Of a DNA stretch of 64,000 nt, positions 1 through 64,000 are shown in pieces. The notes under the pieces were generated by a model, which worked only from the letters and a program-made list of their open reading frames with translations, was not told the DNA's origin and did no database searches. This DNA comes from Lentibacter algarum (lineage in GTDB: Bacteria; Pseudomonadota; Alphaproteobacteria; Rhodobacterales; Rhodobacteraceae), in contig NZ_JAHKQI010000008.1 in NCBI RefSeq assembly GCF_018860975.1, positions 373,746 through 437,745 of the forward strand, written 5' to 3'. Both the position numbers and the translations under genes were made by a program. Every line of letters starts with the position of its first letter. The stretch's first letter is position 1.

Positions 1-1613
1 CAGCCAAGATCGTGCTGGAAGGCGCATCTGGCGAGACCGTCCTCAAGGACGCCGTGAGCTACCCCGCCGGCACAGTTGTTGACGCGACTTTCATGAGCGC
101 CAAAGCGCTTGATGCCTTCCTGCTTTCAGAAATCGATAAGACCAAAACCGAAGGCACGCTGTTTTCGTTGCACATGAAGGCGACGATGATGAAAGTCTCT
201 GACCCGATCATCTTTGGCCACGCGGTCAAAGCCTTCCTCGCACCGGTGTTTGAAAAACACGGCTCGGCGATCGAGGCGCTTGGTGTGAACCCGAACCAAG
301 GCCTTGGCGCGCTGCTTGAGAAAGTCGCTGACAATGCCGAAATCATGGCTGATATCGACGCTTGCATGGCCGCCCGCCCGCCGATGTATATGGTCGACTC
401 AGACAAAGGCATCACCAACCTGCATGTGCCGTCTGATGTGATCATCGACGCTTCAATGCCTGCGCTCATTCGCGCTGGCGGCAAAGGATGGGGCCCTGAT
501 GGCAACGAGTCAGACGCCAACTGTGTGATCCCTGATGACAGCTACGCACCTGTCTATGACGAGGCCGTGAAGTTCTTCAAAGCCAATGGCGCGCTTGATC
601 CGGCCACTGCTGGCACCGTGCAAAACGTCGGTCTGATGGCGCAAAAAGCCGAGGAATACGGCAGCCACCCAACCACCTTTGAGATGCCGGAAGCTGGCGT
701 GGTCAAAATGATCCTCGAAGACGGCACAGTGTTGCACGAACTCAAGGTTGAAGCTGGCGACATCTGGCGCTCGGCCAGCGCCAACAAGGCGCCGATTGAA
801 GACTGGGTGAACCTTGCGATTGCCCGCCAAAAAGCCACCGGCTATCGCAGCATTTTCTGGCTCGACGCCAACCGCGCCCACGATGCCGAGTTGATCGCCT
901 ATGTGAAGCCGATCCTTGAGGCTCAAGGCGTTGCTGACAAGTTCGAGATCATGGCTCCGCGCGAAGCCACGAAGGCCTCGCTTGAGACCATCACCAAGGG
1001 CGAGAACAGCATCGCCATCACCGGCAACGTGCTGCGCGACTATCTGACCGATCTGTTCCCGATCCTTGAGCTGGCGACTTCGGCCAAGATGCTCTCGATC
1101 GTGAAGCTTATGAATGGTGGTGGCTTGTTTGAAACCGGTGCTGGCGGCTCGGCTCCCAAGCACGTGCAACAGCTTGATGCGGAAAACCACCTGCGTTGGG
1201 ACAGCCTTGGTGAGTTCTGCGCGCTTGGTGAAAGTCTGCAGTTCCTTGCGGAAGCCAAAGGCAACGACAAGGCCCGCATTTTGGGCCAAGCGGTTGACGC
1301 AGCCACGCAGGGCATCCTTGACAACAACCGCTCGCCAAGCCGCAAAGTCGGTGAGCCTGACAACCGCGACAGCCACTACTGGTTTGCCCGTTACTGGGCC
1401 GAAGCCTTGGCGGCTCAGTCAGACGATGCCGCCCTTGCCGCCGAGTTTGCACCCGTCGCGAAAGCGCTGGCCGAAGGTGAAGCAGCCATCGTTGCCGAAC
1501 TGGCCGCCGCTCAAGGCAAGCCTGCCGACACAGGCGGTTACTATACCGCCGACGCTGATAAACTTGCCTCAGTGATGCGCCCGAGCGCGACACTCAACAA
1601 GATTATCGGCTAA
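1..1613 (+). CDS. icd: Monomeric NADP-dependent isocitrate dehydrogenase (5' partial)
   Basis: Oxidatively decarboxylates isocitrate to 2-oxoglutarate with NADP+ in the cytosolic TCA cycle. The reading frame is open from base 3 with no start, so the N-terminus lies outside the window. About 536 residues remain of a family of roughly 740. Segments typical of the large single-chain type are present, such as [15 protein letters not shown] and [15 protein letters not shown], and the C-terminal part includes [19 protein letters not shown]. The protein is unrelated in sequence to the homodimeric Icd of enteric bacteria. The stop codon overlaps the stop of the convergent amidotransferase gene by four bases. 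A GTG near base 12 is internal and not the true start. Confidence 0.93.
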
Positions 1614-2413
1614 GCAACTTTCGGGCGCGTGGCTGACGCAATGCGCCCGAATTTCCGCAGCTCTTTGGCACCTTTGCGAAGCACCGCCACTGTGCCAGCG
1701 GTTTGGGCTTCCCAGCCCTCTTCCTGTTCAACCAATGGCTCTGACACGACGGCAAAGCCCTGTCGGCTCGCGCTCCAGCGATGGTAGAGCGTTGGCGCCC
1801 TGTCATCTGAGGCATAGCGAAAGGCATAAAGCGTTTCGCCATCTGTCAGCGCTGCTGCAAAACGCATATGCGGGGTTGCGCCCTTCTCGCTTGCCAGCGC
1901 TTCCATTTTGGCTACGGCCTGTTCCACTGCCCCAATCGGATCCTCTTCAAGCCCGAGGCCAGCCGCGATCAGAAACAGCGCTTCGCTGTCGGTCGCGCCT
2001 TTGCGGTGCATATACTGCTCCTCACCAATCAGCATATCAGCCGATTTGCGCCAATGCTCATAGCCCCCCGCCTGCCCGTTGTGGACAAAGCTCCACTTTC
2101 CGTAAGTGAAGGGGTGACAATTGTTGCGACTAATCGCTGTGCCCGTCGAAGCCCTGACATGGGCCAGAAAAGCCCCTGATCGCACCTGCTGACAGAGTGA
2201 CCGCAGGTTGGGGTCTGACCAAGCCGGAAACACATCACGGTAGAGGCCCGGCTCGGGGCGGCTGTCATACCACGCGAGGCCAAAGCCGTCGGCGTTGATC
2301 GAAGTCTTGCACTCGTCTGCCGCCTTCGATTGCACGATCAGCGAGTGGTTGGGGTTGCTGACGAGGTCCTCAAGATAGACCGGCGCACCAAGGTAGGCCG
2401 CCCAACGACACAT
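1610..2413 (-). CDS. Class II glutamine amidotransferase (YafJ/EgtC-like)
   Basis: A 267-residue protein beginning [11 protein letters not shown]. Cys2, exposed after removal of Met1, is the expected N-terminal nucleophile of Ntn-type glutaminases. Further family signatures are [19 protein letters not shown] and [13 protein letters not shown]. Proteins of this type hydrolyse glutamine and pass ammonia to an unknown acceptor. There is no synthetase domain, so the acceptor reaction cannot be named. The start codon overlaps the stop of the upstream DUF6356 gene (ATGA type), so the two are probably co-translated. EgtC of ergothioneine synthesis is a relative, but no other egt gene is nearby, so I do not assign that role. 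Confidence 0.85.
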
Positions 2414-2619
2414 CAGCGCCCCCTGTTGTGCGTGCGCTCATAAAGACGCGCGATGATGGTGCTGGCGGTCTTTTCGCAGGCTGCTGGCACGAAGGCATGT
2501 AGCAAGGCTGCAAAGGCCGCAACAAACAACCAAAAGCTAAAGCGCAATGCAAAGAGCATATGCTCAAAGAAGCTCTCGTCAACGGCCTTCGGGTGATCTA
2601 GGAAAATCTTTGAAATCAT
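2413..2619 (-). CDS. DUF6356 family small protein
   Basis: A 68-residue protein starting MISKIFLDHPKAVDESFFEH. The pattern (hydrophobic start, HP, then ES/ET, then EH) and a following hydrophobic segment (LFVAAFAALLHAFVPAAC, about residues 33-50) match the DUF6356 family of alphaproteobacteria, whose function is unknown. One membrane-associated helix is likely. I chose the ATG at 2619 because homologues I recall start with MI and a GGAG lies upstream. An in-frame ATG at 2631 would add MEQD. It overlaps the downstream amidotransferase start and is divergent from the Lrp/AsnC gene. Confidence 0.72.
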   Translation of the reverse strand: MISKIFLDHPKAVDESFFEHMLFALRFSFWLFVAAFAALLHAFVPAACEKTASTIIARLYERTHNRGR

Positions 2620-2631
2620 GTCCTGCTCCAT

Positions 2632-2722
2632 AACTTTCGGCGGGTTTGCCTTGGGGTGAAAGTTACAAAAGTTGCCCTTGGTATTTGTCCCAAAAATCAG
2701 CCTTTATGCTTTCACTTTGGGA
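2632..2722. promoter_or_regulatory. Divergent promoter region with two dyads
   Basis: Between the DUF6356 gene and the Lrp/AsnC regulator lie two inverted repeats: AACTTTC (2632-2638) with GAAAGTT (2658-2664), and TCCCAAA (2688-2694) with TTTGGGA (2716-2722). Lrp/AsnC proteins often bind near their own gene, so these could be operator sites. That is inference from position only. Confidence 0.35.
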
Positions 2723-2744
2723 AAACGTCCCGCATATATGGGGT

Positions 2745-3203
2745 ATGATCGAAATTGATGACATAGACAGGCGCATTTTGCGAAATGTTCAAGCCAACAG
2801 TGACCTCTCGCTTGATGCGCTCAGCGCAGAGGTGGGCCTGTCGCGCAACGCCTGTTGGCGGCGACTCAAGCAGTTGCAGCAGGCCGGGGTGATCAAGCGC
2901 CGTGTAGCCCTGCTTGACGCTGGCAAGCTCGGCCTTGGCCTGACGGTGTTCATTCAGGTGCGCGCAGCCACCCACACCGCCGATTGGTCAACCGATTTCG
3001 CCCGCGCAGCCCGTGCCTTGCCCGAAATACAGGCTGTCTACCGCATGTCCGGCGATCTCGACTATTTGCTGCGCGCCCGTGTCAAAGATATGGTCGGTTA
3101 CGATGCCCTCTACCAAAAGCTGATCAAGCGTGTTTCAATGGCTGACGTGTCGGCGAGTTTTGTGATGGAAGACATCAAAGACACCACCGAACTGCCAATC
3201 TGA
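2745..3203 (+). CDS. Lrp/AsnC family transcriptional regulator
   Basis: A 152-residue regulator. The N-terminal winged helix-turn-helix covers about residues 3-60 (IDDIDRRILRNVQANSDLSL then LSRNACWRRLKQLQQAGVI). The C-terminal RAM/effector domain follows, with the usual YRMSGDLDYLLRARVKDM. Members sense amino acids and act as dimers or octamers. ATG 2745 gives the standard MIEIDDIDRRIL start. In-frame ATGs further upstream would add a tail not seen in the family. The SMR transporter starts 10 bases downstream, so this regulator may control export of an amino acid or amine, but the ligand is not visible. Confidence 0.9.
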   Translation: MIEIDDIDRRILRNVQANSDLSLDALSAEVGLSRNACWRRLKQLQQAGVIKRRVALLDAGKLGLGLTVFIQVRAATHTADWSTDFARAARALPEIQAVYRMSGDLDYLLRARVKDMVGYDALYQKLIKRVSMADVSASFVMEDIKDTTELPI

Positions 3204-3213
3204 GAGCTGTCAA

Positions 3214-3543
3214 ATGCACTACATCTACCTGTTTTTCGCTATCCTCGCTGAAACGATCGGCACCACCGCGCTGCAAGCCAGTCAGCAGTTCACCCGCCTC
3301 TGGCCCTCGGTGCTGGTTGTGCTGGCTTATAGCTTCAGTTTCTACCTGCTTGCACTGGCTCTCAAAGTCATGCCCGTCGGAATCGTCTATGCGCTTTGGT
3401 CAGGCCTTGGCATCGTCTTCATCGCGATCATCGGTTACTTGGTTTTCGGACAGAAACTCGACACACCAGCGATTCTCGGTCTCGCTTTGATCATCCTCGG
3501 TATCGTCGTAATCCAGCTGTTTTCAAACACCACAACACACTGA
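3214..3543 (+). CDS. Small multidrug resistance (SMR) family transporter, EmrE-like
   Basis: A 109-residue inner-membrane protein with four predicted helices, the normal size for the family. The essential proton/substrate-coupling glutamate of helix 1 is Glu13 (FAILAETIGTTAL), and the helix 3 motif YALWSGLGIVFIAIIGY is intact. It resembles EmrE-type drug/quaternary-ammonium exporters more than the Gdx subtype encoded at 31207. SMR proteins work as antiparallel dimers exchanging cations for protons. It follows the Lrp/AsnC gene by 10 bases, so the two are probably one operon. A repeat with two hairpins begins 20 bases after the stop. Confidence 0.88.
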   Translation: MHYIYLFFAILAETIGTTALQASQQFTRLWPSVLVVLAYSFSFYLLALALKVMPVGIVYALWSGLGIVFIAIIGYLVFGQKLDTPAILGLALIILGIVVIQLFSNTTTH

Positions 3544-3562
3544 CCCTTAACGAACACCCGGC

Positions 3563-3629
3563 TTTTTCTTGGGTCAAATATCCCGGGGGAAGTCACAAAC
3601 TTGTTTGTGACCTGGGGGCTGGCCCCCAC
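3563..3629 (+). repeat. 67-base intergenic repeat, copy 1 (double palindrome)
   Basis: Begins TTTTTCTTGGGTCAAATATC and carries two adjacent perfect hairpins: GTCACAAAC-TT-GTTTGTGAC (3592-3611) and TGGGGGC-TG-GCCCCCA (3613-3628). It matches the reverse complement of 7131-7197 at 64 of 67 positions. The first part is a motif found again near 25416 and 46856-46951. Its place just after the SMR stop codon and its hairpins suggest a REP-like or terminator-like element. Confidence 0.85.
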
Positions 3630-3661
3630 CTACGGCGACGCGCGAAGCGCGGCGCAATCCC

Positions 3662-4534
3662 TTAGCCGATATTTTGCAAGCGCTTGAACAGGCTCGACGT
3701 GTCCCAACGCGCGCCGCCCATTTTTTGAACGTCCTTGTAAAACTGGTCCACGAGTGCCGTCACCGGCAAGCTCGCGCCGGTTTCGTCGGCTGTAGCAAGA
3801 CAAATGCCCAGATCCTTACGCATCCAGTCAACCGCGAAGCCGTGCTCGAACTCATCCGCAAGCATCGTTTCAAACCGGTTCTGCATCTGCCAGCTTCCCG
3901 CCGCGCCCTGGCTGATCACTTCAACAACCGCGCGGCCGTCGAGTCCGGCTTTATCGGCAAAATGGAGAGCCTCCGAGAGGCCCTGAACGAGGCCCGCAAT
4001 GGCAATCTGGTTGCACATCTTGGTCATTTGTCCGGCGCCGCTCTCCCCGATGCGGCGGCAAATGCGGGCGTAGCAGTCAATCACCGGTTCAGCGCGCGCG
4101 AAGTCTTTGGCATCGCCACCGCACATAACCGACAGCACGCCGTTCTCGGCCCCTGCTTGCCCGCCCGAGATCGGCGCATCGACAAAGCCAATGCCTTGCT
4201 TTTGTCCGGCGGTGTAGAGCTCGGTGGTTACTTTTGCCGAGACTGTGGTGTGATCAACAAACACCGCTTTCTCGTTCATGCCTGCAAAGGCTCCGTCATC
4301 GCCCAGACAAACCGAGCGCAAGTCATCGTCGTTGCCCACACAGGCCAGCACCATATCGGCACCGTGCACCGCTTCACGCGGGGTCACTGCAAAGCTGCCG
4401 CCGTGCTCGGCAACCCAGGCCTCGGCTTTGGCTGACGTGCGGTTATACACGCAAACCTCGTGTCCGGCGGCTTTCAGGTGGCCTGCCATCGGATAACCCA
4501 TTACACCCAATCCCAGAAACGCGAGCTTTGTCAT
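3662..4534 (-). CDS. NAD(P)-dependent beta-hydroxyacid dehydrogenase (3-hydroxyisobutyrate dehydrogenase family)
   Basis: A 290-residue cytosolic oxidoreductase. The N-terminal Rossmann motif is LAFLGLGVMGYPMAGHL. The substrate-binding stretch is VDAPISGGQAGAENGVLSVM, and the catalytic Lys lies in GAGQMTKMCNQI. This is the GarR/HIBADH/tartronate-semialdehyde reductase family; the exact substrate cannot be read from sequence. The start at 4534 follows GGGAAAAGATC. The frame is open further upstream, but that would run into the divergent acylase gene. The gene lies alone between the inverted 67-base repeats, with the acylase on the other strand. Confidence 0.87.
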   Translation of the reverse strand: MTKLAFLGLGVMGYPMAGHLKAAGHEVCVYNRTSAKAEAWVAEHGGSFAVTPREAVHGADMVLACVGNDDDLRSVCLGDDGAFAGMNEKAVFVDHTTVSAKVTTELYTAGQKQGIGFVDAPISGGQAGAENGVLSVMCGGDAKDFARAEPVIDCYARICRRIGESGAGQMTKMCNQIAIAGLVQGLSEALHFADKAGLDGRAVVEVISQGAAGSWQMQNRFETMLADEFEHGFAVDWMRKDLGICLATADETGASLPVTALVDQFYKDVQKMGGARWDTSSLFKRLQNIG

Positions 4535-4627
4535 GATCTTTTCCCTTGCATTCGTTCTCGGTATCGTTTGTGTCGGGCAATACGCATGAAGGCAAGCACA
4601 AAGCCGATTTAAAGAGGGAGTGCAGCG

Positions 4628-7102
4628 ATGATCACAATGTTCAGATGGCTTTTCAGGCTGGCAACTTTGCTCGTTGTGCTTGGTGTGCTGGCTGTTCTTG
4701 TTGTGTATTTTCTCGCCTCGCGCAGTTTGCCGGATTACGACAAAACTCTTGAAGTCAGCGGGCTGAGCGCTCCTGTGCGAATTCTGCGTGATCACTCCAA
4801 TGTGCCGCATATTTTTTCAGACGACGAGAGTGCAGTGTTTTTCGGCCTTGGCTATGCCCATGCACAAGACCGCCTGTGGCAGATGACAACCTTGCGGCGC
4901 ACGGCGCAGGGGCGGCTTTCCGAAGTGTTCGGAACCGCGACTGTTCCCATCGATAAACTCATGCGCCGGTTTGATTTATACAGCCTCGCCCGCTCATCGG
5001 TTGCGGCGCAAGACTCGCCGACCATGACTGCGCTTGAAGCTTACTCGGCTGGCGTCAATGCGCGGCTTGCGGAAGTGAACCAAAACGCTCTGGGCCGTGG
5101 TGCGCCAGAAATGTTCATGTTCAACGCCCCTTTCGCGCCTTGGCGGCCGGAAGATTCCATCGCCATCCAAAAGCTTATGGCTGTGCAGCTTTCGGGCCAT
5201 GCCGAAGAAGAGATTTTGCGGGCGCGGGTGTCGTTTTTGCTCGACACACCCGAGCGGCTCAAAGACATCCTGCCTGACGCGCCTGGAACCGGTGTTGCTG
5301 CCCTGCCCTCTTATGCGGCGATGTTTCCGAACGCAAAACCGGCGCACAAATATGCTGGCGTAGACGTGACCAAGCTGCCGCTTTCACCGATCAAGGGCCG
5401 GGCCCATGCCGGGGCCTCAAATGCCTGGGCGGCTGACCCGACGCGCTCGGCGACGGGCGGCTCGCTTTTGGCCAACGACCCGCACCTGGGCCTCACAGCA
5501 CCGGCGATCTGGTATCTGGCGCGCCTCGAGCTGTCATCGGGGGGGGTAATTGGCGCGACTATTCCGGGGATTCCTGTTGTGCTTATCGGGCGGTCAAAGT
5601 CGCTTGGCTGGGGGGTCACCTCGTCATACCTTGATGATCAGGATATTTTCATCGAAGAGCTCAACCCCGAGAACACCGAAGAATACCGCACGCCCGACGG
5701 CTTCAAGAAGTTTACCAGTCGCGGGTCTATCATCACCATCAAAGATGCTGATCCGGTGACACTGACGTTACGTTGGACGGAGAACGGCCCTGTGTTACCG
5801 CCCTCGTTTCATGACGTTGGTGAGGTGACACCGCCCGGCCATGTTGCGGCGCTGGCCTGGACTGCGCTTGATCCGGCGGACACGTCTCTTACAGCTGGCA
5901 TGCGCCTGATGCGCGCCCATAGTATTGATGCAGCACTTGAGGCAAGCCAGCTCTACATTGCTCCCTCCCAAAACCTGACGCTGGCTGATGCGGGCAGTAT
6001 CGCGATGAAAACCATCGGAGCGATGCCGCGGCGTGATGCGAACCATGCCAGCAAAGGCCGCATGCCCGCGCGTGGCAGTGAAGCTCGAAACCGTTGGCAA
6101 GGCGTTTTTCCGGCGTCGGCCAACCCCGAGTTTATCCGCCCGCAAGGCGGCATCGTCGGCAACACCAACAACAAACTGCTCGAGCGTCCCTTCCCGCTGC
6201 ATGTGTCGTATGTCTGGGGCGACAGCCAGCGGATATTGCGATGGCAACGGTTGATGCAAGGGCGCAAGGCGCACACGCGTGACAGCTTTGTTGATGCACA
6301 GCTTGATACCGTCAGTTACACGGCGCGCGCGCTGCTGCCTTTGGTTGCTGCTGATCTCTGGTATACGGGTGAAGCCGCTGCGGAAGGCACCGTCGAGCGC
6401 CGCCGGCAGATCGCTTTGAACTTGTTGGCGGGTTGGAACGGCGAGATGAACGAGCACCTGCCCGAACCGCTGATCTACGCGGCATGGATGCGGTTTTTGC
6501 AGGAACGGCTGGTTCAGGATGAACTCGGGCCTCTTGCAGCAGAGTTTACCCACCCCAGTCCGCTGTTTCTGGAGCGGGTTTTCCGCAATGTCGAGGGCGC
6601 GGGTGTGTGGTGTGATGTGAAGCAATCAGCGGCTGTTGAAAGCTGCACCGATATTGCGCGCCTCTCGCTTGATGACGCGCTGGTCTGGCTTGATGAGGTC
6701 TATGGCACCTCGATCGAGGCGCTCAGATGGGGCGATGCCCACCAAGCCACCCACGATCACCCTGTTCTTGGCGAGGTGCCTTTGCTGCGGTATTTCGTCA
6801 ATATCCGACAATCGACATCGGGCGGAGACAACACGCTCTTGCGCGGTCGTACCAGTGGCACGGGGCCGAACCCCTTTGAGAATGTGCATGCTGCAGGCTA
6901 CCGCGGGGTCTATGATTTCACCGATCCTGACAGTTCGATCTTCGTGATTTCAACGGGGCAATCGGGGCATTTCCTGTCACGCCACTATGACGACCTTGCA
7001 CAGCTCTGGCGCCGTGGTGAGTATATTCCGATGTCGCTGGATGAGGGGCTTGCGCGGGCGGCTTCGGTTGGGGAGACTTTGTTGAGGCCAGTGCAAGAGT
7101 AA
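4628..7102 (+). CDS. Penicillin acylase family protein (Ntn hydrolase)
   Basis: An 824-residue precursor. Residues 9-30 form an N-terminal membrane segment or uncleaved signal, so the enzyme is probably exported. The chain should self-cleave before Ser264 in AGASNAWA, the SNxW signature that exposes the nucleophile of the beta subunit. LANDPHLGL follows shortly after. The alpha part carries YAHAQDRLWQM. Members hydrolyse amides, including penicillins and N-acyl-homoserine lactones. The substrate here is unknown; quorum quenching or peptide/lipid recycling are both possible. SD GGGAG is seven bases before the ATG. A short dyad follows the stop directly. Confidence 0.92.
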   Translation: MITMFRWLFRLATLLVVLGVLAVLVVYFLASRSLPDYDKTLEVSGLSAPVRILRDHSNVPHIFSDDESAVFFGLGYAHAQDRLWQMTTLRRTAQGRLSEVFGTATVPIDKLMRRFDLYSLARSSVAAQDSPTMTALEAYSAGVNARLAEVNQNALGRGAPEMFMFNAPFAPWRPEDSIAIQKLMAVQLSGHAEEEILRARVSFLLDTPERLKDILPDAPGTGVAALPSYAAMFPNAKPAHKYAGVDVTKLPLSPIKGRAHAGASNAWAADPTRSATGGSLLANDPHLGLTAPAIWYLARLELSSGGVIGATIPGIPVVLIGRSKSLGWGVTSSYLDDQDIFIEELNPENTEEYRTPDGFKKFTSRGSIITIKDADPVTLTLRWTENGPVLPPSFHDVGEVTPPGHVAALAWTALDPADTSLTAGMRLMRAHSIDAALEASQLYIAPSQNLTLADAGSIAMKTIGAMPRRDANHASKGRMPARGSEARNRWQGVFPASANPEFIRPQGGIVGNTNNKLLERPFPLHVSYVWGDSQRILRWQRLMQGRKAHTRDSFVDAQLDTVSYTARALLPLVAADLWYTGEAAAEGTVERRRQIALNLLAGWNGEMNEHLPEPLIYAAWMRFLQERLVQDELGPLAAEFTHPSPLFLERVFRNVEGAGVWCDVKQSAAVESCTDIARLSLDDALVWLDEVYGTSIEALRWGDAHQATHDHPVLGEVPLLRYFVNIRQSTSGGDNTLLRGRTSGTGPNPFENVHAAGYRGVYDFTDPDSSIFVISTGQSGHFLSRHYDDLAQLWRRGEYIPMSLDEGLARAASVGETLLRPVQE

Positions 7103-7127
7103 GTCGAATTTACTTCGTAAATCCGAC
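7103..7127 (+). terminator. Hairpin directly after the acylase stop
   Basis: GTCGAATTTAC and GTAAATCCGAC form an 11-pair stem (one mismatch or wobble) with a TTC loop, starting on the first base after the stop codon. There is no clear T tract. It may work together with the adjoining palindromic repeat. Confidence 0.45.
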
Positions 7128-7130
7128 CAT

Positions 7131-7197
7131 GTGGGGGCCAGCCCCCAAGTCACAAACAAGTTTGTGACATCCCCCGGGATATTTGAACCAAGAAAAA
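7131..7197 (-). repeat. 67-base intergenic repeat, copy 2 (inverted to copy 1)
   Basis: The reverse complement matches 3563-3629 at 64 of 67 positions, including both hairpins. It starts one base after the stop codon of the minus-strand acetyltransferase (stop at 7199-7201), read in the direction of that gene. Copies 1 and 2 face each other across about 3.5 kb. Confidence 0.85.
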
Positions 7198-7198
7198 G

Positions 7199-7786
7199 TT
7201 ACAGGATCGGGATCTGCGGAGCTGCGGTTTTTGGCAGCAGGCCAATGCTGCGCGGGTCTTGTTCGATTTCGATCTGGCGCTTGTAGGGTGTGAAGCCCGA
7301 GCGGATGTAAAATGCGAGTGCCTTGGGGTGATCGAGTGTGCAGGTATGAACGTGTAACCGCGTGATGTCTTCTGCCCAAGCGAGGGAGATCGCGCGGTTC
7401 ATCAGCCATCGCCCTGCCCCTCCGCCAACCAGTGATCCTGTGAGGCCGAAATAGGCCAGCTCGCAAGTGTTCTGTTGGCGGAAGTCGAGCTCAAGCAGGC
7501 CGACCTCTTCTGAGCCATTCTTGAGCGCGTAGACGTGCACATCAGAATCGTTGATCTGAGCATGTAACTCGGCTTCGGGCTGTGTCAGGCGGCCGAACCA
7601 GAGGTAGTCGGCCCCCACGGAGCGAAACAGCGCACGATACCAGTTGACGGATGGCGCCGAGATGCGCTCAAGCGTGAGGGCAAGATCGGCCTCGGGGCGC
7701 GCGGCGGGGCGTGCGTGCATTTCCAGGTAGGTGACAACCGAGGCGGTGTGGCCTGCAGGAACGTCATGATAACCGCATTCAAGCAT
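7199..7786 (-). CDS. GNAT family N-acetyltransferase
   Basis: A 195-residue protein. The acetyl-CoA binding region is LVGGGAGRWLMNRAI, followed by LHVHTCTLDHPKALAFYIRS, the usual motif B with an Asn/His-Pro-x-Ala-x-x-x-Tyr arrangement. The substrate is unknown. The start at 7786 overlaps the last 8 bases of mfd, so it is translated from the mfd transcript. The frame remains open upstream within mfd, but an earlier start would be a shadow of that gene. The stop lies one base from repeat copy 2. Confidence 0.83.
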   Translation of the reverse strand: MLECGYHDVPAGHTASVVTYLEMHARPAARPEADLALTLERISAPSVNWYRALFRSVGADYLWFGRLTQPEAELHAQINDSDVHVYALKNGSEEVGLLELDFRQQNTCELAYFGLTGSLVGGGAGRWLMNRAISLAWAEDITRLHVHTCTLDHPKALAFYIRSGFTPYKRQIEIEQDPRSIGLLPKTAAPQIPIL

Positions 7787-10700
7787 TTTTCGCTGCTGCC
7801 TTCCTTTGGGCTTTCTTTTCTTCAGAGACCTTAACAGCCAGATCACGGGCGATGGCGAAGGCGCCTCTGATTTTGTCATTGTCTTTTTTCCAGTCGCGCC
7901 TGACCACAATCTTGTTGTCTTTGACCTTGGCCAGCCCGCGCTGATCGCGGATGAACTCGACAAGCCCCGCAGGCGAAGCGAATTTGTTATTGTGGAACTG
8001 CACAGTTGCGCCTTTTGGCCCGCCATCGAGCTTGGCGATACCGGCTTTTTTGCACATGGCTTTGATGCGCACAACGAGCATCAGCGTGTTGACCTCGCGT
8101 GGCAAGCTGCCGAAGCGGTCGATCAGTTCGGCGGCGAAGCCTTCGAGCTCGACTTTGCTGTGCAAGCCACTGAGACGGCGATACAATCCGAGGCGAACGT
8201 CAAGGTCTGGCACGAAGCTGTCAGGGATAAGCACCGGCACACCGAGGTTGATTTGTGGTGACCATTCGCCCTCGTCTATGATGCCTTCGAGTTGCCCTGA
8301 CCTGATCTTGGCGATCGCTTCTTCCAGCATGGATTGGTAAAGCTCGTAGCCGACATCACGCATCTGGCCGGATTGCTCCTCGCCGAGCAAATTACCCGCG
8401 CCGCGAATGTCGAGATCCTGGCTGGCGAGGGTGAAGCCGGCGCCGAGTGTGTCGAGCGATCCGAGCACCCGCAGGCGCTTTTCGGCTGTTGCGGTGAGCG
8501 GCTTGCGCGGCTTGGTTGTCAGGTAGGCATATGCGCGGGTTTTGGAGCGGCCAACGCGACCCCTAATCTGGTAGAGCTGTGCGAGGCCAAACATATCGGC
8601 GCGGTGCACGATCATAGTGTTGGCGGTCGGAATATCGAGGCCGCTTTCGACGATTGTTGTCGCCAAAAGCACGTCATATTTGCCATCGTAAAAGGCGTTC
8701 ATGCGGTCATCAAGCTCGCCTGCTGCGAGTTGGCCGTGGGCAACCATATAGGAAATTTCCGGCACATGATCTTTGAGGAAAGCCTCGATTTCGTGCAGAT
8801 CGGAGATGCGTGGAACAACATAAAAGCTCTGCCCGCCGCGGTAGTGTTCGCGCAGCAGAGCCTCGCGGATTGTCACGCCGTCAAACTCGCTGACGTAAGT
8901 TCTGATCGCGAGACGATCAACCGGCGGCGTGCCGATAATGCTGAGGTCACGCACACCCGAGAGGCTGAGTTGCAGCGTGCGGGGGATCGGCGTTGCGGTG
9001 AGTGTGAGCACGTGAACATCCGAGCGCAGCTGTTTGAGGCGCTCTTTGTGCGTCACGCCAAAGTGCTGTTCTTCATCAATCACCAGCAGGCCTAAGTCTT
9101 TGAAACGAATATCTTTTGCCAGCAGCGCATGCGTGCCAATAACGATATCAACGGTGCCGTTTTTCAGGCCTTCACGGGTGAGCTTGGCATCTTTCGCCGA
9201 GACAAACCGCGAGAGCTGCCGCACCTGCATCGGGAAGCCACGGAAGCGCTCGGAGAAGCTTTTGTAGTGCTGGCGGGCGAGCAGAGTTGTCGGAGCAATC
9301 ACGGCCACCTGCGCGCCTTGCATTGCGGCGACAAAAGCGGCGCGCATCGCCACTTCGGTTTTGCCAAAGCCGACATCACCGCAGATGAGCCTGTCCATAG
9401 GCTGGCCTGAGCCGAGGTCGGTGATCACATCCTCGATGGCGCCGAGCTGGTCGTCGGTTTCTTGATAGGGAAAGCGCGCGGCGAACTCTTCCCAAGCATG
9501 GGCTTCGGCTTCCATGATCGGGGCACGGCGTAGGGCGCGCTCGGCGGCGACACGAATGAGCTTGTCGGCCATCTCGCGGATGCGCTGTTTGAGCTTGGCT
9601 TTCTTGGCCTGCCACGCGCCGCCCCCGAGACGGTCAAGCAGCCCCTCCTCATGCCCATACCTGCTGAGGAGCTCAATGTTTTCAACAGGTTGATAGAGCG
9701 TGCTGTTGTCAGCATACTCAAGCTTGAGGCACTCATGCGCGGCCCCTGCAGCAGTGACAACTTCAAGCCCCAGATAGCGGCCAATGCCGTGATCGACATG
9801 CACGATCAAGTCACCCGGTGTGAGGCTTTGGGCTTCGGTCAGGAAGTTCTCGGCACGGCGCTTCTTGCGTGGCTGGCGTATCAGCCTGTCGCCCAGCACA
9901 TCCTGTTCGGCAATGACACTGAGGCCGGGTGAGTCAAAGCCCTGTTCAAGTGGCCATACAGCGAAATGCAATCCGCGCTTGCCGATGCGGTCGGCTGTTT
10001 TGACGGTCACCGCGCCTTTGAGGCCCTCGTCTTCAAGCAAGCCTTCTATGCGTTCGCGCGCGCCCTCGGAGTAAGAGGCGACAAGCACGGGGTTATCGGC
10101 AGATTTGGCCTGTATATGATCTTTCAAGACGCTGAAAAGGTTTACATTTTCTAGCTGACGTTCAGGCGCAAAATTGCGGCTGATACGCCCGCCTGCGTCG
10201 ATCACGTTCGGCCCTGTCGGCAAGGGTAAGGTGTTGAATTGGAGCGCGCGCAAGGGCTTGATCGCTGTGTTCCACGCGGCATCATCCATGTAGAGCTGTG
10301 CTGCGGGCACGGGTTTGTAAACCGAGCTCATCTGTGCCTTTTGGGACATGGCCAAGCGTCGCGTTTCGTATTGGTCTTCGACACTGTCCCACCGCGCGAG
10401 GCGCTTGGCGGTGACGCCTTCATCAAAACTGAGCGATGCGCTGCCGAGATAGTCAAACAGCGTTTCGAGTTTGTCGTGAAAGAACGGCAACCAATGCTCA
10501 ACGCCTTGATGCTTGCGGCCCGCTGACACGGCTTCATAAAGCGGATCATCACTGCCCGCAGCGCCGAACTCGAGGCGGTAGTTTTGCCGAAAACGGGTGA
10601 TCGCGGCCTCATCAAGGATCACCTCGGACACAGGTGATAGCTCGACCAGATCAAGCTGCTTGGTGGTGCGTTGCGTTGCCGGATCAAAGTGACGCGCGCC

Positions 10701-11261
10701 GTCCAGGATATCACCGAAGAAATCAAGCCGCACAGGCCCGCCGTCACCCGACGAAAGACTGGGCGGGAAAATGTCGATGATACCGCCGCGCACGGCGTAG
10801 TCGCCCGGCTCGGTGACTGTCGGGCTTTGCACAAAGCCCATACGCACGAGAAATGCGCGCAACGCGGCCTCATCTACCCGCTCGCCAACCCGCGCGGTAA
10901 AAGCCGCCTCACGCAATACCGAACGCGCCGGCACATATTGCGTCGCGGCAGAGAGCGTCGTTAGCAGCACAAACTTGGTTGGCATATTCTGCGAGAGTGT
11001 CGCCAATGTCGCCATGCGCGCGGCAGAAATGTCAGCATTGGGCGAGACACGGTCATATGGCAAGCAGTCCCATCCGGGGAACTCGAACACCGGCACATCG
11101 GGCCTGAAAAACCGCAGGCAAGCCGCCATCGCCGCCATGCGCTTGTCGTCGCGCGCGATGTGACAGACTGCGCCCGCTTTGTCGGCCTCTTGCAAAACCA
11201 ACTGTGCATCAAAGCCTTCGGGCGCGCCGCTGACGGTGATATGATCTGGCACAGTGCTCAC
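7779..11261 (-). CDS. mfd: Transcription-repair coupling factor Mfd
   Basis: A 1160-residue ATP-dependent translocase that removes RNA polymerase stalled at lesions and recruits UvrA. The order is normal: UvrB-like damage-recognition module (residues 1 to about 350), RNA polymerase interaction domain ([20 protein letters not shown], about 483-502), RecG-like helicase domains with Walker A GDVGFGKT (628-635), DEEQ box (729-732) and TATPIPRTL, then the C-terminal TRCF domain. Nothing is missing. The downstream acetyltransferase overlaps by 8 bases. A small membrane-protein gene ends 3 bases upstream of the start, so the three genes probably form one leftward unit. Confidence 0.97.
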
Positions 11262-11264
11262 GAC

Positions 11265-11789
11265 CTAGCCAAGCGGGCCATAAGACAGGTTTTGATACAT
11301 GCCCCAAAGAGCTGTAACGAAGATTGAGACCATGCCGATCACCTGTGTGATCAAACGCTGCCGCATGAGCAATTTGGCGAGGCGAGCGCCCGTGGCTTGT
11401 TCTTCATCGATCAACCGCGCGGTCGAGATCGAAAACATGCCGATGATCGCCATCGGGAAGGCCAGCAAGAACAACGCCTGCGCGAACTCGTATTGGTAAA
11501 CAAAGCCGAGCAACAGCAGCATGGTGAGGAAAAAGCAGGAAAATCCGAGCACCCATAACCCCGAAACATTGGCGATATGCAAAAGCCGGTTGGTGTTGAT
11601 ACGGGTGATGGCGACAAGGTCATGCTCGAACTGCTCACCGTCGCGTTGCGCCCGCAAGACCATATCCCAAGGTACGCCGAGCACCCAATGCGATGTTGTT
11701 GACCACATCACCGCCAGCGCGATCCAGAACCAAAGGTTTGAAAAGCTGCGCATGTCGATGAGTTCAAAAACGGTGGTATACCAGTCCAA
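11265..11789 (-). CDS. Conserved four-helix membrane protein upstream of mfd
   Basis: A 174-residue integral membrane protein. Hydrophobic segments lie at about residues 20-38, 70-97, 100-120 and 145-165. It starts MDWYTTVFELIDMRSFSNLW, and a polar stretch with Arg, Gln and Glu separates helices 1 and 2. Rhodobacteraceae homologues next to mfd have, as I recall, been labelled 'component of SufBCD complex'. Nothing in this sequence supports an iron-sulphur role, so I treat the function as unknown. It ends 3 bases before mfd and is divergent from hemB. Confidence 0.7.
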   Translation of the reverse strand: MDWYTTVFELIDMRSFSNLWFWIALAVMWSTTSHWVLGVPWDMVLRAQRDGEQFEHDLVAITRINTNRLLHIANVSGLWVLGFSCFFLTMLLLLGFVYQYEFAQALFLLAFPMAIIGMFSISTARLIDEEQATGARLAKLLMRQRLITQVIGMVSIFVTALWGMYQNLSYGPLG

Positions 11790-11889
11790 GATCGGCTTCC
11801 TTATACGTGTCGCTCCCTCTTAGAGGGTGCTTGCGGCAATTCCTACCCTTGAGGCGCAGGGATTTCCATGCAAGATTTTGGCTAAATAG

Positions 11890-12900
<1,011 letters not shown>

Positions 12901-12940
12901 AATACTATCCTCAATGGGTGTTGGTGCATAGTTCGCTCAA

Positions 12941-13013
12941 CTGTCGCGCAGGATTTGCAAGTTTTCGCCTAGGTTTAACTCGTAGGCGAACTCCCTGCGT
13001 GACAGCTTGCAAA
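12941..13013. other. Intergenic inverted repeats able to form a pseudoknot or alternative hairpins
   Basis: Three complementary arm pairs occupy this gap. A: 12941-12952 with 12994-13005 (12 pairs, one G-T). B: TTCGCCTA 12964-12971 with TAGGCGAA 12983-12990, nested inside A. C: TTTGCAAG 12954-12961 with CTTGCAAA 13006-13013, which crosses A. A and C can only coexist as a pseudoknot; otherwise they are alternatives. The element lies after hemB and 67 bases before the YSC84 gene. Role unknown. Confidence 0.55.
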
Positions 13014-13079
13014 AAATGTGCTTATACTGATTGAAAGTCGGGAAACACCGGCACAATCAGGCATATCGGCAGTGACATC

Positions 13080-13640
13080 ATGAACAAACTTTCTCGCAGA
13101 ACATTTGCGTTTGGCGCAATGGCATCAGGCGGCCTTCTTGCAGGCTGCGCAAACGGCGTTGGCTCGAACGGCGCAGCAAAGATCGACGCGCGCGTTGATC
13201 AAACTCTTAATCACCTTTACTCGACCTACCCCTCGACACGCGACCTGGCCGGCAAGTCTGTCGGCATGCTGGTCATGCCTTTGATCACCGAGGCCGGCTT
13301 TGGCTTTGGCGGCGGTTACGGGCGCGGCGCATTGCGGGTTGATGGCGCCTCGGTCGACTATTACTCGGCGACCAAGGGCAGCTTTGGTTTGCAGGTTGGC
13401 GCACAGCAATATGCGCATGTCTTGTTCTTTATGACCCAAGACGCCCTGCTCAACTACCGCCGCTCTTCCGGCTGGGCGGCAGGTGCCGACGTTGAGTATG
13501 TGTTCAAAGACAAAGGTGAAAACCTGCGCGCGGAAACAACGACTTCGGTCGCGCCGGTTCTGGCGGTTATTTTCGGACAAGCCGGCTTGCATGTCGGTGC
13601 GACACTTGAAGGCGTGAAATACTCGCGCATCATTCCTTAA
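13080..13640 (+). CDS. YSC84/SYLF-domain lipoprotein
   Basis: A 186-residue exported protein. The signal peptide starts MNKLSRRTFAFGAMASG and ends in the lipobox LLAGC, so the mature protein is probably lipid-anchored at Cys22 or so. SRRTF resembles a twin-arginine motif. The body matches the YSC84/SYLF family: KSVGMLVMPLITEAGFGFGGGYGRG, then a glycine/aromatic pattern and a C-terminal GATLEGVKYS. In eukaryotes this domain binds phosphoinositides; the bacterial role is not established. A strong terminator follows. The 179-base leader contains the structured element described separately. Confidence 0.85.
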   Translation: MNKLSRRTFAFGAMASGGLLAGCANGVGSNGAAKIDARVDQTLNHLYSTYPSTRDLAGKSVGMLVMPLITEAGFGFGGGYGRGALRVDGASVDYYSATKGSFGLQVGAQQYAHVLFFMTQDALLNYRRSSGWAAGADVEYVFKDKGENLRAETTTSVAPVLAVIFGQAGLHVGATLEGVKYSRIIP

Positions 13641-13693
13641 GACGACAGCGAACACTCCGGCCTTTGGGCTCTCCCTCCTGAAGGCTTTCGTCT

Positions 13694-13724
13694 CCCTCCC
13701 CAGTTCATCGGGGGGGGCTTTTTC
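13694..13724 (+). terminator. Rho-independent terminator after the YSC84 gene
   Basis: A C-rich arm (CCCTCCCC, 13694-13701), an 8-base loop and a G-rich arm (13710-13717) are followed by CTTTTTC. It separates the lipoprotein gene from gyrA. Confidence 0.75.
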
Positions 13725-13819
13725 TGTGTCAAAAGGGAATGCGGCATTGCGCCTCTTCACCCCTCTCTGGTATAAGATTTACAACCAAATGTAGCCCTTC
13801 AGAGAGAGCGGTAATCAAC

Positions 13820-16579
13820 GTGAGCGACACGCCAGAAACCCCTGAAAACGAAGACGAAAACCCGAGGCCTAAGGCTGTCTATGATGGCCCTGTGATCTCG
13901 ATCGTTGACGAGATGAAAAGCTCGTATCTCGATTATGCGATGAGTGTGATCGTCAGCCGCGCGATTCCTGACCTCAGAGATGGGCTAAAACCGGTTCACA
14001 GGCGCATTCTTTATGCGATGCACGAGACCAACAACACCCACGACAAGAGCTATCGCAAATCGGCCCGTCCGGTTGGCGATGTGATGGGTAAATACCACCC
14101 GCATGGCGATAGCGCGATCTATGATGCGCTGGTGCGGATGGCGCAGGATTTCTCGATGTCGCTGCCGCTACTTGACGGGCAAGGCAACTTTGGCTCGATG
14201 GACGGCGATAACGCTGCTGCGATGCGCTATACCGAAGTGCGCATGGACAAGCCGGCCGCCTATGTTCTGGCCGATATCGACAAAGACACTGTTGATTTTC
14301 AGGACAACTACGACGGCAAAGACCGTGAGCCGTCTGTGCTCCCTTCCCGCTTTCCTAACATGCTGGTTAACGGCGCTGGCGGCATTGCTGTCGGTATGGC
14401 GACCAACATTCCGCCGCATAACCTAGGTGAAGTGATTGATGCTTGCCTTGCTTTGATCGACAGCCCGGATCTCAGTTCCGAAGAGCTGATCGAGTATGTC
14501 CCCGGCCCTGATTTCCCGACGGGCGGCATCATGCTTGGCCGCACGGGCGCGCGTAAGGCTTATCTTGAGGGGCGCGGCAGTGTCATCATCCGCTCTAAAA
14601 CCCGCGTAGAAGAGATCAGAAAAGACCGCTTCGCTATTGTCATCGACGAGATCCCCTATCAGGTCAACAAGGCCAGCATGATCGAGAAGATCGCTGAAGC
14701 TGCGCGCGACAAGAAGATCGAAGGCATCAGCCACGTTCAAGATGAGTCTGATCGCAACGGTGTGCGCGTGGTTGTCGAACTCAAGCGTGACGCGACTGCC
14801 GAGGTTGTGCTCAACCAGCTGTTCCGCTTCACCCCGATGCAAACCTATTTTGGCTGCAACATGCTGGCGCTCAACGGTGGCCGCCCCGAAACCCTTACGT
14901 TGCGCCGCTTTTTGACCTCCTTCATTGATTTTCGCGAAGATGTTGTTGCCCGTCGCACGGCGTTTGAACTGCGCAAAGCGCGTGAACGCAGCCATATCTT
15001 GTGTGGCTTGGCCGTGGCTGTCAGCAATGTTGACGAAGTCGTTGCCACGATCCGCGCCTCGGCAGATGCCGCAGAAGCGCGGCTAAAACTTATGGAGCGC
15101 CGCTGGCCTGCGGGCGAGATCATCCCTTACCTCAAGTTGATTGATGATCCGCTGCACCCTGTGAACGACGACGGCACCTACAACCTGTCCGAAATTCAGG
15201 CCCGTGCCATTCTTGAGTTGCGCTTGCAGCGCCTCACACAGATTGGTGTGAAGGAAGTGACTGACGAACTCGAAGAGCTTGCTGGCAAGATCAAGGAATA
15301 CCTCGAAATTCTCGGATCACGTGAGCGTATCATGGGCATTATCGCCGCCGAGTTGAGCGAAGTGCGTGAGCTCTTTGCTGTGCCACGTCGCACCGAGATC
15401 GTTGATTGGTCGGGCGACATGGACGACGAAGACCTGATCGAACGCGAGGACATGGTCGTGACCGTGACATCAGGCGGCTACATCAAGCGCACGCCTTTGG
15501 CTGATTTCCGCGCTCAAAAGCGTGGTGGCAAAGGTGTGTCTGGTATGCAGACCAAAGAGGAAGACGTGATCACCACGCTCTTTGTTGCCAACACTCACAC
15601 ACAGCTCTTGTTCTTCACCACCGAGGGCATGGTCTACAAGCTCAAGACATGGCGCTTGCCGCAGGGCTCTCGCACAAGCAAGGGTAAGGCGATCGTCAAT
15701 ATCCTGCCGATCCCGACAGGTGTTTCTGTTGCCGCGATCTTGCCGATTGACCGTGACGAAAAGGAATGGAGCGAGCTGCAAATCATGTTCGCCACTTCCG
15801 CTGGCGATGTGCGCCAGAACCGTTTGAGTGACTTCACCAACGTGATGCGCAACGGCAAAATCGCGATGAAACTGCCGGAAGACGGCTCTGTGAGCCTCGT
15901 GAATGCGCGTATCTGTTCTGATCAAGACGATGTGATGCTTGTCACCAACATGGGCCGCGCCATCCGCTTTTCTACAACGGACGTTCGCGTATTCAACTCG
16001 CGCAACTCGACAGGCGTGCGTGGTGTTCGGCTGAAAGACGGGCAATCTGTTGTCTCTATGTCAGTGATCCGCCACTTTGACGCCACTGCAGACGAACGCG
16101 CCGCTTACCTCAAGATGCGCCGTGCTATGGCCGGTTTGGCGGATGACGCCGAACTTGATACATCCGACGACGAAGGCGATGCAAACTTCAGCATCTCGCA
16201 AGAACGCTACGCAGAAATGTCGGCAGTCGAAAACCTCATCCTGACACTGACAGCTGGCGGCGCGGGCAAGCTTAGCTCAAGTCACGACTACCCCGTTCGC
16301 GGGCGTGGCGGTATGGGTGTCACCGCGATGGACAAAGCCATGCGCGGTGGTGACATCGTCGCCTGCTTCCCCGTCGAGATGGAAGATCAGATCATGCTGG
16401 CGACTTCCAAAGGCCAGAGCATCCGCGTTCCGGTTGAAGGGATATCCTTCCGCTCACGCAGCGCTGGCGGTGTGAAGGTGTTTGACACAGGCAAAAACGA
16501 GGAAGTTGTCTCGGTGGCCTGGATCGCAGATCAGGGCGAGGATGATGAAGAGGCCGAAGGCGAGAACGGCGAAGCATAA
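13820..16579 (+). CDS. gyrA: DNA gyrase subunit A
   Basis: A 919-residue type II topoisomerase subunit that cuts and rejoins DNA and, with GyrB, adds negative supercoils. The catalytic tyrosine is Tyr137 in [10 protein letters not shown]. The quinolone region [17 protein letters not shown] has Ser98 and Asp102 at the positions of E. coli Ser83 and Asp87, the sensitive residues. The GyrA box QKRGGKG is present in the C-terminal pinwheel. An insert of about 40 residues rich in Asp/Glu (near residues 770-815, around [13 protein letters not shown]) interrupts the pinwheel, and the tail is acidic. I chose GTG 13820 since the open frame before it has no family similarity. Confidence 0.96.
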
Positions 16580-16741
16580 TCAACAGCAAACTGGCGGCGG
16601 GGTTGCTCATTGCGCACCGCCGCCGCATAAACGCTTGAGTTGAGAGAAATACGCAAGTTTACAGTTGAAATGGTTTAATTCTCGCAAGTTTTTATCTATT
16701 CTTATCATAACAATAAGCCACAAATGTCTTGGGGGGATATC

Positions 16742-17320
16742 ATGCGCTTACTTTTCATTGTTGTCATATTGGGTTGTCTGGGTGTCGGGGCGTTTTTTGC
16801 CAATATGCACTGGCAGGAAAACGAGAGTATCAATCGGCAGAACAAGCGCGTTGCGGTTATGAACCGGATGATCGACACGTTAAATGAAGCCACGGCGCAC
16901 AGCGAAGGCTGTCTGGAGACATACAACAAGTGGCTTCAGTATTTGTCGGACAATGAGAGTGAGAGCAAAATCAAGGCCCTCGCCTTTTTCGGCAAAGCGT
17001 GCCCTGACGGCGCGCGCGGGTATTATGCCAAGGCTGAAGACGTTGTGAAACACTCGGAGTCAACGCCAGACACCGCTGCCAAAGCCGAGTTTTTTGCTGC
17101 GTCACTCGAGGTTATGCGTCTGCAAAGCAAACGCGGCGACGACTTTGACGCAATCAACACAGTGCTGGAAGCCGCCACGGAGCAGAATAACGCTGGTGTA
17201 TTTTCCGGGGCTGTTGCAGCGCAAATTACCCGACATTACAACCGGCAAGCCGACGCCATCAGCGCTGCCGAAGCGGCATTGGAAACAGCGCGCGCGGCTT
17301 ACTATTCCGACGACGGTTAA
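16742..17320 (+). CDS. Unknown membrane-anchored protein
   Basis: A 192-residue protein I do not recognise. Residues 3-22 (LLFIVVILGCLGVGAFFANM) form one hydrophobic segment that acts as anchor or signal. The rest is helical and polar, with repeats of Ala-rich helices (AAKAEFFAASLEVMRL, AISAAEAALETARAA) that suggest a TPR-like or coiled fold in the periplasm. Start at 16742 because GGGGGG lies a few bases upstream; ATG 16724 would place that G run inside the gene. It lies after gyrA with a separate leader and ends at a bidirectional terminator. Confidence 0.65.
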   Translation: MRLLFIVVILGCLGVGAFFANMHWQENESINRQNKRVAVMNRMIDTLNEATAHSEGCLETYNKWLQYLSDNESESKIKALAFFGKACPDGARGYYAKAEDVVKHSESTPDTAAKAEFFAASLEVMRLQSKRGDDFDAINTVLEAATEQNNAGVFSGAVAAQITRHYNRQADAISAAEAALETARAAYYSDDG

Positions 17321-17324
17321 GCTT

Positions 17325-17374
17325 TAAGCGCTTCGAGATTAAGTTGAGTCACAACTTTGGTCTCAAGCGCTTTA
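17325..17374. terminator. Bidirectional terminator between convergent genes
   Basis: TTAAGCGCTTCGAGA (17324-17338) pairs with TCTCAAGCGCTTTA (17361-17374) with one bulge. The flanking T and A runs allow use from both sides. The right arm includes the stop codon of the M32 carboxypeptidase gene. Confidence 0.6.
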
Positions 17375-18838
17375 GAACGCGCCGAACTTCCCTTCGAGGT
17401 AGCTGAGCAATGGGGCTTCACTTGGTGCTTGCCCTGTTGCTTTCTCTATCAGATCGCGTGGCTTCAAAAGGCCGCCGTATTGTTGCACATTCTCGCGTAG
17501 CCATGTCGTCGCTTCCTCGGTGTCACCCATCGCCAGATCAAGATCAAGATCAGGAAGCGCCGCGCGCATGGCGGTGTTCAGGCAGCCCGCGTAAACGTTT
17601 CCAAGACTATATGTCGGGAAGTAGCCCCAGAGCCCGCAAGACCAGTGAACATCTTGCAGCAATCCGTTTGAGGGCTTGTCAACGGCATAGCCGAAGTCGG
17701 CCTCAAAACGGGTGTTCCAAGCTTCCTCAAGGTCACGCGCCTCAAGTTTGCCCATGATCACGTCGCGCTCGAGATCAAAACGCAGCATGATGTGCAGGTT
17801 GTATTGCACCTCGTCGGCTTCGGTGCGGATGTAGCCTTTGTTCAGCCGGTTGACCGTGCGATAAAATGTGTCGGCGTCGGCAACGCCAAAATCGCCGAAC
17901 ACGTCGCTCATTTCGTCAAACAGATAGCCGGTGAAGGCGCGCGAGCGGCCGATCTGGTTTTCATAAATCCTGCTCTGGCTTTCGTGCACGCCAAGCGAGA
18001 CACCCTGCCCCAGTGGCGTCAGCAAGTGCTGCTTATCAATGCCCTGCTCATAGCAGGCATGGCCGACCTCGTGGATGGTTGAGTAAATGCAGTTGAACGG
18101 ATCGCGTGCGCTGGTTCGGGTGGTGATGCGCACATCAAGCCCGCTGCCAGACGAGAAAGGATGCACGGCCTTATCAAGCCGACCACAGCGCATGTCATAG
18201 CCAAAGCCCTTTGCGAGTTTGCGTGACAGGCGCATCTGCTTTTGCTCGTCAAACGCGTGATCAAGCGCGTCAGGCTGCGAGCCGCCCATAACCTTGTCGC
18301 GCAGCGCTACCAGCCTTGGGCGCATGGCGTCAAAAATCGCGGCAACTTCCTCGCCGCTGGTGTGTGGCTCATAGTCATCCAGCAAAGCATCATAGGGGTT
18401 TGCGCCGTTGGCCAGCGCCGCCGCCTCCTCGCGTTTGAGCGCTATGATTTCTTCAACGACGGGCACAAATGCTGCCACATCTTCGTCTTCACGCGCTGCC
18501 GCCCATTTGCGCTGCGCCGATGAGGCAGCCGAGGACAGCTTCTTTGCCAGATCGGCAGGCACCTTGGCATTGCGCTCAAACGAACGGCGTATCTTGCGCA
18601 CATTGGCGGCAGCGACGTCATCAAGCTTGGCCTCATCAAGAGCGCCAAGCCAGTCACCGATCCGCGCATCTGTGCTGCGGGCATGCAAAACACTCGACAT
18701 CGCTGCGAACTCTTCAGCGCGTTGTGGTGCTGCACCATCAGGCATCATGGTTTCCTGATCCCATCCCAAGCGGCCGGCCACCTGCGACAGAGCCTCGGTT
18801 TCGCGCTGAAACGCGAGCAGATCATCATATGCAGTCAT
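17372..18838 (-). CDS. M32 family metallocarboxypeptidase (Taq carboxypeptidase type)
   Basis: A 488-residue zinc carboxypeptidase, the usual length for the family. The zinc motif is HEVGH (256-260) in YSTIHEVGHACYEQGI. Other conserved segments are GWDQETMMPDGAAPQRAEE at the N-terminus and HPFSSG. It removes C-terminal residues from peptides and has broad specificity; it has no signal peptide, so it acts in the cytosol. The start codon shares its last base with the first base of the ctaA stop, so it is translationally coupled behind heme A synthase. A longer open frame upstream lies inside ctaA. Confidence 0.94.
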   Translation of the reverse strand: MTAYDDLLAFQRETEALSQVAGRLGWDQETMMPDGAAPQRAEEFAAMSSVLHARSTDARIGDWLGALDEAKLDDVAAANVRKIRRSFERNAKVPADLAKKLSSAASSAQRKWAAAREDEDVAAFVPVVEEIIALKREEAAALANGANPYDALLDDYEPHTSGEEVAAIFDAMRPRLVALRDKVMGGSQPDALDHAFDEQKQMRLSRKLAKGFGYDMRCGRLDKAVHPFSSGSGLDVRITTRTSARDPFNCIYSTIHEVGHACYEQGIDKQHLLTPLGQGVSLGVHESQSRIYENQIGRSRAFTGYLFDEMSDVFGDFGVADADTFYRTVNRLNKGYIRTEADEVQYNLHIMLRFDLERDVIMGKLEARDLEEAWNTRFEADFGYAVDKPSNGLLQDVHWSCGLWGYFPTYSLGNVYAGCLNTAMRAALPDLDLDLAMGDTEEATTWLRENVQQYGGLLKPRDLIEKATGQAPSEAPLLSYLEGKFGAF

Positions 18839-19986
18839 TATGTGCGTCCTTGAATAGATTGAACTTTGGGATATTGCGCCAGAAACCGGGCCCGGATGAT
18901 GGCCACCCAGAGCAGCACCGCCATCGCCTGGTGAATGATCGCAACCTGCCACGGCGCGCCGGTGAGCACGGTGTATATGCCAAGTGCTATCTGAAAGGTG
19001 ACCGCCATTGTCGCGGCAGTAAAGGCAGCTTGCGTGGCTTTATGGGCGCTTCTGCGGCCGCGTAGAAAGGCAACAACAGTGAAGGCAAACAACAAGTAGC
19101 CAACACAGCGGTGTATAAACTGCACCAGTCCCGGGTTCTCAAAGAAGTTGCGCCATGCGGGTTCGATCATAAACGGATTGGGCGGGATCACCTGACCGCC
19201 CATCAAGGGCCAGTCGGTGTAGCTGCGCCCCGCGTCGATCCCTGCGACCAATGCGCCAAGCAGAATTTGCAGGAAGGCAAAGTGCATCCAGCCGGTGCCA
19301 AGCGAAAACAATTTTGCCTCGCGCAGGCGGCGCGCTTGCATGAGATCACGTTCAAGCCGTGACAGGCTGAGGATATACCATGTCAGAAAGCCGAGAATGA
19401 TAAACGCAAGGCCGAGGTGCGTCGCCAGTCGGTAGCTCGCAACATCCGTCATGCTGCCTTTGAGGCCAGACGATACCATCCACCAGCCGATCGCGCCTTG
19501 CAAACCGCCGAGCGCACCGATCAGCAACAGGCGTTTGTTCCATCCTGTTGGCACTTGTTTGCGCAGTGCAAACCACGCAAACCCAAGCGCCCAGACAAGG
19601 CCGATGATGCGCCCGAGCTGTCTGTGCCCCCATTCCCACCAGTAAATTGCTTTGAAATCAGAGAGTTCCATCCAGCTGTTTTCGATCTGGAACTCGGGGA
19701 TCTCTTGGTATTTCGCAAACTCCGACTGCCAGTCGGCGTCGTTCATTGGCGGCAAGGCACCGGTGATCGGCTTCCACTCGGTGATAGAGAGGCCAGAATC
19801 TGTCAGCCGTGTGAGGCCGCCAACGAGGATCATCGCCACCACAAGTGCTGCCAGCAACATCAACCAAACCCTGATCGCGCCGCGCGCACCGGTGTTTGAT
19901 CCGCGGTCAATCATCCCGCCTTTCGGTGCCGGTTGGTTTGGTGCAACCTCGCCAACTTCCTCAAAAATCGCCGGTTTCTTGGCCAT
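18838..19986 (-). CDS. ctaA: Heme A synthase, COX15/CtaA family
   Basis: A 382-residue inner-membrane enzyme that oxidises the C8 methyl of heme O to the formyl of heme A for aa3-type cytochrome oxidase. About eight transmembrane helices are visible. Heme-ligand histidines lie in WWEWGHRQLGRIIGL, LATHLGLAFI, FIHRCVGYLLF and IIHQAMAVLL. The motif GGLTRLTDSGLSITEWKPI is typical of the proteobacterial and mitochondrial COX15 class. Start at 19986 (MAKKPAIFEE) follows GAGGCAAGAGC; an ATG 33 bases upstream is less likely. The M32 carboxypeptidase gene is coupled downstream. Confidence 0.95.
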   Translation of the reverse strand: MAKKPAIFEEVGEVAPNQPAPKGGMIDRGSNTGARGAIRVWLMLLAALVVAMILVGGLTRLTDSGLSITEWKPITGALPPMNDADWQSEFAKYQEIPEFQIENSWMELSDFKAIYWWEWGHRQLGRIIGLVWALGFAWFALRKQVPTGWNKRLLLIGALGGLQGAIGWWMVSSGLKGSMTDVASYRLATHLGLAFIILGFLTWYILSLSRLERDLMQARRLREAKLFSLGTGWMHFAFLQILLGALVAGIDAGRSYTDWPLMGGQVIPPNPFMIEPAWRNFFENPGLVQFIHRCVGYLLFAFTVVAFLRGRRSAHKATQAAFTAATMAVTFQIALGIYTVLTGAPWQVAIIHQAMAVLLWVAIIRARFLAQYPKVQSIQGRT

Positions 19987-20102
19987 GCTCTTGCCTCTTC
20001 TTTTTTGCCTTGTATGCAAGCTATGCGCTGGCCTTCAAAGGCGCAAGCAGGCTTACAAAAGCGTCTCGCTTTTAACCTGATATAGGGGAAAGGCGAGGCG
20101 CT

Positions 20103-20843
20103 TTAGTCTTTGCCGCGCACCAACTGTCTGAGCAGCCCGTGCAACATCTGAACATCGGCACGGGTGAGCGGCATACGGCTCCACATATTACGCAGGTTGG
20201 TCTTCATGCCCTGGGCTTTTTCCGGTGGGTAAAAGAAGCCCGCGCTGTCCAGACGCTCTTCAAAATGTGCGCCGAGGCTTTCAACATCTTTGGCAGTCGC
20301 AATGTCTCCGCCACGGGCAACTTCCATACGTTCGTGCACGATATCGCCCTGCTGCCGCCGCCACTCATAGCCCAGCAAAAGCACACATTGCGCAAGGTTG
20401 AGCGAGGCAAACTCCGGATTTACCGGCACCGAAATCAGCGCATTGGCGCGGGCCACTTCGTCGTTCTCAAGCCCTGTGCGCTCGGGGCCAAACATGACAG
20501 CGACTTTCTCGCCGGCTGCCAGCTTCTCGCCAGCAAGCTTCATTGCGCCTTCGGGGCTGAACACCGGCTTGGTGAGCCCGCGCGCCCGCGCTGTCGTTGC
20601 AAATGTAAAGGTGCTTTCATCGAGTGCACCGGCCAGATCGTCACTTAGCAGTGCCTCGTCCAGCAGCCGCCCCGCACCCGATGCCATGGCCACAGCGCGC
20701 TCGCTTGGCCAGCCGTCACGCGGGGCAACAATGCGCATTCGGTCAAGCCCGAAGTTCCACATCGCCCGCGCTGCCGCGCCGATGTTCTCGCCCATCTGCG
20801 GGCGCACCAGAACGAAAGTTGGTTGTTGTCCGGGCGTTGGCAT
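20103..20843 (-). CDS. trmJ: RNA methyltransferase, TrmJ-like (SPOUT/TrmH family)
   Basis: A 246-residue SAM-dependent enzyme, most likely the tRNA 2'-O-methyltransferase of position 32. The trefoil-knot SPOUT motifs are PQMGENIGAAARAMWNFGL (motif 1), VMFGPERTGLENDEVARA (motif 2) and SLNLAQCVLLLGYE (motif 3). The start at 20843 (MPTPGQQPTFVLVRPQ) puts the first motif at the usual distance; an ATG 45 bases upstream would add a tail. TrmJ and other TrmH-class enzymes are hard to separate by eye, so the target nucleotide is an inference. It is divergent from the ThiE-like gene. Confidence 0.86.
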   Translation of the reverse strand: MPTPGQQPTFVLVRPQMGENIGAAARAMWNFGLDRMRIVAPRDGWPSERAVAMASGAGRLLDEALLSDDLAGALDESTFTFATTARARGLTKPVFSPEGAMKLAGEKLAAGEKVAVMFGPERTGLENDEVARANALISVPVNPEFASLNLAQCVLLLGYEWRRQQGDIVHERMEVARGGDIATAKDVESLGAHFEERLDSAGFFYPPEKAQGMKTNLRNMWSRMPLTRADVQMLHGLLRQLVRGKD

Positions 20844-20960
20844 GTGCAGGTTCCCTTGAAGGCTCGCGCCCTCATAATGCATTGCCAAACCAGCGCCAAG
20901 CCCCCTTTCCCTAACGGTGAAAGCGCGCTAGAAGCCTGCAACCTCAAAAGGACAAACGAC

Positions 20961-21581
20961 ATGGCCGAGCAAGACCTCCCGCAGATCTACCTGATCACCC
21001 CGACCGAGTTTGAACTCAGCCGCTTTTCCGGCGAGCTTGCTGGCGTGTTGGATGCGCATGAGGTTGCCTGTGTGCGCCTTGCGATGAGCAGCGCCGATGA
21101 AGACGCGCTCAGCCGCGCTGCGGATGCGCTGCGCGAAATCACCGATGCGCGCGATGTGGCGCTTGTTGTTGAAAAGCACATACTTCTGGCCGAGCGGATG
21201 GGCCTTGACGGTGTTCACCTCACCGACGGCGCACGCTCGGTTTCCAAGGCGCGTAAATCGCTCGGAGATGATGCGATCGTTGGTGCATACTGCGAGGCCT
21301 CGCGCCACACCGGCATGAGCGCTGGCGAGGCTGGCGCTGATTACGTCAGCTTCGGCCCGCTTGGCGAAACCACATTGGGCGACGGCAGCACCGTTGATCT
21401 GGAGTTGTTTGAATGGTGGTCGCAGATGATCGAAGTGCCTGTCGTTGCGGAAGGTATGCTCAACAGCGATCTGGTTAAGCAAGTCGCTCCGTTCACCGAT
21501 TTTTTCGGGTTTGGTAACGAGATATGGTCGCAGGACGAACCAAGCAAAGCGCTGGCTGGTTTTAAGGCGCTCATGGTTTAG
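20961..21581 (+). CDS. Thiamine phosphate synthase-like (ThiE/TenI family) protein
   Basis: A 206-residue TIM-barrel protein. It carries LAERMGLDGVHLTDGA, the ThiE/TenI phosphate-binding pattern GADYVSFGPL, and VVAEGML. ThiE joins HMP-PP and HET-P to thiamine phosphate; TenI relatives are aminotransferring or aromatising isomerases. The VxLGQEDL-like loop of true ThiE is altered (HLTDGARSVSKARKSLG), so catalytic activity is uncertain. No other thi gene is near. Start at 20961 follows AAAGGACAAACGAC. The stop overlaps the convergent olsA stop by four bases. Confidence 0.75.
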   Translation: MAEQDLPQIYLITPTEFELSRFSGELAGVLDAHEVACVRLAMSSADEDALSRAADALREITDARDVALVVEKHILLAERMGLDGVHLTDGARSVSKARKSLGDDAIVGAYCEASRHTGMSAGEAGADYVSFGPLGETTLGDGSTVDLELFEWWSQMIEVPVVAEGMLNSDLVKQVAPFTDFFGFGNEIWSQDEPSKALAGFKALMV

Positions 21582-22426
21582 CCCTCGTAGGCGTGCCCTG
21601 CCTCGATCAAGGCATCAGGCATGCCGCTGCGCACGGCATGCTCACAGGCCGCCGCAAGCGCCTTGCGATCAACAAACTCCGAGACTTTAAGCGGCGTGTG
21701 GTAAGTCACCATAACCGAGCCCTGTCTTGGCACAGCGAGGGTTTTGAGCAGGTGGCTGTCGAACTCCATATCACCCCACCATCCGTAAAATCGCGGGCTT
21801 TGCCCCTTGGGAGCCTGATATGCCACGGTCACCGGCTGCACCCACATGATGTCGCGCAGATGATCGGTGAAGAACGCTGCGAAGAGCGTTGACTTAAAGG
21901 GCAAAACCCTCAATCCGTCTGTTGAAGTGCCCTCCGGAAAAAACAAGAGTTTGTGCCCCGCTGTCAGCCGGGTTTCAAACAGGTCTTGTTGTAGCTTCGC
22001 ATCGGCGCGCTCACGGCGAATGAACACCGTGCCCGTGGCTCGTGCAAGCCAGCCGATACCGGGCCAGTTGGCCACTTCGGCCTTTGACACGAAATACACG
22101 CGCTTGCTGGCGTTGAGGCTGAAAATATCAAGCCAGGAGCCGTGGTTGGCGACAACCGCGCCGGCCTGTTTCATCTGCCTGCCTTTGGTTGAAAACTTCA
22201 TCCCCATGATCAAAAAGGCCGTGCGACAAACAAACTGGGTGATGTAGGGTGTCCACGGGCGGTTAACCCCAAAGAGCGGAGCCTCTATAAGGCGCATTAA
22301 CAACAAGGCCGCGAGACCACAGAGCATCAAGACGATGAGCGCCAAAGCCCTGAACGCCACGCGCAGCCAACCCATCAGGCTGATAGCGTAGTCATCGCCC
22401 GTTTGCTCGGGGTTCCAAGTGCTCAT
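21578..22426 (-). CDS. olsA: Lyso-ornithine lipid O-acyltransferase (PlsC family)
   Basis: A 282-residue membrane acyltransferase. The catalytic NHxxxxD motif is NHGSWLD, the second motif FIRRE, and the glycerophosphate-type motif FFPEGTSTDG. The N-terminal 25-70 segment is hydrophobic. Alone it would read as a 1-acylglycerol-3-phosphate acyltransferase, but the start overlaps the stop of olsB by four bases, and this pair makes ornithine lipids: OlsB forms lyso-ornithine lipid and OlsA adds the second acyl chain. Ornithine lipids replace phospholipids under phosphate limitation in many marine Rhodobacteraceae. The exact acceptor is inferred from context. Confidence 0.87.
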   Translation of the reverse strand: MSTWNPEQTGDDYAISLMGWLRVAFRALALIVLMLCGLAALLLMRLIEAPLFGVNRPWTPYITQFVCRTAFLIMGMKFSTKGRQMKQAGAVVANHGSWLDIFSLNASKRVYFVSKAEVANWPGIGWLARATGTVFIRRERADAKLQQDLFETRLTAGHKLLFFPEGTSTDGLRVLPFKSTLFAAFFTDHLRDIMWVQPVTVAYQAPKGQSPRFYGWWGDMEFDSHLLKTLAVPRQGSVMVTYHTPLKVSEFVDRKALAAACEHAVRSGMPDALIEAGHAYEG

Positions 22427-23175
22427 ACGCGGCGCTCGTAGAGCTTGCGGTGCTTGCTGTTCATAACCTCTGTATCCAACACCAGACAAACGTCAGTGGT
22501 GTTGAAGGCGTGATCTATGTAAGCGCCCTCGCCCACAACTCCGCCAAGCCGTAGGTAGGCCTTTATCAATGCGGGCATTTCAAGCATTGCTGCCTTGCGA
22601 TCAAGCTTGAGTTCAGAGATCAGATCCATCGGCTGTTGAGGATCACCGAGCGCAGTGACGCGCAGGTTTTCTGGCGCGAGGTGACGATGATGCAGCAGAG
22701 ACAAAGGTGCCGCGAGCTTTTTGATGTCGGCGCCATGAAAACTGGCGACGCCGAACAACAGCTCGACGCCCTGCTCGGCAACATAGGCTGCCAGCGCCGA
22801 CCAAAGTGCAAACACCCCCGTGCCGCCGCGATAGTCAGGGTGTAAACACGAGCGCCCGAGCTCAAGCAGCTTTCGCTTTGACGCCTTAAGCAGGCTTAAG
22901 TCATACTCGCTCTCCGAGTAAAACTGCCCAGCCGCCTTTGCCCCTTCGGCGTCAAGCAGCCGATAAACCCCGACAACTTGCGCGCTTGTCTCGTCAATAA
23001 GCAGCAAATGTTTGCTGTGAACATCAAAGCTGTCGCGCTCCAGCTTGTTCTGGTGGTCGACAAGTGGCCCGTCAGCGCCGAGTTCGCTCACAAACACCTG
23101 ATATCGCAGGCGTTGTGCAGCCAGAATATCGGCCTCACAATCAGCCAGCCGAACCGAAAACTGCGGTGTGCTCAT
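22423..23175 (-). CDS. olsB: L-ornithine N-alpha-acyltransferase
   Basis: A 250-residue GNAT-related enzyme that transfers a 3-hydroxyacyl group from acyl carrier protein to ornithine, the first step of ornithine lipid synthesis. Family segments are AQRLRYQVFVSELGA, LLELGRSCLHPDYRGG and LFGVASFHGAD. Start at 23175 (MSTPQFSV) is preferred over an ATG 69 bases upstream. The olsA start overlaps its stop, so the pair forms an olsBA operon. A 19-base promoter element shared with gltX lies about 100 bases upstream. Confidence 0.92.
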   Translation of the reverse strand: MSTPQFSVRLADCEADILAAQRLRYQVFVSELGADGPLVDHQNKLERDSFDVHSKHLLLIDETSAQVVGVYRLLDAEGAKAAGQFYSESEYDLSLLKASKRKLLELGRSCLHPDYRGGTGVFALWSALAAYVAEQGVELLFGVASFHGADIKKLAAPLSLLHHRHLAPENLRVTALGDPQQPMDLISELKLDRKAAMLEMPALIKAYLRLGGVVGEGAYIDHAFNTTDVCLVLDTEVMNSKHRKLYERRV

Positions 23176-23270
23176 GAGGTGTTTCGCCTGAAAATCTGCA
23201 TGAAACCGCTTGTAGGCGGCACAAGCTGGCCGTGCAAGCACCATGGCAGATACGGGTCTGTTTTGACGGC

Positions 23271-23289
23271 GTTTACCTTTCAGTAACCA
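23271..23289 (-). promoter_or_regulatory. 19-base element shared with the gltX promoter
   Basis: On the minus strand this reads TGGTTACTGAAAGGTAAAC, identical to 62459-62477 at 18 of 19 positions. In both places it lies upstream of a start codon, 96 bases before olsB here. The spacing of TTAC/TAAA resembles the CtrA box TTAA-N7-TTAA, though imperfectly. Confidence 0.4.
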
Positions 23290-23316
23290 TCTTTTGGCAT
23301 CAAAGGTTAGACACCG

Positions 23317-23496
23317 TTAATCAAACACCAGTTGCAGCTCAATGCGGTTGCTATCAATCACCACTTTGCCAGCATCGGGGAAGTTTACCGTGACCTTACC
23401 AGCGATATTTGACTGCACCTGCCCCACACCCCAATCAGGCATATTGGGGTGGCGCACACGCATGCCGGGTGTCAGGATTGCATTTAAATCACTCAT
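23317..23496 (-). CDS. DUF3553 small protein
   Basis: A 59-residue protein starting MSDLNAILTPGMRVRHPN and ending in RIELQLVFD. The pattern (PGMRVRHP, DWGVGQVQS, KVTVNFPDAGKVVI) is that of DUF3553, a compact beta-barrel resembling the CarD/PcrA RNA-polymerase-binding module, which elsewhere occurs at the C-terminus of UvrD-type helicases. A stand-alone copy is common in Rhodobacteraceae. Its function is not established; contact with RNA polymerase or DNA repair proteins would be a guess. It is divergent from chpT, with 27 bases between the starts. Confidence 0.82.
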   Translation of the reverse strand: MSDLNAILTPGMRVRHPNMPDWGVGQVQSNIAGKVTVNFPDAGKVVIDSNRIELQLVFD

Positions 23497-23523
23497 AGAT
23501 CAAAGCCATACAGGAAAGCCCGC

Positions 23524-24120
23524 ATGACACAAGACAGCCTGACGCTTGCAACCCTCATCGGGTCGCGTATCTGCCATGACATTATCAGCCCGATCGGCGC
23601 GATCAGCAACGGGCTTGAGCTTGTTGCCCTGACCGGACAGGCTGACACGCCCGAGATGAACCTGATCTCGCAGAGCGTCGAAGGTGCTAATGCGCGGGTG
23701 CGCTTCTACCGTGTGGCGCTTGGGCTGGCGTCAAGCGAGCAACGCCTCGGCGCTCCCGAAATCAAAAACATATTGGCAGGGTTCTATGCCGACACCCGCA
23801 TGAGCTGTGACTGGGCTGTGCCCGAAGATGCCCGCCGCGACGAGGTTCAAGCCGTGCTGCTGGCGCTCTTGTGCCTTGGCAGCGCTCTGGCGTCTGGCGG
23901 TGTGTTCACAGTGACGAAAGACAACGGCGTCTGGGAGATTTCCGGTGTCGGAAAACCCCGCGCGCCAGAAGCCTTATGGAGCACGCTCAAATCGGTGAGT
24001 ATTCCGGACGGATTGCAACCTTCGGAGGTGCAATTTGCCATGCTGCCACGCTGCACCAACGCGCTTGAACGGGTGCTGACCTATACGATCACCGACGAAA
24101 GCGTCAGCATCCGCTTCTAG
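23524..24120 (+). CDS. chpT: Histidine phosphotransferase ChpT
   Basis: A 198-residue dimeric phosphotransferase that passes phosphate from the hybrid kinase CckA to CtrA and CpdR. The phospho-acceptor is His18 in [17 protein letters not shown]. The second half resembles a degenerate HATPase fold without nucleotide motifs, as expected. In Rhodobacteraceae the CckA-ChpT-CtrA route controls motility, gene transfer agent and related traits rather than viability. The stop overlaps the convergent proA stop by four bases. Confidence 0.9.
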
Positions 24121-25382
24121 CCACGAATGGTGCCGTCACCCTCGACGATATACTTGAAGCTGGTGAGTTGCTTGGCTCCTACGGGCCCGCGCGCATGCAG
24201 CTTGCCTGTGGCGATCCCGATCTCGGCGCCCATGCCAAACTCGCCGCCATCAGCGAATTGCGTCGAGGCGTTGCGCATCAGGATCGCACTGTCGAGCCTC
24301 GTAAAGAACCGCGCGGCTGTGGCGTCATCTTCCGTCAGGATACAGTCAGTGTGATTGGAGCCAAACTGGCGGATATGGGCAATGGCCTCATCCACATTGC
24401 TGACAGTTTTCGCCGCGATGATCATATCAAGAAACTCCTGCCCCCAGTCACTATCATGCGCGGGCGTAACCCCTTTGATGCTCTGCAAAGCGGCGTCACC
24501 ACGCACTTCAACTCCGGCATCAAGCAACGCCCTAACAACGCCCTGCCCGATGGTGTCGACAAGGCTCTCGTGCACCAGCAAACACTCGGCCGCTCCGCAA
24601 ATACCGGTGCGTCGTGTTTTGGCGTTAAGCACAACTTTCAGCGCTTTCTCGGGGTCGGCTGCAGCGTCGATGTAAATGTGAACAATGCCCTCAAGATGCG
24701 CGAAAACAGGCACCCGCGCTTCGCGTTGCACAAGGCCGACAAGCCCCTTGCCCCCGCGCGGCACAATGACATCGATGCTCTCGGTCATTGTCAGCATTTC
24801 ACTCACGGCGGCGCGATCACGGGTTGGCACGAGCTGTATTGCCGCTTCGGGCAGGTTGGCAGATCGCAGGCCTTCAACGAGGCAAGCATGCAGCGCTTTT
24901 GACGAGTTAAACCCTTCCGAGCCTCCGCGCAGGATAACCGCGTTGCCCGACTTCAAGCACAATGCACCCGCGTCAGCCGTGACGTTGGGCCGGCTTTCGT
25001 AGATCACACCGATAACACCTAAAGGCGTGCGGACTTTCTTGATGTGAATGCCCGAGGCCTGATCCCATTCTTCGATGATTTCACCGACAGGATCAGGTTG
25101 TTCTGCCACCGCGCGCAGACCGTCAACAATGTTGCGAATGCGGGGCTCGTCAAGCATCAGCCGATCCATCATCGCAGGGCTGAGGCCCTTCTCACGGCCA
25201 AAAGCCAGGTCTTTCTGGTTGGCCTCCAGAATGCTCGCACGGGTTTTCCAGACAGCATCGGCGGCCCCGATCAAGGCCGCATGTTTGCGCTCGGCTGACG
25301 CATATGCAAGCTCTGCTGCGGCCGCGCGGGCCCTGGTGCCGATCTCGGCCATCATCTGCGGGATGTTCTGGTTTTCGGTCAT
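24117..25382 (-). CDS. proA: Gamma-glutamyl phosphate reductase
   Basis: A 421-residue NADPH-dependent enzyme of the aldehyde dehydrogenase superfamily, reducing glutamyl-5-phosphate to the semialdehyde in proline synthesis. Family segments are [34 protein letters not shown] and the active-site Cys region [15 protein letters not shown]. Length is normal. It follows proB after 55 bases that hold an intergenic repeat, so proB-proA are probably one transcript. Confidence 0.96.
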
Positions 25383-25415
25383 ATCAGGTCAGCCTTTGTG
25401 TGTGCTGCGGCGGCA

Positions 25416-25437
25416 GGAGCCTCCGGCGGGGATATTT

Positions 25438-25450
<13 letters not shown>
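25416..25450 (-). repeat. Intergenic repeat, copy 3 (overlaps the end of proB)
   Basis: On the minus strand this starts TTTTTCTTGGTAAAAATATC and continues to a GCCGGAGGCTCC end. It matches 46918-46951 at 33 of 34 positions and shares its first half with the 67-base repeats. It covers the last codons and the stop of proB, so the C-terminal Phe-Ser-Trp of ProB is encoded by the repeat. Confidence 0.75.
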
Positions 25451-27593
<2,143 letters not shown>

Positions 27594-27602
27594 TTAGGCA
27601 GC

Positions 27603-28142
27603 TCACTTGAGCTTGCAGATATAGGTCCACGTGGGCACTGTCACGCCCCGCGCGACAGAAAAGCTCTCGGCGTCACCGATATAAGCAAAGCCCTGATTTG
27701 TCAGCACCCGCGCCGAAGCCGGATTGTCTTGAAAAACGCTGGCAAAAATAGTGTCATCGGCATGCGGGTTTGCTTGCAACAAGGCCGCCACGCCTGCGCT
27801 TGCATGACCGGTGTTCCAGAACGCGGGCGCCACCCAATAGCCGATTTCGGATTGGTTGCGATCCATGCGTTTCAAGCTGATCAGACCAAGCAAGGTTGGC
27901 CCGCCGTCGGCACTGCCATCCATTGCCCATGTGTCTTCTTGCCGGTCAGCTGCCTGCACGCGGGCAATCAACGCCTCGGTTGCGCCGGGCGGCAGAGGGT
28001 GCGGAATGGTTGTGGTGTTCTTTGCCACGCGCGCGTCAGCGGCGTAAAGCTCGATCAACGCCGCATCCGACGCCTCAAGCGGACGCAAAACGAAACCGTC
28101 AGCGGCGATCACCATCTGCTTTGCATTTATCTCGACGTTCAT
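27603..28142 (-). CDS. GNAT family N-acetyltransferase (RimJ/RimL-like)
   Basis: A 179-residue acetyltransferase. It contains FVLRPLEASDAALIELYAAD at the start, SEIGYWVAPAFWNTGHASAG at the acetyl-CoA loop and DNPASARVLTNQGFAYIGD near the end, all typical of the RimJ/RimL/SpeG class. The Q/RxxGxG loop is degenerate (WNTGHA). The substrate is unknown; ribosomal protein or small amine acetylation would fit the neighbours but is only inference. It lies between a terminator behind rpmA and obgE, 18 bases upstream of obgE. Confidence 0.83.
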   Translation of the reverse strand: MNVEINAKQMVIAADGFVLRPLEASDAALIELYAADARVAKNTTTIPHPLPPGATEALIARVQAADRQEDTWAMDGSADGGPTLLGLISLKRMDRNQSEIGYWVAPAFWNTGHASAGVAALLQANPHADDTIFASVFQDNPASARVLTNQGFAYIGDAESFSVARGVTVPTWTYICKLK

Positions 28143-28173
28143 CTGCTTTCCCTCCCAAGGCAGCAGTCACAAA

Positions 28174-28203
28174 TAAAAAAAGGACCGGCTGTTATGCCGA
28201 TCC
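28174..28203 (-). terminator. Rho-independent terminator after rpmA
   Basis: On the minus strand GGATCGGC and GCCGGTCC (one G-T pair) enclose a six-base loop and are followed by seven T residues. It separates rplU-rpmA from the acetyltransferase-obgE-proBA genes, perhaps with partial read-through. Confidence 0.8.
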
Positions 28204-28232
28204 CTTGTTTGTCTTAAAACCTTAAGGTCGGA

Positions 28233-28502
28233 CTACTCAGCGGCCTCCGCTGCCGGGAGAACCGAAATAAAGGTGCGGCCTTTGAGGCCCTTGTGGAATT
28301 TGACGTTGCCGTTGGCTGTTGCGAAGATCGTGTGATCTTTGCCCATGCCCACGCCTTCACCCGGCCAAAACTTCGTGCCGCGCTGACGCACGATGATGTT
28401 TCCGCCGATGACAACTTCGCCACCATATTTTTTAACGCCAAGACGGCGACCCGCTGAGTCGCGACCGTTGCGGGACGAACCGCCTGCTTTTTTATGTGCC
28501 AT
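28233..28502 (-). CDS. rpmA: Ribosomal protein L27
   Basis: An 89-residue 50S subunit protein whose N-terminus reaches the peptidyl transferase centre. It starts [18 protein letters not shown], the canonical form without the cleaved extension of Firmicutes. [22 protein letters not shown] is diagnostic. It lies 12 bases after rplU and is followed by a terminator. Confidence 0.98.
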
Positions 28503-28514
28503 GGGTGTCTCTCC

Positions 28515-29231
28515 TTAGCCTTTAGCGAGTTCTGCAGCTTGCTTAAGCCACTCATCGCGGTCAATGCGACCTTTGAAATTCAGTTTTTCGTCCATATCAG
28601 CAATGTCCTCTGGCGTCCATGCTGCGATTTGGGCGAATGTTGTAACGCCGAGGTCGTGGAGCTTGCCAACGATCACCGGACCTACACCGCTGATCTGTGA
28701 CAGATCGTCAGCGCCCGTGTCAGCTTTTGCGGCTTTCTTGGGGGCGGCTTTCTTTTCGGCGGCAGGCTTTGCGGCTTTCGCTTTCTTTGGCGCTGAGGCG
28801 CGCTCGGCATTGGCAGCAGCTTTCTTAGACGTCGGTGCGCCTTTCGTAGCAGCCGCGGCAACAGCCGAGACAAAGCCCGCACCCGCGAGAGCGGCTTTAA
28901 CACCAGACTTGTCACCACCAGTGGCGAGGATGTCTGTGATACGCAGGAGCGTCAGTTGCTGACGGTGGCCCTTGGTGCGCTTTGAAGAGTGCTTACGACG
29001 ACGCTTTACAAAGTGAATAAGTTTTTCACCTTTGATCTGGTCCATCACTTCAGCTTGAACAGCAGCGCCGTCAACCAAAGGAGCACCCACAACGGGCTTG
29101 TCGCCGCCGAGCATCAGAATTTCGTTGAATTGGATTTTTTCACCAGCGTCAGCAGCAAGTTTCTCAACACGGAGCACGTCGCCCGATTGAACTTTATATT
29201 GCTTTCCGCCTGTCTTGATGACCGCGAACAT
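28515..29231 (-). CDS. rplU: Ribosomal protein L21 with C-terminal helix-hairpin-helix extension
   Basis: A 238-residue protein. Residues 1 to about 103 are ordinary L21 (MFAVIKTGGKQYKVQSGD through KRRRKHSSKRTKGHRQ and the ITDI end). Residues about 104-175 form an Ala/Lys-rich linker, and about 176-238 form a helix-hairpin-helix domain with ISGVGPVIVGKLHDLGVTTF. Bacterial L21 is normally near 103 residues. The longer form is known in Rhodobacteraceae, but the role of the tail is unclear. Start at 29231 because L21 begins MFAVIKTGG; the upstream open frame has no similarity. It heads the leftward ribosomal cluster. Confidence 0.93.
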   Translation of the reverse strand: MFAVIKTGGKQYKVQSGDVLRVEKLAADAGEKIQFNEILMLGGDKPVVGAPLVDGAAVQAEVMDQIKGEKLIHFVKRRRKHSSKRTKGHRQQLTLLRITDILATGGDKSGVKAALAGAGFVSAVAAAATKGAPTSKKAAANAERASAPKKAKAAKPAAEKKAAPKKAAKADTGADDLSQISGVGPVIVGKLHDLGVTTFAQIAAWTPEDIADMDEKLNFKGRIDRDEWLKQAAELAKG

Positions 29232-29470
29232 GGGTCGTTCCTTCATTTTGTCGCGTCCTGTGGCCCCTGCTTTTGCAGGCGTTTGTGGCATAAGCCGCCG
29301 CGAACAGCGCGCCCGTTTGGGCGTCATTGCATAAACACTGCTCAAGGGAATCCCTGCGCAGATGGGCGCTTATCGGTAAATGCCTCTGTTAAGTCAAGCA
29401 GCAAAGCCCGATATTTCGCCGTATTTTCACTGAGCTTGCGCTATTGCCCCGCGCTTTTATGCTGAGGCTT

Positions 29471-29824
29471 ATGAGTTACCGCATTTCTCTTGGTGTAACA
29501 GCCCTTCTTATGCTTGCATCTTGCGATGCGGGGCATTTGGGAAATCCGCTCTTACTGCCCGTTTCCGGCCTGACAACCGGCATCGAGAACGCCAGCTACA
29601 ACACGCGCCGCAAGAAAGTGTCTGACTATGTGCTGATGCACCACGCGGCGCTCATGCAAGAAGCGCTCGCCAGCGGAGGCCCACACCTGACCGAAGCCTA
29701 CGCCCTCGCCCGCGTCGCTCCTGCGCGCCACGCCGTGCTCACAAAACGCATTGCCACCGATCAAGCGCTCTACCGTCAGGATGCCGAGGCGCTGACAGTC
29801 GCGCTTATGGTACACGGCACCTAA
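29471..29824 (+). CDS. Small putative lipoprotein of unknown function
   Basis: A 117-residue protein starting MSYRISLGVTALLMLASC. The hydrophobic segment ends in the lipobox LMLASC, so lipid attachment at Cys18 is likely. The mature part is polar (NASYNTRRKKVSDYVLMHHA and ARHAVLTKRIATDQALYRQD) with no recognised domain. I chose ATG 29471; an in-frame ATG 27 bases upstream would add a charged tail before the signal. A tandem 12-base repeat begins at the stop codon. Confidence 0.6.
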   Translation: MSYRISLGVTALLMLASCDAGHLGNPLLLPVSGLTTGIENASYNTRRKKVSDYVLMHHAALMQEALASGGPHLTEAYALARVAPARHAVLTKRIATDQALYRQDAEALTVALMVHGT

Positions 29825-29859
29825 ACCTAGAGTTAAATCTAGAGTTAAACCTAGAGCTC
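29824..29859. repeat. Three tandem 12-base units between convergent stop codons
   Basis: Units AACCTAGAGTTA, AATCTAGAGTTA and AACCTAGAGCTC run from the last base of the lipoprotein stop to the last codons of the DUF2059 gene. Read on the minus strand, each unit repeats a stop in the frame of that gene (TAG and TAA). Confidence 0.85.
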
Positions 29860-30684
29860 TTGGGCCGGTTTGATCCCGGCCATCTTCAGCGCCAGTTGTT
29901 CGTAGCGGTCGGCCATGATCGCATATTGGATGCCGTTCATCAGCTCATAGACTTTCTGCATCACCGGATGCTCTAGCGCCAGCGCGTAGATCTCGAGCTC
30001 GTCGTCATCAAACGGCTCATAGACAGTTGCCGCCGACACCAGCGCCGCTTGCTCAAGCTCGTCTGCCATGTCTTCTGCCTGCTCGGCCATCAAGGCGCGC
30101 AGCGTGGCTTCGTCAAGGCGGTCGATCACCTCGGCGTCCGAGGCCGCAAGCAAAAACCTGATCTGCACTTCCTGTGAAGCGCGCGATCCGGTGTTTGACG
30201 GGTCAATCGCGTGGTTCATACGTTTGAGGATATCAAGCCGTTTGCCGCCGGATTGTTCTAGCTCGGCGACAATCGCCTCTCCGCGCGGGGCTTCGCCGCT
30301 GGTATCGACACTGGAATGGGCCGCATTTTCAACGGCAACAAGCCGCTGGCCAAGCTCTGTGGCATAAAAACCGGCGGCGTGAGCAAGCATCTCATCGTCC
30401 ATAGCCGCCGCAAGGAAAGACAGCGCGTCAGCTTCGATCTGTTTGGCGTCAAACACGCGGTCGGCTGTCTGTGTCCACTGCAAGCCAAAGTCGCTGGCTT
30501 CAAGCCCGAGCATCTGCGGCGCATCTTGCGCCCCAAGGCGCAGACTTTCCAGCGCCACGTCAAAACCTGTGACTGTCAGAAAGGCTTTTATCGCGTCAGT
30601 GTTGGCACCCTGATCATCGTCAGCCTGAACCGCCCCCGAAAGCGCGGCAAACACCGCAAAAACCCACACTGCAATTACTCTCAT
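29851..30684 (-). CDS. DUF2059 domain protein, exported
   Basis: A 277-residue protein with a signal peptide (MRVIAVWVFAVFAALSGAVQA) and an acidic, helical body. The segments FYATELGQRLVAVE and LEHPVMQKVYELMNGI match the DUF2059 family (periplasmic, unknown function), in which the pattern F-Y-x-T-x-x-G is typical. Here the domain may occur twice in diverged form. Start at 30684 is preferred over 30696 because GAGG lies at the right distance before it. The last codons and stop lie in the tandem repeat at 29824-29859. Confidence 0.72.
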   Translation of the reverse strand: MRVIAVWVFAVFAALSGAVQADDDQGANTDAIKAFLTVTGFDVALESLRLGAQDAPQMLGLEASDFGLQWTQTADRVFDAKQIEADALSFLAAAMDDEMLAHAAGFYATELGQRLVAVENAAHSSVDTSGEAPRGEAIVAELEQSGGKRLDILKRMNHAIDPSNTGSRASQEVQIRFLLAASDAEVIDRLDEATLRALMAEQAEDMADELEQAALVSAATVYEPFDDDELEIYALALEHPVMQKVYELMNGIQYAIMADRYEQLALKMAGIKPAQEL

Positions 30685-30813
30685 CGAAAGCCTCATTTGT
30701 TTTGTTTCTGGCAACCTACGCCTTTTGGCGGCCAACTCAAGCCTGCTAAAAGCCGTCTAGCACAAATACGCGCATCCAGATATCATCTGGCCAAGCAACC
30801 AGAAGGACGTCGC

Positions 30814-31194
30814 ATGGCAAACACCAAACCCGATAAAGTGCATGGCTTTGCGCATGTTTTGGCCGCAACGCGCTACTCACTTGCTGGCGCGCGCAGGCTT
30901 TGGGGTGAAACCGCCTTTCGCCATGAGGCGACACTTGGCGGACTCGCCTTGCTGCTCATGGCACTGGTCGGCGCGAGCCTGTCGCAACTGGCCGTCGGCC
31001 TCGTGCTGGTGTTGGTCACCTTCGCCATCGAAGCCCTCAACACTGCGCTGGAAGAGATCGTCGATCACATATCACCAGACTATTCAGACATGGCCAAACA
31101 CGCAAAAGACCTCGGCTCATTTGCTGTCATGTGCATGTTGTTCGCCAACGCAGCTTACCTTGCTTGCGTGCTCATCGTTTGCTTCAACAGCTAA
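30814..31194 (+). CDS. dgkA: Diacylglycerol kinase
   Basis: A 126-residue inner-membrane kinase with three helices that phosphorylates diacylglycerol to phosphatidic acid with ATP. The active-site signature is EALNTALEEIVD followed by the usual HAKDLGSFAV. Length is normal for the trimeric prokaryotic type. Start at 30814 gives the short cytoplasmic N-terminus; the frame is open upstream but lies over the DUF2059 gene. It ends 12 bases from the convergent gdx gene. Confidence 0.92.
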   Translation: MANTKPDKVHGFAHVLAATRYSLAGARRLWGETAFRHEATLGGLALLLMALVGASLSQLAVGLVLVLVTFAIEALNTALEEIVDHISPDYSDMAKHAKDLGSFAVMCMLFANAAYLACVLIVCFNS

Positions 31195-31206
31195 GCCGTC
31201 GCGCGC

Positions 31207-31530
31207 CTATGTGACGGGGCTTGACAGCTTCATCAGCACAATGCCCGCGACAATCAACAGTGCCGCCAAAAGCCGCAGCGGCGTGACCGCCTCTCCGAGC
31301 ATTATCACGCCCAAGGCAAAGGCCCCGACCGCTCCGATACCTGTCCAGATCGTGTAGGCGGTGCCAAGCGGCAGCGAGCGCATCGCCAGCGACAGCAAAA
31401 CAAAGCTCGCTATCATCGCAGCAAAGGTAATGCTGCTGGGCACAAGCAGCGTAAACCCTTCCGACTTTTTCATGAAGTAAGCCCAAACAATTTCGAGCAG
31501 GCCTGCGAGAACAAGATAAATCCAAGGCAT
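31207..31530 (-). CDS. gdx: Guanidinium exporter Gdx (SugE), SMR family
   Basis: A 107-residue four-helix protein, close to E. coli SugE/Gdx: it starts [20 protein letters not shown] with the coupling Glu13, and has [20 protein letters not shown] and a C-terminal [11 protein letters not shown]. The Gdx subtype exports guanidinium in exchange for protons. The assignment is supported independently by a guanidine-II riboswitch in its leader. Start at 31530; an ATG at 31554 would lie inside the riboswitch. This is the second SMR gene in the window; the one at 3214 belongs to the EmrE-like group. Confidence 0.95.
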
Positions 31531-31552
31531 CACCGCGCCCTTTTCTATTCGC

Positions 31553-31595
31553 ACGGGCCGTCCCGCAAATTTCCAGAAAGCGCGGGTCGTCCCGC
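31553..31595 (-). promoter_or_regulatory. Guanidine-II riboswitch (mini-ykkC)
   Basis: On the minus strand two hairpins with ACGR loops lie in tandem: GCGGG-ACGA-CCCGC (31595-31582) and GCGGG-ACGG-CCCGT (31566-31553), with a 15-base linker. Identical small stems with ACGR loops define the guanidine-II aptamer, in which two hairpins bind guanidinium and dimerise. The second hairpin ends 22 bases before the gdx ATG and about 10 before AGGG, so translational control by freeing the ribosome binding site is likely. Confidence 0.9.
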
Positions 31596-31647
31596 TTGAG
31601 TCTGCTTAGCGATACGCTGACCAGCGGTCAACACTCTGCCAGCGCAC

Positions 31648-33120
31648 CTAAAACGCCCGCGCCGCCACAACCGCTTTTTGCCAGCGCGCATAGCTGGCCT
31701 CGCGGCTCTCTGCGTCCATCTTTGGCACAAAGGAGCGTTCAAGCTGCCACATCCTGGCAAAGCCCTCGTGGCCCTCATAAAGCCCTGCGCGCTGTCCGGC
31801 GAGCCATGCGGCGCCAAGCGCTGTTGTTTCCAAGATCACCGGCCTGTCCACCTGCGCGCCTGTGATGTCGGCCAGAAACTGCATCGTCCAGTCGGACGCC
31901 GTCATGCCGCCGTCAACGCGCAACGCCGCCTCCGCCGTGCTGCCCCAATCCGAGCGCATTGCCTCAAGTAAGTCTCGTGTCTGAAAGCCGACCGATTGTA
32001 ACGCTGCGCGGGCCATTTCCTTTGGCCCTGTGTTACGTGTCAGCCCGAACACCGCACCACGTGCATTCGCGTCCCAGTAAGGCGCGCCAAGGCCGGTGAA
32101 GGCCGGCACAATGACGACCCCCTCCTCGGCCCCTTCAGCCAGTGCCTGTGTCTCAGAAGCTTCGTCAATCATTTGCAAGCCGTCGCGCAGCCATTGCACC
32201 ACCGCCCCGGCAATAAAGATCGAGCCCTCCAGCGCATATGTCACCTCGCCGTTAAGCTGATAGGCGATCGTCGTCAGCAGGCGGTTCTCCGAGAGCACTG
32301 GCTCGCTCCCTGTGTTGAGCAAAGCAAAACACCCCGTGCCATAGGTCGCTTTCAGCATCCCCGGTTCAAAACACCCCTGCCCGATTGTGGCCGCTTGCTG
32401 GTCTCCGGCCATGCCGAGCACCGGAACCGCTCCGCCGAACAGCTCGCAGATGCCAAAGTCGGCCGCACAGTCTTTCACCTCGGGCAACAATGCCTGCGGG
32501 ATGTTGAGCATGTCGCACATATCCTCAGACCACGCCCCCTCGCGAATGTCGTAAAGCATGGTGCGTGCCGCGTTGGTGGCGTCGGTTGCATGCACCTTCC
32601 CGCCTGTCAGCTTCCACAACAGCCAGCTATCGACAGTGCCAAAAGCCAGCTCACCCGCCTCGGCCCTGCTGCGTGCGCCCTCAATGTTGTCGAGCAACCA
32701 CGCCAGCTTGGTGCCGCTAAAATACGGATCAAGCAGCAGGCCGGTTTGCCGCCGCACAGCCGCCTCATGCCCCGCATCTTTAAGGGCGTCACACATTTCA
32801 GCGGTGCGCCTGTCTTGCCAAACAATCGCATTGTGCAGCGCCTCGCCCGTGGCGCGATCCCACAGCAGCGTTGTTTCACGCTGGTTGGTGATGCCGATCG
32901 CCGCCAGATCACCCCCGGTCAGCCCTGCGTTCTTAAGGGCAACTTCACAAGTCTGCCTGACACTGCTCCAGATATCCTCGGCACGGTGCTCGACCCAACC
33001 GGAGGCGGGGAATATCTGCTCGAACTCCTCCTGAGCACTGGCAACGGGGCGCATATCGGCATCAAAGATGATCGCGCGCGAGCTTGTCGTCCCTTGATCA
33101 ATCGCCAGAATGTAGCTCAT
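31648..33120 (-). CDS. glpK: Glycerol kinase
   Basis: A 490-residue FGGY-family kinase that makes sn-glycerol 3-phosphate from glycerol and ATP. The N-terminal phosphate motif is [20 protein letters not shown] features include [15 protein letters not shown] and [12 protein letters not shown], and the late adenosine-binding motif is [16 protein letters not shown]. Start at 33120 follows AGGGAG. It begins one base after the glpD stop, so the two form a glpDK operon. Confidence 0.96.
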
Positions 33121-33121
33121 G

Positions 33122-34672
33122 CTAAGCTCCCTTTTGCAGATAGGCCTCAAGCGCTTGGCGGCCTTTGGCATCAATCTTCAGCCCGAGTTTACTGCGCCGC
33201 CAGAGAATGTCATCAGCCTCGCGCGCAAACTCGTGCTCTACCAGCCAGTCAACCTCGCGCGCCGTTAGCCCTGCGCCAAAGGCCTCGCCAAGGTCTTCAA
33301 GCTTGTTTGCACCAGCCAAAAGCGCCTGCGCATCAAGCCCGTAAGCCCGCATCAACCGGCGGGTTTGATCAGCTTCCAGAAAGCCGAACATCGCTTGCAA
33401 ACGCGCAACCTCTGCATCAAAGGCCTGCACATCAAAGTCACCGCCTGGCAAAGCCGCCTCTTGCGTCCAAGCGCCTGTGGCCTGTTCAAAGAAGCCTGAA
33501 AGCTTCTCACACCCCGCCTCGGCCAGCTTGCGATAGGTGGTGATCTTTCCGCCAAAGACCGTCAGCAATGGTGCGGTTTCGCCCTCAAGTCTGAGCTCAT
33601 AGTCGCGTGTCGCGGCGGCGGCGTCCCCCGCGCCTTCGTCTTGCAGAGGGCGCACGCCGGAGTATGTCCAGACGATGTCTTGCTCGGTGATGCCTTGCTC
33701 GAAATACCGGTTGGCGAAATCGAGTAAATACTGTTGCTCCTCGGGCGTGCAAACAGCCCGCGCGTCAGGCCTGTCGTGCTCGGCGTCGGTGGTGCCAATC
33801 AGGGTGAAGTCTTGCTCATAGGGAATAGCAAAAATGATGCGCCCGTCAGAGCCTTGAAAGAAGTAGCATTTATTGTGATCATAGAGCTTGCGGGTGACGA
33901 TATGCGAGCCGCGCACCAGCCGGATATCACCACGCATTGGGGTTTCAATCGTGCCATCAAGCACGTCGGAAACCCAAGGGCCGGCGGCGTTCACCAAGGC
34001 CCGCGCTTTGAGCACTCCTTGCTCGGTGTTCACATGCCACAGCGCGCCCTCACGCTTGGCCGAAAGCACCTTGCAGCGCGTGCGAATATCCGCGCCGAGC
34101 TTTGCAGCATCTCGCGCATTGAGTGCCACCAAACGCGCGTCATCAACCCAGCAATCGGAATATTCATAAGCCCGCCTGAACTTGGCCTTCAGCGGTTTGC
34201 CCTCGGGGCTATTTGCAAGGCTCAAACGCGTTGTCGCAGGCAAAATCTTGCGCCCGCCCATGCTGTCATACAGGAACAGGCCAAGCCTGATCAGCCAGTT
34301 TGGCCGCCGGCCCTTAAGCCACGGCATGAACAGCCCCAACAGCTTTGAACTCGGCGTGCCGCCCTCAAAACGCATGTCGTTTGACAGTGGCAAGACAAAG
34401 CGCATCGGCCATGAAATATGCGGCATATTCCGGAGCAGAACTTCGCGCTCTTTCAGGGCTTCTCGCACCAGCCGGAACTCGAAATACTCAAGATAGCGCA
34501 GCCCGCCGTGAAACAGCTTGGTTGACGCCGACGAGGTGCCAGAGGCCAAGTCGCCCTGCTCGGCCAAACACACGCTAAGCCCGCGCCCTGCGGCGTCACG
34601 CGCAATGCCGCAGCCATTGACACCACCACCAATGATAAACACGTCGTAAACTGTCTCGGGCTCGCGGCTCAT
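33122..34672 (-). CDS. glpD: Glycerol-3-phosphate dehydrogenase (FAD, GlpD type)
   Basis: A 516-residue membrane-associated flavoprotein that oxidises sn-glycerol 3-phosphate to dihydroxyacetone phosphate and passes electrons to quinone. FAD is bound through [20 protein letters not shown] near the N-terminus; the family signature [18 protein letters not shown] follows. Start at 34672 ([10 protein letters not shown]) has GGAG six bases upstream; an ATG at 34684 is less likely. Together with glpK it allows use of glycerol. No glpR or glycerol transporter gene is visible in the window. Confidence 0.96.
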
Positions 34673-34838
34673 AGCTGTCTCCATACGCCGCTTATGGCGC
34701 GCTTTGCAGATGAAGAAAAATCAAAGTTTTGCAACCTGAGCCTAACCAAACGTCACAAAACCCAGAAATTGCAGCTTTTGCGGGCAAGTTTTGCCGCATT
34801 TTGCAGTGATGTTTGCGGAGAACCAGCAGGAGGCCGCT

Positions 34839-35015
34839 ATGCAGATCGTCAACAGCAAACCGACACAAGCCCGCCACGCGCGGCTGTTTGAGCTCATCCG
34901 CCAGCAAGACATTGCTGCGGCATGTTCTGCCAAATCAACACAACACACCGATGATCTGAACGATGCGCAGCGCTTCATTGAAGCCGCAAGCAATACGCTT
35001 AAAGTTGCAGTTTAA
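34839..35015 (+). CDS. Small protein of unknown function (58 residues)
   Basis: A 58-residue frame with a perfect AGGAGG five bases before ATG 34839: MQIVNSKPTQARHARLF at the start and FIEAASNTLKVAV at the end. It is basic at the N-terminus, has no hydrophobic segment and matches no family I know. It lies between divergent glpD and the convergent rlmE gene, ending two bases from the rlmE stop. The strong ribosome binding site is the main support. Confidence 0.55.
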   Translation: MQIVNSKPTQARHARLFELIRQQDIAAACSAKSTQHTDDLNDAQRFIEAASNTLKVAV

Positions 35016-35017
35016 GA

Positions 35018-35731
35018 TTAACCCCTAAAGCCAGTTGCTACAACGAATTTTTCAGAGCTATCACTGCGAGAACTCGGCGGTTTCACGTTCATAACCTTGG
35101 TGAACTTCTGCTTCAAAAGCTTTTGTAAATCGCCTTCGGCACCACCGGCCAAAACCTTGGCAACAAAGGTGCCACCGTCTTCCAGAACGTCAAATGCAAA
35201 GTATGCCGCAGCCTCGCAAAGCGAGATAATGCGCAAATGGTCGGTCTGTTTGTGGCCCGAGCTAGAGGCCGCCATGTCGCTCATCACCACATCGGCCTTA
35301 CCACCAAGCCACTCTTTGACTTTGTCATCAGCGCCCTCATCCATGAAATCGAGAACATGGATCTCGGCACCTGTGAGCGAGTCGACCTCTTGCAGGTCAA
35401 CACCCAGAATTGTGCCTTTCGGCCCCTTGCCCTCACCAAGCGCATTGATGCGTGGCACAGCGACTTGCAGCCAGCCACCAGGGGCACAGCCAAGGTCAAC
35501 CACCCGCGCACCGGGAACCAGAAAGCCGATCTTGTCATCAAGCTCCATGATCTTGAAGGCCGCACGGCCACGATAGCCCTCGGCCTGCGCGCGTGCCACG
35601 TAAGGGTCGTTCAGCTGCCGTTGTAGCCAGCGCGTCGACGAGTTCGTTCGCCCCCGCGCTGTCTTTACCTTAACCTTCAGGTCGCGTTGCCCGCGCCCTG
35701 ATGTGTTCTTACCGTCCGGTTTTTTTGCCAT
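35018..35731 (-). CDS. rlmE: 23S rRNA (uridine-2552-2'-O) methyltransferase
   Basis: A 237-residue SAM-dependent enzyme (RrmJ/FtsJ) that methylates U2552 in the A loop of 23S rRNA at a late stage of 50S assembly. The SAM motif is [16 protein letters not shown]. The K-D-K-E tetrad is represented by Lys in [11 protein letters not shown], Asp in DVVMSDMA, Lys in TFVAKVLAG and Glu near the C-terminus. A basic N-terminal tail of about 25 residues is normal. It lies 12 bases downstream of the ppx/gppA stop, so the two may be co-transcribed. Confidence 0.95.
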
Positions 35732-35743
35732 ATCAACTCCGGC

Positions 35744-36856
35744 CTAATGCGGCTCGTCCTCCAAAACGCCATCGGCGCTCATTTGTGCGTATAACAGCCC
35801 CTCGCGCAAACCGCGATCAGCAACACTCAGCTTGTCTGTTGGCCAGCAGCGCATCAAGGCCTGCAAAATGGCACTACCCGACATGATCAGCGCTTGCCTG
35901 TCTTGGCCAATGCGCGGATCTTTGCGCCGTCCCTCTGGCCCAAGCACCAGATAATCCCGTATCACCTTGTCAATCTGTTCCGAACTCATGCGCAGACCAT
36001 CAACTTTGGTGCGATCATAGCGCTTGAGGCCAAGGTGGCTCGCCGCAACGGTGGTCACTGTTCCCGATGTGCCCACGATCTGAAACCCCTCGCGGGATTG
36101 CTGATCTTGATAGGGCGAGAACTCCGACAGGTTTTCTTCGAAAAACCAGCTCATCAAGGCAAAGCGCGCTGCGTCATCCTCAACATCAACAAACTGGTCT
36201 TTGAGCGTCGCAACCCCAAGCGGAACCGAGATCCAGTCAACCACTTTTGCCTCGGGATACGCACTGCCTTCTCGGTTAAAGCCGCGTTTCATTTGCATGA
36301 TCGAGCGCGCCCTGTCGCGCTTTGGCACGGCCGACAAGTCAATCCAAACAAGTTCGGTTGAACCTCCGCCAATGTCGACCACCAACAACTGCTCTGTCTT
36401 GCGGCTGACAAGTGGCGCACAGGATATCACCGCCAGCCTCGCCTCTTCCTCCGGCGCAATAATTTCAAGTTGCAGCCCCGTTTCGCGGCGCACTTTGGCC
36501 ATGAACTCCTTGGAGTTCTCCGCACGCCGACAGGCTTCGGTTGCCACAAGCCGCATCCGTTTGACTTTGTGTCGCCGCAGCTTTTGCTGGCAGGTTTTCA
36601 GGGCTTGTATCGTGCGTTGCATCGAGCTGCGCGAGAGCTTCCCGGTGCTTTCCAGCCCGGCGCCAAGTTGCACAGATTTGGAATAGCTATCAACAACATG
36701 GAACTGACTGCCCTTGGGTTGGGCAATCAACATCCGACAGCTATTTGTGCCAAGGTCCAGCGCGGCATACAATTGCTCTGGGCTCGGCGTTTTCGGCGCG
36801 GGGCTCTCTACCGGTTTCGGGACTGCGCCCGCACCTTCGGGACGCTTGGGCGTCAT
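35744..36856 (-). CDS. ppx: Ppx/GppA family exopolyphosphatase/pppGpp phosphohydrolase
   Basis: A 370-residue ASKHA-fold phosphatase. The two phosphate motifs are ALDLGTNSCRMLIA and VVDIGGGSTELVW. Family members release phosphate from polyphosphate or convert pppGpp to ppGpp. The protein has a proline-rich N-terminus (residues 2-25) and no C-terminal HD-like extension, so it is a short form. Which of the two activities it has cannot be read from sequence. Start at 36856 because GGAGG lies eight bases upstream; an ATG 15 bases earlier overlaps that site. Confidence 0.9.
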   Translation of the reverse strand: MTPKRPEGAGAVPKPVESPAPKTPSPEQLYAALDLGTNSCRMLIAQPKGSQFHVVDSYSKSVQLGAGLESTGKLSRSSMQRTIQALKTCQQKLRRHKVKRMRLVATEACRRAENSKEFMAKVRRETGLQLEIIAPEEEARLAVISCAPLVSRKTEQLLVVDIGGGSTELVWIDLSAVPKRDRARSIMQMKRGFNREGSAYPEAKVVDWISVPLGVATLKDQFVDVEDDAARFALMSWFFEENLSEFSPYQDQQSREGFQIVGTSGTVTTVAASHLGLKRYDRTKVDGLRMSSEQIDKVIRDYLVLGPEGRRKDPRIGQDRQALIMSGSAILQALMRCWPTDKLSVADRGLREGLLYAQMSADGVLEDEPH

Positions 36857-36957
36857 CGTAACGCCCTCCATTTCAAGTTGTCTTCAACCTAGGTCGCGCT
36901 CGCCGGTTTCGCAAGAGCAAACGCGCAGCTAAGTGATTTCACTTGGTCGTTACAAGC

Positions 36958-36975
36958 CTGTCATCATAGAGTCAT
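36958..36975 (+). promoter_or_regulatory. Pho box upstream of phoX
   Basis: CTGTCATCATAGAGTCAT fits the PhoB site of two 7-base half-sites spaced 11 bases apart (consensus CTGTCAT-N4-CTGTCAT): the first half is perfect, the second matches at five of seven. It lies 73 bases before the phosphatase start. Phosphate-starvation induction is the likely meaning. Confidence 0.65.
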
Positions 36976-37047
36976 GCAACACCGCCAAAAGCCCCATACG
37001 GTTGCCGCAAGGGCAAGCAAATCTGACACTCTTCTGGAGCTTCACGA

Positions 37048-38937
37048 ATGACTGACAAAATTGCAGATAGCCACAACCTAACCTTTGATGACTTTGACGA
37101 AGTCGTAAACCCGCGCCTGCTTGAGCCCGAGTTTGACAACATCGTTGAAGCTGCGCTTTCACGTCGCGGCTTCCTTGGTGGCGTCCTTGCGCTTGGCTCG
37201 GTTACGGCCCTTGGCGGCGGGCTTCTGCCCTCGAGCGCGCGCGCTCAAAACAGCCGTTTTGCCTTTGAAAACATTGAAATGAGCACCGCAGACACCGTTA
37301 AGCTGCCCGCTGGCTTCAAATCAGAAATCGTCGCGCGATGGGGCGATCCTATTTTCTCGGACACACCGGAGTTTGACCCCGCAACCCGTGGCACTGCCGA
37401 GACCCAAGCCCGCGCCTTTGGCGACAACACCGATGGTATGGATGTGTTCTTTCACCAAGGCCACACGCTGCTCGTGGTCAACAACGAATACACCAACCGC
37501 TCGGTGATCTGGGGCAATCAGCCCGAAAGCGGCCCCGATGAGGACGCTGTCACAAAAGGCATGATGGCGCATGGCGTCACCGTGGTCGAGATGGTTGATG
37601 GCGACGCCGGTTGGCAGATCCTCAAGGACAGCCCCTTCAACCGCCGCATCACACCGCAAACCGAGATGCTGATGACAGGCCCCGCCGCGGGCCATGAGCT
37701 GTTAAAAACCGAGGCCGACCCATCAGGCACAAAGCCGCTTGGCACATGGAACAACTGCGGCAACGGCCTCACGCCTTGGGGCACCTATCTTGCTTGTGAA
37801 GAGAACTTCAACGGTTACTTCTCGGCCGAAGACGAAGCCCACAAGGTAAATGCCGACCTCAAGCGCTACGGCATTTCGTCCAAAGACTGGGGCTACCGCT
37901 GGGCCAGCATTGATCCGCGCTTTGACGTGGCCAAAAACCCCAACGAACCAAACCGCGCTGGCTATGTCGTCGAGATCGACCCGACAGATGCCAGCTCAAC
38001 CCCCAAAAAGCGCAGCGCCCTTGGCCGCTTCAAGCATGAAAATGCCGAATGCGTGGTCAACAATGACGGCAAGCTGGTGATCTACATGGGCGACGACGAG
38101 CGCGGTGAGTTCCTTTACCGCTATGTCTCGGACAACCCCTATGCACCGGGCGTCGACACCGATGATCTGATGGAAAACGGCACGCTTTACGCGGCCAAGT
38201 TCCACGACACCGGCGCTGGTGAATGGCTTGAACTGTCTGAAGACGCCACCGGAATGAGCAAAGCCGAAATTTGTGTTCATACCCGCCAAGCCGCATCAAA
38301 AGTTGGCGCAACCACGATGGACAGGCCAGAGTGGGTCGCCGCCAACCCCAACGCTGCCGAAGTTTACTGCGCGCTGACCAACAACAAAAACCGCGGTATC
38401 AAGCCCAACGCTGGCGGTGATTTCACTCCTGTAGGCGGCGTCAACCCGCGCGAGGCCAACAAATACGGCCAGATCGTGCGTTGGAAGCCAAACGGCGAAG
38501 ACCACACAGCAGACGGTTTTGCATGGGATCTCTACGTAATGGCAGGCAACCCCGAGGTGCACGAAGACGCGCGCCGCGGCTCGGCCAATGTTCACGCAGG
38601 CAATATGTTCAACTCCCCCGACGGGCTGCGTTTTGACGAAAGCGGGCTGCTTTGGATCCAGACCGACGGCAAATACTCAAACGAAGGTGACTTTGCCGGA
38701 CAAGGCAACAACCAGATGCTCGCGGGCGACCCCGTAACAGGAGAAATCCGCCGCTTTCTGGTTGGCCCGAATGAATGCGAAGTCACTGGGCTTTCGTGGT
38801 CACACGACCGCCGCACAATGTTTGTCGGCATCCAGCACCCCGGCGAAGACGGCAACAGCCAGTGGCCTGATGGCAACGATGTGCCGCGCTCGGCCATTAT
38901 TGCTGTGCGCCGCGAAGACGGTGGCGTGGTCGGCTAA
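37048..38937 (+). CDS. phoX: PhoX-type alkaline phosphatase (DUF839), Tat-exported
   Basis: A 629-residue exported enzyme of the PhoX family. A twin-arginine motif lies unusually deep (about residue 39, SRRGFLGGVLALGSV), followed by a signal core ending AQN; PhoX proteins often have such long N-terminal regions. Conserved segments include HGVTVVEM, GTWNNCGNGLTPWGTYLACEEN and GRFKHENAECVV. The family binds calcium and iron and removes phosphate from esters in the periplasm or outside. A Pho box upstream supports a role in phosphate stress. The stop codon lies in a 12-base tandem repeat. Confidence 0.88.
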   Translation: MTDKIADSHNLTFDDFDEVVNPRLLEPEFDNIVEAALSRRGFLGGVLALGSVTALGGGLLPSSARAQNSRFAFENIEMSTADTVKLPAGFKSEIVARWGDPIFSDTPEFDPATRGTAETQARAFGDNTDGMDVFFHQGHTLLVVNNEYTNRSVIWGNQPESGPDEDAVTKGMMAHGVTVVEMVDGDAGWQILKDSPFNRRITPQTEMLMTGPAAGHELLKTEADPSGTKPLGTWNNCGNGLTPWGTYLACEENFNGYFSAEDEAHKVNADLKRYGISSKDWGYRWASIDPRFDVAKNPNEPNRAGYVVEIDPTDASSTPKKRSALGRFKHENAECVVNNDGKLVIYMGDDERGEFLYRYVSDNPYAPGVDTDDLMENGTLYAAKFHDTGAGEWLELSEDATGMSKAEICVHTRQAASKVGATTMDRPEWVAANPNAAEVYCALTNNKNRGIKPNAGGDFTPVGGVNPREANKYGQIVRWKPNGEDHTADGFAWDLYVMAGNPEVHEDARRGSANVHAGNMFNSPDGLRFDESGLLWIQTDGKYSNEGDFAGQGNNQMLAGDPVTGEIRRFLVGPNECEVTGLSWSHDRRTMFVGIQHPGEDGNSQWPDGNDVPRSAIIAVRREDGGVVG

Positions 38938-38964
38938 TCTGTCGGCTAAACTGTCGGCTAAACC
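38929..38964. repeat. Three tandem 12-base units at the phoX stop codon
   Basis: Units GTCGGCTAATCT, GTCGGCTAAACT and GTCGGCTAAACC start in the last codons of phoX. Each carries TAA in the frame of phoX, so the stop codon is repeated three times. Confidence 0.9.
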
Positions 38965-38990
38965 ACCTCACCATTATCATGAGCAAAATG

Positions 38991-39024
38991 CAGGGGCGTC
39001 ATTCTGGCGTCCCTGTTACTTTTC
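38991..39024 (+). terminator. Rho-independent terminator after phoX
   Basis: CAGGGGCG (38991-38998) pairs with CGTCCCTG (39008-39015), with one G-T pair, followed by TTACTTTTC. Confidence 0.65.
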
Positions 39025-39137
39025 GTGGCACATTGTGGCGTCACGTCGCAGTCAAGCAACTCAGTGTCGAAAACGGGCCGCGTCAGCCTGCGTTGCTCGC
39101 GTAGACACGAGGGAAGAACAAGGTAGGGAATCAAGCT

Positions 39138-39434
39138 ATGCCAGACGTTACAATCGTGTATTGGCGCGATATTCCGGCGCAGGTGATCGTCGGCAAAGGC
39201 CGCCGTGGCTCAAAGGCGCCGCTGCCCGAGCGCTTTGAACAAGCGATTGACCGCGCCGCCATGAAGATCGGTGCTCAGGATGGTGATGCCTATATGGCCG
39301 AGTGGCGCAAAGCTGCCCCCGTCAGCATGGAAGGCGAACCCGATGCGCTTGCCGCCTCGGAAGCCGCGCGCATCGACGCAGAGTATGACCAAGAGCGCAT
39401 CAAAGCGCTAATCGCCAACGAAGGTTGGGCGTAA
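39138..39434 (+). CDS. Small conserved protein ('virulence factor' domain) in a one-carbon cluster
   Basis: A 98-residue cytosolic protein starting MPDVTIVYWRDIPAQVIVGK, with ALPERFEQAIDRAAMKIG-like helices and ending ALIANEGWA. It matches the domain called 'Virulence_fact' in Pfam, a name not backed by a function here. In Rhodobacteraceae it regularly precedes metF and a methyltetrahydrofolate methyltransferase, as in this window, so a role in methyl transfer is more plausible. The stop sits in a hairpin, GGGCGTAAACGCCC. The metF start follows 27 bases later. Confidence 0.72.
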   Translation: MPDVTIVYWRDIPAQVIVGKGRRGSKAPLPERFEQAIDRAAMKIGAQDGDAYMAEWRKAAPVSMEGEPDALAASEAARIDAEYDQERIKALIANEGWA

Positions 39435-39461
39435 ACGCCCATGAACATGAGGGAGGCCATC

Positions 39462-40391
39462 ATGGCACTGCTTAATTTCCGCAAGAAAACCGTTGAGGCT
39501 CCGGCTGGCAACCCCGAGCAGCTTGAAGCCTTCCTGCAAGGTTACTCTATCGAGGTCATGCCGCGCACTGCGACAAAAGTAGAAGACTTCCGCGACATTC
39601 TCCCCGCTGGCACGCGCGTTTACATCGCCCATATCGAAGGCACGCCGATCGAGGAAATGGTCGCCACGGCCAAGCGCATCAATGCTGAAGGCTATGAGGT
39701 CATGCCGCATTTCCCGGCGCGGATCATCAAAGACGCGGCCACGCTGGAGAACTGGATCAACATGTATCAGGGCGAGGCAAATGTCTCGCAGGCGCTTTTG
39801 CTTGCAGGCGGAGTTGCCGAGCCGCACGGCGCTTTTGACAGCTCGATGCAGCTTCTGGAAACCGGCCTGTTTGGCAAGGCAGGTTTCAAGCACCTTCACG
39901 TCGCCGGACACCCAGAGGGCAACCGCGACATTGATCCAAAAGGTGGCATGAAGAACGTCGATGAAGCCCTTCAATGGAAACAGAAATTCTCTGAAACGTC
40001 TGATGCCAAGATGGCGCTGGCAACCCAGTTTGCGTTTGAGGCAGGCCCGATCATCAAATGGGTTGATAGCCTCGCTGAGGCCGGTATCGACATCCCTGTT
40101 CACATCGGCATTGCTGGCCCTGCCAAGCTGCAAACCCTGATAAAATTCGCCATCGCATGTGGCGTCGGGCCTTCGCTGAAAGTGCTGCAAAAACGCGCGC
40201 TGGATGTGACCAAGCTGTTGCTCCCTTACGAGCCTAACGAGGTGCTCGCCGAGCTGGCCGCTCACAAAGCCGCCAACCCTGAGTTCAACATCGAGAAGGT
40301 GCACTTCTTCCCGCTCGGTGGCATCAAAACCAACGCCAAATGGGCGACAGACAATGGCGGCGCTTCAGGCGTGCCTGCAAACCAAGCATAG
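39462..40391 (+). CDS. metF: Methylenetetrahydrofolate reductase
   Basis: A 309-residue TIM-barrel flavoenzyme that reduces 5,10-methylene-THF to 5-methyl-THF. Recognisable segments are AEGYEVMPHFPARII, ALLLAGGVAEPHG, LHVAGHPEGNRDIDPKGG, ATQFAFEAGPIIKWV and HIGIAGPAKLQ; the barrel order fits the family, though it is diverged from enteric MetF. GGGAGG precedes ATG 39462. The next gene uses 5-methyl-THF, and the three genes from 39138 to 41482 form one operon with gaps of 27 and 11 bases. Confidence 0.88.
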   Translation: MALLNFRKKTVEAPAGNPEQLEAFLQGYSIEVMPRTATKVEDFRDILPAGTRVYIAHIEGTPIEEMVATAKRINAEGYEVMPHFPARIIKDAATLENWINMYQGEANVSQALLLAGGVAEPHGAFDSSMQLLETGLFGKAGFKHLHVAGHPEGNRDIDPKGGMKNVDEALQWKQKFSETSDAKMALATQFAFEAGPIIKWVDSLAEAGIDIPVHIGIAGPAKLQTLIKFAIACGVGPSLKVLQKRALDVTKLLLPYEPNEVLAELAAHKAANPEFNIEKVHFFPLGGIKTNAKWATDNGGASGVPANQA

Positions 40392-40402
40392 AAAGCGCAG
40401 AC

Positions 40403-41482
40403 ATGACCAGAACAATCGTTGAATCCAAAACCAAGACCGCGATCATCGGCTTTGACCAGCCTTTCACAGTGATCGGCGAGCGCATCAACCCGACGGGCCG
40501 CAAGATCCTCAATGAGGAGCTTGAAAACGGCAACTTCAGCCGTGTCGAGGCTGACGCAATCGCCCAAGTCGCGGCCGGTGCAACCATTCTGGATATCAAC
40601 TCGGGCGCAGTGTTTTCCGGCAAAATGGCCGAAGACCCGCGCTATGCTGACAACAACTTTGTTGAGCCGACACTGATGAAACAGCTGATCGAAGTCGTGC
40701 AAGGCGTGACAGACAGCCCGCTTTGCATCGACAGTTCAGTTCCCGGTGCGCTTGAGGCTGGCCTTGCCGCCGCCGAGGGCCGCCCGCTGCTCAACTCGGT
40801 GACTGGCGAGGAAGAGCGCCTTGAGCTCGTCCTGCCACTGGTGAAAAAATACAACGTGCCGGTTGTGGCAATCTCAAACGACGACACTGGCATCTCTGAA
40901 GATCCAGACGTGCGCTTTGCAGTCGCCAAAAAGATCGTGCAGCGCGCCGCTGATTTCGGCATTCCGGCGCATGACATTGTGGTTGACCCGCTGGTAATGC
41001 CGATCGGCGCGATGGGCACGGCTGGCTTGCAAGTCTTCACCCTTGTGCGCCGCCTGCGTGAAGAGCTCGGTGTAAACACCACCTGTGGCGCGTCCAACAT
41101 CTCCTTTGGTCTGCCGAACCGTCACGGCATCAACAACGCCTTCCTGCCAATGGCGATCACCGCTGGCATGACCTCGGCGATCATGAACCCTGTCGCCCTC
41201 CCCATCGGCCCCAAGAAACTGGCCGAGAAGAAGGCCGAAGTCGAAGCTGCAGGCATTATCCTTCCCGAAGGCATGGATGACGAAGCCTTTGTGCAAATGT
41301 TCGGCATGGGCAGCACCAAAGCGCGCGCCGGTAAGGAAATGGAAGCCATCCGCGCTGCCAACTTCCTGACCAATAACGACGATGGCGGAGCCGACTGGAT
41401 CCGCACCAACAAAGTCGCTCCGAAAGCCGGACAAGAAGGCCGCGGCCGCGCCGGACGCTCTGGCGGACGCCGCCGCAGCTAG
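40403..41482 (+). CDS. Methyltetrahydrofolate:cobalamin methyltransferase (pterin-binding domain)
   Basis: A 359-residue protein with the pterin-binding barrel of MetH/AcsE: VIGERINPTGRKILNEEL at the start, GATILDINSG, LCIDSSVPGALEAGL, PLLNSVTGEEERLE and CGASNISFGLPNRHGIN. It lacks the homocysteine, cobalamin and reactivation domains of full MetH. Phaeobacter and relatives have, as I recall, a methionine synthase split into separate proteins, and this would be the folate-binding part. The Gly/Arg-rich tail (GRGRAGRSGGRRRS) is odd. A strong terminator ends the operon. Confidence 0.9.
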   Translation: MTRTIVESKTKTAIIGFDQPFTVIGERINPTGRKILNEELENGNFSRVEADAIAQVAAGATILDINSGAVFSGKMAEDPRYADNNFVEPTLMKQLIEVVQGVTDSPLCIDSSVPGALEAGLAAAEGRPLLNSVTGEEERLELVLPLVKKYNVPVVAISNDDTGISEDPDVRFAVAKKIVQRAADFGIPAHDIVVDPLVMPIGAMGTAGLQVFTLVRRLREELGVNTTCGASNISFGLPNRHGINNAFLPMAITAGMTSAIMNPVALPIGPKKLAEKKAEVEAAGIILPEGMDDEAFVQMFGMGSTKARAGKEMEAIRAANFLTNNDDGGADWIRTNKVAPKAGQEGRGRAGRSGGRRRS

Positions 41483-41510
41483 ACGCCTGCAAATCTGCTA
41501 AAACGCAACA

Positions 41511-41546
41511 AAAACGCCTCACCTTGTCGTGGGGCGTTTTCTTTTG
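41511..41546 (+). terminator. Rho-independent terminator after the methyltransferase gene
   Basis: AAAACGCCTCAC pairs with GTGGGGCGTTTT (one G-T pair) over a CTTGTC loop, followed by CTTTTG. It closes the metF operon and separates it from glk. Confidence 0.88.
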
Positions 41547-41571
41547 TCCTGTGCTGTGTCAGCCTGAGCCA

Positions 41572-42453
41572 ATGACAGATCTTCTAGCAGATATAGGCGG
41601 CAGCAATTGCCGCTTTGCCCTTGCCAAAGACGGAGAGCTTTTGGCCGACAGCCTCTGGCAATGCGCAACCCGCGACTATGACAGTTTCGACTTGGCCTTG
41701 GCGGCCTATCTTGCCGATCAAGCCCCTCCGAAGCGCGCCTGCATCGCCGCCGCCGGAGCCGTGCGCGACAACTGCGTTACTCTGACCAATCATGGCTGGA
41801 CGATCTCTCAGAACGCCCTGCCCGACACCGAACTGACCCTGCTCAACGACCTGCAAGCAATGGGCCACGCCCTCGCCCCGCTAGGCCCGCCGAAGCAGCG
41901 CAAACTGGTGGTCAACCTCGGCACAGGCCTCAATGCTGCCGTGCTGCATATTGCCAATGGCCTGCCCTTTGTGCCCGAGAGCGAAGCGGGGCATATGCGC
42001 CTGCCGCGGCTGGCCGATCCCGCATTTCAAGCGGCGCTAGAGGCCTGCATAAGCCGCTTTGGATCCGACGCCGTTGAGGCAGCCGTTTCTGGCACTGCGC
42101 TTCCGCATCTTCACCATGCGTTGACAGGCAAGACACTGAAAGCACAGGATATTTCCGCCGATTGGTCTGCTCCCGAGTCTGAGCCAACCCGCACAATGTT
42201 GCTTAGCTTGCTTGGCCACTACATCGGCGATCTGGCTCTGGCTCACCTGCCCTATGGCGGTATCTGGCTTGCCGGAAGTCTGGGCCGCGCCATCGCGTCC
42301 GAGATCAACACCAGGGCCTTTCAAGAGAGCTTTAGCAGCCGGGGGCCCTATACCGACCTGATGCAAAACTTCGACTTTGATGTGCTCGGCGACGACAAAG
42401 CCGCCCTCAAAGGTGCGGCGCTTTACTTGCAGGCCCAAGCTGCGCGAGACTGA
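41572..42453 (+). CDS. glk: Glucokinase (Glk family)
   Basis: A 293-residue ASKHA-fold kinase that phosphorylates glucose with ATP. Motifs are LLADIGGSNCRFALAKDG (phosphate 1), LLNDLQAMGHAL, VVNLGTGLNAAVLH (phosphate 2) and ESEAGHMRLPR. It resembles E. coli Glk rather than ROK proteins, as no Cys-rich zinc motif is present. Sugar specificity is inferred. Start at 41572 (MTDLLADIGG); the frame upstream runs through a terminator. It overlaps the convergent DUF192 gene by 31 bases at the 3' end. Confidence 0.85.
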   Translation: MTDLLADIGGSNCRFALAKDGELLADSLWQCATRDYDSFDLALAAYLADQAPPKRACIAAAGAVRDNCVTLTNHGWTISQNALPDTELTLLNDLQAMGHALAPLGPPKQRKLVVNLGTGLNAAVLHIANGLPFVPESEAGHMRLPRLADPAFQAALEACISRFGSDAVEAAVSGTALPHLHHALTGKTLKAQDISADWSAPESEPTRTMLLSLLGHYIGDLALAHLPYGGIWLAGSLGRAIASEINTRAFQESFSSRGPYTDLMQNFDFDVLGDDKAALKGAALYLQAQAARD

Positions 42454-42953
42454 TCAAAACCGGCAAAGCGCATCTCGCTGCCCGCGTCAATTCCGAGCGC
42501 CGCCGCCAAACCGCCGTTCACTTCCAACACCGCCAAAGCGGGCGCGCCGGAATGAACCAGAGTTTCATCATGCGGCTGCGCACGTTCATGCACGTTGATC
42601 ACAATGCCCCGTGCGTCGACAAAGATCATATCAAGCTCGATCAGTGTGTTGCGCATCCAGAACGACAGCGGCACCGGCCTTTCGTAGACAAAAAGCATGC
42701 CCGCACTCTTGGGCAGGCTTTCTCGGTGCATCAAACCCTGTGCACGACTGCTGTTGTTATCAACGATCTCGACGTTAAACCGCGCTTGCCCCCAAGAGCC
42801 GCGCAGCTCGACTGTGCGTTCAGAGCACGCCGCAAACACCGGCCCACCGAGCAGCAGAAACAGCAAAACCCAAAGCAAACTGCACGGATGCCACCGTTCC
42901 AGCTGCCACTGTTTCAGTTGCCACTTGTTTAGTTGCTTGTAGCCGTTTCCCAA
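42423..42953 (-). CDS. DUF192 family protein, exported (start uncertain)
   Basis: A DUF192 domain protein. After a hydrophobic signal-like stretch (LLWVLLFLLLGGPVFAA) the family pattern SRAQGLMHRESLPKSAGMLFVYERP, SFWMRNTLIELDMIFVD and VLEVNGGLAAALGID is complete. The start is doubtful: the frame opens with TTG at 42953, giving 176 residues, and overlaps the end of the cold-shock gene by 25 bases; the first 25 codons lie in a 15-base tandem repeat. A TTG near residue 26, just before the signal core, is another option. Function unknown. Confidence 0.75.
   Translation of the reverse strand: MGNGYKQLNKWQLKQWQLERWHPCSLLWVLLFLLLGGPVFAACSERTVELRGSWGQARFNVEIVDNNSSRAQGLMHRESLPKSAGMLFVYERPVPLSFWMRNTLIELDMIFVDARGIVINVHERAQPHDETLVHSGAPALAVLEVNGGLAAALGIDAGSEMRFAGFDQSRAAWACK
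42891..42935. repeat. Three tandem 15-base units at the cold-shock gene stop
   Basis: Units CCACCGTTCCAGCTG, CCACTGTTTCAGTTG and CCACTTGTTTAGTTG; the last contains the stop codon of the cold-shock gene (42929-42931) on the minus strand. In the frame of the DUF192 gene they encode a repeating Lys/Gln-Trp-Gln-Leu pattern. Confidence 0.8.
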
Positions 42954-43444
42954 GAAAACACCTCTGTCGCCATGCGCCCACGCGTGCCATCAATCACCTT
43001 GATGGCAATTGCTTCACCGGGTTGCAAGTCGGCAAAGCCCGACTGGCGCAGAACTTCAATATGCACAAACACATCCGCAGGGTCGCCGTATACATTCGCA
43101 AAGCCAAAACCCTTGCCCTTGTCGAACCATTTGACGCGCGCCGGTTGCAGCACTGCATTGGCGATCAGCTCAGGGTCTATATGGGCAAAGTCTTCCAAGG
43201 CGGCAGTCGATCCGCCTGTTGACGGCTCGATAGAGAGCACCTCAACAGCCTGACGTCCGCGCTCGGTTGCCTGAGCACAAATGGTTATCTGGGTTCCATC
43301 AGCAATAGAACTCTGGCCGAAATTGCGCAGCACATTTGCATGCAACAAAATATCAGTTCCGCCGGCATCAGCGATCACAAAGCCGAACCCCTTAACGGGG
43401 TCAAACCACTTAACGCTGCCAACAACTACTTCGGTATCATCCAC
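42929..43444 (-). CDS. Protein with two cold-shock domains
   Basis: A 171-residue nucleic-acid binding protein with two CspA-type domains: VGSVKWFDPVKGFGFVIAD (residues 8-26) and ARVKWFDKGKGFGFANVY (about 102-119), each with RNP-like aromatic residues. The domains are linked by about 25 residues. Double-CSD proteins are usual in Rhodobacteraceae and may act as RNA chaperones or repressors. The start is GTG at 43444, with GGGAAG about 12 bases upstream. A leader of up to 130 bases lies before it. The stop lies in a tandem repeat. Confidence 0.93.
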   Translation of the reverse strand: MDDTEVVVGSVKWFDPVKGFGFVIADAGGTDILLHANVLRNFGQSSIADGTQITICAQATERGRQAVEVLSIEPSTGGSTAALEDFAHIDPELIANAVLQPARVKWFDKGKGFGFANVYGDPADVFVHIEVLRQSGFADLQPGEAIAIKVIDGTRGRMATEVFSWETATSN

Positions 43445-43575
43445 GATTAATGTTTACTTCCCTGTCCGTTTCTCTCCGTCCCCAAATCACTCATGGGCTG
43501 GAATGCAGATGGAATTCAAGCCAAAACTGGTAAATAATCGTATTGATATGTGTCAGATTCAGGTATTAAGGCGGC

Positions 43576-44196
43576 TTAAGGGTTCAGGCGGTCGACCTGC
43601 CAATGCGCATCTCTCCCTGTGCGTGTCCAGCGAAAGCGGTCATGCAGCCTAAAGGCGCCATCGGCCCAGAACTCTATCTCGACAGGCTCAAGACGGTATC
43701 CGCCCCAAAACGGCGGGCGCTTTGGCGCTGTGCCGTGCTTTGCTGTCACTTTCGCGACTTCAGTGACCAGTGCTGCACGCGATGACAAAGGCCGGGATTG
43801 CTGTGAAGCCCAAGCACCAAGACGGCTTTTAAGCGAGCGTGATGCATAGTAGGCATCCGCCTGCGGCCCGTCTTCACGGCTGATAACACCACGCACCCTG
43901 ATCTGCCGTCGCAAACTCTTGTGGTGCATGACAAAGGCCGCCTTTTCAGCACTATCAAGCTCCTGCGCCTTGGCCGAGCCGTAGTTGGTGTAAAACACAA
44001 ACGCCGCATCCTCGATCTCTTTGAGCAGCACCATACGCGCATTAGGCAGCCCGCTGGCATCAACCGTGCTCAGTGCAATCGCGTTGGCATCGTTGGGCTC
44101 GCTGGCTTCGGCCTCTTTCAGCCATGCCCGCGCGATATCAAAAGGATCATCACCGGCGAAGATACCGCTGCGGTCTGCATTGTTTTGGTCTGACAT
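43576..44196 (-). CDS. pdxH: Pyridoxamine 5'-phosphate oxidase
   Basis: A 206-residue FMN enzyme that oxidises pyridoxine- or pyridoxamine-phosphate to pyridoxal phosphate. Family segments are [46 protein letters not shown] and [16 protein letters not shown], ending in the C-terminal [19 protein letters not shown], typical of PdxH. Length is normal. It is divergent from fabI and separated from the cold-shock gene by 131 bases. Confidence 0.96.
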
Positions 44197-44293
44197 AGTT
44201 AATCCTTCTCTGAAGCACGCGAAGCTTGAAGCACAGTAGCCAATCGCCTAAAGACTTCACAACTAGTTATTAACGCGCGTGTGGGGAGAAGAC

Positions 44294-45115
44294 ATGTCAA
44301 ATCAACTGATGGCAGGCAAGCGAGGCCTGATCATGGGGCTGGCCAACGATAAATCTATCGCTTGGGGCATTGCCAAGGCCTGCGCTGATGCCGGTGCAGA
44401 GCTGGCGTTTTCTTACCAAGGAGACGCCCTGCTCAAACGCGTGACGCCCCTTGCCGCGCAACTCGGCAGCAAACTTGTCGTGCCCTGTGATGTCGCCGAC
44501 GAGGCCAGCATGGACGCGCTTTTCGCCAAGCTGAAGGACGAATGGGGCGAACTTGACTTTGTCGTGCATGCCATTGGTTTTTCTGACAAAAACGAACTCC
44601 GCGGCCGCTATGTCGAGACATCACGCGACAACTTCACCATGACAATGGACATCTCGGTGTATTCCTTTACCGCGATCATGGCGCGTGCCGAAAAGATGAT
44701 GTCGGAAGGTGGCTCTGCCCTGACGCTCACCTATTACGGCGCCGAGCAGGTTATGCCGCATTACAACGTCATGGGCGTTGCCAAGGCCGCACTTGAGGCC
44801 TCGGTAAAATACCTCGCCGAAGACCTCGGCAAAGACGGCATCCGCGTTAACGCGATCTCGGCTGGCCCGATCAAAACACTGGCCGCGTCAGGCATTGGCG
44901 ACTTCCGCTACATCCTCAAGTGGAACGAACTCAACTCGCCACTGCGCCGCAACGTGAACATCGACGACGTCGGCAAGTCAGCGCTTTATTTGCTCTCTGA
45001 CCTTGGCTCTGGCGTCACAGGCGAAAACCTGCACGTTGACGCAGGCTACCACGTTGTCGGCATGAAGGCAGTCGATGCGCCTGATATCGACGTGGTCACA
45101 GGCCGCAAAGACTAA
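44294..45115 (+). CDS. fabI: Enoyl-[acyl-carrier-protein] reductase (NADH), FabI
   Basis: A 273-residue short-chain dehydrogenase that reduces enoyl-ACP in the last step of each fatty acid elongation cycle. The N-terminal nucleotide motif is GLIMGLANDKSIAWGIAKA, the catalytic Tyr-x6-Lys lies in YYGAEQVMPHYNVMGVAKAA, and AISAGPIKTLAASGI is diagnostic. Start at 44294 has GGGGAG upstream. The first LysE exporter starts 4 bases after the stop, so the transcript probably continues through three or four genes. Confidence 0.96.
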   Translation: MSNQLMAGKRGLIMGLANDKSIAWGIAKACADAGAELAFSYQGDALLKRVTPLAAQLGSKLVVPCDVADEASMDALFAKLKDEWGELDFVVHAIGFSDKNELRGRYVETSRDNFTMTMDISVYSFTAIMARAEKMMSEGGSALTLTYYGAEQVMPHYNVMGVAKAALEASVKYLAEDLGKDGIRVNAISAGPIKTLAASGIGDFRYILKWNELNSPLRRNVNIDDVGKSALYLLSDLGSGVTGENLHVDAGYHVVGMKAVDAPDIDVVTGRKD

Positions 45116-45118
45116 GCG

Positions 45119-45712
45119 GTGGAGCTGGCGCATCTCATAGCGTTCAACCTCGCGATACTGGCAGCACTCGCCAGTCCGGGGCCAGCTTTTCTGCTAATGC
45201 TGCGCTCGGCCATGTCCGATGGCTACAGCGGCGCGTGGCGCACAGGGCTTGGCCTCGCCACAGCCGCAACTCTCTGGACAATTCTGGCGCTCTTGGGCCT
45301 GACGGCCTTCTTTGCTGCCGTGCCTGTGGCCTATGTGACGGTCAAAGTCGCAGGCGCGCTCTATCTTTTCTGGCTGGCCATAAGCACATGGCGCAACGCC
45401 GGAGCGCCACCTGCTGTCGCCGGAGGCACGTTGCAGGGCTTTTCTCTCGGGATCATCGGCAACCTCTCCAACCCCAAAGCCGTTGTGTTTATCTCGGCGA
45501 TCTTTGCAACAATCATGCCACAAGACCTAAGCCGCGATGCGCAGCTGGTGATCGTCGCAAACCACTTCCTGCTCGAAGTGGCTTTTTATAGCCTGCTGGC
45601 CTTCGGTCTCAGCAACCCGCGCATCACACGCACTTACCAAAGCGCCAAACACGCACTCGACAGGATATCTGCCGTGCTGCTCGGTGCGGTGGCCGCAAGG
45701 GTTGCCATATGA
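45119..45712 (+). CDS. LysE/RhtB family exporter 1
   Basis: A 197-residue membrane protein with about five or six helices. The N-terminal motif LAALASPGPAFLLMLRSAMSDG (19 residues from the start) and the central GNLSNPKAVVFI are characteristic of LysE/RhtB amino acid exporters. Start is GTG 45119, four bases after the fabI stop. Its stop overlaps the start of the next exporter (ATGA). The exported amino acid or metabolite is unknown. Confidence 0.9.
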   Translation: MELAHLIAFNLAILAALASPGPAFLLMLRSAMSDGYSGAWRTGLGLATAATLWTILALLGLTAFFAAVPVAYVTVKVAGALYLFWLAISTWRNAGAPPAVAGGTLQGFSLGIIGNLSNPKAVVFISAIFATIMPQDLSRDAQLVIVANHFLLEVAFYSLLAFGLSNPRITRTYQSAKHALDRISAVLLGAVAARVAI

Positions 45713-46320
45713 CAGTCGCCGCGCTTATCGCCTTCAACCTGACGCTTCTGGCCTCAATGGCCAGCCCCGGCCCTGCCTTGCTCCTCGCTTTGAAAACAAC
45801 TCTCACCTCAGGTCGTATGGCAGGCATCGTCACGGGCCTTGGCCTTGGCACAATGGCAGCAATCTGGACAGGCCTTGCCCTGCTGGGGCTTGAAGGCGTG
45901 TTCAAACTCTTCCCTTGGGCCTATATCGTGCTCAAAACCGGCGGCGCGCTCTACCTGCTCTACATCGCTTACGGCATGTGGAAAGACGCGGCCAAACCGC
46001 TGGCGCCCTCTTCTGCTGATGCGCCCAGCCTGCGGCGCGCTTTCTTTACCGGTTTTGCTGTCAATGTCGGCAACCCCAAGTCAGTGATCTTCGCCTCAGC
46101 CGTGCTCTTGGTGATCTTCCCCCAAGGCATGAGCCTAACCGAGAAAACCAGCATCGTGCTCAACCACCTGTTGGTTGAATGGTCGGTCTACACGCTCTTC
46201 GCCCTCGCCCTTTCAACTGGCCCTGCCCGCGCGGGCTACCTACGCCTTAAGCCGTGGTTTGACCGCACGGCAGCACTGGTGCTCACAGCTCTCGGCCTCC
46301 GCCTCATCTTCTCGAAATAA
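45709..46320 (+). CDS. LysE/RhtB family exporter 2
   Basis: A 203-residue relative of the preceding gene: [19 protein letters not shown] and [15 protein letters not shown] show the same family motifs. The pair probably arose by tandem duplication and diverged. Translation is coupled by the ATGA overlap. The gpt gene starts 10 bases after its stop. The two might work as homo-oligomers with different substrates. Confidence 0.9.
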
Positions 46321-46330
46321 GGATCATTTC

Positions 46331-46849
46331 ATGTCAGACCGCTTGCCCCACGAAAAAGGCTTCCACATCAGTTGGGATCAAATGCACCGCGACAGTCGCG
46401 CGCTGGCTTGGCGGCTTGACGGAAACGGCCCAGATAACGGCGCATGGAAAGCCGTTGTGGCAATCACCCGCGGTGGCATGGCCCCGGCTATGATCGTCGC
46501 ACGTGAGCTTGATATACGCACAGTTGATACGATTTCGGTCAAATCCTATCACTCTGGCGGTGGCAAAGCCGACCAGCGCCGCGAGGCCGAAGTGCTCAAA
46601 TCCCCCGACAAAGAGATGATGGGCGACGGCACAGGTATTCTGATTGTTGATGACCTTGTCGACAGCGGCAAAACCCTCGAACTGGTGCGTAATCTCTACC
46701 CGAATGCCCACTTCGCAACCGTCTACGCCAAACCGCAGGGAGAGCCGCAAGTCGACACCTTCATCACCGGTGTAAGCCAGGATACCTGGATTTTCTTCCC
46801 GTGGGATATGGCGCTGCAATATGTCGAGCCTTACCGGGGCACCGACTAA
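46331..46849 (+). CDS. gpt: Xanthine phosphoribosyltransferase
   Basis: A 172-residue purine salvage enzyme. The PRPP-binding loop is [16 protein letters not shown], and [20 protein letters not shown] and the C-terminal WIFFPWDMA fit the Gpt type that uses xanthine and guanine. Start at 46331 has AAGGATC upstream. It is the last gene of the fabI-LysE-LysE-gpt run, and two inverted intergenic repeats follow the stop. Confidence 0.93.
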
Positions 46850-46855
46850 GACACA

Positions 46856-46951
46856 CCCTCCGAACGCTCCGCGGGGGATATTTGGGCCAAGAAAAAGCGA
46901 ATGAGCGCCGGGCTTCATTTTCTTGGTGAAAATATCCCCGCCGGAGGCTCC
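46856..46951. repeat. Inverted pair of intergenic repeats, copies 4a and 4b
   Basis: Copy 4a (46856-46897, minus strand) starts CTTTTTCTTGGCCCAAATAT and ends in a GCGGAGCGTTCGGAGGG tail. Copy 4b (46918-46951, plus strand) matches the proB copy at 33 of 34 positions. They point away from each other and fill the gap between gpt and the aminotransferase. Confidence 0.75.
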
Positions 46952-46977
46952 CCTTCTGTGAGTTTAGGAACAGGCCG

Positions 46978-48165
46978 ATGAGTTTACCACGCACCTCAGC
47001 AACTTTCTTGCCGCCCGTTCAAGAGGCGCGCCGCTGGCTCGAAGGCGCCAGTTTTGCACCCGACATGCCGCTGCTCAATGTCAGCCAAGCCGCGCCAGTT
47101 GCCGCACCGCCCAAGCCAATGCGTGCCGCTATGGCCGAGGCCGTGCTCCATGACGCCGAAACCCATCTCTATGGCCCGACGCTTGGCCTGCCAGCATTGC
47201 GCGCCGAAGTTGCAAGCCAGTGGGCATTGGCCTACGCAGGCGAGATCACACCAGCGCAAGTCGCCATCACATCAGGGTGCAACCAAGCCTTCGCAGCGGC
47301 GATCAGCTCGCTGTGCGGCGAAGGAGATGAGGTTATCCTCCCAACCCCTTGGTATTTCAATCATAAAATGTGGTTGGACATGTCCGGAGTTCGAGCCGTT
47401 GCGCTGCCGACAGGCACAGGCTTGCTGCCTGATCCCGACGAAGCCAAGGCCCTGATCACACCGCGCACGCGCGCGATTGCACTGGTTAGCCCGAACAATC
47501 CGGGCGGCGTCGAGTATCCGGCATCGCTTTTGCGGGCCTTCTTTGTGCTTGCCCAAAAGCACGGCATCAAGCTGATCGTTGACGAAACCTACCGCGATTT
47601 TGACAGCAGATCAGGTGCTCCACATGACCTGTTTACCGACCCCGACTGGCCTGACACGCTCATACACCTTTACAGCTTTTCCAAGGCCTACCGCCTCACC
47701 GGACACCGCGTTGGAGCGATGATCACCTCACAAGCTCGGCTCCTGGAAGTTGAGAAGTTCCTCGACACTGTCACTATTTGCCCCAACCAACTCGGCCAGG
47801 TTGCCGCCCTTTGGGGGATGCAAAACCTCTCCCAGTGGCTTGCAGGCGAGCGCGCCGAAATTCTTGCCCGCCGCACTGCGATCGAGGCCAACTTTGCGCC
47901 GCTCAGGGCGCAGGGCTGGGAGTTGCTCGGCCTCGGGGCATACTTCGCCTATCTCAAACACCCGTTCGAGGTGCCTTCAGAGCAGTTCGCGCAGCAACTG
48001 GTGCGCTCGCAAGCGGTGCTTTGCTTGCCCGGTAGCATGTTCCGCCCGCAAGATAATGCGGCCCAAATCAACGCCGCCAACAGCGAATTGCGCATCGCCT
48101 TTGCCAATATCGACAGTGCCGAAATTGCGGTGCTGATGAAACGCTTGCAAAACGCGCATCCTTAG
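46978..48165 (+). CDS. PLP-dependent aminotransferase (class I/II)
   Basis: A 395-residue fold-type I aminotransferase. It has LYGPTLGLPALRAEVA, SGCNQAFAAAISSL, PTPWYFNHKMWLDM, VSPNNPGGVEYP and the PLP lysine in YSFSKAYRLTGHRVG. It resembles the aspartate/aromatic aminotransferase group, but the amino donor and acceptor cannot be read. AGGA precedes ATG 46978. It stands alone between the inverted repeats and ppiD. After its stop the sequence has two TGCCCC repeats. Confidence 0.88.
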   Translation: MSLPRTSATFLPPVQEARRWLEGASFAPDMPLLNVSQAAPVAAPPKPMRAAMAEAVLHDAETHLYGPTLGLPALRAEVASQWALAYAGEITPAQVAITSGCNQAFAAAISSLCGEGDEVILPTPWYFNHKMWLDMSGVRAVALPTGTGLLPDPDEAKALITPRTRAIALVSPNNPGGVEYPASLLRAFFVLAQKHGIKLIVDETYRDFDSRSGAPHDLFTDPDWPDTLIHLYSFSKAYRLTGHRVGAMITSQARLLEVEKFLDTVTICPNQLGQVAALWGMQNLSQWLAGERAEILARRTAIEANFAPLRAQGWELLGLGAYFAYLKHPFEVPSEQFAQQLVRSQAVLCLPGSMFRPQDNAAQINAANSELRIAFANIDSAEIAVLMKRLQNAHP

Positions 48166-48228
48166 CCTTGCCCCTGCCCCTGCAAAGCCTTAGACAAACC
48201 CTCGCAATATAGCGATGAGGAACGAGCA

Positions 48229-50076
48229 ATGGCGGCCAGCGGAAAAACGATGAAAGTCCTGATGTGGATCTTGATGGGCTTGCTCATCATCGGTCTTGGC
48301 GGCTTTGGTGTCGCCAACCTCGGCGGCTCTGTGCGCTCTGTCGGGCAAGTCGGTGACAAACCGATCACCACCGAAAGTTACAGCCGCGCCTTGCAGCAAA
48401 CCCTCCGCACACAGCGGGCTGAAGACGGTCGCCCGCTCAGCTTTGCCGAGGCTCAGGCGCGTCAACTCGACAGACTCGCACTGGCGCAGCTCATCGCCAC
48501 CCGCGCCCTTGACCACGAGACAAGCCAGCTTGGCCTTTCTGTCGGCGACGATATCCTTGCCCGCCAGATTGTTGAAACACCTGCTTTCGCGGGTATCGAC
48601 GGCAAGTTTGACGCCGCGATCTACACCGATCAGCTCAACCGCCAGCGCTTGACCAAAAGGCAGTATGAGGTGTTGCTGCGCGAAGAAACCGCCCGCGGCA
48701 TTCTGGAGCAAGCCGTGTTCAGCGACATTCCGGTGTCTGAAACCTACACGCAGGCGATTGTCGAGTTTATCGGCGCGCGGCGTAGTTTTACATGGGCTTT
48801 TGTTGACGAAACCATGCTCGACGAAGCACTGCCAGCGCTTGATGACGAAGCGCTCAAAGCCTTCCATGAAGCCAACCCGGGCCGCTACACCAACCCTGCG
48901 AGTAAAGAGATCAGCTACGTGCTGCTCACGCCCGAAATGCTGATCGACGAGATCGAAGTTGATGAAACCGCCCTGCGCACGCTGTATGACGAGCGCTCCG
49001 CCGAGTTCAACCAAGCCGAGCGCCGCCTTGTGGAGCGTCTGGTTTACAACGACGAGACAACCGCCCAGCAAGCCGCCGATGCGCTGAAGGCCGCAACAAC
49101 CAGCTTTGAAAACCTCGTGCAAGAGCGCGGCCTTGAGCTGTCAGATGTCGATATGGGCGATGTAACAGCCGAAGCACTGGGCGCGTCCGGCGAGGCTGTT
49201 TTCGCCGCTGCGTCGGGCGACATTGTCGGCCCCTTGCCGACTGATCTCGGGCCGGCGCTGTTTCGTATCAACGGCGTGCTTGCTGCACAAACCACCAGCT
49301 TTGAAGAGGCCTCCGCCGAGCTGCGTGACGAACTCGCACAAGACCGCGTGCGCCGTGTTATCGACGGGCGCATCGACACCATCGAAGATCTGCTTGCAGG
49401 CGGTGCCACGCTTGAAGACATCGACGCCGAAACCGACATGCAGCTTGGCAAAATCAGCTGGCACGAGATGGCTATAGACGGGCCGACAGGCTACGCCGCC
49501 TTCCGCGCTGCGGCCGCGGCTGTCACGCTTGAGGACTTCCCCGAGTTGATCACCCTCGAAGACGGTGGCTTGCTGGCCTTGCGCCTTGACGGTGAAACCG
49601 ACGCCGCCCTACGCCCGTTTGCTGAGGTGCGTGCCGATGTTGTTGAAGACGCAACATCTGATGCACTGACCAAAGCTTTGTCGGCAAAAGCCGGTGCGCT
49701 GCGTTTGCAAACACGTATCGACACCGACTTTGCCAGCCTTGGGCTCACACCACGCGTTGAAGAGCAACTGACACGCGCAACCATGATCCCAGATGCACCC
49801 GCGCCGCTGATCATCGAGGCATTCGCTATGGAAAAACCCGGTGATGTGGCGGTTGTCACCTCGCAAAACAAGGTCGCCCTGCTGCGCCTAGATGCCATCG
49901 ACGCACCCGACGAAACCGACGAAAACCTCGCCACAACCCGCCTGCTGCTTGACCAGCAACTGCAAAGCGACTTGGGGCAGGATGTGTTTCAGATGTTTGT
50001 GACCGATATCCAGACCCGCACCCCGACAACCATTGATCAAAACGCGGTCAACGCCGTCAACTCGCAGTTTCAGTAA
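48229..50076 (+). CDS. ppiD: Periplasmic peptidyl-prolyl isomerase-like chaperone PpiD
   Basis: A 615-residue inner-membrane anchored chaperone. An N-terminal helix (about residues 8-30, VLMWILMGLLIIGLGGFGV) precedes a SurA-like N-terminal chaperone domain (QVGDKPITTESYSRAL), a parvulin-like domain around residues 240-350 and a second C-terminal chaperone lobe. PpiD helps newly exported proteins at the Sec translocon. The parvulin part is diverged and may lack isomerase activity, as in E. coli PpiD. It lies 25 bases upstream of trpE, a common arrangement in this group. Confidence 0.9.
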   Translation: MAASGKTMKVLMWILMGLLIIGLGGFGVANLGGSVRSVGQVGDKPITTESYSRALQQTLRTQRAEDGRPLSFAEAQARQLDRLALAQLIATRALDHETSQLGLSVGDDILARQIVETPAFAGIDGKFDAAIYTDQLNRQRLTKRQYEVLLREETARGILEQAVFSDIPVSETYTQAIVEFIGARRSFTWAFVDETMLDEALPALDDEALKAFHEANPGRYTNPASKEISYVLLTPEMLIDEIEVDETALRTLYDERSAEFNQAERRLVERLVYNDETTAQQAADALKAATTSFENLVQERGLELSDVDMGDVTAEALGASGEAVFAAASGDIVGPLPTDLGPALFRINGVLAAQTTSFEEASAELRDELAQDRVRRVIDGRIDTIEDLLAGGATLEDIDAETDMQLGKISWHEMAIDGPTGYAAFRAAAAAVTLEDFPELITLEDGGLLALRLDGETDAALRPFAEVRADVVEDATSDALTKALSAKAGALRLQTRIDTDFASLGLTPRVEEQLTRATMIPDAPAPLIIEAFAMEKPGDVAVVTSQNKVALLRLDAIDAPDETDENLATTRLLLDQQLQSDLGQDVFQMFVTDIQTRTPTTIDQNAVNAVNSQFQ

Positions 50077-50100
50077 GCTGCACAGAATACGGAGCTTCTC

Positions 50101-51612
50101 ATGGAGCTGATCCCAAATTTTGACGCATTTGAAGCCGGTTTTAACGCTGGCCAGAACCAGCTTGTATACACGCGTTTGGCGGCCGATCTGGACACACCTG
50201 TCTCCCTAATGCTCAAGCTTACAGGCGCCGCTAAAAACGCCTTCATGCTTGAGTCCGTTACAGGCGGTGAGGTGCGCGGGCGCTATTCGATCATCGGTAT
50301 GAAACCTGATCTGGTCTGGGAATGTCACGGAACGGAAAGCCGCCTCAACCGTCAAGCCCGCTTTGATGAAAACGCCTTCGAGCCTCAGAAAGGTGACCCA
50401 CTCACCAACCTGCGCGCTCTTCTCGCTGAAAGCCGTGTTGATATCCCTGATGACTTGCCGGCTGGCTCGGCGGGGCTGTTTGGCTACCTCGGATATGACA
50501 TGATCCGCCTCGTTGAGCACCTTCCCGACACGCCGCCAGATGTGCTCGGCCTGCCTGATGCGGTGATGATGCGGCCAACAGTTGTGGCCGTGCTTGATGG
50601 TGTCAAAGGCGAAGTCACGGTTGTCTCTCCGGCCTGGGTTGGCAGCGGCCAAACAGCCCGTGCAGCCTATGCACAAGCCGCCGAGCGGGTGATGGACGCT
50701 GTGCGCGACCTTGAGCGCGCCCTGCCACATGAGGCTCTCAATCTTGGCGAGGCCGAAGAACATTCCGAACCCGTCAGCAACTTCACCCGCGAGGGCTACA
50801 AGGCCGCGGTGCAAACCGCCAAAGACTACATTCGCAAGGGCGACATCTTTCAGGTCGTGCCAAGCCAACGCTGGGCGCAACCCTTCCGGCAGCCGCCCTT
50901 TGCGCTCTACCGCAGCTTGCGCCGCACAAATCCCTCGCCCTTCATGTTCTTCTTCAACTTCGGCGGTTTTCAAGTGGTTGGCGCTTCCCCCGAAATTCTG
51001 GTGCGGGTGTTTGGCAACGAAGTCACCATTCGGCCGATCGCGGGCACGCGGCCGCGCGGCGCAACGCCGGAAGAAGACAAGGCGCTTGAGCTTGACTTGC
51101 TGGCCGACGAAAAAGAACTTGCCGAGCACCTGATGCTGCTCGATCTTGGGCGCAACGACACCGCCAAAGTCAGCAAGGTCGGCACCGTAAAGCCCACCGA
51201 AGAGTTTATCATCGAGCGCTACAGCCATGTGATGCACATCGTTTCTAACGTGGTTGGCGAGCTGTCCGACGATCAGGACGCCCTCTCGGCGCTGCTTTCC
51301 GGCCTACCAGCAGGCACTGTCTCCGGCGCGCCAAAAGTCCGCGCGATGGAGATCATCGACGAGCTTGAGCCAGAAAAACGCGGCGTCTACGGCGGCGGTG
51401 TTGGCTATTTCTCGGCCGGTGGTGACATGGATGTTTGCATCGCGCTACGCACCGCGGTGCTAAAAGACGAGACGCTCTACATCCAGGCCGGTGGCGGCGT
51501 TGTCTATGACAGCGATCCCGAAGCCGAGTATATGGAAACCGTCCACAAGTCAGGCGCCCTTAACCGCGCCGCCGCTGACGCGGCCCGCTTTACAGGCAAC
51601 GGCAATGGCTAG
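50101..51612 (+). CDS. trpE: Anthranilate synthase component I
   Basis: A 503-residue enzyme that makes anthranilate from chorismate with TrpG-derived ammonia. The tryptophan feedback element FMLESVTGGEVRGRYS is intact. Catalytic segments are PIAGTRPRGATPEEDKALE, LDLGRNDTAKVS, SGLPAGTVSGAPKVRAME and YFSAGGDMDVCIALRT. GGAG precedes the start. trpE is separated from trpGDC by about 3.9 kb holding rluE, a caspase-like gene and a YibQ-type gene; this split is usual in Rhodobacteraceae, though the caspase gene is not. No trp leader peptide is visible in the 24-base gap. Confidence 0.97.
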   Translation: MELIPNFDAFEAGFNAGQNQLVYTRLAADLDTPVSLMLKLTGAAKNAFMLESVTGGEVRGRYSIIGMKPDLVWECHGTESRLNRQARFDENAFEPQKGDPLTNLRALLAESRVDIPDDLPAGSAGLFGYLGYDMIRLVEHLPDTPPDVLGLPDAVMMRPTVVAVLDGVKGEVTVVSPAWVGSGQTARAAYAQAAERVMDAVRDLERALPHEALNLGEAEEHSEPVSNFTREGYKAAVQTAKDYIRKGDIFQVVPSQRWAQPFRQPPFALYRSLRRTNPSPFMFFFNFGGFQVVGASPEILVRVFGNEVTIRPIAGTRPRGATPEEDKALELDLLADEKELAEHLMLLDLGRNDTAKVSKVGTVKPTEEFIIERYSHVMHIVSNVVGELSDDQDALSALLSGLPAGTVSGAPKVRAMEIIDELEPEKRGVYGGGVGYFSAGGDMDVCIALRTAVLKDETLYIQAGGGVVYDSDPEAEYMETVHKSGALNRAAADAARFTGNGNG

Positions 51613-51687
51613 GCACCAAGTTTCTTCAAAGGAATATGCCAGGAAGACGCGTGTTTTCTTGTCCGCCCGGTCGCCTGCGTGCTGCTC

Positions 51688-52269
51688 ATGCAAAAGCTGA
51701 TCCTCTTCAACAAGCCCTTCGGTGTGCTCTCGCAGTTCACCGATAAAGGCACTGAAGGCAGCGAGCGCGAAACCCTTTCAAGCTACATCACCGACAAGGG
51801 CTTCTACCCCGCCGGACGGCTTGACCGCGACAGCGAAGGGCTTTTGCTGCTCACGGACAACGGCAAACTGCAAGCCCAGATCAGCAATCCGAAGTTCAAA
51901 ATGGCCAAAACCTACCTTGCGCAGGTTGAAGGCCGCCCGAGTTACCAAGCCATTGCCGAGCTCGCCCGCGGGGTGACGCTCAAAGACGGCCTCACCCGCC
52001 CTGCTCAAGCGCGCATCGTGCCGGAGCCAACATGGCTCTGGCCACGCAATCCGCCGATACGGGTGCGCAAAGATATCCCTGACACTTGGATCGAGTTGAC
52101 AATCTCTGAAGGCAAGAACCGCCAAGTCCGCCGCATGACGGCCCACATCGGCCACCCGACCCTGCGCCTGATCCGCACCCAGATCGGCGACTGGCGGCTC
52201 GGCGAACTGGCCCAAGGCGCAAACCGCAAGATCAATGTCATGGCATTTCACAGCCGCAACGCACGTTAG
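51688..52269 (+). CDS. rluE: rRNA pseudouridine synthase, RluE/RsuA family
   Basis: A 193-residue synthase, probably for 23S rRNA U2457. The catalytic Asp is in AGRLDRDSEGLLLLT. KTYLAQVEG and KNRQVRRMTAHIGHPTLRLIR are family signatures. It lacks the N-terminal S4 domain of RsuA/RluB, as does RluE. The start at 51688 (MQKLILFNKPFG) is chosen over a GTG 9 bases upstream. Its stop is directly next to the stop of the convergent caspase-like gene with no base between. Confidence 0.92.
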   Translation: MQKLILFNKPFGVLSQFTDKGTEGSERETLSSYITDKGFYPAGRLDRDSEGLLLLTDNGKLQAQISNPKFKMAKTYLAQVEGRPSYQAIAELARGVTLKDGLTRPAQARIVPEPTWLWPRNPPIRVRKDIPDTWIELTISEGKNRQVRRMTAHIGHPTLRLIRTQIGDWRLGELAQGANRKINVMAFHSRNAR

Positions 52270-53694
52270 TTAACGGCGAGCCTCAAGGTTTTTCACGGTG
52301 CGGCTCACGGCCTCTATGCTCCGGTCGAAGAAGCCATCAAGAAGTTTATCCAATTGGGCCTTCAAGCCCTCTCTATCGACTTTCGCCAATGTCCAGCGTT
52401 GATCCTTCTTTTCGTCAGTGAACTCCCCCCAATCTGAAAAGCCTTGAACATTCCAGCGCGAAAAATAGTGCATTTCAAGCAGGCCCGGCACGAAGCATAG
52501 CTCAAGTTCACACCGCCTCAAAATTTCAAACTTAGGGGTCAGATGAAAGACTTGATGCACCTTAGCGAGCGGTGTTCTGAGCTCAAATCTATAGACCTCT
52601 TCATAGTCGAGACCATACATCATGTCGTGGATAGCCGAGGCCGCAGCAATCATTCCTCTTCGTTTCTTCTGCTCAACGCGCTCGTGCGAGGCATCTACAA
52701 AGTCATCCCACTGTGGCAAGCGCTGATAGGTCTCAACCAGCTGCTTTTCATTGCTCAGGTGGTAGTAGCCATCATGTGATGTTGTCGAATACTCAAAATA
52801 GTCAGGCAAGTCTGCGTGTGCATTAAAGCGCGCTTCAATCAGAAGCGCTATCTGCTCAAGGGTGCTGGTTACGTCATCCTTGGAAAGTATGTTTTTGGTC
52901 GCGGCTTCCAGTATCGCTGTCGGGTTTGGCGCGGCAAGAGCAGGTTCTTGCGAAGTAACAGCCTCCCCCTCTGAGGGTTCAACAATTTCATACTTACTGC
53001 GGATCACATCCAACTTTGAAACGTCATCACAAAACTCAACGAACAGATCTCCCTGATGTTTGGAATGCGGCGCAAGGCGAGAGTTTGACACCAGATCTTT
53101 CAGCTTTCGTGAAATATCGCCGTAGTCAACTGCCCCCTCGCTTTTTGCGTAACAGGCCGCTTCGATGAAATGGTCGGTATATGGGCTTAGCTCAATCCCA
53201 GACGGAGTTGTCGAATCCTCCCAACTCGACGAAAACTCGATCAACTTTTCTAGCGGCCTTTGCGAAGGCCCGGCTTCGCCCTTTACCCAACCATAGCCGG
53301 AGAAGCAGGCATCTTGAATGACGATAGTTTGCTCTGCCCCGATATGCCGTAACACGTCATACAGATCACTGTTCGCGACACCTGTCGAGTTCGGGTTTTG
53401 CGTGTCAAAGCCTGATGCAACCCAGACCAATTCGTCCTCGCCACGAAACCCGTGTCCGGAAAAGTACACCAGCAGCTCTTCAAGTGGGTCTGACTTACTT
53501 TGAAGGGATTTGAGCTTGTCGAGAATATCTGTTGCGCTTGCGTCAACCAGCCTCTCGATCTCGCCAAAACGGTTAGCGGCTTTCAGCAAATCATACATCG
53601 CGTCAACATCATTGGCGCAGGCAGGCAATTGGTCAAAGCTCTTGGAACCTGCGTCTGTGATGCCAACAAGCAGTGCTTTTCTTACAATACTCAT
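52270..53694 (-). CDS. Caspase-like peptidase (C14 family) with unknown C-terminal domain
   Basis: A 474-residue protein. Residues 1 to about 225 form a caspase/metacaspase p20-p10 domain: LLVGITDAGSKSFDQLPACA at the start, catalytic His81 in YFSGHG, and catalytic Cys130 in IQDACFSG. A putative p10 part has HFIEAACYAKSEGAVD and HQGDLFVEF. Residues about 265-474 resemble no domain I know; they are helical and charged, with FEILRRCELELCF. There is no membrane segment, NACHT, TPR or WD40. Such proteases can cut cellular targets in stress or phage defence, but this one has no visible sensor partner. Base composition looks lower in GC than its neighbours. GAGG precedes the start. Confidence 0.88.
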   Translation of the reverse strand: MSIVRKALLVGITDAGSKSFDQLPACANDVDAMYDLLKAANRFGEIERLVDASATDILDKLKSLQSKSDPLEELLVYFSGHGFRGEDELVWVASGFDTQNPNSTGVANSDLYDVLRHIGAEQTIVIQDACFSGYGWVKGEAGPSQRPLEKLIEFSSSWEDSTTPSGIELSPYTDHFIEAACYAKSEGAVDYGDISRKLKDLVSNSRLAPHSKHQGDLFVEFCDDVSKLDVIRSKYEIVEPSEGEAVTSQEPALAAPNPTAILEAATKNILSKDDVTSTLEQIALLIEARFNAHADLPDYFEYSTTSHDGYYHLSNEKQLVETYQRLPQWDDFVDASHERVEQKKRRGMIAAASAIHDMMYGLDYEEVYRFELRTPLAKVHQVFHLTPKFEILRRCELELCFVPGLLEMHYFSRWNVQGFSDWGEFTDEKKDQRWTLAKVDREGLKAQLDKLLDGFFDRSIEAVSRTVKNLEARR

Positions 53695-53802
53695 TGCTTG
53701 CCTCTTTCAATTTGCTGCAAATATTTAAAAACATACAGTTAACAACACAATACCACCGCACGCTGCGTTGATTAATTTCTGTTAACTAACCTCACGCAAA
53801 AA

Positions 53803-53857
53803 CTGTGCATACGCATTATGCACTGCGGTATGCACTGAAATATGCACCCGTTGTGCA
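53803..53857. promoter_or_regulatory. Array of TGCA motifs upstream of the caspase-like gene
   Basis: TGCA occurs five times, at 53806, 53819, 53831, 53843 and 53854, a spacing of 11-13 bases. The central units are near-identical 12-mers: TATGCACTGCGG, TATGCACTGAAA and TATGCACCCGTT. The array lies 109-165 bases upstream of the caspase-like start and in the only AT-rich gap around it. Spacing near one helical turn suggests a multi-site operator. GTTAAC palindromes occur at 53738, 53781 and 53884 in the same 200-base gap. Confidence 0.45.
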
Positions 53858-53894
53858 GGCGTTTTGGCGGAAAATGTTACAGCGTTAACCTTGG

Positions 53895-55349
53895 TTAATT
53901 CTGCGCCTTCATGATCTGGCTGATAGGTGCAAGTTGCAGCTGGTCAGAGCGGTCTTGCAGCCCCCAAAGCAGTAGCGCTGATATCGTATCGCCGCGCAGT
54001 CGCCCGACCATAACAACCCCGCCCTCGGAACCCGCTTTCAGTGCTGCGTGGCTGAGAAACCGCTTGATCGAACTGGCGTTCTGCCCCTTGCTGTCAAAGT
54101 CGCGAAACACGGTTGCCGTCGGCACGCCTTCTTTCGCGGCAAGCTTGCTGGCGGTGTTCAGCCCTTTGGGGAACAACAGCAGTCCGTGGCCGGAATTTGC
54201 AAGGTATTCAGACACTTGCCCTGAAACATCCCGGCTTTCTTGCAAGCCCGCATCCGGTGTTTCCATGACCCCAACAGCCTCTGGCACGGTGTCAAGCAGC
54301 ACTGGCATCGCCACTTCAACATCGCTTGCGCGCGCGCCTCTGGGCAGGTCGATCATCGCCAGAACTTCAAAGCCCGCCGCGCGGTAAACTGCCATCGCAT
54401 CCTTGGCCCCTTTCCACGACGTATCGACAGCAAAACTCAGCGGGTAGGGAAAGGTTGTAAGCGCCTCAACCCCGATATTGCTGGTGCCATCGTCGATCAG
54501 AACAATTGCCATCTTGGGCTTGCCCTCTGCGGGCTCAAAGTCAGCTGCGAAACGTTGTAGTGGCTTGGCACCATCATCTGTTTCAGCGGCAGAAACTTCA
54601 GCATTATCAGCCGGTTGCCCAGAAGAGCTTTGCACCGAAGGCAGACGGGTTGAAACACTTGACCCAAGCGTTTTCGCCGGTGTGCCTATGCTCGTTCCTG
54701 CCGGTTTCGGTGCCACGACCGAGGCAGTTTGTTCGCTCTGAGGTTCCTCGGGTTCAACGGCAAGCGTGATTTCTTCACGCGCCTCATCAGGCAGTGGTTC
54801 AGTTTGCGGTTCAGCTTGTGGTTCAGTTTGCGGTTCTACTTCCGCCTCAGCCGTCGCGACTGTCTCGGCTTCGGCTGGTTCCTCGCTGGGTGTTGCGGCT
54901 TCAGTTTCAACCGCAACAGCCTCTTCGCTGTCAGGCGCGTTCATGCCGTCAACCGCTGCCGTTACAGGCGCATCAGTGCTTTGTGATATCTCTGGTTGTG
55001 CTGTTTCTTCAGGGGCTTGCGCGGCTTCTTGCGCCTCGCCGGTGCTCACATCTGGCGCTGGCGCCGAGGCGGTTTCATCGGGGCTTACCGCAATAGCGCT
55101 GTCAGCATCTGGTGCTTCAACAACAGGGGCTTCAGTAATATCCGGGGCCGGTTCAGCACTGGTGACATCAGCGCTTTGCGTGGCGCTTTGCGGAGCGTCG
55201 GCGCTGCTTGGCGAGGCTTGCGATTCCACGACAGGCTGCGACGCATCAGCACCAACCTGCGGCGGCCCGACCGCGAGCGACAACGCGCCCACCCCGACTG
55301 TCGCCGTCACTGTTCCCAATATCACACCGCTCAGAATTCCGCGCGCCAT
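53895..55349 (-). CDS. YibQ-type divergent polysaccharide deacetylase family protein
   Basis: A 484-residue exported protein. An N-terminal hydrophobic segment (residues 3-27) is followed by about 240 residues of low-complexity Ala/Pro/Glu/Thr linker, then a domain from about residue 275 with [37 protein letters not shown] and [16 protein letters not shown], matching the DUF610/YibQ fold. Polysaccharide or peptidoglycan-related hydrolysis is assumed for the family but unproven. Start at 55349 (MARGILSGV). It ends 200 bases upstream of the caspase-like gene on the same strand. Confidence 0.82.
54796..54843. repeat. Four tandem 12-base units inside the yibQ-like gene
   Basis: Units beginning GGTTCAG at 54796, 54808 and 54820 and GGTTCTA at 54832. 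They encode a repeating Pro-Gln-(Thr/Ala)-Glu pattern in the low-complexity linker. Confidence 0.85.
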
Positions 55350-55474
55350 GTTGCCACCTATCATTAATCTGCCCACTCAAGGCCCCTCGCCCCTTGACGG
55401 TGCGGGTGAACCCTGCCCATGTATACCGCGACCTTGGGCTAAGCCAACAGCCCTTTCCTAAAGAGAATGGCAAG

Positions 55475-56068
55475 ATGCTGCTACTGATAGATAATTACGA
55501 CAGTTTCACCTACAATCTGGTGCATTATCTGGGGGAACTCGGCGCTGACGTGCTGGTGAAACGCAACGACGCGTTAGATGTGCAGGAAGCGATGGCCCTC
55601 AACCCCTCGTCGATCCTGTTGTCTCCTGGCCCCTGTGACCCTGATCAAGCCGGTATTTGCCTTGCATTGGTCGAGGCCGCCGCCGAAACACGCACGCCGC
55701 TTATTGGCGTTTGCCTCGGTCACCAAGCCATCGGTCAGGCTTTTGGCGGACGTGTGGTGCAACATTCCGAGATCGTGCATGGCAAATTGGGCAACATGCA
55801 ACACACCGGCAAGGGCCTGTTCGCAGGTCTGCCCTCGCCGCTCAAGGCGACGCGCTATCACTCGCTGGTGGTCGAACGCGACAGCCTGCCTGACTGCCTT
55901 GAGGTGACAGCCGAGCTCGATGATGGCACCATTATGGGCCTACAACACCGTGAACTGCCGATCCACGGAGTGCAGTTTCACCCCGAATCCATCCGCTCCG
56001 AACACGGCCACGCGATGCTGCAAAACTTTCTTAACACTATCCCTGATACCCTGAAGGAGCCCGCATGA
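55475..56068 (+). CDS. trpG: Anthranilate synthase component II (glutamine amidotransferase)
   Basis: A 197-residue class I glutamine amidotransferase that supplies ammonia to TrpE. It starts [19 protein letters not shown]. The catalytic Cys lies in [15 protein letters not shown], and His and Glu in [15 protein letters not shown]. Start at 55475 fits family length; the open frame upstream overlaps the yibQ-like gene. The stop overlaps the trpD start (ATGA), and the gene heads a run of five coupled genes. Confidence 0.97.
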
Positions 56069-57090
56069 GTGCCACGCTCAAACCGATCCTCGCCGCCGCT
56101 GCCGAGCGTGCATTAACACCTGAAGAAGCGACAAGTGCATTCACCATCCTGTTTGACGGGGAAGCAACACCCGCCCAGATCGGCGGCTTGTTGATGGCGC
56201 TGCGCACGCGCGGCGAAACGGTTGAAGAATACACCGCCGCCGCCGCGGTGATGCGCGCCAAATGCCATGCAGTAAAGGCACCATCGGGCGCGATGGATAT
56301 CGTCGGCACGGGCGGTGACGGTAAAGGCACGCTCAACATTTCAACCGCAACTGCCTTTGTTGTCGCCGGAGCCGGCGTGCCCGTGGCCAAGCATGGCAAC
56401 CGCAACCTAAGCTCTAAATCAGGCGCAGCTGATGCGTTGGCTGAACTGGGTATCAACGTGATGATCGACGCGCAAGCTGTTGAAAAGGCATTGGAAAAAA
56501 CTGGGATATGCTTTATGATGGCCCCCATGCACCACCCGGCGATGGCGCATGTCGGCCCCGTGCGCAGCGAGCTTGGAACCCGCACAATCTTCAATATCCT
56601 CGGCCCGCTGACAAACCCCGCTGCTGTTAAACGCCAGCTCACAGGTGCTTTCAGCCGTGAGCTGATCCGCCCGATGGCCGAAACGCTGGGCAAACTAGGG
56701 TCCGAACGCGCATGGCTTGTGCATGGCTCGGACGGAACAGATGAACTGGCGATTTCCGGCATCAGCTGGGTCGCCGAACTCAACACCGATGGCTCAGTCT
56801 CAGAGCGCGAGGTGCACCCAGAAGAAGCCGGCCTGCCCGAGCATCCGTTTGCTGATATCGTCGGCGGAACCCCCTCTCAAAACGCGGCGGCGTTCCGGGC
56901 ATTGCTAGGCGGCGAAAGCTCTGCCTACCGCGACGCAGTCTTGCTAAACTCCGCGGCAGCTCTTTACGTGGCTGACAAAACCGATACCTTAAAGGAAGGG
57001 GTCGAGATCGCTGCCGAAAGTATCGACAGCGGTGCGGCCAAAGCCAAAATCACTGCCCTGGCGGCAATCACACAAGAGGCCAGAACATGA
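56065..57090 (+). CDS. trpD: Anthranilate phosphoribosyltransferase
   Basis: A 341-residue enzyme joining anthranilate and PRPP. The PRPP motifs are [31 protein letters not shown] and [12 protein letters not shown], all intact. Its start overlaps trpG and its stop overlaps trpC, both as ATGA, so translation of trpGDC is coupled. Confidence 0.97.
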
Positions 57091-57899
57091 GCCCAACCAT
57101 TCTTGAGAAGATCAAAGCCTATAAACTTGACGAAATCGCCGCCGACAAGGCGGCCCGACCGCTTGAAAGCATCGAGGCAGATGCCCGCGCCGCTGGCCCT
57201 GTGCGGCCCTTTGCCGACGCGCTTCATGACGCCTCCCGCGAGGGCTACGGCTTGATCGCAGAGATCAAAAAAGCAAGCCCTTCCAAAGGTTTGATTCGTG
57301 AGGACTTTGACCCGGCTGTGCTTGCCAAAGCATATGAAGACGGCGGCGCCACCTGCCTTTCGGTGCTGACAGACACGCCGAGTTTTCAGGGCGCAAACGA
57401 GTTTTTGGTTGAAGCCCGTGCCGCCTGTGAGTTGCCGGTTTTGCGCAAGGATTTCATGTATGACACCTATCAGGTCGCTCAGGCACGTGCTTTGGGCGCT
57501 GACTGTATCCTGATCATCATGGCTTCGGTCTCTGACGCGCAGGCAAAAGAGCTGGAAGATGCGGCATCAAGCTTTGGCATGGATGCTCTGATCGAAGTTC
57601 ACAACACCGAGGAACTTGAGCGCACCGATCACCTCACCTCACGCCTTCTGGGGATCAACAACCGTGATCTCAACACGTTCGAAACCTCGCTCGACACCAC
57701 GCGAACCCTGTCAAAGCTGGTGCCTGTTGACAAAATGCTGGTGTCAGAAAGCGGATTGAACAGCCCCGAAGATCTGGCAGATATCGCGCGCTATGGAGCG
57801 CGCTGCTTTTTGATTGGTGAGAGCCTGATGCGGCAAGATGATGTTACAGCCGCAACACGAACTTTGCTCGCTAACCCGATGAATGCAGGCGGATTTTAG
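57087..57899 (+). CDS. trpC: Indole-3-glycerol phosphate synthase
   Basis: A 270-residue TIM barrel that cyclises CdRP to indole-3-glycerol phosphate. Catalytic segments: [55 protein letters not shown] and [13 protein letters not shown]. It is a stand-alone trpC without a fused trpF. moaC starts one base after its stop. Confidence 0.97.
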
Positions 57900-57900
57900 C

Positions 57901-58377
57901 ATGCCCGAACTGACGCACTTTGACGCGGCAGGCAATGCGCAAATGGTTGACGTATCCGAGAAACCGAGCACTGCGCGTATCGCTATGGCGCATGGCTTTG
58001 TGCGTATGAACGCCGAAACACTGGCGATGATCACCGAGAACCGCGCGAAAAAGGGCGATGTCTTGGCCGTTGCTCAACTTGCAGGGATCATGGGGGCAAA
58101 AGAAACGTCCAGCCTCATTCCTTTGTGTCATCCTCTGGCGATCAGCAAAGTAACAGTTGATCTTTCCCCCGACGTAAACTTGCCCGGAGTTCGTATTGAA
58201 GCCACCGTCAAAACCACGGGTCAGACCGGAGTCGAAATGGAGGCGCTTACAGCCGCTTCCATTGCCGGATTGACGGTGTATGATATGGTGAAAGCCGTTG
58301 ATAAGACGATGGAAATCGGCGGTGTTAAGGTTACGCTCAAAGACGGCGGCAAGTCAGGTCGCTTTGAAGCCGAATGA
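57901..58377 (+). CDS. moaC: Cyclic pyranopterin monophosphate synthase MoaC
   Basis: A 158-residue molybdenum cofactor enzyme that, after MoaA, forms the cyclic pyranopterin. [40 protein letters not shown]-type residues and [10 protein letters not shown] at the end are conserved. Start at 57901. It is coupled to trpC upstream and to moeA downstream (ATGA overlap), so molybdenum cofactor genes ride on the trp transcript, a known arrangement in alphaproteobacteria. Confidence 0.95.
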
Positions 58378-59546
58378 TCACAGTTAACGACGCACTCACC
58401 GAGCTTTTTGCCCTCGCTCCTGCGCCGGAGGTCGAGTATGTGCCGCTCGCGCTTGCCGCGGGACGCAGCTTGCTAAAACCGGTGTATGCAAGGTTAACGC
58501 AGCCCCCGTTTGATGCCTCCTCGATGGATGGCTACGCGATCAAGCGCATTGAGGCAGACTTGCATGCGCAGTTCAAAGTGGTCGGAGAATCTGCTGCCGG
58601 CCACGGCTTTGAAGGCGTGCTCGGCGCCGGACAAGCGGTGCGGATTTTCACCGGCGCACCCTTGCCCCAAGGCGCCGATCTTGTTGTTATTCAAGAAGAA
58701 GTCGAGCTCCGGGGTAAAGTCATCACCTTGCTTGAAGAGCAATCGGGCAAATCAAACATTCGCCCTGCCGGGCAGGACTTTGCTAAAGGAGACGAGATCT
58801 CTGCGCCGCGCAGGCTCGGCCCCAATGACATTGCGCTGTTGGCCTCGATGAACATTGCCGAGGTGCCTGTTGCGCGCAAACCAGTGGTGGCGCTCATCTC
58901 GACGGGTGATGAGCTGGTGATGCCCGGAGAAACACCTAAAGCAGGGCAAATCATCGCCTCAAACACCTACGGGCTGAAGGCCTTGCTTGAAGCAAACGGC
59001 GCGCAGGTGCGGGTTCTGCCAATCGCGCGCGACACGCCTTCAAGCCTGCAAACAGTGTTCGGGCTGGCGCAAGACGCCGACATTATCGTGACCATCGGCG
59101 GAGCGTCTGTGGGCGATCATGACTTGGTCGGCGCAGTTGCGGCCGAGCTTGGGCTCGAGCGAAGCTTCTACAAAGTCGCCATGCGGCCTGGCAAACCGCT
59201 TATGGCTGGAAAACTTGGGAACTCCGTGATGATCGGGCTGCCAGGAAACCCCGTCTCAGCAATGGTTTGCGGGCATGTCTTCTTGCTGCCGATGCTGCGT
59301 GCCAGCCTTGGGTTTGCGCCACAAGCCGCTGTCCTGCACAGCGCAGCACTTGCAGGCCCGCTGCAAGCCAACGGCCCACGCGAACACTACATGCGAGCGC
59401 AAGTGTCTGAGGGCACCATTGCCCCGCATCCCCGTCAGGATAGCGCGCTTTTAAGCGTGTTAAACCAGACCAACGCCCTACTCGTGCGCCCGCCAAACGC
59501 CTCCGCACTAAAGGCCGGCGACATGGTTAATTACATTCTACTTTAA
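58374..59546 (+). CDS. moeA: Molybdopterin molybdenumtransferase MoeA
   Basis: A 390-residue enzyme that inserts molybdate into adenylylated molybdopterin. Conserved stretches: [91 protein letters not shown]-type motif and [14 protein letters not shown]. All four domains appear present. It ends the trpGDC-moaC-moeA run; lexA follows with its own promoter. Confidence 0.95.
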
Positions 59547-59627
59547 GCATTCCTTCATTTATCTGCTGTTTGGTAAACCGCCTCTGCACCTGCGTCGTCA
59601 GAATGCTCGCAAGTGGTGAAGATAAAG

Positions 59628-59656
59628 TTGACACAAAAAGTGAACATGTGTAGAAC
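59628..59656 (+). promoter_or_regulatory. lexA promoter with SOS box
   Basis: TTGACA (59628-59633) is followed after 17 bases by TAGAAC (59651-59656), a plausible -35/-10 pair. The alphaproteobacterial SOS box GAAC-N7-GAAC (59642-59656) overlaps the spacer and -10 box. A further GAAC lies 8 bases later. This is what autorepression by LexA needs. Confidence 0.8.
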
Positions 59657-59690
59657 GGACGCAAGAACAAAACCAGAGAGGACAGTGCGG

Positions 59691-60386
59691 ATGCTCACCA
59701 GAAAACAGCTTGATCTGCTCCAATTCATCAACAAACGTCTTCAAAAAGACGGGGTTCCGCCCAGCTTTGACGAGATGAAAGAAGCGCTCGATCTGCGCTC
59801 CAAATCGGGCATTCACCGCTTGATCACCGCACTCGAAGAACGCGGGTTTATCCGCCGGCTTGCGCACCGCGCACGGGCTATCGAGATCGTAAAGCTACCT
59901 GAGAGCCTCGGCGGAGCGCCATCGGGTTTCACCCCCAAAGTGATAGAGGGCGACAGGCCCGACAGCCGCCCTGATGGCGCACAGAACTTAAGTCATGTCG
60001 CTGCGGTTGAACTGCCTGTTATGGGCCGTATCGCCGCTGGCGTACCGATTGCCGCGATCAGCGAAGTTTCACACAATGTTGCCGTCCCAACCAGCATGAT
60101 GCGCAACGGCGGTGAGCACTATGCACTTGAAGTAAAAGGCGATTCGATGATCGACGCCGGGATTAACAATGGTGATGTCGTTGTGATCCGTGAGACGAGC
60201 ACCGCCGAAAGCGGCGATATCGTCGTGGCGCTGATTGAAGATCAGGAAGCCACGCTCAAACGCTTTTTCAGGCGCGGCAATGCCATCGCTTTGGAGGCGG
60301 CTAACCCGGCCTACGAAACCCGCGTCTTCCCGGAAGATAAGGTTAAAGTGCAAGGCCGCCTCGTCGGCTTGATCCGCAGTTACTAA
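59691..60386 (+). CDS. lexA: SOS response repressor LexA
   Basis: A 231-residue repressor. The N-terminal winged helix (residues 1-65) contains [19 protein letters not shown]. The self-cleavage site is Ala116-Gly117 in GRIAAGVP, the catalytic Ser152 is in GDSMIDAG and Lys190 in EATLKRFF. The Ala/Gly-rich linker is longer than in enteric LexA, as in other alphaproteobacteria. Start at 59691 ([13 protein letters not shown]). The SOS box upstream shows autorepression. It overlaps the convergent comEC stop by four bases. Confidence 0.97.
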
Positions 60387-62404
60387 GGCGCTGTTAGGTT
60401 CCACAAGCGGCGGCCCGTCACCGTGCGGGCCGTGGTTTCTGTTAGCTTGTCGCCATGCAACCGCAACGCCACAGCACCAGACACTGCAAGGCTGTTCAAG
60501 TCATAGACTTTGCAAGGCAAATTGCCGGTTATCTCCGCGGTCTTGGCCGCGACGACAAGTATCTCGCCGCGCGCACAGTTCAAATCGGCCATGTCACGCT
60601 TGCGCCAGACGTGCCGGAATACCACCGGCCCCAGAACCGCCCCGCCTTCCCAGCCATTCGCAGCAGTTTGCTGGTCACGCGCGTCGCCGTCGTTTTCAAG
60701 CCAGTTCGACGCCGCAAAACCGCTGCCTTTGAACTTGCTCAAGACCCGCCCGTCAGCTGCCATGACCCCCACGAGCTTTGCGTCAGCAGAGATGAGAACT
60801 TCCGGCCGCGTGGTCTGGTTCCAGAGACCGAAACCCGCGAGCACGGGCACCAGACCGACAAGCCGCAACCTCCCTTGCCAAAGCGCAAAAAGCAAAGCCC
60901 CGAGGGCCAGAATGACCAGCACCAACGGCTCGGGGCTGACAACAGTGCCGCGTGCGCCCTCAAGCCCTGAGATCAGGCTCGCAACCCCCAGGATCCAGAC
61001 AATCCCCTGTTCCATGATCCAGAACCCGATGGCCGAAAGCCCGAGCGGCCAGAGGAGCAACGCCAGCACCGCCGAGGGAATGACAACAACTCCCATAAGC
61101 GGCACTGCAAGCAGGTTGGCCAGCAACCCGTAGTGTGCGAACTGGTTGAAATGCGCAGCGGCAACCGGCGCTGTTGCAAGCCCCGCCACAAGCGAAGAGA
61201 CAAACACAGTCGATACCGGCCTCAGCCAGCGTGGGCCAAGCAACTGCCGGTGATCGCGAAAGGCGGCAAAGACACAGACCAGTGCCGTTGTCGCGGCAAA
61301 TGACATCTGAAACCCGGGGCCAAGCAAGGCCTCGGGGCGCAATGCCAGCACGAGAAGCGCCGCTGTCGCCACGGCGCGCAAACTGAACACCCGCCGCTCG
61401 AACATCACGGCTCCGAGCGCAACTGTGGCCATGATAAAGGCGCGCTCGGTCGCCACGTTGCCGCCCGACAACAGCAGGTAGAAAAAAGACGCAACAAGCG
61501 CGACTGCCGCGGCAAGTTTGCGCGTTGGCAGGCGGTTTCGTGTGATGGGCACAAGCAGCAACACATAGCGCATTGCCGCAAAGACAACCCCTGTGAGCAA
61601 CCCCATGTGCAAACCGGAAATCGCCAGTAAATGCGCAAGATTTGTGCGTCTAAGAGACGTTACAGTCTCTTGCGACATCGCAGAACGGTCGCCCGTCATG
61701 ATTGCTGCGGCAAATGCTCCGTTTTCGCCTGCAATCTGGGCGCGGACAAAATCCGCAAACCGGTGCCTGATCTGCAAGATCGGCTTGTTCTGTCCGGCCG
61801 GTTCAAGCAACATAAGTGGCGTGCGCGTATATCCGACAGCGCCGAGGCCGAGAAACCAGGCATGGCGCTGAAAGTCGAAGCCATGCGGCTCAACCGGGCC
61901 AGACGGCGCCGAAAGCAAGGCTGTGAGCATCACTGTGCTTCCAGGACGCACCCAGGCTTCCTCTTCCGCACGGCTGAGCGACACGCGCACTCTCTTTGGG
62001 GTTTTGTCAGGCGCCATTCGCTCGAGCACGGTTTGATCAAGCATCAACCGAAGCGAGCCCCGCGAAGAGCGATCAACCTTGATGATACGCCCCTGCACTG
62101 CTCCGTAGTAGCGAAACTCCAACACCGGCCCTGCAACACGGTGCGCATGCAAGCCCGCAACGAGGAAGCCTCCGGTCACCAGAACCAGCAACCAGACAAG
62201 CGGCGCATAGACAGAACGCCAGAGCAGCAGCAACAGAGCAGACACCGCACAGACTGCGCCCATAAAGGCAAAAACTTGCAACTGAGGCTCAAACTTGAGC
62301 GAAAAATATGTGCCGATGCCCAAAGCAAAACACACCGGAGCCCACGGATAAAGGTGTCCGCGCTGGCCAAGCAAGATGTGCTCAAGAGCACGAGCTGGTT
62401 GCAT
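60383..62404 (-). CDS. comEC: ComEC/Rec2 family competence channel protein
   Basis: A 673-residue multipass membrane protein. Early hydrophobic helices (about residues 20-90) are followed by an OB-like DUF4131 region, then the competence domain with [18 protein letters not shown] and [15 protein letters not shown]. It would form the inner-membrane channel for single-stranded DNA in natural transformation. The metallo-beta-lactamase domain with HxHxDH is absent; the C-terminus is a shorter soluble part, a form common in alphaproteobacteria. It is divergent from gltX and convergent with lexA. Confidence 0.92.
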
Positions 62405-62458
62405 GCCTTGTCCTTATGGCCCGAGAAAGTTAGACAGACCCAAATCCTAACCAATCTT

Positions 62459-62477
62459 TGGTTACTGAAAGGTTAAC
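62459..62477 (+). promoter_or_regulatory. 19-base element shared with the olsB promoter
   Basis: TGGTTACTGAAAGGTTAAC, 7 bases before the gltX ATG, matches the minus strand of 23289-23271 at 18 of 19. Its reverse strand reads TTAACCTTTCAGTAACC, close to the CtrA box TTAA-N7-TTAACC (one mismatch). Confidence 0.4.
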
Positions 62478-62483
62478 TCTCCT

Positions 62484-63884
62484 ATGTCCCAGCAAGTTGT
62501 CACCCGTATCGCGCCTTCTCCGACGGGGTATATGCACATCGGAACCGCCCGCACGGCGTTGTTCAACTGGCTTTATGCCCGGGGTCGCGGCGGCAAGTTT
62601 CTGCTGCGCATTGAAGACACCGACCGCGAGCGCTCGTCACCCGAAGCTAAAGATGCGATCTTGAAGGGCATGGATTGGCTCGGGCTTGATTTTGACGGTG
62701 AGGCCGTAAGCCAGTTTGCCCGCGCCGACCGCCACGCCGAAATCGCGTTGCAACTGCTGGCTGAGGGCAAGGCCTACAAATGTTTTGCCACGCAAGACGA
62801 GATCGCAGCTTTTCGTGACGCCGCCAAGGCCGAGGGCAAAAGCACGCTCTATCACTCGCCGTGGCGCGATGCCGACGAGAGCACCTACCCTGACGCGCCC
62901 TATGTCGTGCGCATTAAAGCGCCGCGCGAAGGCACGACAGTTATCGCTGACGAAGTGCAGGGCGATGTCAAAATCAAAAACAACACCCTTGATGACATGA
63001 TTCTGCTGCGCTCTGACGGCACGCCTGTCTATATGCTGGCCGTGGTGGTTGATGATCACGACATGGGCATCACCCACGTCATCCGCGGCGATGACCACCT
63101 CAACAATGCCGCACGTCAGATGTTGATCTATCAAGGTATGGGCTGGCCCCTGCCCGTCTACGCGCATATCCCGCTGATCTTCGGCCCGGATGGCAAGAAA
63201 CTGTCTAAGCGTCACGGCGCGACAGGCGTTGAGGAATACCAGCTTATGGGCTATCCGGCCTCGGGCATGCGCAACTACCTTGCCCGCCTTGGCTGGAGTC
63301 ACGGTGATGACGAGTTCTTCAGCGATGCCCAAGCGCAGGAGTGGTTTGATCTCAGCGGCATCGGCAAGTCACCGTCGCGGTTTGACTTCAAGAAACTCGC
63401 CAACATATGCGGCCAGCAAATCGCCGCAACGCCTGACGCTGCGTTGCAGCAGGAACTGAGCATCTATCTGGAGGCCAGTAAACAACCGGCCCTAACTGAC
63501 GCGAGGTCACAACTGTTTGAGAAGGCCATGCCTGTGCTCAAGGAACGCGCCAAAACCTATCAAGAACTCTTAGAGAAAGCGCAATTTATCATCGCCGAAC
63601 GGCCAATCATCTGCGATGAAAAGGCCGAGGCTGCGCTCGATATTGTATCCCGTGGTATGCTGAAAGAATTGACGCCGCACCTGCAAACTGTTAGCTGGGT
63701 GCGAGCAGAACTTGAGCAGTGTCTCAACGCCTTTGCAGAGGCGCAAGATACCAAGTTTGGAAAACTAGCAGCGCCCCTCAGAGCAGCACTTGCCGGACGC
63801 GCAGCAACCCCCAGTGTCTTTGATATGATGCTGGTGCTTGGGCGAGATGAGAGCATTGCCCGACTGAAAGACGTAGCGGCGTGA
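62484..63884 (+). CDS. gltX: Glutamyl-tRNA synthetase
   Basis: A 466-residue class I synthetase. The HIGH motif is HIGT in [19 protein letters not shown], and the KMSKS motif is KLSKR in [14 protein letters not shown]. Length fits the usual discriminating or non-discriminating bacterial GltX; charging of tRNA-Gln cannot be judged. Start at 62484 ([15 protein letters not shown]) with CTCTCCT upstream, so no strong SD. The shared 19-base element lies directly before it. Confidence 0.96.
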
Positions 63885-63976
63885 GGGCATTAACCACTCC
63901 TCAAGGCTGATCAAATAGGACTGCATAGAAACAGCGCAAGGCGATCCGCGCCAAGGGCTTTGGAGGAAGTGAAACC

Positions 63977-64000
63977 ATGACCAAATCTACCAAAAACGCG
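63977..64000 (+). CDS. First codons of a gene downstream of gltX (possibly citrate synthase)
   Basis: ATG at 63977 follows GGAGGAAG at good distance, and eight codons (MTKSTKNA) are visible before the window ends. In Rhodobacteraceae citrate synthase gltA commonly follows gltX and starts in a similar way, but eight residues cannot prove this. Confidence 0.45.

Follow-up and report, generated by a model that had tools for sequence, protein, structure and literature searches.

A probable guanidine-II riboswitch before a Gdx-type SMR gene, its canonical relatives before PACE genes and a candidate six-base-loop form in other alphaproteobacteria

Guanidine-I (RF00442) and guanidine-II (mini-ykkC, RF01068) riboswitches respond to the same ligand. 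Two hairpins define guanidine-II RNAs, each with an ACGR tetraloop that a G-C pair closes (PMC5486947), and the class is described as an ON switch of translation whose two loops kiss (PMC5486947, PMC7544219, PMC12186494). For G. violaceus, PMC5486947 points to a possible stem that shares bases with P2 as well as with the ribosome binding site. Multidrug transporters account for 65% of mini-ykkC regulons (PMC3766115). Among small multidrug resistance (SMR) proteins, W16 is conserved in the Gdx subtype and replaced by Gly or Ala in the Qac subtype (PMC7695847); the residues considered with it here, E13, S42, Y59 and W62, are taken from PMC7695847 and PMC9574504.

The stretch of DNA analysed here (the window, 64 kb) carries one match to RF01068, which covers the whole length of the model and scores 32.3 bits, the gathering score being 32. 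Its E value is 0.012 for the window against all Rfam families, 1.9e-4 for a scan of 1001 bases and 1.7e-4 in a search of the genome. The preliminary description had proposed two hairpins with ACGA and ACGG loops at this place and had assigned them to guanidine-II. Both hairpins are present, and the covariance model returned RF01068 at the place and on the strand that had been named. The hairpins carry ACGR tetraloops closed by G-C pairs, the linker of 16 nt compares with a usual length of at least 13 nt, and P2 ends 23 nt before the ATG (31530) of gdx, near the ribosome binding site of this guanidine-related efflux gene. To speak of the exact architecture of the class was fair wording. The features are collected in Table 1. 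Judged by its sequence, the element is a canonical guanidine-II switch on gdx, an ordinary member with nothing of substance unlike the known kind; aptamer and placement are direct observations.

Table 1. Features of the gdx leader and of its surroundings, in window coordinates
Feature	Position	Strand	Basis
Guanidine-II aptamer, full RF01068 match	31554..31598	-	covariance model
P1 hairpin GCGGG-ACGA-CCCGC	31582..31595	-	sequence; helix supported on 30 relatives
P1-P2 linker, 16 nt	31566..31581	-	sequence
P2 hairpin CGGG-ACGG-CCCG	31554..31565	-	sequence; helix supported on 30 relatives
Likely ribosome binding site AAAAGGG, 7 nt 5' of ATG	31538..31544	-	by eye
Possible OFF hairpin, CCGUGC (31556-31551) with GCGCGG (31538-31533)	31533..31556	-	folding; inference
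gdx, SMR family, Gdx subtype, 107 aa from ATG	31207..31530	-	Pfam, structure matches, residues
glpK, glycerol kinase, upstream of gdx, outside the switch	31648..33174	-	domain scan
Second SMR gene, EmrE-like, no guanidine-II leader found	3214..3543	+	structure matches, RF01068 search

The score exceeds the cut-off by 0.3 bits. It is low because the stems are short and because the linker is two deletions shorter than that of the model. With 150 of 216 first-look candidates scored, the element is the sole RF01068 match above cut-off found in the genome; up to E 10 that search gave one further match, a fragment of 13.1 bits. No other family of Rfam 15 reaches its own cut-off within the window, and Guanidine-I has no match in the genome at E<=0.01. 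We consider the match to be beyond chance because of where it lies, ahead of an SMR gene, and because relatives support it. Two unrelated GC-rich hairpins, for example a glpK attenuator or terminator, might be invoked, as glpK ends 50 nt upstream of the aptamer and GC-rich hairpins are common in the region. Such an origin is scarcely credible: the whole model is matched, no U run follows either hairpin on its 3' side, neither hairpin appears in the terminator scan, and covariation in relatives with the same gene refutes it as far as sequence can. No sigma-70 promoter on the minus strand between glpK and the aptamer was listed in the promoter scan; a TTGACC-17-TAAGCA candidate found there by eye was too weak to claim.

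The best solved-structure matches of the gdx product are to the SMR guanidinium exporter Gdx-Clo (PDB 8vxu, 2.8e-28; 6wk5, 1.8e-27), as compared with 6.7e-13 for EmrE. It aligns with Gdx-Clo without gaps across 104 residues and carries all five key residues, E13, W16, S42, Y59 and W62. An in-frame GTG at 31554 would give a product of 115 aa; scanned from this codon, with eight extra residues, the protein scores 90.2 bits on PF00893 (SMR; cut-off 23.7) and 117.6 bits on the NCBIfam SugE equivalog NF008512, below its cut-off of 126. We therefore call it Gdx-type and not a SugE equivalog. The Gdx-type sequence itself is plain, as the preliminary description had held, and guanidinium transport is predicted from it; the "firm function" claimed there is too strong a wording for a predicted activity.

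The same description had set gdx apart from an EmrE-like SMR gene at 3214 that lacks such a leader, and this distinction holds. No RF01068 match was found at the second gene, and its product matches EmrE at 1.4e-32 as against 1.3e-13 for Gdx-Clo. Both proteins belong to one fold family (PF00893), but the second has Gly in place of W16. They are the two SMR genes above the Pfam cut-off in the genome, and both lie in the window. Annotation from sequence often mixes up two such SMR genes; for one of them the expected function is fixed here, with guanidinium as the predicted inducer. A true guanidine-II aptamer might instead serve a substituted guanidine, since PMC5486947 reports that binding of compounds carrying side groups differs from that of guanidine by no more than a factor of four. 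Against this stand ACGR loops of the canonical form and the W16 of a Gdx-type gene, and we hold it to be highly unlikely.

Canonical relatives were sought in a family sample of 198 genomes. RF01068 matches at E<=0.01 occur in 44 of them, and matches above cut-off in 31. All 47 family matches were inspected, together with six from a genus search. Every one of the 32 family matches above cut-off precedes a guanidine-type gene (20 PACE, 10 SMR, 2 DUF1989). Among the 15 below cut-off, five precede PACE and two SMR genes, none a DUF1989 gene, and eight (L031, L076, L077, L079, L080, L081, L083 and L084) have none of these genes downstream and were set aside. Where a PACE, SMR or DUF1989 gene is present (32/32 above cut-off, 7/15 below), it starts within about 75 nt of the match. 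Genes were assigned by Pfam on five proteins (three PACE, PF05232; one SMR; one DUF1989) and by tblastn to these for the others. PACE (PF05232) is the commonest guanidine-II partner in the family, as at L004, L005 and L009.

The alignment used to measure covariation holds 30 loci out of the 40 that bear such a gene. In the two helices standard pairs make up 86.9% against 76.4% after shuffling, double-change cells number 38 against 14.9, and the covariation score is 0.284 against 0.122; none of 500 shuffles was as high on any of the three measures. Two weaker measures were matched by 48 and 4 of 500 shuffles. The signal also exceeds that of slid partners, and both helices are shown by covariation in relatives.

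At E<=0.1, three of the seven genomes of the genus have a match: that of the window, G202 and G203. In G202 the match scores 39.7 bits and stands before a gdx 82% identical to that of the window. The five matches in G203 (20.9-25.3 bits; L063-L067) were rejected, being GGGGGAC...GTCCCCC repeats without an ACGR loop. These tandem hairpins are scattered through the G203 genome and form a repeat family of their own. With four of the seven genomes lacking a match, the five of G203 belonging to another repeat, a score barely above cut-off and short P1 and P2 stems, one could suppose that the window element is a decayed guanidine-II member that has lost its regulation. Both loops, all stem-closing pairs and the gene are nevertheless intact, and all loop and stem bases invariant in the 30 relatives are present. 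Decay is very improbable.

We consider it very probable that the leader is a guanidine-II riboswitch that switches on translation of gdx. By analogy with other members of the class, from which ligand, kissing, ON direction and transport are carried over, a rise in guanidinium would let the P1 loop (ACGA) and the P2 loop (ACGG) kiss, each binding one guanidinium. Kissing would keep P1 and P2 folded, so that their 3' arms could not pair with the downstream region of the ribosome binding site. With the site free, Gdx would be made and would export guanidinium in exchange for protons. The masking arm may be the 3' arm of P2, pairing with 31538-31533, or the 3' arm of P1 together with the linker, pairing with 31546-31533.

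Folding offers a candidate for each arm. In the possible OFF hairpin of Table 1, CCGUGC takes part of the 3' arm of P2 and GCGCGG lies between AGG and AUG; because it shares this part of the arm, the hairpin cannot coexist with the whole of P2. It is a stem of the kind pointed to in G. violaceus. The P2-arm hairpin of the window is predicted at -9.7 kcal/mol against a shuffled mean of -5.1. Over 13 SMR loci 29 of 100 shuffles were as good as the real leaders, over 23 PACE loci none of 100. For the 3' arm of P1, the mean duplex with the leader at 39 loci is -10.48 kcal/mol as compared with -8.29 for shuffled leaders (0/300 as low). The duplex of the window itself, formed by the P1 3' arm and linker with the binding-site region, reaches -16.2 kcal/mol and is equalled by 70 of 300 shuffled leaders. 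Locus-specific P1-leader covariation was absent at the 39 loci (own pairs -10.47, swapped pairs -10.38; 1902 of 5000 permutations as low), in a comparison for which one locus, L012, had been cut at a wrong ACG. When P1 and P2 were forced in a fold of 31598-31516 computed without kissing or ligand, the binding site stayed closed because the linker pairs with it. Masking of the ribosome binding site in the window RNA is likely, but the case for it at this locus is weak.

Among 30 loci of gdx homologues in the family, three (L036, L042 and L044) have a canonical P2 and a six-base P1 loop and were missed by Rfam. A pattern scan of contigs for this form gave at least 119 stretches, 80 of which were examined as loci together with these three seeds. 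Of these 83 loci, 45 stand before an SMR gene and 38 do not; the latter are mostly chance matches in GC-rich coding sequence. At the 45 SMR loci among the matches listed, the last G-C pair of P2 lies 18-27 nt from the start codon, and the P1 loop is CCACGU in 37, CAACGU in three, CAACGA in three and CCACGA in two. If four pairs in P1 and five in P2 are required, 44 of the matches listed are left and 42 of them precede an SMR gene, the exceptions being L135 and L141; three further SMR loci have three P1 pairs. The hosts of such gdx leaders include Sphingomonas, Brevundimonas and Siccirubricoccus (loci including L036, L042, L044, L089-L166 and L207-L211). At L135:2294-2341, in Brevundimonas sp. 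Leaf363, the six-base-loop form stands before a non-SMR protein of 84 aa, by eye a small membrane protein.

None of 19 variant loci scanned reached the RF01068 gathering score. With permissive Rfam settings, 13 loci gave RF01068 in five cases, at 20.8 to 26.9 bits; the other eight gave nothing up to E 10. By its sequence the six-base-loop form is therefore kin to guanidine-II, below the RF01068 line. P1 shows three double changes, all in one pair (0/500 shuffles by cells, 114/500 by pairs), and P2 none; taken alone this covariation is thin, because P1 hardly varies and P2 not at all. At L208 and L210, which came from the class search, six-base loops are by eye kept on other stems. In the 45 loci the segment between the final GG of P2, which it includes, and the start codon folds as a third hairpin with a mean of -11.36 kcal/mol (shuffled -6.08, 0/100 as low), and in 36 of the 45 at least three of the four binding-site bases are paired. 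This hairpin would compete with P2, since its 5' arm begins with the outer GG of P2. The modelled expression platform of the variant is thus better supported than its helix covariation.

A search of 385 genomes of the class with model R1 found at least ten elements; 11 candidates were scored per genome, and misses are therefore likely. Five have a six-base P1 loop (L207-L211), four a canonical P1 (L212, L213, L215 and L216) and one, L214, no clear P1. L210 has an altered P2, and its six-base-loop leader is followed by a gdx-like start and a broken frame, with a stop after 25 codons. In a pattern scan of the class the real pattern occurred in 4 of 385 genomes and a scrambled-loop control in none of 385, a control that says little because the real pattern itself is so rare. 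Three of the four matches are one near-identical sequence from one genus, with no match to the SMR, PACE or DUF1989 references.

A protein tree was built from 62 riboswitch-led SMR proteins, 47 with variant and 15 with canonical leaders; L133, L163 and L210 were left out for broken or short frames. The loop form clusters on this tree (5 changes, shuffled mean 13.6, 0/500 as low), and a single variant clade is not rejected (p 0.188). Many forks stay open because the proteins are short. E13 and W16 are present in all 62 proteins, that of the window included. The family of the window genome also contains G044, which has the same gdx protein, residue for residue, as an Antarcticimicrobium genome; the host is therefore likely to be an alphaproteobacterium of Paracoccaceae/Rhodobacteraceae type.

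These results raise the possibility that many alphaproteobacterial gdx leaders are a variant guanidine-II switch under the Rfam cut-off, with a six-base P1 loop on a GAGG/CCUC stem, a canonical P2 and a third hairpin masking the binding site, the loop insertion making the switch asymmetric, and that PACE proteins are candidate exporters. We see the case for this as evenly balanced. If it is true, two extra bases in just one of the kissing loops would leave the guanidine switch asymmetric. Such a switch might have a single canonical pocket, or a third loop-loop pair between U of P1 and A of P2, and its affinity or ligand might differ as well. With one kissing loop changed and the other kept, these RNAs would be a naturally occurring test of the share that each loop, P1 and P2, has in binding guanidinium. 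Together with the canonical form before PACE genes, it would mark PACE proteins as candidates for the export of guanidinium or related cations, and with PACE genes under a guanidine switch the natural substrate of these pumps would become testable. The interest of the locus beyond that of a routine member rests on these relatives, namely on PACE as the commonest family partner and on the six-base-loop form. In the accessible parts of the open-licence literature, including PMC12186494, PMC6195760 and PMC7736828, we found no link of guanidine-II with PACE or AceI, and in those of the open-licence literature searched no description of a six-base P1 loop. As this search covered open-licence papers only, either may already be in print.

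Some further genes were noted in passing. A DUF1989 gene lies elsewhere in the genome of the window (G000:C1:375827-376363, L226), with no RF01068 match there; a role in guanidine or urea metabolism is possible. The plus-strand ORF 30316-31194 carries a prokaryotic diacylglycerol kinase domain (PF01219, residues 186-286) and converges with gdx, the two stops being at 31194 and 31207. Within 2646-3543, an ORF that by eye resembles an Lrp/AsnC-type regulator ends 10 nt before the EmrE-like SMR gene, and the two probably form an operon.
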